Notes under the pieces: generated by a model
What the model was told of the DNA's origin: nothing
The model's database searches: none
What the model saw: the letters and a program-made list of their open reading frames with translations, nothing else
Assembly: GCA_007130125.1 (NCBI GenBank)
Contig: SLSZ01000122.1
Span: forward strand, 1 to 39,657
DNA from: Bacteroidales bacterium
Lineage (GTDB): Bacteria; Bacteroidota; Bacteroidia; Bacteroidales; UBA7960
Direction of reading: 5' to 3'
Length of the DNA: 39,657 nt
Made by a program: the position numbers and the translations under genes
In this document: positions 1 through 39,657 of the stretch, piece after piece
Layout of the letters: every line of letters starts with the position of its first letter
Position numbering within the stretch: the stretch's first letter is position 1

Positions 1-50
1 AAAAAATTATATATAATTTTACTGTAATAAACAAACCAGATATTTTACTT

Positions 51-398
51 ATGAAAAAAGTAACTTTATTAAGACCGGTTATTTTAGTGTTGCTGTTTTT
101 GGCCGGTTGTAAGGGTGAGGAAAAATACAGTGATGTTTCAGGTGTTTGGGATACTGAGTGGGGAAAGATGACATTGACACAAAGCCAGTCAGGAGAAGTA
201 GCGGGAACATACGAACACATGAAAGGCAGGCTTAAAGGCACATTGAAAGACACGGTTCTGGCAGGGGATTGGAAACAAATAAACACAGAAGGCACTTTTG
301 TTTTTCACTTTGACAGAAAGTTTACGGAATTTGAAGGTAAGTGGGGCTACAATGATGAGGTTCCTTCAAGAGACTGGGACGGCACAAGGGCAGAGTAA
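51..398 (+). CDS. small predicted lipoprotein (115 aa), unknown function
   Basis: ORF with N-terminal signal and lipobox-like LFLAGC. Confidence 0.7.
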   Translation: MKKVTLLRPVILVLLFLAGCKGEEKYSDVSGVWDTEWGKMTLTQSQSGEVAGTYEHMKGRLKGTLKDTVLAGDWKQINTEGTFVFHFDRKFTEFEGKWGYNDEVPSRDWDGTRAE

Positions 399-505
399 TC
401 CCTGAGAATTAATATGCAGGGAAACTAAAATAAGCGGGTAAAGATTTTTTTATTAATTTTTTAAGAATACCCAAAAATTAATAACACACATTTTGTGGAG
501 GGAAT

Positions 506-2023
506 ATGAATGTAAAAACTAAGGTATTTATATTGTTTGTGGGCCTGATGATAGGCTCATGTGCAGGCAAAAGCAATGAGTCTGCTGCGGAGGATGCCTA
601 CAATGAAACTGAAAGCCGGAAAACCAATGAAGAAGACAAGGAGGTATCATCTTTAGTAGCCAGCCAAAGCGTAGCAGATACTATTATTGATATTTACGTG
701 TCTGATGAGCAACATACAATATTTTATGATATACCAAATGAGAAAAGATTAACACTTAGACATGAAGAAAACCATGTATTTAGTATATTATATAAAACCA
801 GCGACAATAAGTGGCTGATTGTTGAAAAAGCACCGTCAGAACCTGGGGTGGGACGGATTGAAACGGAGCATGTGCTTTTTTGTACTCCTGAAGCCCGCCA
901 TATAGACATTGAGCTTCTTAATCCTGATCTACACAATCAAGGGATGCATTTCGCAATGGCGTTTAACGAATTACATTTAATAGCATACCTAAAAGGTTCG
1001 TTCGTGCCTGTACCTGTTTCGTTTAAAAGCCTGATAGAAGGCAGAGAACAAACTATACCCGATGTGTTTGAGTTTGATAATGTACCAAAGTCAACCGGAA
1101 ACGAAAAGGTGATAGTGGAGCTTATGCTTGGAAAGGGTGAAGACCAGATAGGGCAGGGGGTTACTTCATTGCAGTTGGAAGATGGAAGCATATATGCTGT
1201 TCCTTCTTTTGCAGCACATGGTAATATTTTATATATCGTTGATGCAATAAACTTTAGGGTGTTAATGTATGACTTCTCAGGGGATTTCATCAAAAGTATA
1301 ACTTATCCACAAAAAACAGATGATGGAAATACGGTTATAATTAAAGATATAGCTGTTGACAATGAATTTATTTACTTGCTTTCAAGCTCAGGAGCATATG
1401 TCGTAAATGCTGAAGCGGAAAAGATTATTGAAAAAATTGATAAGCCGGGCCCTTCATCAGAGAGCTTTCGATATCCGGATTATGTACAAGTGGGTTTAGA
1501 TGGTAACCTTTACGTTTTTGACTATGCAACAAACAAAATGTATACTTTCCAGAAGAGCAGGCAGTCTTTTAAATTCATTGAGTCAGAAAATTATCGGAAT
1601 GCTATTTCACATCTTGCTAATAAAGAATTCTCTGCTTCGGCTTATGGTGAGCACGAAGAGATTAATCTTGGCCGGTATTTTATGATCAGGCGCAATAACA
1701 ATAGTGCTATAGGGATATATGATTCCGGATATTCCAAATGCCAGGCCAATGTTTTTGCTACAGACCAGAAAGGTAACATTTATGTGGTTGTTGATGAGAT
1801 TGAACAATTAGGGGCTCAATTTCCAGGTGCAAGAACTTTAAGAGTTATTTCCCCGGAAGGGAACCCCCTTTATTCTCTTGAAGTGAAATCATGGCCGGGT
1901 GGCCCAATGAACAGGCATTTGATTGTTACAAAAACCGGTAAAATATTTGAAGCATTTTATGACCTGGAAACCGGTTTTGAGGAGGAGCCGGCATCTAAAC
2001 TAACCGTAAAAAAGATTAAATAA
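506..2023 (+). CDS. predicted lipoprotein with 6-bladed beta-propeller/NHL-like repeats (505 aa)
   Basis: Lipobox LMIGSC; repeated propeller-like segments (GNILYIVDAINFRVLMYDFSGDFIKSI, GLDGNLYVFDYATNKMYTF, DQKGNIYVVVDEIEQLG). Confidence 0.75.
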   Translation: MNVKTKVFILFVGLMIGSCAGKSNESAAEDAYNETESRKTNEEDKEVSSLVASQSVADTIIDIYVSDEQHTIFYDIPNEKRLTLRHEENHVFSILYKTSDNKWLIVEKAPSEPGVGRIETEHVLFCTPEARHIDIELLNPDLHNQGMHFAMAFNELHLIAYLKGSFVPVPVSFKSLIEGREQTIPDVFEFDNVPKSTGNEKVIVELMLGKGEDQIGQGVTSLQLEDGSIYAVPSFAAHGNILYIVDAINFRVLMYDFSGDFIKSITYPQKTDDGNTVIIKDIAVDNEFIYLLSSSGAYVVNAEAEKIIEKIDKPGPSSESFRYPDYVQVGLDGNLYVFDYATNKMYTFQKSRQSFKFIESENYRNAISHLANKEFSASAYGEHEEINLGRYFMIRRNNNSAIGIYDSGYSKCQANVFATDQKGNIYVVVDEIEQLGAQFPGARTLRVISPEGNPLYSLEVKSWPGGPMNRHLIVTKTGKIFEAFYDLETGFEEEPASKLTVKKIK

Positions 2024-2041
2024 TATCTGTTAAACTAATAT

Positions 2042-2611
2042 TTACGGGCTCTTCTTTATCAGGCCGTTTAGGTTAATATGATCCCATACCCCTATTGAAT
2101 CACCTTGATAAAAGAAAACAACTCCATCTATCCAATCTCCATTGTATTCCCTTTGCAGTATGTTTTCTTTTAGCAATATGGTTGTGTTTTGCCCACCATA
2201 AGAGCCCTGGAAATAATCATACCAGCTTTGATAAGGTGGCAGTGAACCGGGGCCTGTGAATGCGCTATCTTCTTTTAGGCTTATGTTTGCAATTTTTCCG
2301 GCAGGGTCACTTGTATAAATTTCTGAAACTTCAATGTCAAGCTTGTTAAAATAGCTTTTTGACAATGTATCTGTTATTGTTTCAACCTTTTCTTTTACAG
2401 TTTTATTTTTATTAACAGCAATAGTCCTGTCTTTATGTGGCAGCATCTCATAAACATTTCTTTCTTCTAAAAAGGTGTCCTTGCCAACGTAAATTGTGAA
2501 CAATTCTGTTTTTTCCTCTACATCAACTTTTTCTTTCCTTTCTTTACATGCAAATAATATGACAGAAACGATTATGGATATAACTATTGTTTTCGTGCTT
2601 ATGGTTTTCAT
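2042..2611 (-). CDS. predicted lipoprotein, unknown function
   Basis: ORF track gives 2042..2653. The internal Met (MKTISTKTIVISIIVSVILFACKERK) gives a canonical signal/lipobox and removes the overlap with the upstream gene, so it is the preferred start. Confidence 0.65.
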   Translation of the reverse strand: MKTISTKTIVISIIVSVILFACKERKEKVDVEEKTELFTIYVGKDTFLEERNVYEMLPHKDRTIAVNKNKTVKEKVETITDTLSKSYFNKLDIEVSEIYTSDPAGKIANISLKEDSAFTGPGSLPPYQSWYDYFQGSYGGQNTTILLKENILQREYNGDWIDGVVFFYQGDSIGVWDHINLNGLIKKSP

Positions 2612-2639
2612 CTTAATTTTCAATAATATACTAAGGGTT

Positions 2640-3284
2640 TTAATGATCTTCAATTTTTTTTAGGGCGAAACTCAAATGTCTGTGCGTTTCGTGAGTCAGG
2701 AAAACGAACTCCCAATTATGTTTAAAGCAAAATTCATTTACAGCTTCCACTACACCGAAGGCTTTACCTTTTATGTAATGTCGTGGGGTGTAGTCATGTC
2801 CGGCAATAATGCCACCTGTTTTGACTTTTTGTAGGCAAAGCTCCAGCTCTGCCTTGGTAGTATAGTACGTGTGGTCGGTATCCAAATAAACCCAGTCGAA
2901 ATGTTTGTCAGGAAAACTATGCAGGATTTTTTCAGAATCTCCATGGTGAACTTCGATGATCCCAAGCTTGATCTGTTCTTCAAATCTTTTTTGAACGGCA
3001 GCTTTTGCTTTATTGTCAAACATTTTTGACTGCCAGTTGTCGATCAGGTGAAGTTTTTGCGGGCTTGTCAGATCAAGTATTTTTTCAGAAAACCTTCCTT
3101 TAGCGACACCTGCTTCAGCAATTACCGCATTTTTAGGTAATTGCTGAAGCAGGTCGAGCCTTGTTGGAACAACTACAATGTTTGTTAAATGCTTTTTTTG
3201 CAGTTGGTAATATGGTGGCTTTTCTTTTCCTGAAAGCCTTTGTTTAAGAATGTTTGATAAGAAATATTTGTTGCAGAAGCCCAT
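2640..3284 (-). CDS. class I SAM-dependent methyltransferase (214 aa)
   Basis: SAM motif I-like AVIAEAGVAKGRFS, HLIDNW, HHGDSEKIL, FDWVYLDTDHTY, GGIIAGHDY. Confidence 0.8.
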   Translation of the reverse strand: MGFCNKYFLSNILKQRLSGKEKPPYYQLQKKHLTNIVVVPTRLDLLQQLPKNAVIAEAGVAKGRFSEKILDLTSPQKLHLIDNWQSKMFDNKAKAAVQKRFEEQIKLGIIEVHHGDSEKILHSFPDKHFDWVYLDTDHTYYTTKAELELCLQKVKTGGIIAGHDYTPRHYIKGKAFGVVEAVNEFCFKHNWEFVFLTHETHRHLSFALKKIEDH

Positions 3285-3308
3285 ATTTAGTTTTGATTCT
3301 AAGACTGA

Positions 3309-4352
3309 TCATTCTTCAGCAAGGTCAAACTCTTCCTGCTCTTCTTCCTCAAGATCTTGTTCGCCGGGAAACTCAAGAGTATATGCCAGGGCTTCCAGTT
3401 GTCTTAGATAGTCTCTTTTATCAAAAGGCGGAGCCCAGACAAAAACATCTATATTTATCAACCTTCCTGTAGTTTCGTCAACCATGGTATAATTTACGAA
3501 AGGGCCACCCATAAAGTCACCTTCCATTTTCCACAGGCCTCTTAATTCCACGGCATATCTTCCTTTAAAGTTAATTTCGCGATAGTTAGGTGGTATGTCT
3601 TCGTATGTGGTCATGTAGCTGTTGGGCAATTGCCCTGCTATATGTCTTTTGGTTATAGAGTCGCGGCGCGACCATATAACATCATAATCAAAATCTACAT
3701 CAGGATCTGTATATGGAAGTATTGTAAGCAACAGTCCCATGTCAAGGTCTTCTTTTGTGCCGGTTCTTCTTAGCCACGCGAAGTTTTCTTCTTCGATGGC
3801 GATAAAATAGCCTTCAGGTACAAGCAATTTCACATTGAACCTTTCTTCTATTGCGTTTCTTACTTGCGGATTGCTCATTAATCTATAGGCACTAATAAGC
3901 CTTTCACGTTCATTCTCAAGGTAAAGATCAATCAATTGACGGGCATTTCTTTCTAACGTTACTTCAAGAAGGCTGTCGTTGGGTGCATAAATTCTCACAA
4001 CTCTCTGAGGGCGTGACCATATATTGCTTCTGGATTCAAGCCTGGCCTTTTCCAGGGTTGGGTCAATCTCTACCATTAAAAGGTTACGGTGCGTTTCAAA
4101 CAGTGAAGTGAAGTTTGCCTTATCGATATGTCGCACATCAAACTTTGTCTCAGGCTGTGGCAGCATTTCCTGATAAGCACCAAAAGTATTTTTTACCATA
4201 TCTCCGGCCCTGCCTTCCCAATGGTTTTTATCCATTACTACAAGCAGCTCGCCTGTGCGCCCTGTTGCAGAAGCTTTGCGCTTTCTTTCTTCCGTGCCGC
4301 AAGAAGCAAAAATAAAAACCAATATTGCCGATAAAAGAAATAGTCGATTCAT
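3309..4352 (-). CDS. DUF4837-family lipoprotein
   Basis: Lipobox FIFASC; ATGRTGELLVVMDKNHWEGRAGD...LFETHRNLLMVEI typical of the family. Confidence 0.8.
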   Translation of the reverse strand: MNRLFLLSAILVFIFASCGTEERKRKASATGRTGELLVVMDKNHWEGRAGDMVKNTFGAYQEMLPQPETKFDVRHIDKANFTSLFETHRNLLMVEIDPTLEKARLESRSNIWSRPQRVVRIYAPNDSLLEVTLERNARQLIDLYLENERERLISAYRLMSNPQVRNAIEERFNVKLLVPEGYFIAIEEENFAWLRRTGTKEDLDMGLLLTILPYTDPDVDFDYDVIWSRRDSITKRHIAGQLPNSYMTTYEDIPPNYREINFKGRYAVELRGLWKMEGDFMGGPFVNYTMVDETTGRLINIDVFVWAPPFDKRDYLRQLEALAYTLEFPGEQDLEEEEQEEFDLAEE

Positions 4353-4452
4353 TGTTATATAGTTTTGTTGATCAAAGTTTTAAGTTGTTTAGCTCTTAGT
4401 TTAATAAATCATATTATTAACAGTGTAATTAATTAATGAAATTTAGAGCGAA

Positions 4453-6120
4453 TTATTGTTCGTCCACTGAAACTTTTAATCTTTGTCCGGGTGTTAAAGT
4501 GCTTCCTATCAGGTTGTTAAGTTCACGAATCTGACTAATTGTAGCTCCGGGATATTTGTTAGCAATATCCCAGAGGGTGTCCCCTGCCTGAACCTGGTGA
4601 TAAATATAAGATACATCTTTTTTTTCTGACTCGGAAGAGCCTTCGGCCTTACTTATTGGTTTGGCTTCAGTATATCTGACTATTAAGTGCTGTCCCGGGT
4701 ATATTTTGTCTTCCGCAAGGTTGTTCCATGTTCTGAGGTAGTCAACAGAAACTCTGTATCTGTTTGCAATAATTCCTAGGCTTTCTCCTTCTCTGACAAC
4801 GTGAACATTGTTGTTGGCAGCTATGTTTGTTCTAGCCGGCTGAGGTTGCCTGACTACCAATCTTTGCCCTGGGCGAATTAATGTACCTCTCAGGTTGTTC
4901 CAGCGTTGTATTTCTCTTACTGTGCATCCATATCTTCTTGCAATTGTTCCAAGCACTTCTCCCTGTCTGACGACATGCACTGTAGTTTCCGCCAGTTGGG
5001 CTGAAAGCTCTTCCTGGCGAATTTCTTCGGGGGTTTTGTAGTTATATATTTCTTCTTCGTTAGCGACAAAAAGACCTGAGTATTTTTGTGGTATACGGAA
5101 AACGTAGGTTTTGTTTTCACTTCCCGGTATAATATTTTTTCTGAATGACGGGTTTAAGTATTGAAGGTGTTCAAGGGGGATATCCAATATTTTGCTTACA
5201 TTACGCAAACTAAGAAGTTTGTTTACATGCAGTGTGTCAATATCCTGGTCGATGTATGGAGTTGGTGCCGGATAAAGATTGTGGTTATCTGAATACTCCA
5301 TAACATAGGTTACTGCCATAAAAGCGGGGACGTAGTTACTGGTTTCGCGTGGCAGGAAACCTCGGATGCTCCAGAAGTCTTTAACTCCTCCTGAGCGTCT
5401 TATTGCCCTGTTTACATTTCCTGCCCCGGAGTTATATGCTGCTATTGCCAGAGCCCAATCACCATAGATGTTGTACAGATCAACGAAATGTTCACATGCA
5501 GCGATGGTAGACTTTATAACGTCTGAACGGTCATCTACATAGCTGTTTGCTTCAAGTCCGTAGATTCTGCCTGTGCCATACATAAATTGCCATATACCCG
5601 TTGCTCCTGCCCTGGAGCGCGCAACAGGGTTGAGTGCCGACTCAATAACAGCAACATATTTGAGTTCCAAAGGGAGATTATACCTGTCAAGCTGCTCCTC
5701 AAAATAAGGAAAGTAAAGCTCTGCCAGCCCCATTATTCTTTCTGTCAGATCTCTGCGGCGTTTGCCGTACAAATCAATAAAAGCTTTTACGGTTGCATTG
5801 TATTCGTATTCTATTGGCGATAAATTGTTAAGCTCTTTAAAACGTGCCTTATAAACGGAATCGCAATACTCAGGAACAAAGTCCGGGGGAAATTTTCCGG
5901 TTATTGGAGGAGTTGTATCTCGTCGCATGTCTAAGTTCCTGAATACTTTTAGATTTGCCAGGCTGTCAAGCATGGCTACAATCGGATCATCAGGTGAGAT
6001 AACAAAAGTTTCTTCTGAATTGTCTCCTTTTTTATCATTTCTTGACTCGTTGCCAAAAATAGTTTGCGAAATACAAAGCAGTATTAATACACAAAATGTG
6101 ATGGTAGTCTTATGATTCAT
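4453..6120 (-). CDS. mltD: membrane-bound lytic murein transglycosylase, MltD-like, with three LysM domains
   Basis: SLT catalytic segment AVIESALNPVARSRAGATGIWQFM; three LysM repeats (VHVVRQGEVLGTIARRYG, VHVVREGESLGIIANRYR, YHQVQAGDTLWDIANKY). Confidence 0.9.
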   Translation of the reverse strand: MNHKTTITFCVLILLCISQTIFGNESRNDKKGDNSEETFVISPDDPIVAMLDSLANLKVFRNLDMRRDTTPPITGKFPPDFVPEYCDSVYKARFKELNNLSPIEYEYNATVKAFIDLYGKRRRDLTERIMGLAELYFPYFEEQLDRYNLPLELKYVAVIESALNPVARSRAGATGIWQFMYGTGRIYGLEANSYVDDRSDVIKSTIAACEHFVDLYNIYGDWALAIAAYNSGAGNVNRAIRRSGGVKDFWSIRGFLPRETSNYVPAFMAVTYVMEYSDNHNLYPAPTPYIDQDIDTLHVNKLLSLRNVSKILDIPLEHLQYLNPSFRKNIIPGSENKTYVFRIPQKYSGLFVANEEEIYNYKTPEEIRQEELSAQLAETTVHVVRQGEVLGTIARRYGCTVREIQRWNNLRGTLIRPGQRLVVRQPQPARTNIAANNNVHVVREGESLGIIANRYRVSVDYLRTWNNLAEDKIYPGQHLIVRYTEAKPISKAEGSSESEKKDVSYIYHQVQAGDTLWDIANKYPGATISQIRELNNLIGSTLTPGQRLKVSVDEQ

Positions 6121-6181
6121 AGTTGCACTTACTTAATTGTTTAACCGAATAACGCAAAAACCATGAAAAGCATGATTTGTT

Positions 6182-6397
6182 TTACTCAGAGCTTTTTTTG
6201 GTATCTTCTTCTTTTGTTTCATCATTTTCCTCGGTTGCCTTTTGAGCATCTTTAAACTCTTTCATTCCTTTGCCAAGACCACGCATGAGTTCAGGGATTT
6301 TCCGGCCGCCAAAAAGAAGCACTACTATAAGTAAAATAATTATTATTTCTGTAGGACCTATTCCCCCAATTAACAGTATGAAGTTTATAAAGTTCAT
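6182..6397 (-). CDS. tatA: twin-arginine translocase TatA/TatE subunit
   Basis: 71 aa; [39 protein letters not shown]. Confidence 0.92.
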
Positions 6398-6554
6398 GTT
6401 ATGAAGTTTTATTAATTATAAAATTAAGATCTTATTTTTTATTCTACGATTTGTCTAAAAATTTGTTCCGGTATTTATTGAATTACCAAAATGGACATTA
6501 GGTTCAAAGTTACACAAAGATTTTTATGAAATACTAAAAATTAACATATAAACA

Positions 6555-7823
6555 TCATTGTCTTCTTGCTAACCATTCAGCCGGATTAAGCTTTTGCGTT
6601 CCCTTCCAAATTTGCAAATGAACTTCGGTTTTGTTGTCCCTGGGGTCAGTGCTTATCACTCCGATTTCCTGGTTTATATTTACTTTTTGGCCGTTGCTGA
6701 CAGTTACTTCAGCAAGGTTTGAATAGACTGTTAGGTATTCTCCATGTCTGATAATAATGGCGTTATTACCTCCCGGCACTGAAAAAACTCTCACTACGGT
6801 TCCTTCAAAAACAGCCCTGGCTTTTGCACCCTCGGTGGTTGAAATATTTATTCCATCGTTAGATATTCGTATGCCGGGCAGTACCGGGTGAGACTGTTCA
6901 CCAAAGGGCCTGGTAATAATTCCTCTTTCAGAAGGCCACGGCAATGAACCTTTATTTTCATAAAAGTTATCCGAGATGATCTGGTCTTCAGGGGTTAATT
7001 CAAAAACGGTTGCCGGAGCTTCTCTGCCTTCTGCTTTAGCTTTTTCGGCAGCTTTTCGCCGTTCTTCTTCTATAATTCTTTGTATTGCATTTGAAAGCTC
7101 TTCGGCTTCCTTTTCCTGTTGTTTTAACTGACTCATTAGAGAACGTTCTTTTCTGCGCAGTGATTGGACTGTATTACTTTGCTCTTCTCTTTCCGTGGTA
7201 AGTGTTTCGATCTCTTTTCTATGGTCTGCCAAAAGTTGTTGCTGTTCCTTTTTGCTCGATTCAAGTTCAGCAACTTGTTCATCAAGCTTTTGGGCAGTTT
7301 GTATGATTTTTTCTGCTTGTAATTGTCTGTCGCGTGCATACTGCTGCATGTATTTCATACGCATATACGCCTGGTTAAAGTCTTTAGAAGAAAACAAGAA
7401 CATTAACCTGTGATTTTTGTCGCGGTTTTTATAGGCATGTCTGATCATATTTGCATAAGAATCCTTCAACTCTTCCAACTCCTTGTTAAGGCTTTTAATT
7501 TCTTGAGTGAGGCTGTTTATCTGCCTGTTGATAAACGATATTTTATTGTTTATAGTTCTTAAAAGCTCTTCTCTCTGGCTTATTTGATTATTTAAAATTA
7601 CGAGTTGATTGATATTTGTTTCGGCTGATTTTTTTGTTTCTTCCAGAAGTTGATTTGTAAGATTTATCTCTTGCTGAATTCTTTGCCTTTCTTTTTCAAG
7701 ATTTTCTCTTGTCTGTGCAGCTATGTTTCCCGAAAGTATTGCTAAGAGCAATATCAGCAAACATTTGTTTTTAAAAACAGAGTCAATAATTTTTACAATC
7801 ATACCCACAAGACGTTTATTCAA
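6555..7823 (-). CDS. EnvC-like murein hydrolase activator (coiled coil plus degenerate M23/LytM domain)
   Basis: N-terminal coiled coil; C-terminal LytM fold segments (AVFEGTVVRVFSVPGGNNAIIIRHGEYLTVYSNLAEV) with active-site replacements. Confidence 0.87.
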   Translation of the reverse strand: MNKRLVGMIVKIIDSVFKNKCLLILLLAILSGNIAAQTRENLEKERQRIQQEINLTNQLLEETKKSAETNINQLVILNNQISQREELLRTINNKISFINRQINSLTQEIKSLNKELEELKDSYANMIRHAYKNRDKNHRLMFLFSSKDFNQAYMRMKYMQQYARDRQLQAEKIIQTAQKLDEQVAELESSKKEQQQLLADHRKEIETLTTEREEQSNTVQSLRRKERSLMSQLKQQEKEAEELSNAIQRIIEEERRKAAEKAKAEGREAPATVFELTPEDQIISDNFYENKGSLPWPSERGIITRPFGEQSHPVLPGIRISNDGINISTTEGAKARAVFEGTVVRVFSVPGGNNAIIIRHGEYLTVYSNLAEVTVSNGQKVNINQEIGVISTDPRDNKTEVHLQIWKGTQKLNPAEWLARRQ

Positions 7824-8652
7824 AATCTATAGGTTCGTACCTTGAAGGTACTGAAAAATTCATTTGCTGAGGTTCATTAAGGCTAATTCTCATGTACTGA
7901 AGAGACAGATCAGCATAACTTGACGGATCCGAAAACAAAAGGTTAAGTTTTACAGGTATTTTTTCATCTTTTATTTGTTCAAAGTTACTGTATTCGGCAC
8001 TTATTGAACGCTGTAGGCCAAGCTCGTTTATAATGTTCTTTTTAATTCTGTTATTTGTTGGATCTATCCAAAGATATTGGTTAAAGACCATTGACTTGCT
8101 TTCATGTGGGTTTTTCAGTGCATATCTTTCAGGGTCGTGAAGAATTATGTGGTTCTCATCTTCTACAATAACGAAAGAATCTTTGTTATATCCTTCAAAG
8201 TCGTTTCCTATAAGCAGGGCCTGTAATATTTCAAAGTCAAATGAAGTATTTAGCATAGAGTTCAAGAACCCTATATGTCCAATGTAATAACTTGACTCCA
8301 GTCTGTTTAGAAACTTTAATGAATCGGGAGTTATTATAGCTCTTGCTATTTCGATGCCTAAAACCGGAGCTAATGATATATAGATAGCCTCATCCTTTTT
8401 TATTCGTAATGTTCCGCTTATATTATGGTTTTGATTTTGCCACATAACTGTGCCGGCAAATCTTGCAGAGAACCAATCAAACTCCGATTGGTTGTTCTCG
8501 ATCTGCTCCATTACGGATTCAGGGGTATAATATGGTGTAACCGGTGTTGGAGCTATTTCCTTTACAGGGCCACAGCTTTTTACAAATAAAAGGATCAACG
8601 GAATTAATAATATTAATAGCCTTTTGCAAATATAATTTTGGTATTTATTCAT
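7816..8652 (-). CDS. DUF4292-family lipoprotein
   Basis: Lipobox LFVKSC; FDWFSARFAGTVMWQNQNHNISGTLRIKKDEAIYISLAPVLGIEIARAIITPDS; lies between TPR protein and EnvC. Confidence 0.82.
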   Translation of the reverse strand: MNKYQNYICKRLLILLIPLILLFVKSCGPVKEIAPTPVTPYYTPESVMEQIENNQSEFDWFSARFAGTVMWQNQNHNISGTLRIKKDEAIYISLAPVLGIEIARAIITPDSLKFLNRLESSYYIGHIGFLNSMLNTSFDFEILQALLIGNDFEGYNKDSFVIVEDENHIILHDPERYALKNPHESKSMVFNQYLWIDPTNNRIKKNIINELGLQRSISAEYSNFEQIKDEKIPVKLNLLFSDPSSYADLSLQYMRISLNEPQQMNFSVPSRYEPIDFE

Positions 8653-10384
8653 ATAATTTTTTATCTCTTAGTTTCTTTTCTAAATATTCGGATCCGTTAC
8701 CTGCTTGCTTGGCTTTTTCCCAATACTTCAAAGCTTCATCTTTTTTATTTAACTTAAAAAGCACATCGCCATAATGTTCCAAAATAGTTGCATTATCCTC
8801 ACCGGAGTTTTCAATTGCTTTTTTTATCCATTTTTCAGACTCTTCGTATTTGCCCATTTTATATAATATCCAGCCATAAGTGTCAAGGTATGCGGAGTTT
8901 TTTTGTTCTAGCTTGTTGGCTTTTGCTGACATTTCCCTTGCATATTCCAGGTTTTCATTTCTTGTAGCCAAAAAATAGCTATAATTGTTTAATGCAAAAG
9001 TATTTTCAGGGTCAAGTTCAAGAGCTTTTTCGTAATATTTGTCGGACTTTTCATGTTCATCAAGGTTGTTGTAAGTGTCACCCATCAATGTATAAAACTG
9101 CCCTTTTAAGTCTTTATTGTCTACAACAAAATCAACGCCAAAAGTAAAAGAGTCAATGGCCTCTTCATAGTTTTCAAGTTGATAGTTGGCAATGCCATTG
9201 AAAAAGTAAAGTACAGGTTGCTCAAAAAAGTACTCAATAGCCTTTTCTGAATATTTAACAATAAATTCATAATCTTCGAGCTGCGAAGAGATGTAGATCA
9301 TTTGCTCCCAGACTGAATATTGGTCGGGGTTGATAGTTGCCGACTTCAGAAACATGTCTCGTGCTTGTTCTTTTTCATTTTCCCTGAAAAGAAAGTCACC
9401 ATACATTGCATACATTTCTGCATCTTCGGGATACATTTCAATCAGGATATCCATAAGCTTGAAAGCTTGGTCAAGGTATTCGGGGTTTTCTTCGGAAACC
9501 ATGTAAAATGCATACATTATCCGCCCTTTGCTTTCTTTCTCTAATCGCGGGTTTTTGAAGACTTTTTTAAGTTCTTCAAAGGACTTCTCAAGCTTTCCTT
9601 CGCGCTTGTAATTATCAGCCAGTTGTAATCGTGCAACAGCATTATCAGGATCCTTTTCCAGTATTTCGTGATATACTTCTATTGCTTTATCTCTTTTATC
9701 AGCTTTTGTATATATTTCTGCCAGAAATTCGAGGTAAATAACTTCGTCGGGGTAATAAGAAATAAGTTTTTTCGCCTCCTCAATAGCTTTGTCGTGCTTG
9801 CCAATCTCAAGAAACAATTGTGTTTTTTCGATGCTAAGATCTTCTGAAAATCCTATTTGTGTTTCTATATCATCCAGAACATTTGTTACTTTATCATAAT
9901 CGTCAATAAACATGTATGTTTTCAGCAGGTTGAAATAGAGAGATATATCCTCAGGGTGTTTTTCAACAATAAGCTTTTGAACCTCAATGGCTTCATCAAC
10001 CTGGCCTTTTGCCAGATGGATGTCGGCCAATAGCAGGTTATAGTGTTTGTTGTCGGGGTCAATTTTGGTGGCTTGTTTAGCATATTGGAAAGCATAATCG
10101 AGCTGGTCACTACCAGCGTAAATTCTGGCCAACTCATATGCTGCGGCATCATTTCTTGGGTTGTGTTTTAGTGCCTCTGAATAAAGAGTAGCAGCATTGA
10201 GCCAGTTTTCAAGCATCTTCTCCTTTGAAGCTTCGATTAACAAAGCTGAACTTTTAAGTTCATCACGCTCCGACACTTCCACGTCAATATCTTTGTGTTT
10301 TTCCTGTAAAGCCTGATCTGTTGTTTTACAACCGGCAAAACAGAAAAGAACTATTATAAAAAACAGGCTGTTGTAAACTTTCAT
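8645..10384 (-). CDS. tetratricopeptide repeat lipoprotein (579 aa)
   Basis: Lipobox LFCFAGC; many TPR units (e.g. KYYEKALELDPENTFALNNYSYFLA). Confidence 0.88.
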   Translation of the reverse strand: MKVYNSLFFIIVLFCFAGCKTTDQALQEKHKDIDVEVSERDELKSSALLIEASKEKMLENWLNAATLYSEALKHNPRNDAAAYELARIYAGSDQLDYAFQYAKQATKIDPDNKHYNLLLADIHLAKGQVDEAIEVQKLIVEKHPEDISLYFNLLKTYMFIDDYDKVTNVLDDIETQIGFSEDLSIEKTQLFLEIGKHDKAIEEAKKLISYYPDEVIYLEFLAEIYTKADKRDKAIEVYHEILEKDPDNAVARLQLADNYKREGKLEKSFEELKKVFKNPRLEKESKGRIMYAFYMVSEENPEYLDQAFKLMDILIEMYPEDAEMYAMYGDFLFRENEKEQARDMFLKSATINPDQYSVWEQMIYISSQLEDYEFIVKYSEKAIEYFFEQPVLYFFNGIANYQLENYEEAIDSFTFGVDFVVDNKDLKGQFYTLMGDTYNNLDEHEKSDKYYEKALELDPENTFALNNYSYFLATRNENLEYAREMSAKANKLEQKNSAYLDTYGWILYKMGKYEESEKWIKKAIENSGEDNATILEHYGDVLFKLNKKDEALKYWEKAKQAGNGSEYLEKKLRDKKLYE

Positions 10385-10643
10385 TTGTTTGAGTTTTGAT
10401 AACGGCTAACATCAAAATTAAAAAACGATCATTTTCTTAATTGTTGTATGAATTTGGCAAGTTGTGCCAAGCTTTTATGTAATTACTGCTTCTTGTTAGT
10501 GTCCGTTATGTGATTTAAAAGACCTGAAAATCGATTTTTAAAACATAAACCGGCTAACGGTTTGTTTATATTAAAAAATTTCCTAAAAATATAAAGTTAA
10601 TAAATAGGAGCAATATTGCTAAAAAATAAAAATACAAAAAATG

Positions 10644-11654
10644 TTAACCGTTTTGTTTTAAAGAGCAATAATCTCCAATACTAATATCAAGAACACTGCC
10701 CGAAAGGTTAACGTGGTTTCCTACCATTGAATTTTCCAAAACTGCATAACGCAGGCTTGACCGGCTTTGTATAATTGAGTTGCTTATCAGGCATCTTTTT
10801 ATGGTTGTGTTGTTACCGATAGAGGTGTAAGGACCAACTACAGAGTTTTCTATTGTAACGTTTTTTCCTATAAAACAAGGGTCTATAATTATGCTGTTTT
10901 TTATTATGGCTTCAGGGTCAATGAGTTTTTCATTGCGCGACAGATCCAGTATTCTTTGATTGGTATACACTGTAGCGTCTTTATTGCCGCAATCAAGCCA
11001 CTCTTTCACTTTGTCTGTGGTGAACCTTACACCTTTTTGCTTCATGTTTTCTAAAGCATCAGTGATTTGATACTCTTTGTTTTTTACAATATTGTTATCT
11101 GTAAGGAATTGCAGTTCTTTTTTTAAGTTTGCTCCGTTTCGGAAGTAGTAAATACCAATAATTGCTTTGTCAGAAACAAAAGTTTTTGGTTTTTCAAAGA
11201 AGTCAGTTATATATCCGTTATCATCTGTTTTGACCACTCCGAAGCTGGCAGGGTCTTTGACTTTATGAACCCACACTGTGGCGTCGTTCTCTTCATCAAG
11301 TTTAAAATCGGCATCAAACAGAGTATCTGCAAATGCAACAATAACTTTTCCTTCAAGTGCCTGCTCTGCACAAAGTACAGCGTGAGCTGTACCCAGAGCT
11401 TCTTCCTGGTAAAAGATCTTTCCTTTGGCACCATGCCTGGCAGCAATGTCCAGGAGATTCTTTTCAACATCTTCGCCAAACTCTCCTGTCACAAAAGCTA
11501 TTTGATCAACCTTTTCAGTAACAACTTTAACTATGCTTTCAACTAGTCTTTCAACAATAGGCTTGCCCGCAACCGGGATAAGAGGCTTGGGTATAGTCAG
11601 TGTATGCGGCCTCATCCGCTTGCCTATTCCTGCCATAGGTATTATGATGTTCAT
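10644..11654 (-). CDS. sugar-phosphate nucleotidyltransferase with left-handed beta-helix C-terminus
   Basis: MNIIIPMAGIGKRMRPHTLTIPKPLIPVAGKPI; EALGTAHAVLCA; C-terminal hexapeptide-like repeats. Confidence 0.87.
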   Translation of the reverse strand: MNIIIPMAGIGKRMRPHTLTIPKPLIPVAGKPIVERLVESIVKVVTEKVDQIAFVTGEFGEDVEKNLLDIAARHGAKGKIFYQEEALGTAHAVLCAEQALEGKVIVAFADTLFDADFKLDEENDATVWVHKVKDPASFGVVKTDDNGYITDFFEKPKTFVSDKAIIGIYYFRNGANLKKELQFLTDNNIVKNKEYQITDALENMKQKGVRFTTDKVKEWLDCGNKDATVYTNQRILDLSRNEKLIDPEAIIKNSIIIDPCFIGKNVTIENSVVGPYTSIGNNTTIKRCLISNSIIQSRSSLRYAVLENSMVGNHVNLSGSVLDISIGDYCSLKQNG

Positions 11655-11771
11655 TTGGCTTGTTTTATGTTTTTACTAATAATGTCAGATTAGAGTGTTC
11701 AAAGATAACAGTTTATTGTTTTATTAGGCTTACTGGTAAACTCTTAAACAGTTTGATTGTTTGCTTATTTT

Positions 11772-12206
11772 TTAATTTGTGCCGGTATGTCCAAATCCGC
11801 CTTCTCCCCTTTTTGTGTTGTTAAGGTTGTCAGTGGCTTCCAGCTCTGCTCTTTCGTGCTTTGAAATAATCATTTGAGCTATACGGTCGCCGTTTTTTAT
11901 AGTATACTCCTGGTTGGAGAGGTTTATTAATATAACTTTTATTTCTCCTCTGTAATCGGCATCAATAGTGCCGGGAGTGTTTAGTACTGAAATGCCGTGT
12001 TTGTGTGCCAGCCCACTACGTGGCCTTACCTGTGCCTCAAAACCTTCGGGAAGCTCAATGTGTAAACCGGTTGGAGTCAGATGTCGTTCCAGTGGCTTTA
12101 AAGTAATATCTTCCTTTAAGTTGGCTCGCAGGTCCATACCTGCTGATAAATCCGTTTCATATGAAGGGAGAGGATTGGATGAATTATTTATGATTCTGAC
12201 TTTCAT
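11772..12206 (-). CDS. dut: dUTP diphosphatase
   Basis: dUTPase motifs [54 protein letters not shown]. Confidence 0.96.
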
Positions 12207-12384
12207 GTGATCAAAATTTATAAGTTTCTTATCTGGTTAGAAGTTTTAAATATTACACCGTTCTGAGTTTTTTGGATGTGTGATGAAATGTATTAATGCT
12301 TTCACCCGAGAGGCTTTGTTAAAAACCTTTTGTGGTTCAAAATAAACAGGACGGCAGATTATGATAAAAATCTCAAAACAAAAC

Positions 12385-12410
12385 AGGTTGAATCTCTAAT
12401 CGTTCAACCT
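12385..12410 (-). terminator. putative rho-independent terminator downstream of frr
   Basis: Perfect 8-bp stem AGGTTGAA/TTCAACCT with 10-nt loop, followed on the minus strand by TGTTTTGTTTT. Confidence 0.55.
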
Positions 12411-12462
12411 ATTTGTAAATATTTTAATCTAAAAGGAAAAAGCATGAAGTTAACTGTTTTTG

Positions 12463-13026
12463 TCAGATGCTCATGATGTCTTCTTCCTTGTTTTTTAGCA
12501 GGTTGTCTACTTTTTCAGAGTATTTGTTGGTTAGGTCCTGCATCTCTTTCTCAAATGTTTTCACAACATCTTCCGGCACACCTTCTTTTTCAAGCTTTTT
12601 GGCTGAATCAATGGCTTCTCTGCGAACGTTTCTTATGCTAACCTTTGTTGATTCGCCTTCGGAGCGTACTTTTTTAACAAGGTCTCTGCGTCTTTCCTCA
12701 GTAAGAGGAGGAACAATGACCCGTATCACGGTACCGTCATTTTGAGGGTTAAATCCAAGGTTGGCAGCCATAATAGCTTTTTCAATTACTCCCAGCATGT
12801 TTTTTTCCCATGGTTGAATAACTATAGTTTTTGGGTCGGGAGTGTTAATGTTTGAAACTTGCGATAGTGGAGTCATAGTCCCGTAATACTCCACCATTAC
12901 ACTATCAAGCATTTGGGGATTGGCTTTACCAGCACGGATTTTTGAAAGCTCACGGGTCAAATGCGAAACGGCATTACCCATCTTTTCTTCAGCCTCGGCA
13001 AATAATAAGTCTATGTCGTCATTCAT
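12463..13026 (-). CDS. frr: ribosome recycling factor
   Basis: AVSHLTRELSKIRAGKANPQMLD; IVIQPWEKNMLGVIEKAI; GTVIRVIVPPLTEERRRDLVK. Confidence 0.96.
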   Translation of the reverse strand: MNDDIDLLFAEAEEKMGNAVSHLTRELSKIRAGKANPQMLDSVMVEYYGTMTPLSQVSNINTPDPKTIVIQPWEKNMLGVIEKAIMAANLGFNPQNDGTVIRVIVPPLTEERRRDLVKKVRSEGESTKVSIRNVRREAIDSAKKLEKEGVPEDVVKTFEKEMQDLTNKYSEKVDNLLKNKEEDIMSI

Positions 13027-13170
13027 AATAAATATAGGTTGATTGTTTTGCAGTATTTGTAATTATTCTGGCTTACACATCAGACAAATTTATAACTTTT
13101 GTCAAATATAACATATATTTTTTGCTTCTTTTTTTACAGTAATACAGGCACATATGTCAAAACACCCCTT

Positions 13171-13884
13171 TTAGCCTTTCACTAAAGTTCCTGTATTTTT
13201 ACCTTCTAGAATTATTTTTGAAAGGTTTTTTTCTTTGTTCATGTTGAAAACTATTATTGGCATGTTGTTTTCGTAGCAAATTGTAAAAGCTGTCATATCC
13301 ATCACTTTAAGCTTTTTCTTATAGACATCATCAAAGGAGATTTTGTCAAACTTAACGGCTTCAGGGTTTTTTTCAGGGTCATCGGAATAAACTCCGTCAA
13401 CCCTGGTACCTTTGAGGATAACGTCTGCTTTAATTTCAACAGCTCTTAAAGCTGCTGCTGTATCTGTTGTAAAGAATGGGTTGCCCGTTCCTCCCGTTAT
13501 TATGACTATTTTGCCTTGTTCAAGCATCTCAATAGCATGTCTGCGGTTCATTTTATCACAAAGAGGATTTATCTCAATACCCGAAAGGATATGTGTTGGC
13601 ATATTAAGTTGTTCAAATGTTGACTGCATTGCCATTCCATTAATAACTGTTGCCAGCATGCCCATATAATCTCCCTGAACCCTGTCAAAGCCTTTTGATT
13701 TTCCTTCAAGGCCTCTGAAAATGTTGCCACCGCCAATTACGATAGCTATTTGTAAACCCTTCTTAAAAAGAGGCAAGATTTCGCCGGCAAAGTTGTCGAG
13801 TATCCTGGGGTCTATCCCGTTAGAACTATCGCCCCGCAATGATTCTCCGCTAAGTTTTAATAGTATGCGTTTGTATTGTGCCAT
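13171..13884 (-). CDS. pyrH: UMP kinase
   Basis: KRILLKLSGESL; IVIGGGNIFRG; GDYMGMLATVINGMAMQ; GGTGNPFFTTDTAAALRA. Confidence 0.96.
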   Translation of the reverse strand: MAQYKRILLKLSGESLRGDSSNGIDPRILDNFAGEILPLFKKGLQIAIVIGGGNIFRGLEGKSKGFDRVQGDYMGMLATVINGMAMQSTFEQLNMPTHILSGIEINPLCDKMNRRHAIEMLEQGKIVIITGGTGNPFFTTDTAAALRAVEIKADVILKGTRVDGVYSDDPEKNPEAVKFDKISFDDVYKKKLKVMDMTAFTICYENNMPIIVFNMNKEKNLSKIILEGKNTGTLVKG

Positions 13885-14176
13885 ATCTGATTGGTTTTTT
13901 GTAAATGCTAATGGATGCTAATTTAAGCAAATATTTATTTGTTGAATGTAAATAAAGGAGTTTTTTTAGTGGGAATGAGATTATTCTGTCTATTCTACAA
14001 TTATTAAGTTACTGCAATTTAGCATGAAATGCTTTCTGGTTTGAAGGGTTTTATGTTTTAGAAGTTGTCGATGAGAAACTCTTATATCCTTATTCTTTTG
14101 TTATTTTTGCAATTATTTATTATTTTTTGTGTTATTCTTTATATGTTAATTTAGTTTTAACAAACAAAAGGTCATT

Positions 14177-16531
14177 GTGAGCAGTAAATCACATTTTTTT
14201 TTATTTCTGTTAACGCTTTGTTTATCAATTCTTCAGGTTGTTCCAACCAGCCTGTATTCGCAGGGTGTTCCAATTGGACAGTGGCGGCATCACCTGCCCA
14301 ACAACACAATAATAAGTATAGCTGAAAAACCCGGCCAAATAGTAGGGGCAAATCCGTACGGCCTGATTTTTTATAATAAAAACGATAACAGCGTTGAGAG
14401 GTTTAATAAGGTGCATGGACTTTCTGATTTTGGAATATCACAAGTAGTATATGTTTCAGGCAGTGACCTTTTGTTTATAGCATATGAAAACGGGAATATT
14501 GATATAAAACAAAATAGCACTGTTTATAACATACCTGATATAAAACGTGCTCCAATAATAGGCAGCAAAAGCATAAACAGTGTGGTTATAGAAGATAACA
14601 CTGCATACCTGGCCACGGGTTTTGGAATTGTTAAGCTCAACCTGTCGGACTTTACAGTTAGAGACACTTATTATATCGGGCCTGATGGCAGTCAAATAAA
14701 TGTCAATGACCTGCTTTTTACCGAGCAGTATATTTACGCGGCCACTGAGGGAGGTATTTTCCGGGCTGATGTTGATGCACCGAACCTTGCCGATTTTAAT
14801 TACTGGAATAGACTTGAGGATACACCTGTTGTTTCAGGAAATTATAATTTAATAACAGTTTTTGCCGGGCATATATTTACAAGCCTTGCTGTTGAAGGCA
14901 GCGAGCAGCCTGGTGATACGATATATTACAAAAATAATGGCCAATGGGAGGTCTTTGCCCCTGAAGGAGAAGATTATTTTTACACAATCAGGCAGCTGCG
15001 CGAAGACAGGGGAAAGCTTTTAGTTGTTACGCAGTCATTTGTTGATGTTTTTAATGATGACTTAGAGAGAATAATGCATATAGATGATTATTATGATGGA
15101 GTACCAAACCCTTATGATGCTATTATTGACTATCAGGATTTTTTGTGGATTGGTGATAATTATCATGGTATGGTAAAAATGACTTCAGCACAGTCATCTA
15201 ATAAGATAATGCTTCGTGGCCCTTCCAGCGCTAATTCTTTTGCCCTGGCGGCGTCAAAGGGTAATATATGGGTAGCTCCCGGCTCCAACCAGAATTGGCA
15301 AAACCATTGGAATTATGATGGGTTTTTCAGATTTTTCAACGAAAGGTGGGGTAGATACAGCAGGTTTGGATATGAAGAAATGGAAGGTGTTTTTGATATT
15401 GTCCATGTTGCTGTTAACCCGCGAAACCCGAATCATGTTGCAATAAGTTCATGGATCTCCGGAGTGCTTGTATTTAATGATTATGAGTTAGAGGGCCTTT
15501 ATGATGAAGCTAACAGTACGTTACAGCCTCGTGTAGGGCCTTTTGATAGGGTGTGGATAAGCAGCACTGCTTTTGACAGGCAAGGCAATTTATGGGTAGC
15601 TAATGCGCGGACCGAAGAGCCGCTTTCCGTCAAAAGGCCTAATGGCGAATGGCTGTCTTTTGACCTTAATGGACTGGTTTCTTCAGAATGGGTTACAGGA
15701 GAAATAATTATTGACGATTATGATCAAAAGTGGATGATCTTGCCGGAAGGCAACGGTGTTATTGTATTTAGGGAGAACACACTTAACAATAACAATGATT
15801 ATGAAGTTAGGAGGCTTACTACTGCCGAAGGAAGCGGGAGGTTGCCAAGCAACCATGTAACGGCTATTGCAAAAGATCATAATGGTTATGTATGGGTTGC
15901 AACAAATCAGGGGGTTGTAGTATTTTATTCTCCGCAAAGAGCATTAACAGGTGAACCTTTTAATGCTCAGCCAATAATACTGGAAGAAGATGGATTTGCC
16001 GGATTACTATTTGAAAACGAAACTATTAACTCTATTACTGTTGATGGTTCCAACAAGAAATGGTTTGGTACAGCACGAGCCGGTGCCTTTTTGATGGCTG
16101 CCGACGGAAGAGAGACTATACATCGTTTCAATGCTGATAACAGCCCTTTGCCTTCTGACAATGTAAGAGACATTGCTGTTGAACCTGAAACAGGAGAGGT
16201 GTTTTTTGCCACAGAAAAAGGGATTGCTTCGTTCCGGGGCTTTGCCACTGAAGGAGCTGAAAAACATACCGATGTGTTTGCTTTTCCCAACCCTGTTAAA
16301 CCCGGCTACAACGGTTATATAGCCGTCAATGGACTGGTGAGAAATGCAAATGTGAAAATTACAGATATCAACGGAAATCTAGTATATGAAACCGTTGCAG
16401 AAGGGGGACAAGCCGTTTGGAACGGCAGAGACATCAGGGGCAACAGGCCTGCCTCGGGAGTTTATCTCGTATATTCAACAAATGAAGATGGAAGCGAAAC
16501 AATAGTCACCAAGATATTGTTTTTGAATTGA
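14177..16531 (+). CDS. porZ: PorZ-like type IX secretion component (two-component-regulator-type beta-propeller plus T9SS C-terminal domain)
   Basis: GTG start; signal peptide then QGVPIGQWRHHLPNNTIISIAEKPGQIVGANPYGLIFYNK; propeller repeats; C-terminal FPNPVKPG...GVYLVYSTNEDGSETIVTKILFLN. Confidence 0.82.
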   Translation: MSSKSHFFLFLLTLCLSILQVVPTSLYSQGVPIGQWRHHLPNNTIISIAEKPGQIVGANPYGLIFYNKNDNSVERFNKVHGLSDFGISQVVYVSGSDLLFIAYENGNIDIKQNSTVYNIPDIKRAPIIGSKSINSVVIEDNTAYLATGFGIVKLNLSDFTVRDTYYIGPDGSQINVNDLLFTEQYIYAATEGGIFRADVDAPNLADFNYWNRLEDTPVVSGNYNLITVFAGHIFTSLAVEGSEQPGDTIYYKNNGQWEVFAPEGEDYFYTIRQLREDRGKLLVVTQSFVDVFNDDLERIMHIDDYYDGVPNPYDAIIDYQDFLWIGDNYHGMVKMTSAQSSNKIMLRGPSSANSFALAASKGNIWVAPGSNQNWQNHWNYDGFFRFFNERWGRYSRFGYEEMEGVFDIVHVAVNPRNPNHVAISSWISGVLVFNDYELEGLYDEANSTLQPRVGPFDRVWISSTAFDRQGNLWVANARTEEPLSVKRPNGEWLSFDLNGLVSSEWVTGEIIIDDYDQKWMILPEGNGVIVFRENTLNNNNDYEVRRLTTAEGSGRLPSNHVTAIAKDHNGYVWVATNQGVVVFYSPQRALTGEPFNAQPIILEEDGFAGLLFENETINSITVDGSNKKWFGTARAGAFLMAADGRETIHRFNADNSPLPSDNVRDIAVEPETGEVFFATEKGIASFRGFATEGAEKHTDVFAFPNPVKPGYNGYIAVNGLVRNANVKITDINGNLVYETVAEGGQAVWNGRDIRGNRPASGVYLVYSTNEDGSETIVTKILFLN

Positions 16532-16609
16532 CAACAGATATGCTAATTTGTAAATTCGTAAGAGTTTCGTAATTTGAGATTCGTATAATATCAGTTTGGG
16601 ATAGAGCAA

Positions 16610-17341
16610 ATGTCATCAAATATTAAAACAGAGGGTATAGTACTGCATAGTTTCAAGTATGGTGAGACTAGCATAATCTCGCGTATATACACTAAAGAGC
16701 TTGGGTTGCAATCCTACCTGGTTGCAGGTGTAAGGAAAAGAAAGACAACATTTAAATATAATTTGTTTCAACCATTATCAATGTTGGAAATGGTTGTGTA
16801 TCATAAAGAAAATAAAGGCCTTCAACGCATAAAAGAGATCAGCTCAATAAAACAATATAACAATATTCATTCGGATATAAGGAAAACAACCATTGCTATT
16901 TTTATAAGCGAAGTGCTTGTCAATTGCCTTAAAGAGGAAGAGTCGAATTTGAATTTATATGATTTTCTGAAGCAGTCACTATTTTTTTTGGATGATCTGA
17001 AGGAGAAGGTTGCTGATTTTCATTTGTTATTTCTTTTGCAACTGACAAGGTATCTGGGGTTTTATCCAAACCTTGGACAAGATATGGCCGGTTCAGCTTT
17101 TAATCTTAAGGAAGGTGTTTATCAGCAGTTTGATAAAGACTCACCATACTTTCTTGACAGGCATTTCAGTGACTACTTTTCAATGTTAAGCAAGATGGAC
17201 TACCAGGATCTTTTCAGTTTTTCTATGCCATCACAGTTAAGGAAACCTCTCCTGGAAAAGATTATAGATTACTACAAACTTCATATGGAAGGGTTCAGGG
17301 ATATTAAATCCTTAGTGGTTTTGGAAAACGTTTTTAATTAA
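16610..17341 (+). CDS. recO: DNA repair protein RecO
   Basis: KTEGIVLHSFKYGETSIISRIYTKELGLQSYLVAGVRKRK N-terminal OB-fold signature. Confidence 0.9.
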   Translation: MSSNIKTEGIVLHSFKYGETSIISRIYTKELGLQSYLVAGVRKRKTTFKYNLFQPLSMLEMVVYHKENKGLQRIKEISSIKQYNNIHSDIRKTTIAIFISEVLVNCLKEEESNLNLYDFLKQSLFFLDDLKEKVADFHLLFLLQLTRYLGFYPNLGQDMAGSAFNLKEGVYQQFDKDSPYFLDRHFSDYFSMLSKMDYQDLFSFSMPSQLRKPLLEKIIDYYKLHMEGFRDIKSLVVLENVFN

Positions 17342-17361
17342 CCAGGGTATTATTTAAAATA

Positions 17362-19233
17362 TTAATACAGATCGAGCACCATTGGTGTTTTTGCCGGTAT
17401 TTCCCATGTTCCCTCCAGTTTATATGACCTGTTTGATATAATGTCGCTTCCACTTGAAAATCCGTTTATAGCTTCTGCAAATCTGGATAGTTCAATAACC
17501 TGATCCTGTTCACTGTTGTTAAGTACTACCATGATCGTTTCATTGTCGTTATACCTGAAATAAACATATACATTATTTTCAGGCACGAAATGCTTCAAAT
17601 AGCCGTAATGCAGCACTTCTCTTTGTTTACGGTAATTGAAAAGCATAGATATAAAGTCATGGGCTCTGTTTTGGATGTTTGAGCGTCCTGTTCTGTTAAA
17701 ACTATTTACCTTGTCATCTTCCCAGCCCCCCGGGAAATCTTCGCGAATATATCCATGGCCGGAACTTTCCAATCCTGTCATCAATATTTCGGTGCCGTAA
17801 TACATTAGTGGAATTCCACGCGTTGTAGCCAGGAAGGTTATTACAAGCTCCAGGCTGCGAATATTTTCGTTGAGTGAAGTAAATAGCCGGTCGGTATCGT
17901 GGTTGTCGCCAAAAACAACCAGGCTGTATGGGTCGGGATAGAGAAAGTCTTCTGCCAGGGCATCATACAGTTTTATCAAACCTTTATTCCAGCTGTGCTC
18001 TTCATTAAAGGCATTAATTACTGCATCGTAAAGCGGGAAATCAAACACACTTGGAATGTGTGAATTATAGCCATCGTGATTAAGCTTGCCGCCCTGGAAA
18101 TAGGATACTAAAGATGCTTTTGGTAACCAGGCCTCACCTACAATATTGAAATATGGGTATTCATACATTACTCTCCAGCCCCAGTCAGCCATAAAACGCT
18201 GGCAAGGATAAAACTGGGTGTCAACACGTATTCCGGATATTCCACTGTATTCTATCCACCACAGGCTATTCTGAATTAAATAATCAGCCAATAAGCGGTT
18301 TTCCTGATTAAGGTCGGGCATATGGCGGTCAAACCACCCTCTGTTCATAAGATCAAAATCTGCTTCAGCAGCATGTGGATCTACAATAGTTGTACCACGA
18401 TAGCTGGTTCGGGTAAACTCATCCCATTGGTTTATCCAGTCGGAAGTTGGCAGGTCATCCATCCACCAGTGTTTTGATCCGCAATGATTAAATATCATAT
18501 CCTTAATTATACCAACACCTCTTTCTTCTGCTTCACGGATAAGCCTCAGGTAATCTTCATTTGTTCCGAGCCGGGCATCAACTTTGTAAAAGTCTGTTAT
18601 TGCATAACCATGGTAAGAATAATTCGGTTGATTATTTTCCAGCACAGGATTATGCCAGATAGCTGTAAAGCCCATATCAGCAATATAATCAAGGTTGTCA
18701 ATAATACCCTGGATGTCACCTCCATGCCTGCCTACCGGATCGTTTCGGTCAGATTTTTCCAACATTCCGGCTACGTTATCAATCGCTGGATTGCCATTTG
18801 CAAATCGATCCGGCATTAATAGATAAATAGCATCGGAACTGTCAAACCCTTCATGGTAAAAAGCACCGGGGTCGCGTTGCTTTAGCTCATATTCAACCAC
18901 AAAGCTGCCGTTGTTCTTGTCCCTGAAAGTGATGTCCATAACACCCGGTTGAGCTTCGTGTGTGATATCCAAATAAATAAACAGATAATTTGGGCTTTCA
19001 ACGTTTACAACTTCTTTAAGCTTTACACCGGGATGGTCTAATGTTATTCTGTAATTAGAAATGTCTTCTCCATACAACAATAACTGTAGTTCATTAACTT
19101 TAAAGCCAGTCCACCAAAAAGGAGGCTCAATACGCTCAACATTTTGAGCATTAACGGAGCTTCCAGCTATGGCAACATAAGCAAACAGGCCTATAAACAT
19201 TGTTTTTATGGTGCTGAGCAGATTCTTGTTCAT
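17362..19233 (-). CDS. secreted GH13 alpha-amylase/neopullulanase-like protein with cyclomaltodextrinase-type N-domain
   Basis: Signal peptide; GH13 motifs DMIFNHCG, GIRVDTQFY (nucleophile), IVGEAW (acid/base), FGDNHDTDR. Confidence 0.9.
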   Translation of the reverse strand: MNKNLLSTIKTMFIGLFAYVAIAGSSVNAQNVERIEPPFWWTGFKVNELQLLLYGEDISNYRITLDHPGVKLKEVVNVESPNYLFIYLDITHEAQPGVMDITFRDKNNGSFVVEYELKQRDPGAFYHEGFDSSDAIYLLMPDRFANGNPAIDNVAGMLEKSDRNDPVGRHGGDIQGIIDNLDYIADMGFTAIWHNPVLENNQPNYSYHGYAITDFYKVDARLGTNEDYLRLIREAEERGVGIIKDMIFNHCGSKHWWMDDLPTSDWINQWDEFTRTSYRGTTIVDPHAAEADFDLMNRGWFDRHMPDLNQENRLLADYLIQNSLWWIEYSGISGIRVDTQFYPCQRFMADWGWRVMYEYPYFNIVGEAWLPKASLVSYFQGGKLNHDGYNSHIPSVFDFPLYDAVINAFNEEHSWNKGLIKLYDALAEDFLYPDPYSLVVFGDNHDTDRLFTSLNENIRSLELVITFLATTRGIPLMYYGTEILMTGLESSGHGYIREDFPGGWEDDKVNSFNRTGRSNIQNRAHDFISMLFNYRKQREVLHYGYLKHFVPENNVYVYFRYNDNETIMVVLNNSEQDQVIELSRFAEAINGFSSGSDIISNRSYKLEGTWEIPAKTPMVLDLY

Positions 19234-19454
19234 CGTTTTTATATTTAGCGTTTGATGGCAAAAATAAGAAAAAACAATAAGTCCTGTTACGGTCTTATTG
19301 TTTTTCGAATCTAAAAATTTTCAGTCTTTGAGCGTTTTACAAATTATGATTTAAATAAAATTCATACATGTTTTTAAGTTACACAAAAAAGCTGCCTGGT
19401 TTTATTATAATTATAGAACATAAAATATTTAGCAGGAAATTGCAGTTTTTCTTA

Positions 19455-19486
19455 TTGCTGTTGCTGTTAAAAAACCCCTATATTTG
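19455..19486 (+). promoter_or_regulatory. candidate Bacteroidota-type promoter for the helicase gene
   Basis: TTG at 19455-19457, then TATATTTG (TAnnTTTG) at 19479-19486, 21-bp spacing, about 75 bp before the ATG at 19561. Confidence 0.4.
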
Positions 19487-19560
19487 TTATGCTTATTTAG
19501 AAAAGAGGTATGGGTGCGTTTAGTTTCGCAAAAGGCATTATTCGAAAAAATGTACTTTAA

Positions 19561-22500
19561 ATGGAATCAAAAAACTTCGTTGTTTATAAATCTTCGGCCG
19601 GTAGCGGAAAAACATATACGCTGGTTAAGGAATACCTGAAGCTGGTGTTGGTTAATCCTTCAAGAGTACGCAACATTCTTGCCATAACATTCACCAATGC
19701 GGCTTCAGCCGAGATGAAAGAGCGTATTATCAAAGCTCTTGCGGAAGTCGTTAATTTTAAAAAAGGATATTTTGATAATGACACAAATGAGGCAGGAAAA
19801 ATAAAAGATCTCGTCGGTCAAATAATTTCCGAAACGTCGTTGGATGAAAACACTATTTATGATAATTCGGAGAAAGTCCTTTATAATATACTTCACAATT
19901 ACAATGACTTTAGTATAAGCACTATTGATAGCTTTACTCATCGTATTTTACGAACCTTTGCCTTTGATTTGCAAATTCCGGCAAATTTTGAAATTGAATT
20001 TGATGCACAAAAAACCATTGAACAAGCGGCAGATATCCTGGTAAGCCGCACAGGTGCGGGCAGCAACCCTGAACTTACAAATTTGCTGGTTAGGTTTGTC
20101 GAATCACGGGCTGATGAGGAACGCAGTTTTGCCATTGAAAGAGAAATAATACAAATGGCAGAAAAAATGCTTAACGAAGATAGCATTCATTACATCGCAA
20201 AGCTGAAAGATAAGGACATAGCTGACTTTATGAAAGCCTATGGCACAATGAAAAAAAAGCTTGACGATTTTCAAAATAAGCTTTGTGAACTGAGTGATAA
20301 GGGCTTAAGTCTTATTGAGAATGCCGGCATTAAAGTTAACTCTTTAGCATATGGTAAAAACGGAATTTATTCCTGGTTCAAGAAGCTTTCAGCAAAGCAG
20401 ATAGATAAAAGCTTACCACCAAACAAAAACATATGTAAAATCTTAAATGAAAACAAATGGCATAGTGCTAAAGCTAAAGAAGAAAATGATCTGGAAGCAA
20501 TAAACAACATAGCCTCTGAATTGCAATCAATATCCGATCAAATTGTTGATCTTTCCGAAAAAAAGCTCAGCGAATATTTTTTATTGGACAATGTCAGGAA
20601 CAACCTCTTTTCCCTTGCTTTGATAAATGAGATGGAAAAGATAATGGATGATATCAGGTGGGAGGAAAACATTCTGTTTATTGCTGATTTTAACAAGAAG
20701 ATATCGGATTTTATTGCACACGAGACGGTTCCTTTCATATATGAACGGGTAGGAGAGAAGTATCACAATTATATGATTGATGAGTTTCAGGATACATCAA
20801 TGCTTCAATGGCAGAATATGTTGCCATTGGTTGAAAACAGTCTGGCAACCGGCAACATGTCATTGCTGGTGGGCGATGCAAAACAGTCGATATACAGGTG
20901 GCGTGGAGGAGACGCACAGCAGTTCATAAAACTTCCTGAGTTAACGAATAAAATATATTCTGTAAATAAAGAGCAAGTTGAGAAGACCTTAAAAGCAAAC
21001 TACCGTCAAATACCTAAAAACCCTGAGGAAGGAACAGTCAATTACAGGTCTCTCGAAAACATTGTGAAATTCAATAATGACTTTTTTGAAACCATTAAAT
21101 CCTCACTGCCTGACCTGGTGCAGGAAGTGTATCACGGACACAAGCAGCAGGGCAACAAGCCCGGGTCAGGCGGGAGCGTGGAAGTTTCTTTTATTCCTGA
21201 AGTGAAAGGTGAGAAGGAGAAATTTGAAAAAGAAACGGTTGAGAAAGTGCAAAGTATAATAGAAGAGCTTGTCAGTAATAAATATACATATCAGGATATA
21301 GCTGTTTTGTGTAGGAAAAAACGCGAAGCTGCTGCAGTGGCGGAACATCTCACAAGAAAAGGTTTATACGTGGTGTCAGAAGAATCACTGTTGCTGACCG
21401 GTTCATCAAAAGTGAACTTTCTGATCGCACTTCTTAAAATAATAAACAACCCGGCGGATAATACCTCATTGACGGAATGTGTAGACTTTTTGATAAAAGC
21501 AAATTTGATAACACAACCCGGCAACCTTCACCTTTGTTTGAAAGAAGTTTTTCTTGCAAACAATGAAAACAAAAAATCAAATAAAGATAATTTTGAGAGA
21601 TTTATTGGACTTTTAGAAAAAAACAGTTTAAATCTTCCATCAACATTTTTCGCGGCAACAAATGTATATGAGTTATTAGAAGATGCGGTAAGACTGTTTT
21701 TCCCGTCACAAAAATCAATATGCCCCTATTTAACCTTCTTTTTTGATTATGTTCATGAATATCTTCAAACACGGCAAAACTCCATACCCGGCTTTTTGCG
21801 TTTCTGGGATGAAAAAAAGGATGATCTTTCGCTGGTAATGCCCGACAAGCTGAATGCCGTTAAGGTTATCACAATACATAAATCCAAGGGCTTGCAGTTT
21901 CCTGTGGTAATTTATCCTTTTGCGAGAGAGGCCTCAAGATCAAACATAGATGATGGATTCTGGATTGATTTTGAGGACAGGGATATGCCTGGACTAAAAG
22001 TTGCATATATCGCAGCCCGTAAAACCTTGCTTGAAACAAATTGCTCAGACTTGTATGCAGAGGAAGAGGATAACAAAATGCTTGACCTGATAAACCTTAC
22101 CTATGTTGCTTTTACACGCCCGCAAGAACGGTTGTTTGTAATTTCGGCAATGCCTGAAAACGGAGGCAACTTCCCTAAGAAAAGCCTTAACACGATCTTG
22201 TATGAATATCTTAAAACCAAGGGGCTTTGGAAAGAAGATAAGACGGTTTATACCTTCCCGGAGAAAATAAAGGAAGATGAAAAAGAAATTGACGAAACTA
22301 AAAAATCTTTGAAAGAAGATGAACCCGGGGTAAAATGGTTGGAGAAATATATTAATCAGCCCTGGAAAAACAAGGTTACTGCACGCATTATCGGCGAGCC
22401 TTATGAACAGGAAAAAATAAAGAGGGTTGCCCGGGGTAGTGCTGTACACAAAGCTATGGAAAACATTTTTACAGAAAAAGACATCCCTGTAGTAGTTAAC

Positions 22501-22851
22501 CAATTGGTGGCAGAAGGGCATATTTCCAGAGCCGAAAGCGAAAGCCTTGAAAAAAATCTTTCAGATCTGTTAAACAATTCGCTAATAAAATCGTTTTTTT
22601 CAGAAAACAGCATTATTAAAACAGAGCCTGGTATTTTTGATGATAATGGCAATTTTTACAGGCCCGACAGGATAGCTTTTTTGCCTGAACAAACTGCTGT
22701 GCTTGAGTATAAAACAGGAAAACCACAAGAAAAATACAAATATCAAATACGCCGGTATGGCAAATTGCTGGAAAAAATGAACTATAAAAGTTTAAGACTG
22801 TTTATTGTGTATATTGATCAGAACATTATCGAAGAAATAGAACACGGATGA
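19561..22851 (+). CDS. UvrD/Rep-family (AddA-like) helicase with C-terminal PD-(D/E)XK nuclease domain
   Basis: Walker A SSAGSGKTYTLVKEYL; MIDEFQDTSMLQW; VGDAKQSIYRWRGGDA; TIHKSKGLQFPVVIYPF; C-terminal RPDR...VLEYKTGK. Confidence 0.9.
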   Translation: MESKNFVVYKSSAGSGKTYTLVKEYLKLVLVNPSRVRNILAITFTNAASAEMKERIIKALAEVVNFKKGYFDNDTNEAGKIKDLVGQIISETSLDENTIYDNSEKVLYNILHNYNDFSISTIDSFTHRILRTFAFDLQIPANFEIEFDAQKTIEQAADILVSRTGAGSNPELTNLLVRFVESRADEERSFAIEREIIQMAEKMLNEDSIHYIAKLKDKDIADFMKAYGTMKKKLDDFQNKLCELSDKGLSLIENAGIKVNSLAYGKNGIYSWFKKLSAKQIDKSLPPNKNICKILNENKWHSAKAKEENDLEAINNIASELQSISDQIVDLSEKKLSEYFLLDNVRNNLFSLALINEMEKIMDDIRWEENILFIADFNKKISDFIAHETVPFIYERVGEKYHNYMIDEFQDTSMLQWQNMLPLVENSLATGNMSLLVGDAKQSIYRWRGGDAQQFIKLPELTNKIYSVNKEQVEKTLKANYRQIPKNPEEGTVNYRSLENIVKFNNDFFETIKSSLPDLVQEVYHGHKQQGNKPGSGGSVEVSFIPEVKGEKEKFEKETVEKVQSIIEELVSNKYTYQDIAVLCRKKREAAAVAEHLTRKGLYVVSEESLLLTGSSKVNFLIALLKIINNPADNTSLTECVDFLIKANLITQPGNLHLCLKEVFLANNENKKSNKDNFERFIGLLEKNSLNLPSTFFAATNVYELLEDAVRLFFPSQKSICPYLTFFFDYVHEYLQTRQNSIPGFLRFWDEKKDDLSLVMPDKLNAVKVITIHKSKGLQFPVVIYPFAREASRSNIDDGFWIDFEDRDMPGLKVAYIAARKTLLETNCSDLYAEEEDNKMLDLINLTYVAFTRPQERLFVISAMPENGGNFPKKSLNTILYEYLKTKGLWKEDKTVYTFPEKIKEDEKEIDETKKSLKEDEPGVKWLEKYINQPWKNKVTARIIGEPYEQEKIKRVARGSAVHKAMENIFTEKDIPVVVNQLVAEGHISRAESESLEKNLSDLLNNSLIKSFFSENSIIKTEPGIFDDNGNFYRPDRIAFLPEQTAVLEYKTGKPQEKYKYQIRRYGKLLEKMNYKSLRLFIVYIDQNIIEEIEHG

Positions 22852-22878
22852 CAAAGATAAGGCTGATTATCGGTGATC
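22840..22878 (+). repeat. degenerate copy of a dispersed intergenic repeat (GAACACGGATGAC...)
   Basis: GAACACGGATGACAAAGATAAGGCTGATTATCGGTGATC resembles the 30927-30997 copy; overlaps the last codons of the helicase gene. Confidence 0.45.
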
Positions 22879-22979
22879 ATAAAACTACAGACAGTAGTAC
22901 CGTGAAGCCAAAGCATTCATGTAAAGGCTTCATCTGCATTTCATTAAGAAAATAAATAATAACATAACAATACTAAAGA

Positions 22980-25049
22980 ATGAATTTTAGAGCAAGTTTT
23001 ACAAAAGCAATTATTCTGATAACACTGGTGACAATCACCGGCAATTTGTATTCACAGATTCTGGATCCTGTCAGGTGGAGTTTTTCGAAAGAGAAGCTTG
23101 AAGACAACCGCTATGAGCTTATTTTTACTGCAAATATGGATGAAGGATGGTCTGTATATGGGTTTGAACTGGAGTCAGGCGGCCCGATACCTACCAGTAT
23201 TGAGTTTGAAGAGGATGAGGGTTATAATCTTGTTGGGGGTTTAGAGTATCCGGAACCGGAAGTTAAGTTTGATCCCAACTTTAATATGGATATTCCTATG
23301 CTTTCAGGCGATATTACTATCAGGCAGGTTGTGGAGGTTGTTTCTTCAGAGCCTGTGCTGGTTATGGGAGAATTGGTTTTTATGGCATGCGATGACACTC
23401 AATGTTTGCCTCCCGACTATTTGGATTTTTCATTCAGACTTTCAGGAGCAGATGATGAAATTATAGAAGAGAAGGTTTATGAGGAAGCTAAACCCGATAA
23501 AGAAGAGAAGATCCTTGAACCGGAGGTTGACATAACTGTACCATCTGATGAGGAAACAGTTGCTGAAGATGTTTTTTATGAGGTAGAGGATGCGGAGCGG
23601 GAAGGTTCTCCATGGTGGAATTTTGTTCTTGGCTTTATGGGTGGTTTGCTAGCTTTACTGACGCCTTGTGTTTTCCCTATGATACCTTTAACAGTGAGTT
23701 TTTTTCTGAGAAACGCTGGCAATCGCTCCAAAGCAATGCGTGATGCATTGTTTTACGGCTTTTCAATAATTTTTATTTATGTGGTTGTAGGCATACTTGT
23801 TTCGGTATTATTTGGAGCCGACAGGCTAAATGCTCTTGCTACGAGTCCCGGGTTCAACCTGTTTTTCTTTGCCTTACTTATATTTTTTGCTGTAGCTTTT
23901 TTCGGAGCTTTTGAGTTGCAGCTCCCATCGAGCTGGACTAACAAGCTTGACGCTAAAGCAGATCAAACAGGAGGCCTTGCTGGTGTTTTTCTTATGGGGC
24001 TGATATTCGTACTTGTTTCTTTCTCTTGCACAGGTCCCATAGTAGGCACTTTGCTTGTTGAGGCTGCGTTGAGCCGCAATGTGCTGGCTCCGGCACTTGG
24101 AATGACCGGCTTTTCCATTGCCCTGGCAATACCTTTTACTCTTTTTGCGATATTCCCAACGGCATTAAAGTCACTCCCAAAGTCAGGGGGATGGATGAAC
24201 GCAGTGAAAGTGGTGCTGGGATTCATAGTGCTTGCATTTGCAATGAAGTTTTTTGCTGTTGCAGATGCCGTAGGACAATGGAATATTCTTAGCAGAGAAG
24301 GATTTATTGTTATCTGGATGGCTATATTTTTGTTGTTAGGCTTTTACCTGCTCGGGAAAATCCGTTTTGCTCACGACAGCAAGCTTGAAACTGTGTCTGT
24401 GCCCAGGATAGTCCTTGCAATAATATCTTTCGCTTTTGTTTTTTACCTGCTTCCCGGCCTTTGGGGTGCACCTTTGAGAACGGTCAGTTCTTTTCTGCCT
24501 CCCATGACGGCTCAAAGTTTTAACATAACACAAACGGCTACTGCACCGGCTACTGCACAAATAGTCTATGAAGGTGAAAGCGTCCAGGAAGGCCCTCATG
24601 GGTTAATGGCTTTTACCGATTATTATGAGGGAATGGCATTTGCCGAAGAACAGGGGAAACCTGTTTTCCTGGATTTTACCGGGCTTGGATGTGCAAACTG
24701 CCGCAAAATGGAAGCTGCCGTATGGTCCGACCCGAGAGTTCAGGAGCGGTTGAGAAATAACTTTGTAAAAATATCCCTTTATGTTGATGAACGTACACGG
24801 TTGCCCGAAGATGAGCAATTCGTCTCAACAGTTACAGGCAGGGAAAGAAAGATACGTACCGTCGGGCAAAAATGGAGTGTGTTCCAGGCCGAAAACTATA
24901 ATATAAATACTCAGCCATATTATGTTATTTTGGATCACGACGAAAACATGCTGGCGGAGCCAAGAGGGTATAATACAAATATTGAGGAGTATATTGAGTT
25001 TCTGGATGAAGGTGTTGAGAATTTTAAAATTGCAGATTCTGCAGAGTGA
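22980..25049 (+). CDS. dsbD: thiol:disulfide interchange protein DsbD-like
   Basis: DsbD alpha-like N-domain (MACDDTQCLPPDYLDF), CcdA-like TM core (LLALLTPCVFPMIPLTVSFFL), C-terminal thioredoxin-like FLDFTGLGCANCRKMEAAVW. Confidence 0.9.
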   Translation: MNFRASFTKAIILITLVTITGNLYSQILDPVRWSFSKEKLEDNRYELIFTANMDEGWSVYGFELESGGPIPTSIEFEEDEGYNLVGGLEYPEPEVKFDPNFNMDIPMLSGDITIRQVVEVVSSEPVLVMGELVFMACDDTQCLPPDYLDFSFRLSGADDEIIEEKVYEEAKPDKEEKILEPEVDITVPSDEETVAEDVFYEVEDAEREGSPWWNFVLGFMGGLLALLTPCVFPMIPLTVSFFLRNAGNRSKAMRDALFYGFSIIFIYVVVGILVSVLFGADRLNALATSPGFNLFFFALLIFFAVAFFGAFELQLPSSWTNKLDAKADQTGGLAGVFLMGLIFVLVSFSCTGPIVGTLLVEAALSRNVLAPALGMTGFSIALAIPFTLFAIFPTALKSLPKSGGWMNAVKVVLGFIVLAFAMKFFAVADAVGQWNILSREGFIVIWMAIFLLLGFYLLGKIRFAHDSKLETVSVPRIVLAIISFAFVFYLLPGLWGAPLRTVSSFLPPMTAQSFNITQTATAPATAQIVYEGESVQEGPHGLMAFTDYYEGMAFAEEQGKPVFLDFTGLGCANCRKMEAAVWSDPRVQERLRNNFVKISLYVDERTRLPEDEQFVSTVTGRERKIRTVGQKWSVFQAENYNINTQPYYVILDHDENMLAEPRGYNTNIEEYIEFLDEGVENFKIADSAE

Positions 25050-25156
25050 CGAGTAGTCTGCATTCCTCAACCTATAAACGCATAGGCATATTGGCACATT
25101 TACACATTAAATAATTCTTTATCAACATTCAACACATTGGGAAGTCTTGCTGGTTA

Positions 25157-26350
25157 TTATTTAAAACTCAGTTCATTCGCAGCTATCCATGCCATTAAAC
25201 CCATTCCTGTTTCAAGGGACTTTTCATCAATATTAAACGTTGATGTGTGCAGTGCTGAAGTGATTCCTTTTTCTTCATTTCTTATTCCCAGCCTGTAAAA
25301 GCAGGCAGGCACTTTTTGGGAGAAATATGCAAAATCTTCGGCTGTCATAGCCAGGTCAAGGTCTACAACATTTTCTTTACCCAGATATTCGGTGGCATAT
25401 TTTTTGAAACTTTCCGACAGTTTAATATCATTAACCAGATATGGGTATCCTTTAAAGATATCGACCTGACATTTGGCTCCCATTCCTTTTGCAGTATTAA
25501 CGGCAATATCTTTAATTTTCCGGTGAGCTTCATCACGCCAAGCTTCGTCGAATGTTCGGAAAGTTCCGTGCAGCTTAACCTGATCAGGAATTATATTGTT
25601 CCTGCCTGCAGCTTCTATTTTTCCAAAAGAGAGCACTGTTGGGGTGTCGGGTTTTGATAAGCGGCTGACCACCTGTTGCAGTGCTACGATAATGTGCGAA
25701 CTAATAAGTATTGGGTCAGTTACCAGGTGAGGTGTTGCGGCGTGGCCGCCCTTTCCTTTTACGGTAATATAAACTTCATCCGTGGAAGCCATATATTTAC
25801 CGCTTCTAACACCAACTTTGCCGCTTTTAAGCTGTGGTAGAACATGCTGTCCGAACATAGAGTCCGGCACAGGATTTTCCAATGCGCCCTCCTTAATCAT
25901 AATTTTTGCCCCTCCCGGGTAGGATTCTTCAGATGGCTGAAAAATTAGTTTAACAGTGCCTTCCAGTTCATCTCCCAGGCTTGTTAGAATCTTTGCAGCT
26001 CCCAACAGGCAGGCCATATGTGCATCGTGCCCGCAGGCATGCATAATGCCCTCGTTTTTTGAACGGTAATCTACATCGTTTGCTTCTTTTACGGGCAATG
26101 CATCCATATCTGCCCGCAAAGCAACGGTCTTGCTGTCAGGATTACGGAATTTTATCAATCCTACGATGCCTGTCCTGGCCACTTTTTGCTGATGAGGTAT
26201 CTGGTAACGGTCAAGCACGGAGGAAATGAATGCAGCAGTTTGAAGCTCCTCAAAAGACAACTCAGGAAAAGAATGAAAAAAGTTTCTGAACTCTACAACC
26301 TCAGCATAATTTGATGCAGCTAATTTTTGAATTTTTTCTTTTAACGACAT
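25157..26350 (-). CDS. M20-family amidohydrolase (N-acyl amino acid hydrolase type)
   Basis: ALRADMDALPV; MHACGHDAHMACLLGAAKIL; LIFQPSEESYPGGAKIMI; MTAEDFAYF. Confidence 0.92.
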   Translation of the reverse strand: MSLKEKIQKLAASNYAEVVEFRNFFHSFPELSFEELQTAAFISSVLDRYQIPHQQKVARTGIVGLIKFRNPDSKTVALRADMDALPVKEANDVDYRSKNEGIMHACGHDAHMACLLGAAKILTSLGDELEGTVKLIFQPSEESYPGGAKIMIKEGALENPVPDSMFGQHVLPQLKSGKVGVRSGKYMASTDEVYITVKGKGGHAATPHLVTDPILISSHIIVALQQVVSRLSKPDTPTVLSFGKIEAAGRNNIIPDQVKLHGTFRTFDEAWRDEAHRKIKDIAVNTAKGMGAKCQVDIFKGYPYLVNDIKLSESFKKYATEYLGKENVVDLDLAMTAEDFAYFSQKVPACFYRLGIRNEEKGITSALHTSTFNIDEKSLETGMGLMAWIAANELSFK

Positions 26351-26460
26351 TGAATTTTAATTTTCGCTATAATCTTCTTAATCTGTAATCTTTGATTTAT
26401 CTTTTTAGCGCAGCGCCAGGAAACTTATATAAGATATTACAAAAGTTTTATTGTTATTGC

Positions 26461-26530
26461 TGCACCTGTTAAGCAGGTTGTTTTAACCTCCCGGTTCCCG
26501 GACCAAGATGTGCAAACATCCTTATGATGT
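26461..26530 (-). ncRNA. candidate structured small RNA or 5' leader upstream of the M20 gene
   Basis: Several short perfect inverted repeats within 70 nt, relatively GC-rich, with a TATCTTTG (-7-like) element at 26553-26560 on the minus strand; no Rfam family recognised. Confidence 0.3.
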
Positions 26531-26689
26531 AAGAAAATAATGGCATAATTAACAAAGATAACAAAATATTATCTGTGCTCAGTTTTTTGTATAGATTGTT
26601 CCAATCCGGCTCTGTTTTTCAGATTAACTATTGTTTAAAGTATTAACAGTTATTGCTGCTTAAACAAGTTTTGTTTGATATCCATTACA

Positions 26690-27538
26690 TTATTTGTCAA
26701 TAAAAAACTTCCCCAGCTCTACATTTCCTGTTTGAATAAAATCAGGACCCCAGCTCAAAGCACGTTTAAAATCTTCTTCGGTGTAAATAGTCCACAATTG
26801 TATTTTTAGTCCTTTTTGCCGGGCTAATTTGATATTTTCAGCGGTCAGATCCTGATCGCCAAAATTGTAAGATATTCCATGATATGATTTGGTTAATGCG
26901 AGTTCCATTCTTTCTTTGAAGTTGCTATACCCAAGCAAAAAACATTTTGTTTGAGGCTCTAGTGAAATTATTTTATCAAGAAAATATGTATAATCTGTTT
27001 CAACCATAACACATTCATTCACATCATATTCGTTTAATAAGCCACTGAGGCTGTGAGCCAACATATCGAAATATTCTCTTGGAGCATTGTCGTTATCAAA
27101 GCAGTTGTTGGGAAAATGGCCTTTTACATCAAGTGACACAACGGGCTTTTTCTCCATTTGTGTAATCAGTTCAAATATTTCCTCAAGCTTTGTAAACGTA
27201 AAGAGTGTGTCTTGTTTGGCTATTTCTATAAGCTCTTCATCTGATGCTTGTGGTATGCATGTTAGTTTTAAATCATTTTCAGGCAGCCCGGCATCATGAT
27301 ACAGCCATATTGTGCCGTCTTTACTGCATTGAATGTCTATTTCGGCACCATGCAATTTTTGAAATGCATTTTTTACCGAATGGTAGGTGTTTTCCTGGTA
27401 GCCGGAGAAAGTATTAGCGCCACTTCCCCGATGGCCGAGTATTTTGGTTTCAGCCGGAGGGAGCTCTTCGTGTTGCTCCTCTGCACATGATGGAATAAAT
27501 AGCATCAAAACAATTAAATATTTGAGTTTTTTAATCAC
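26690..27538 (-). CDS. glycerophosphodiester phosphodiesterase family lipoprotein
   Basis: Lipobox LFIPSC; GHRGSGANT, GAEIDIQCSKDGTIWLYHDAGL, QLWTIYTEEDFKRAL. Confidence 0.88.
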   Translation of the reverse strand: MIKKLKYLIVLMLFIPSCAEEQHEELPPAETKILGHRGSGANTFSGYQENTYHSVKNAFQKLHGAEIDIQCSKDGTIWLYHDAGLPENDLKLTCIPQASDEELIEIAKQDTLFTFTKLEEIFELITQMEKKPVVSLDVKGHFPNNCFDNDNAPREYFDMLAHSLSGLLNEYDVNECVMVETDYTYFLDKIISLEPQTKCFLLGYSNFKERMELALTKSYHGISYNFGDQDLTAENIKLARQKGLKIQLWTIYTEEDFKRALSWGPDFIQTGNVELGKFFIDK

Positions 27539-29549
27539 GGCTTCTTTGTGTCAAAGGTTTGTAAACAGAGTTGGAATGGCAAACATAGTCGTTAAGAATA
27601 TTAAAGTATTTAAGAGCCTTTTTCATTTTGGATAGTACTTTTTTGTTTGAATAAGGGGCGATGTTCATATTTTTGTTAACAACAAACAGTCTTCCCTCCG
27701 AAAGGAAGTATTTCCCCCAGAGCAGTTCATCTATATTTCGGTTAACACGCATTAATGGTATAAACCTATTGCTTTGAAATGCGCTGCTTGTATTGATTGG
27801 ATGGCCTAACCAATGAACCCATTGTGGTGTTTCCAGATTAAACTGCTTACTCATCATACTCAACAGGGTAGGGGTTATATCAGCAGTTGATGAAATTGAT
27901 GGAAATGTTTTGGATTCTTTCAGCATAGGCGAATAAATGATCAAAGGAACATGATATTTTTCTAAAGGATTATAACTGTGTAAAGGCATATGGTGGTCGC
28001 CATATATAAAAAAGATGGTGTTGTCAAATTCCGGCCTTTGCTTATAATTATAGAAAAATTGCCGAATAGCATCGTCAGCGTATAAAATAGTGGAGAACTG
28101 AGCTTTGCGATGCTGATAAAAACTTCTTTCTTCGTCAGAAATATTTAACAGCTCCAGGTGGTTGTAAAAAACTTCTTCCCAATGTTCCGGTGAAGGGGGC
28201 AAAAAGGGGTCATGCATGCTTAATGTCATATAAATGTCGAGCCGTGGTTGATAAGGCATAGAGTCAAGTATCTCCAAAGACCTCTGATATACGGCGTGGT
28301 CGGGATAGCCCCATGTGAAGCCATCTTCAAGGCTGTCAATCTTTGTGTACTCTTTTCCAAAACCATTGATATCAAGAATGAAGTCTACTCCTATTTCATT
28401 GAGAAAAACTTCTTTATAATCAAAATATGCCCATCCGCCATAAAAAAAGTTGTTGCGATAACCTGTGTGGCTTAAAAGTTCATGCAGTGAAAGGAAGTCG
28501 GGGTATGGCTCCTCCTCAATTATACTCATAAAGCCTTTGTCACCATAAGGTAAAGATGCAAAGGAAGAGGGTAAAACGTTAAATGTTCTTTCGGAAGTTG
28601 AAAGGAAATTGCTCCAGTATAGACTATTTTTTGCCAGGGAGTCCAAAAAAGGAGTAAAGCTGCCCCAGCCGGCATCTGGGCCGGAAAAGTTTCTGTCCAG
28701 GCTTTCAACGATCAAAAAAACAAAATTTGGTTTATCTTCATTGAAATCAAAATATTGGCCAATAACATCTGCATCATTGTTTGCTCTCATAAACGGAAGC
28801 TGGGGGTTGAGGTAATCATGATGGTCAACCAGCTCATGATACTTGCTTGCTATAGCCGTAATATCATAGTCGGAAAAGTGAAGGCCGTTTTTGTAGTTTA
28901 GTATAAGCTGTTTGGAAAGGTAAGAGGTCTTGTTTACGCGCTTATAAAAATCATGGTTTTGATCAAATTTTCTTATGTCGGGAGTGATGTTGTTAAAAAA
29001 GAGAACGAATACCAGGAATGGTAAAAACACCGGAATATTAGCCTTTGGAGGACAGTTTAATTTTTCTATTAAAACCAATGGTAGCGCAATGGATGTAAAA
29101 ACCACCAGCAAAAACTTTAAAATTTGCCCAATGCCTAAACCCGCAGATGAGCCAGCAATGTATAATATGTCGGAAACAGGATATATCAAAAGTGAATGAT
29201 CTAGTGGAATAAGGGTTACAAGATAGTATTCTGATAATGACAACGTCAGCAAAGAAAGAATTGCGACAGAGATAATTGAGAATATTAAAGCCGGCTTATG
29301 AAACTTGCGCGGTAATAATAAAAACAGCAGTATCAAAACTACGCCAATCAGTCCGGCAAATAAAAAATCATATCGTATACCTGAGAAATAATCGGAAAAA
29401 CCGGCAACTGTAAATTGTGATGAAAATGAAAAGTATTCAAAAGTCCTTATTAGTATGAAAACAAAGACTAATGACCATGTAATCTTTACGGGATATTCAA
29501 TTTTGTGTAAAAGGGATTCTGTTTTTTTTAAAAAACTTTCTTTTTTCAT
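27531..29549 (-). CDS. LtaS/MdoB-like membrane sulfatase-fold phosphoglycerol (or phosphoethanolamine) transferase
   Basis: N-terminal TM segments; NFVFLIVESLDRNFSG, SERTFNVLPSSFASLPYG, YGDHHMPLHSYN. Confidence 0.85.
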   Translation of the reverse strand: MKKESFLKKTESLLHKIEYPVKITWSLVFVFILIRTFEYFSFSSQFTVAGFSDYFSGIRYDFLFAGLIGVVLILLFLLLPRKFHKPALIFSIISVAILSLLTLSLSEYYLVTLIPLDHSLLIYPVSDILYIAGSSAGLGIGQILKFLLVVFTSIALPLVLIEKLNCPPKANIPVFLPFLVFVLFFNNITPDIRKFDQNHDFYKRVNKTSYLSKQLILNYKNGLHFSDYDITAIASKYHELVDHHDYLNPQLPFMRANNDADVIGQYFDFNEDKPNFVFLIVESLDRNFSGPDAGWGSFTPFLDSLAKNSLYWSNFLSTSERTFNVLPSSFASLPYGDKGFMSIIEEEPYPDFLSLHELLSHTGYRNNFFYGGWAYFDYKEVFLNEIGVDFILDINGFGKEYTKIDSLEDGFTWGYPDHAVYQRSLEILDSMPYQPRLDIYMTLSMHDPFLPPSPEHWEEVFYNHLELLNISDEERSFYQHRKAQFSTILYADDAIRQFFYNYKQRPEFDNTIFFIYGDHHMPLHSYNPLEKYHVPLIIYSPMLKESKTFPSISSTADITPTLLSMMSKQFNLETPQWVHWLGHPINTSSAFQSNRFIPLMRVNRNIDELLWGKYFLSEGRLFVVNKNMNIAPYSNKKVLSKMKKALKYFNILNDYVCHSNSVYKPLTQRSRD

Positions 29550-29575
29550 CTGGTAAAACTTTGACTACAAACTTC

Positions 29576-30913
29576 TTAAACTGCAAATTTAACATAAAAA
29601 CAACGTTTACTTGAATTATCAATTTTAAAACGTTCATCAATTCTGTATCCCGCAATCCAAACTATGTTTTCGCCCGAACACAGCACATAAATATTGTCTT
29701 TTTGATCTATTGAGACTTTTTTGTCAATCAAAAAGTCGCTTACTTTTTTCTTTCCACCCATACCAAGCGGCTGAAATATGTCTCCCTGCTCCCATTGTCT
29801 CAGCTTGAGCGGGAATTGCAGCTTGTCGTAGTCGAGAAAGGCACAATCTTCTGTTTTAGGAAAAGTTAGTTGATCTGTTATATCAAATACTTCTGTTTTT
29901 AAATATATGTTGTTTAGCTTATAACTGCCGGGCTCATTTCCAATAAATATGTTTTCAGGAAATGTTTTGCTTTTTTTTGGGAATAGAATAAAGCAATCAC
30001 GGTCTTTAACCAAACAATATTCTTTTGCATAAAATATTTTGCCGGGCTGTTTTTCAAAAGAAGCCACAATGTCTGTAGTTGTGGCGCTGTTGAATCCATA
30101 ATTTCTTAATAACTCAAAGAGAACTGTTTCAGGATGTTTTAGTTGCTTTAACTTCTTTAATGGTAATAAAAACCGTCCATGATCTTCAATTATAAGCCCT
30201 TTCTTTTTTTCTTCGATATATTTCATGAAGCATTGGTAAGGCAGTTCAATATTTTCGAAAAATTCTTTAAAGCTTTTCCTGAAGTCAGGGTTGATTTTTT
30301 CAAAAGCAGGGATAACTATATTTCTTAGCTGGTTACGGATGTATTTATTTTCTTTGTTGCTGAGGTCTTCACGGTAGGTTAACTTGTGTTTTTCAATATA
30401 TTGTTCAATATCGCATTTGGTTGCAAACAAAAGGGGACGTATAACATTCTTGTTCTTTACCGGTATTCCTTTTAAACCATGCACTCCTGTTCCCCTAAGC
30501 AAGTTAATAAGCAATGTTTCAATGTTGTCGTCATGATGGTGGGCGGTAGCTATGAGGTCGAAGTTGTTTTTTAACCTGACTTGTTCAAGCCATTCATACC
30601 GGATTCTTCTGGCAGTCATTTGAACAGACTCTCCGGCAGCTTCTGACTGTTCGGTTGTATTAAATGATTTTGAAAAGAATGGCACTGAAAGTTTTTCGGA
30701 TAGTTTTTTTACAAAAGCCTCATCTTTATCGGAGTCAGCCCCGCGCAGCTTAAAATTGCAATGAGCTATAGCAAATTTAAATCCTGCATCTTTAAACAGG
30801 TAAACCATAGCCACAGAATCCATCCCCCCGCTAACAGCCAGCAAAACACTTTGCCCTGGTTTTACCAGGTTTTGTTGTTCAATAAATGATATGAATTGTT
30901 TCTGTAGCATCAA
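29576..30913 (-). CDS. tilS: tRNA(Ile)-lysidine synthetase
   Basis: VLLAVSGGMDSVAMVYLF PP-loop; TAHHHDDNIETLLINLLRGTGVHGLKGI; KKVSDFLIDKKV. Confidence 0.95.
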   Translation of the reverse strand: MMLQKQFISFIEQQNLVKPGQSVLLAVSGGMDSVAMVYLFKDAGFKFAIAHCNFKLRGADSDKDEAFVKKLSEKLSVPFFSKSFNTTEQSEAAGESVQMTARRIRYEWLEQVRLKNNFDLIATAHHHDDNIETLLINLLRGTGVHGLKGIPVKNKNVIRPLLFATKCDIEQYIEKHKLTYREDLSNKENKYIRNQLRNIVIPAFEKINPDFRKSFKEFFENIELPYQCFMKYIEEKKKGLIIEDHGRFLLPLKKLKQLKHPETVLFELLRNYGFNSATTTDIVASFEKQPGKIFYAKEYCLVKDRDCFILFPKKSKTFPENIFIGNEPGSYKLNNIYLKTEVFDITDQLTFPKTEDCAFLDYDKLQFPLKLRQWEQGDIFQPLGMGGKKKVSDFLIDKKVSIDQKDNIYVLCSGENIVWIAGYRIDERFKIDNSSKRCFYVKFAV

Positions 30914-30926
30914 ATAAGATTGATTG

Positions 30927-30997
30927 GAACACTGATGACGCGGATATAACTGATATACACTGATTTTTATCTGCGATTATCCGCCATATCCGTGTTC
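30927..30997. repeat. dispersed intergenic repeat with partial terminal inverted symmetry
   Basis: GAACACTGATGACGCGGATATAACTGAT...TTATCTGCGATTATCCGCCATATCCGTGTTC; ends are imperfect inverted repeats and it resembles 22840-22878. Confidence 0.55.
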
Positions 30998-31005
30998 TAT
31001 TAAAA

Positions 31006-33372
31006 TCAAAACTGCAACCTTATCCCCGGCCCAAAGATTGCAAAAAAGTCGCCTTCACTCAACAGGTATCCAACACCGAGGTATATTGGGAAGCTGAATT
31101 TTGCGCCTGTTCTTACCGGTTCCAGTGAGCCTATAACAACGACACCTATGTCGCGACGTATATCTGGTGATTCTCTGAAATTAAAGGCGTTCAACGCAAT
31201 AAATCCCGCACCAATTTTGTATGGCCTTTTTTGGCCTATTCTTTGCGGGTCATAAAAGCTTATTTCGGCAAGCACGCTGGTGCTTATGCCTGAAAGGTTT
31301 CCAATGCCGGGTTGTTTAAATTCTTTGACAAGCAAGCCTGTAGGGAAGCTTACCATAATATCAAAACTGCTTGTACGTTCAATGAAAATGTTAGCTTTTC
31401 TTTCCTGTACAGGAGCATTGTATCTGTTCTCGTTGTGTTTTACTGTTATTTGGATCTGTGAGAAAGCATCCAAAAGATAAGTGTTACGTAATAAGTGATC
31501 GTTAAGCCTTATAACATTTTGGTTACAATCATCTTGTGAGTAAAAAGCATGACGCGGAGAACTTTCTCCGGGGCAAACAACTATATTTGAAATGGTTTGT
31601 ATATCCAACAGGTTGTTGTTATCGTCAAGGATTCGCACTTCCATATTAATGTATTGTTTGCCATGAAGGCGCCCGTCTTTATCTATTTTATCAGCGTCAA
31701 AAAGAATGTTAACATCTTTAATGGTTTCAGAGTAAAACACCGGCCTGTTGAAGTGCTCGTTGGTTATGGGTATATCTTCTTCTCCATAGTTTATCAAAAC
31801 GAAGTCCAGGTCTGCCGGCCGCTGATATTCCCTGACCCTGAGCTGATGCTGGGTTATTTCATTGTTCAGGAATATCATTATTTGCCTTCGTGTTATGTTG
31901 ACAGGAACTTCAACTTCATAGAACTTTACCCTGTCGCTTATACGTTCACTGTCTTTTTCCTGTTGGCAGCCGTCAAACTTAATATCAACATCCAAAAGTC
32001 CATTGCCTTCTACTTTTACTTCAATTTTTTCTCCCGGGTATACGTTGAGGTTGGAAGTCCAGTCCTGGCCTTCGCGCATAATTTCTATGTTTGTAATCTC
32101 CGGCCTGCTGATGATGTTGAAGTTGGTCATTGCGAGTGTTTGCCGCCCATCTTTGATATACAAGTATCCGTCCGTAGTTCTGTGAAATTCATAAGGCCTG
32201 ATTTCAGCCAGTATTTTGTTGTCTGTGGTAAATGATTTTACGTGTAGTTCTGCAATAAGAGTGCCGCCCGGTTCTTGCTGGTTTTCTATGCGGTATGTTT
32301 GCCTGAGTTGCAGGCCGCTAAGATAGTCCATCCTGACATCTTCACCCCGCCTGCGCCCCTCATCATAGAAGATGTATTCTTTGTCAATATTTACAAACGG
32401 CAGGCGGCTGGGTTTAACATTGAACAGCAGATCAATAGTGTCAAGTTTATGTGTAACTTCACCTTCTTCATTTACCCATGGGCTAATAGTCTCAAGGGCT
32501 AACGGCAGCTTCTGGTCACCCGTGGATAAAGCTTTGACAAAAAGCCTCAGGTTTGAACCCGACCTTGTAATACGATATTCAAAATCGTCGTATGTCTTCC
32601 ACTCCCCGGTTGCTCGGATATTAAATATGTTATTGGCAGGAAGATCAACAGCTTTTTCTTCCCCCCGGAAAAGCTCAATGGGTTCACGATCATAAATGAC
32701 GGAAGGAATATAGTATGGATAAAGCTTTATCTCCCGGTTTTCAGTTTCTCCGGCAAAATTTTGAAAAGAGAGAATTAATGAAGGATATTCTATATCTCTC
32801 AGGTTGTTGAACCTGATGCGTGCCCTGTGGTATTCATTATTTAAAAACACCAGGGAGTCTATAATTTCAAAATCAGCTGAGGGAATAATCCTTAAATTTT
32901 CAAGCGGTAACCCTTCTTTCTCGGGATATATTCTTACCTCTGCAATGGGCTGGTCATGAGTTACACGAAAGAACAAGAATTTTTCATCGTCATATTCCAA
33001 TCCATCGCGTAAATAAAAATAATCTACGTTGTTGACCCTGAAAGCAACATCGTCAAAGTCAAAAGAAGTTGTTTGATAGTGCTCTTCTACCAAACTAGCT
33101 TCCCGGGCTATCTCTTCCAATAATTCAAAATCCTCTTCCTGCAAATCCAACTCAAAGAGAGGTTCTTTTTCCGGTTCATGAACTTCCCCGGCTTCAATCT
33201 TTTCTAAATCCTCTTCAGGTCCAACCTTCTCTATTGTGTCAGATATTGCAGTATTTTTATTGCTTTCATTATCTTGAACAATGCTGTTTTGAGAAAACAG
33301 TGCAATTGGAAACACTACAAGCAAAATAAAGGGTAAAAAGCTTCTGAGTTTGTTTTTATTCATTTCGTACAA
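31006..33372 (-). CDS. large secreted hypothetical protein with possible C-terminal outer-membrane beta segment (788 aa)
   Basis: Signal peptide; long beta-rich region; C-terminal alternating hydrophobic strands ending ...FGPGIRLQF. Confidence 0.75.
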   Translation of the reverse strand: MYEMNKNKLRSFLPFILLVVFPIALFSQNSIVQDNESNKNTAISDTIEKVGPEEDLEKIEAGEVHEPEKEPLFELDLQEEDFELLEEIAREASLVEEHYQTTSFDFDDVAFRVNNVDYFYLRDGLEYDDEKFLFFRVTHDQPIAEVRIYPEKEGLPLENLRIIPSADFEIIDSLVFLNNEYHRARIRFNNLRDIEYPSLILSFQNFAGETENREIKLYPYYIPSVIYDREPIELFRGEEKAVDLPANNIFNIRATGEWKTYDDFEYRITRSGSNLRLFVKALSTGDQKLPLALETISPWVNEEGEVTHKLDTIDLLFNVKPSRLPFVNIDKEYIFYDEGRRRGEDVRMDYLSGLQLRQTYRIENQQEPGGTLIAELHVKSFTTDNKILAEIRPYEFHRTTDGYLYIKDGRQTLAMTNFNIISRPEITNIEIMREGQDWTSNLNVYPGEKIEVKVEGNGLLDVDIKFDGCQQEKDSERISDRVKFYEVEVPVNITRRQIMIFLNNEITQHQLRVREYQRPADLDFVLINYGEEDIPITNEHFNRPVFYSETIKDVNILFDADKIDKDGRLHGKQYINMEVRILDDNNNLLDIQTISNIVVCPGESSPRHAFYSQDDCNQNVIRLNDHLLRNTYLLDAFSQIQITVKHNENRYNAPVQERKANIFIERTSSFDIMVSFPTGLLVKEFKQPGIGNLSGISTSVLAEISFYDPQRIGQKRPYKIGAGFIALNAFNFRESPDIRRDIGVVVIGSLEPVRTGAKFSFPIYLGVGYLLSEGDFFAIFGPGIRLQF

Positions 33373-33605
33373 GTTTTAAATCAAAAACATAAATGTTATA
33401 TGGTATAAAATAGACGGTTTTTTGATATTGTTTATTATTAAACAAATTAAAACACAGTATGTGTATAACACCCTGGTGCAAAATTATTAAAATAGTTTTG
33501 TTTTTTACTGTAACAAATTTGCAGTATATCCGTCTTAGGTTTAACTAATCAGATGGAAACAAGAGAAATAAACAAATAATTGTAAATTAAAAAATCTTAA
33601 AAGCC

Positions 33606-33932
33606 ATGAAAACAAAAATGACCACTATTATTGCGATGCTCTTATTTGTTATGCCTTTGTCAGCCAATGGTGATAAACCGTTTTTTACAATGAAGATATC
33701 AACATTTGGAGAAAAAACCCTGGAGGTAATTGTATTGGTTGAGGAAACTGTTAATGATATTGACCTTGATCTGTCCGCAATATTTAAGGAGATTAAACAG
33801 GATGAAGAGAATATTGAAAGGCGTAATGTTGACATTACCGACATATATTATGAAGAACCGGTGGTTGATGATTTTGGCATTGATACAAGAGCTATTTATG
33901 AGGAGATTATTAAGGAAGAGAAAATAAAATGA
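33606..33932 (+). CDS. small secreted acidic hypothetical protein (108 aa)
   Basis: Signal peptide MKTKMTTIIAMLLFVMPLSANG; two related motifs in the mature part. Confidence 0.55.
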   Translation: MKTKMTTIIAMLLFVMPLSANGDKPFFTMKISTFGEKTLEVIVLVEETVNDIDLDLSAIFKEIKQDEENIERRNVDITDIYYEEPVVDDFGIDTRAIYEEIIKEEKIK

Positions 33933-34040
33933 ATGATTTTTAAACCCCAGGCCTGAATCATAAAACCCCCGGCAAAAAAGTATTAAAACAGAAGCGAAAG
34001 AAGCTTTTCTCAAAGTTCCTGCCAAGCCGGCGCAACAATT

Positions 34041-34622
34041 TTAGAAATACTTATTGTAATCTTCCATGGTATTGATATTTGCCAGAATTTTTTGATTGTT
34101 CACGGGCAGGGTTCTTTTTTTAAAATTTTTGAGCAGGTCTCTTAAGACAAAATCTTTCTCTTCACGAACGAGGATTTCTTTAATAACATTATGTGAAATT
34201 AGAACCGGATGCCCTCCTTCACCTTGATATTGAGGTGAAACACAGTCATAATCTTTTAGGTTTTCTAACATTAGTTTTAATATATCGGTAGTTATAAATG
34301 GGTTATCAACATTTTGAATGAACACCTTTTCATTTCCCGGAATATGTTTTAAACCCAGTGAGATGGAATAAGACCTTCCCCGTTCCGGAAACATGTTAGT
34401 TATAACCATAACCTCATTTGATAAGTGAGGCAGGTTTTTTTGGAAAAACTTTACCCCTTCAGCGTTTAGTACTACAATGATTTTTTTACATCCAAGACTT
34501 TTGTATTGACTTACCAACCTTTCAACAAAAGTTGATTTTTCGTTAAATTTAAGTGCAAACTTATGTTTTCTAATGCGGCTTGAATAGCCCGCTGCAAGAA
34601 TTAGTACCGAAGGCTTATGCAT
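34041..34622 (-). CDS. MocA/MobA-like nucleotidyltransferase
   Basis: VLILAAGYSSRIRKHKFALKF; VFIQNVDNPFITTDIL; GEGGHPVLIS; IDTxxD-like end NINTMEDYNKYF. Confidence 0.82.
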   Translation of the reverse strand: MHKPSVLILAAGYSSRIRKHKFALKFNEKSTFVERLVSQYKSLGCKKIIVVLNAEGVKFFQKNLPHLSNEVMVITNMFPERGRSYSISLGLKHIPGNEKVFIQNVDNPFITTDILKLMLENLKDYDCVSPQYQGEGGHPVLISHNVIKEILVREEKDFVLRDLLKNFKKRTLPVNNQKILANINTMEDYNKYF

Positions 34623-34960
34623 ACTGGTGGTTTTAAAGTTTGCAAGTTACTAAGAAATATTTATACCAATTTATACCAAAGCTCAAAATGCACCCTGTCA
34701 AAACAAAAACATTTAACAGAACAAGTTTTGGTTTTTTAGCTTTGAGTTTATTTTGAACCTGGGGTTTTGAGCTTTATCCAGGAAATTAAAACCACAGTTG
34801 CTCCCGGGCTATGCTTCCATTTTACCCTGACCTTTGTTTTAAGTCTTGTTGTAAAATCCGGCTATTACACTTTTATCAGATTAGTCGGTTCACGACGAGC
34901 AAAATTCGATTATTTTCCAAACTTTATTACCTTAGCTTTTAAAATTAAAATAAACAGAAT

Positions 34961-37900
34961 ATGTCTACAGATAAGTTTTATGTTACTCCATTGCGGCAGT
35001 TAATAGAGATTATATTTAAACAGCTTGATGTTAGTGGTGAGGTGTTTAACATTCCCCGGGAGCTTTTTTATTTTAACAAGGGTAATGAGTCATATGTTAG
35101 TGAGCGTTTCGGGCAGGTACTTGAAACACCGATTGGTGTTGCTGCCGGTCCGCACACTCAGCTAAGTCAAAACATTGTTGGCGCATGGCTTACAGGCTCA
35201 AGGTTTATTGAACTTAAGACAATACAAACGCTCGATGAGCTTGAAATAGCAAAACCTTGTATTGATATGCAGGACGAAGGTTATAACTGCGAGTGGTCGC
35301 AGGAGCTAAAAATCGAACAGTCATTCAGCCAGTACCTTGATGCCTGGATACTTATACACATACTTAAGGACAAACTCGGAGTTGGCCGTAAAGATCAGCC
35401 CGGCTTTATTTTCAATATGAGTGTTGGCTATGACCTGGAAGGGATTTTAAAACCTAATGTACAATGGTTTTTTGATAAAATGGCTGATGCTTCGCAAGAG
35501 TTGCAACAAAAGATTGATTCCATAAAAGATATTTACCCAAAGGTTGTGGATTTGAATATCAGCCCGAATCTTTCAGACAATGTCACCTTGTCAACAATGC
35601 ATGGATGCCCGCCCGGCGAAGTTGAAAAAATTGCTCTTTACTTATTACGGGAAAAGAAGCTTCATACCGCTGTAAAGTTTAATCCAACCTTGCTTGGAAA
35701 GAACGAGCTGCATGAGATTTTGGGCAAGTCAGGCTTTGACACCAAAGTTCCGGATCAGGCTTTTGAACACGATCTTAAATATAATGATGCTTTAAAAATC
35801 ATTAGTAACCTGAGAAAAGCTGCAACTGAGAACAATTTGCAATTCAGTTTAAAGCTCACAAACACTCTCGAAAGCATTAATCACAAAGAGGTTTTCCCCT
35901 CAGAGGTTGATATGATGTATAATAGCGGCAGGTCTGTTCATCCGGTTTCGGTTGCTCTTGCCAATAAATTGCAACAAGAGTATAATGGTGAACTTGACAT
36001 TTCTTTTTCCGGCGGAGCTCATGCTTTCAATATTGCGAAACTTGTTTCCTGCGGACTGGCACCGGTCACTGTGTGTACTGATTTGTTGAAGCCCGGAGGC
36101 TATGGTAGACAGCGTCAATATATAGAGGAGATTAATAGTGCATTTTTGCAGGCAGGAGCTAAAAGCGTTGAGGAATTTATAACAAAAACGGCAGGCAAGA
36201 ATGAGAAGTCTTTTAGTGAAAGCATATTGCAAAACCTGAAGAAATATTCTGAAGAAACTATACAAAGCGGATTTTATAAAAAAGAGGATCTTCATGATCC
36301 CAGCATAAAGACAGATCGACCATTGGGATTTTTTGACTGCATATATGCTCCTTGCGAGGATACCTGCTCAACAAACCAGGATATTCCCGGTTACAATTAT
36401 CATGCTTCGAAAGGCAACTTTGAAGAAGCCTCTAAGGTTGTTCTCCAAACAAATCCGTTTCCCCGCACTACCGGTATGATATGCGATCATTTATGCCAGA
36501 CAAAGTGTACAAGGATAAATTATGACAAGCCGGTATTAATAAGAGAGATAAAGCGGTTTATTGCTGAAAGGGCTGCACAGGAATTTCCCGGGCAAATACC
36601 TTCAGAGGTAAAATCAAAAGCTTCCAAAAAAGTGGCCATTATTGGGGCCGGGCCTTCGGGGTTTTCTGCCGCCTACTTCCTTGCTATGGCCGGATTTACG
36701 GTAGAGATTTTTGAAGGGAAGAACAAACACGGCGGAATGGTTTCGGGAGTTATCCCTGCATTTAGGCTTACGGATGAAGCAATAGACGATGATGTGAAAA
36801 GAATAAAAAGGCTTGGAGTGAAAGTTCATTTCGGCGTGGAAGTTAACAAACAAAAGTTTGAAGATTTAAAAAGCAAATTTGATTATGTCTATATAGCTGC
36901 CGGCGCACAGAAGTCAGCCCGTTTGAAAATAGAAGGGATAGATAGCAAAGGAGTCATTGATCCTCTCGAATTACTTGAGAAAGTTAGAAGCGGCACATAT
37001 CCAAATATTGGCAATACTGTTGCTGTAATCGGAGGAGGCAATACAGCTATGGATGTTGCCAGAACAGCTTACAGGCTGGTTGGAAAAAGCGGAAAGGTAA
37101 TTGTCATTTATCGCCGCACTGTGAAGCAGATGCCTGCTGATATAGGTGAGATCAAAGCAGTTATGGAGGAAGGCATAGATGTGATGGAGCTTACGGCTCC
37201 TGTAAAAATAAACACAGAAAAAGGTGCAGTAAAATCTGTTACTTGTAAAAAAATGAAGCTGGGAGATAAAGATGAGAGCGGAAGGCGAAGGCCGGTGGAA
37301 ATATCGGGTTCAGAGTTTGAAGTAAAGGTTGACACTGTTATACCTGCCATAGGCCAGGACATTGTTTTTGATTTTGGCGATGGTAACTCTTTAAAAGCTA
37401 AGGATGACAGTTATGAAACAAACCTAACAAACGTATTTATTGGTGGCGATGCTATGCGTGGGGCGGCCACTGCAATAAAAGCAATTGGAGATGGCAGGAA
37501 AACAGCTCAAATAATTATTGACAGAGAAGGCATTAGGTTTAACACAAAACCTGAAAATAAACGAACAGAACTTAGCAAAACAGAACACCTTCTGACCAGA
37601 GCTAAAAGAGTTTTCCCTGTTGAAAAGAAAGAAAAACCCATTAACAACAGGAAAAACTTTGACCTTATAGCTTCTTCAATTACCGAAAAAGAAGCTGTGG
37701 AAGAAGCAAAAAGATGTTTGCTGTGTGATGAGATATGCAACATATGTACAACGGTATGTCCTAATTTTGCCAACTATTCATACAAGGTTAAACCGGTTGC
37801 TTACAAGTTGAAAAAAGCTGTTAAGCCACCTGAAGGTGATCCTGATCTTATTGATGATGTTGATTTTGAGGTTAAACAGCAATACCAGATTTTAAATATA

Positions 37901-38269
37901 GTCAACTTCTGCAATGAGTGTGGCAACTGTAATACTTTTTGCCCCTCGGCAGGAGCGCCTTATAAAGAAAAACCAAAAGTACACCTGACTGTTGAATCAT
38001 TTAATGACGCACAGGAGGGGTATTACTTTGCAAATCTGCCCGATATAAAGAACCTTATATACAAGAATAACGGCAGTATTAGCACTCTTGGAGATACCGG
38101 AAGTGAGTATGTTTATGATAACGATAATGTTTTTGCACGCTTCAATAAAGAGAATTTTGAAATTAAAGAAATCAAGTTTCTGAATCCCGCCTTAGATAAA
38201 GCTGATTTTAGGGAAGCTGCATTTATGAGTGTTGTTATGAAAGGTGTGGAGGGCTTGGTGTTTGGGTGA
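34961..38269 (+). CDS. ygfK: YgfK-like putative selenate reductase subunit / GltD-type FAD and Fe-S oxidoreductase
   Basis: Dihydroorotate dehydrogenase-like N-domain (TPIGVAAGPHTQLSQNIVGAW), GltD-type CEDTCSTNQDIPGYN...CDHLCQTKC, FAD/NAD motifs VAIIGAGPSGFSAAY and VAVIGGGNTAMDVAR, C-terminal Cys clusters CLLCDEICNICTTVCP and CNECGNCNTFCPSAGAPY. Confidence 0.85.
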   Translation: MSTDKFYVTPLRQLIEIIFKQLDVSGEVFNIPRELFYFNKGNESYVSERFGQVLETPIGVAAGPHTQLSQNIVGAWLTGSRFIELKTIQTLDELEIAKPCIDMQDEGYNCEWSQELKIEQSFSQYLDAWILIHILKDKLGVGRKDQPGFIFNMSVGYDLEGILKPNVQWFFDKMADASQELQQKIDSIKDIYPKVVDLNISPNLSDNVTLSTMHGCPPGEVEKIALYLLREKKLHTAVKFNPTLLGKNELHEILGKSGFDTKVPDQAFEHDLKYNDALKIISNLRKAATENNLQFSLKLTNTLESINHKEVFPSEVDMMYNSGRSVHPVSVALANKLQQEYNGELDISFSGGAHAFNIAKLVSCGLAPVTVCTDLLKPGGYGRQRQYIEEINSAFLQAGAKSVEEFITKTAGKNEKSFSESILQNLKKYSEETIQSGFYKKEDLHDPSIKTDRPLGFFDCIYAPCEDTCSTNQDIPGYNYHASKGNFEEASKVVLQTNPFPRTTGMICDHLCQTKCTRINYDKPVLIREIKRFIAERAAQEFPGQIPSEVKSKASKKVAIIGAGPSGFSAAYFLAMAGFTVEIFEGKNKHGGMVSGVIPAFRLTDEAIDDDVKRIKRLGVKVHFGVEVNKQKFEDLKSKFDYVYIAAGAQKSARLKIEGIDSKGVIDPLELLEKVRSGTYPNIGNTVAVIGGGNTAMDVARTAYRLVGKSGKVIVIYRRTVKQMPADIGEIKAVMEEGIDVMELTAPVKINTEKGAVKSVTCKKMKLGDKDESGRRRPVEISGSEFEVKVDTVIPAIGQDIVFDFGDGNSLKAKDDSYETNLTNVFIGGDAMRGAATAIKAIGDGRKTAQIIIDREGIRFNTKPENKRTELSKTEHLLTRAKRVFPVEKKEKPINNRKNFDLIASSITEKEAVEEAKRCLLCDEICNICTTVCPNFANYSYKVKPVAYKLKKAVKPPEGDPDLIDDVDFEVKQQYQILNIVNFCNECGNCNTFCPSAGAPYKEKPKVHLTVESFNDAQEGYYFANLPDIKNLIYKNNGSISTLGDTGSEYVYDNDNVFARFNKENFEIKEIKFLNPALDKADFREAAFMSVVMKGVEGLVFG

Positions 38270-38271
38270 TA

Positions 38272-38721
38272 CTATTCTTTTTCCAATCTATTTCTTAGTT
38301 GCACCATTTCTGCTGTCGAAATTACAGATAAATAGCCATTTTCTTTTAGCCCTTTTATGAGTTTTTTATCACCTGTCCAAAGAATAGAATCCATATAATC
38401 ATTTAATGCTACAAACGCAACATCTTTATAATCAACATCCTTTACCAATTTTACGGCTTGTTTAAAATACTTCTCCGGTATCTGTTCTTCATTAACAAAT
38501 AGTATCTCGCTACAAACCAGGTATTCGATCTCAACTAATTCTTTATGTGTTTTTTGTGCCAATTCCATAAGCTTGTACCGGTGAGTTTCAATTTCATTCC
38601 TAAGATAATTGCAACTGTAAAACTTAAACAATTCGCCGGAGTTCAATAACAAATCTCCAATGGTACTATCTGTATTCAGAATGGCACTAAAAACAAGGTT
38701 TGTATCAACTACTATTCTCAT
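38272..38721 (-). CDS. PIN-domain putative toxin (VapC-like ribonuclease)
   Basis: MRIVVDTNLVFSAIL; VKDVDYKDVAFVALNDYMDSILWTGDKKLIKGLKENG; 4-bp ATGA overlap with upstream small ORF. Confidence 0.85.
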   Translation of the reverse strand: MRIVVDTNLVFSAILNTDSTIGDLLLNSGELFKFYSCNYLRNEIETHRYKLMELAQKTHKELVEIEYLVCSEILFVNEEQIPEKYFKQAVKLVKDVDYKDVAFVALNDYMDSILWTGDKKLIKGLKENGYLSVISTAEMVQLRNRLEKE

Positions 38722-38921
38722 TTTATAAATCTATCCTTGTTCTTTAACCACCAGTTTTTATCGATTTTATTAGCAAGGTAATCAGCATCTTGTTGTTCTA
38801 CCTTTGACCCGGATGTTAATTCTTTGTATCTGATATAGTTGATAAACTTTTGAACACCTTCTATATCTACATTGCCTGGTATCCGAATAACTATTTCCTT
38901 ATCTGTTCTTTCAATAATCAT
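38718..38921 (-). CDS. small putative antitoxin (67 aa) partnered with PIN protein
   Basis: Short ORF overlapping the PIN start by 4 bp; IIERTDKEIVIRIPGNVDIEGVQKFINYIRYKEL. Confidence 0.7.
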   Translation of the reverse strand: MIIERTDKEIVIRIPGNVDIEGVQKFINYIRYKELTSGSKVEQQDADYLANKIDKNWWLKNKDRFIK

Positions 38922-38938
38922 AACATAATTAGTTTATA

Positions 38939-38946
38939 CAAAGATA
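38939..38946 (-). promoter_or_regulatory. candidate -7 element for the PIN/antitoxin pair
   Basis: Minus-strand TATCTTTG (TAnnTTTG) 18 bp upstream of the antitoxin ATG; no well-spaced -33 element found. Confidence 0.35.
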
Positions 38947-39075
38947 GTAATAATATTAATCAATTTTTGTAAGTAAAACTTGATAAGCATTTTGCATCTG
39001 ACGATATTTTAGCGCTTTTCAGCTCCTCACAGCCGGCTCCTGCCGGAGCGTTTCGTGTTTACGTATTATCACGTC

Positions 39076-39356
39076 CTGTTGAATCATTTAATGACGCACA
39101 GGAGGGGTATTACTTTGCAAATCTGCCCGATATAAAGAACCTTATATACAAGAATAACTGCAGTATTAGCACTCTTGGAGATACCGGAAGTGAGTTTGTT
39201 TACGAAAACGATAATGTTTTTGCAAGGCTCAACAAAGAAGATTTTGACATTAAAGAAATCAAATTCCTGAATCCCGGTATAGAAACATCTGATTTTAGGG
39301 AAGCTGCAGTTATGAGCGTTATTATGAAAGGTGTGGAGGGTTTGGTGTTTGGATGA
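39076..39356 (+). pseudogene. partial duplicate of the 3' end of the ygfK-like gene
   Basis: 281 bp aligned without gaps to 37989-38269 with 24 mismatches counted by eye; open reading frame VESFNDAQEGYYFANLPDIKNLIYKNNCSIST...VEGLVFG* but no start codon. Confidence 0.92.
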
Positions 39357-39595
39357 TGAAAAATTTTAATTAATTTTATTCATAATCATAATAATATATC
39401 AATAGCCGAAGCATTCGTGCTACGGATTAAATGTTTCCCCCCGGGGGGTATTGTCGGTAAATTATCCACCACACAAATGTGGTGTCTAATAATTTTAAAA
39501 TATAATTTTTTGATGTTGATTTAATTACAATACGTCATATCAATAGCCATGGTATTCATTATCTGTTTTCGTAAAGAAAAAGCAGGGTATAGATT

Positions 39596-39657
39596 TTAAA
39601 TCTTTATCTCAGTTCCTGTCTTTTTAATTTCAATAACGAAAGGGTTGTTTGAGTTAA
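39596..39657 (-). CDS. possible C-terminal end of a CDS truncated by the window edge
   Basis: Minus-strand open frame ...NSNNPFVIEIKKTGTEIKI* ending at 39596; too short to identify. Confidence 0.3.
   Translation of the reverse strand, partial: NSNNPFVIEIKKTGTEIKI

Follow-up and report, generated by a model that had tools for sequence, protein, structure and literature searches.

A PIN/antitoxin pair between two copies of a ygfK-like gene 3' end, probably the scar of a single chance recombination

The window analysed here is the entire contig 28 (39,657 bp) of a draft genome of 2.82 Mb in 261 contigs. It contains an intact ygfK-like gene whose 3' end occurs a second time further downstream, and two small genes, for a PIN domain toxin and a putative antitoxin, are located between both copies of this end and are convergent with ygfK. 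The features referred to below are the following:

34961–38269, + strand: ygfK-like gene, intact, 1102 aa (NCBIfam TIGR03315, 925 bits against a cut-off of 835)
37989–38269, + strand: copy 1 of the ygfK 3' end, within the intact gene (its final 92 codons and the stop codon)
37989–38108, + strand: 5' section of the repeat, nearly identical in the two copies (120 bp with 1 mismatch; exact for 83 bp)
38272–38721, − strand: PIN_2 toxin gene, 149 aa (Pfam PF10130, E 7e-23)
38718–38921, − strand: putative antitoxin gene, 67 aa, adjoining the PIN start upstream with a 4-bp overlap
39027–39076, + strand: element E, left half of a REP-like interspersed repeat, cut at the junction (6 other near-full copies)
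39076–39356, + strand: copy 2 of the ygfK 3' end, without an in-frame start near its beginning
39388–39560, + strand: element F, interspersed repeats of a second type downstream of copy 2, common to genus mates

The TIGR03315 family is the putative selenate reductase subunit YgfK, and the window gene is referred to as ygfK-like. The nearest other YgfK was about 56% identical in a contig search from whose search set near genomes may be missing, and the closest relatives sit on contigs of metagenome-assembled Bacteroidales/Bacteroidota genomes. The distribution of ygfK is patchy, as it was undetected in the three genus mates searched (89–96% complete) and is present in many more distant relatives. 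The tRNA and Rfam scans of the window were empty, and PADLOC and PDB searches gave no useful result.

The PIN protein has acidic residues near D6, E43, D96 and D119, in conserved columns of an alignment of nine sequences. In eight other PIN loci, a homologue of the 67-aa ORF is the immediate upstream neighbour of PIN. Judged from sequence, the two genes probably form an ordinary, intact type II toxin-antitoxin (TA) pair. Its activity is a predicted one. It shares with known type II modules with PIN_2 (PF10130) both the PIN domain with its acidic residues and a small upstream gene that overlaps the toxin start and recurs in relatives; it differs in that the putative antitoxin matches no Pfam or NCBIfam model. 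The stop codon of the PIN gene (38272–38274, minus strand) lies 2 nt past the ygfK stop at 38269, as an earlier, preliminary description of this DNA had stated. The observation made there that no integrase is visible was also confirmed: only the PIN and antitoxin ORFs are present between the copies.

The same description reported a second copy of the last 281 bp of the gene (39076–39356), gapless, in the same orientation and with an intact frame, and this proved correct. The direct repeat (D1) spans 37989–38270 and 39076–39357, which is 282 bp with 91.5% identity, no gaps and a start-to-start distance of 1087 bp. Of the 281 positions up to the stop codon, 257 are identical and 24 mismatched, without any indel, and the frame of each copy runs through to TGA. 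As a background, a sample of 96 contigs (0.763 Mb) was searched for direct pairs of 200 bp or longer lying within 6 kb. Other such pairs were found only in contigs C1, C8, C9 and C44, and among these identity exceeded 90% only in C1, in a cluster of three related tandem copies. Repeat D1 is far beyond chance. Copy 2, which ends 300 bp from the contig end, is probably a non-functional remnant. Two properties of the repeat had been overlooked before, namely that identity is uneven along its length and that copy 2 begins within a truncated interspersed repeat.

This truncated repeat, element E, defines the left edge of copy 2. All six other near-full copies of element E in the genome run on into a right half; they read ...TCC/GTG(c/a)G...CACACGG and their second hairpin is GTGCGTTTCACACACGG or a close variant. 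At the edge of copy 2, ...GTCC passes directly into the ygfK sequence TGTTGAATC, and element E breaks off after the first two bases of its second hairpin. Base 39076 is common to element E and copy 2. With the repeat-family consensus as reference, the joint between element E and ygfK has an overlap of about 1 bp, and this one junction is therefore near-blunt and without extended homology. Of 38 other genomes searched, 37 gave no match to element E and one, a genus mate, gave a single weak match. Contamination from another organism was considered as the source of element E, but this is unsupported, as the element occurs on several contigs of the genome and weakly in the genus mate. The tetranucleotide usage of contig 28 is typical.

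Element E is regarded as REP-like because two copies bracket a Y1/RAYT-type gene on contig 168. There (genome G000), the RAYT gene (L278, 11347–11691; Y1-transposase, RAYT-type, PF01797) is flanked by near-identical E copies at 10937–11031 and 11795–11888 (L270, L272). It could be suggested that the RAYT of the genome, a Y1 HUH transposase, made the junction in the window by linking the REP hairpin to single-stranded ygfK DNA. In favour of this, the joint coincides with the base of a REP-like hairpin and the genome has RAYT genes, including the one between full copies of element E, but such a reaction alone explains neither the second ygfK end nor the polarised mismatches described below. We consider it the least probable of all explanations discussed here.

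Downstream of copy 2, element F consists of GGGCTAAAGCCC-type hairpins, plus CCACCACATAAATGTGGTG. It matches sequences in two genus mates (85% over 121 bp in G003 and 78% in G002), and further copies are found in contigs C4, C35 and C78. The presence of a repeat of the genus mates 3' of copy 2 is what one would expect were copy 2 the resident gene end followed by its own downstream DNA.

The differences between the copies are strongly polarised. There is 1 mismatch in the first 120 bp and there are 23 in the last 161 bp, which are about 14% diverged, and the change point is best placed at 120 (permutation p 2.5e-4). When counted by codon, with mismatch 121 belonging to codon 40, 1 of the 22 differing codons is located within the first 39 (p 1.4e-5). 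Stronger protein constraint was rejected as an explanation for the identical 5' stretch: in an alignment of the C-termini with 39 YgfK relatives, the mean modal residue frequency was 0.46 in both parts of the repeat. Relatives thus conserve the two parts of their C-termini to the same degree, and the identity of the 5' part must have a historical cause. At the residues that differ, relatives agree with copy 1 about as often as with copy 2 (90 and 96 matches, respectively). The changes in the diverged part are mostly conservative, and their spread over the three codon positions (8/3/13) is biased to the third. These properties suggest that both copies diverged as functional alleles, and most likely the two 3' ends diverged inside working genes and were joined later. 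At residue 28, the sole difference in the 5' part, copy 2 has Cys instead of Gly. Cys occurs there in none of the 39 relatives, which fits a mutation after copy 2 lost function.

An in-place duplication of the ygfK 3' end, followed by insertion of the TA pair and drift of copy 2, would also give two copies in the same orientation with near-identical first 120 bp. It does not account for 23 changes in the last 161 bp versus 1 in the first 120 bp. Moreover, the mostly conservative nature of the changes, and the retention by copy 2 of residues common in relatives, are unlike drift in a dead copy, which makes this course of events highly improbable. Instead, the polarised mismatches point to one crossover that would have taken place inside the homologous gene segment.

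We propose that the arrangement is a scar which probably goes back to a single chance recombination event with DNA of a diverged relative. The donor fragment, of about 1.1 kb, would have contained the ygfK end of this relative, the convergent PIN and antitoxin genes and half of a REP-like repeat. Two routes can be envisaged. In the first, the fragment ends would be ligated, the repeat end to the ygfK point matching 37989, to give a circle of about 1.09 kb, which could then integrate by a single RecA-type crossover in the 83–120 bp of near-identical ygfK. In the second, a linear fragment would undergo homologous recombination at the ygfK end and an illegitimate join back to ygfK at 37989. Either route would yield a whole ygfK with a donor-derived 3' end (copy 1) and then the TA pair, followed by the displaced 3' end of the resident (copy 2) and its old downstream DNA. 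We thus infer the donor, the circle or one-sided crossover, and the identity of the resident copy from the observed arrangement, in which a direct repeat of part of a chromosomal gene flanks unrelated DNA, as in such scars. A crossover within the 83–120 bp of near identity would explain both the polarised mismatches and the intact host gene. On the other hand, a simple single crossover should leave donor and resident alleles differing over the full length of the repeat, unless they already matched, or were converted, in the first 120 bp, and this counts against the proposal. It also counts against it that no donor and no empty site was found, the three genus mates searched being without detectable ygfK and the nearest other YgfK being about 56% identical. 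The preliminary description, in which a TA cassette carried or duplicated a replacement 3' end, is supported in part: one of the two ends would stem from another, functional ygfK allele, and ygfK itself was left whole, as had been supposed there.

The main alternative to this recombination scar is that the contig is a chimera that arose during library preparation or assembly. In that case the ygfK end would continue in strain 1 into PIN, antitoxin and REP and in strain 2 into the F repeats, and the branch contig of strain 2, with a stretch common to both strains before the divergence, would have been misjoined behind that of strain 1. The genome is a draft of 261 contigs and, as mentioned above, copy 2 ends close to the contig end. 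Among the sampled contigs, three pairs of ends share an overlap of exactly 121 bp, overlaps of 101 and 81 also occur in traces, and no Ns are present in those contigs that were readable. Together this suggests that a multi-k de Bruijn assembler was used, with no scaffolding step. The exact stretch of 83 bp is near k=81, and contig C8 starts with exactly 81 bases common to an internal paralogue and then diverges. At that place (L157, contig 8 of G000, 1–502 and 2718–3219) the first 81 bases are those of an internal paralogous response-regulator/kinase gene, and it looks like a k=81 graph break. However, a length of 83 rather than 81 is, by our own estimate, about equally predicted by either model, and the absence of any sign of scaffolding does not favour a misjoin. 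More importantly, the overlap at the junction is about 1 bp with the repeat-family expectation. A k-mer collision fails to explain this, because a false join needs shared k-mers, so that a chimeric molecule or an unusual local assembly would be required. We therefore consider a chimera unlikely, although it deserves far more weight than the other alternatives.

Another possibility follows the logic of islands, with which the preliminary description had compared the locus: the TA cassette would have been moved into the gene 3' end by site-specific recombination, with the recombinase acting in trans. The intact host gene, the size of the cassette (about 0.8 kb) and the duplicated 3' end in the same orientation agree with this. 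Yet there is no integrase or recombinase gene between the repeat copies and no tRNA in the window. A short att core at both edges was not found either; copy 2 starts inside a broken REP rather than at a core site and the repeat is 281 bp long, with an identity gradient that is typical of a homologous crossover. In addition, a second example is lacking. Among 91 other ygfK loci none has a duplicate 3' end or a PIN gene, and duplicated gene 3' ends were likewise absent from the PIN loci examined. The other cassettes between duplicated 3' ends for which the preliminary description proposed to look did not turn up in either set. A cassette that targets gene 3' ends, as it had inferred, is not supported, since the joint lies within a REP-like repeat, where the overlap is about 1 bp and a shared core is lacking. 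Nothing suggests a dedicated gene-insertion system at the window locus, and we regard site-specific movement as very unlikely.

Several other repeats came up in these searches. Those near PIN homologues in L077 and L083 were rejected as duplicated gene ends, as they are dispersed repeats. Similarly, the direct repeats near ygfK in L065, and those elsewhere in the locus in L131, are hairpin repeats flanking a Y1/RAYT-type gene and not gene ends. In both loci (L065, 2103–3134; L131, 7043–8176) a RAYT-type gene (153 aa, MANTYTQ...) has direct hairpin repeats of 240–340 bp on either side, and the RAYT unit of L065 is located directly 3' of the ygfK stop codon. Contig 13 of G000 (L162) has a non-coding direct repeat of 94 bp with 98% identity (1581–1674 and 2528–2621). 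It encloses a segment of small genes of TA-like appearance, by eye similar to DUF4258/DUF2283, together with a PIN-like fragment, and this segment closely follows a HicBA-like pair. Lastly, on contig 56 of G000 (L204, 750–895 and 1952–2097), a 146-bp piece from the start of a lipoprotein-like gene recurs 1.2 kb upstream in a truncated copy, with 92% identity.

If the recombination scar is real, it would be a readable natural case in which foreign genes came to lie next to a conserved gene with no recombinase involved and with that gene kept intact, and in which the crossover zone, the non-homologous joint and the displaced gene end are all still visible. It would also caution that a small cassette within a duplicated gene 3' end need not mean an integrase system. 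A wider idea would be that small TA modules spread among strains of Bacteroidales as circles of a TA pair plus the 3' end of a neighbour gene, which enter by homologous crossover without a recombinase and are possibly closed by RAYT/REP hairpins. We give this even less credence than site-specific movement.

The arrangement is best filed as a natural case of a known type of recombination scar. Integrase islands that replace gene or tRNA 3' ends likewise leave the host gene with a working 3' end and a duplicate at the far edge, but the window differs from them by having no integrase, no att core, a far larger repeat and no recurrence. A closer parallel is found in E. coli, where single crossovers of re-circularised fragments gave partial duplications of the target gene in 56 of 60 selected clones, with lengths of 109–950 bp in the sequenced ones (PMC3240628). 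Here, too, foreign DNA lies within a short direct duplication of the target gene, although that system consisted of a laboratory plasmid with a selectable marker, whereas the window is natural and part of its repeat represents alleles that are about 14% diverged. In the same experiment, homology at the four true joints of homology-facilitated illegitimate recombination (HFIR) was 0–1 nt (PMC3240628). Classical HFIR usually deletes recipient DNA, whereas the window shows a duplication, and this counts against a scar formed by HFIR. For T6SS immunity arrays, and likewise for Rhs loci, it was proposed that old 3' ends were displaced by HFIR (PMC5361080). These arrays share with the window homology at one end, a non-homologous join at the other end and an old 3' end downstream of the newcomer. 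They differ in that the target is an effector gene and the displaced immunity gene is useful, whereas in the window the target is a metabolic gene and its displaced end is without evident use.
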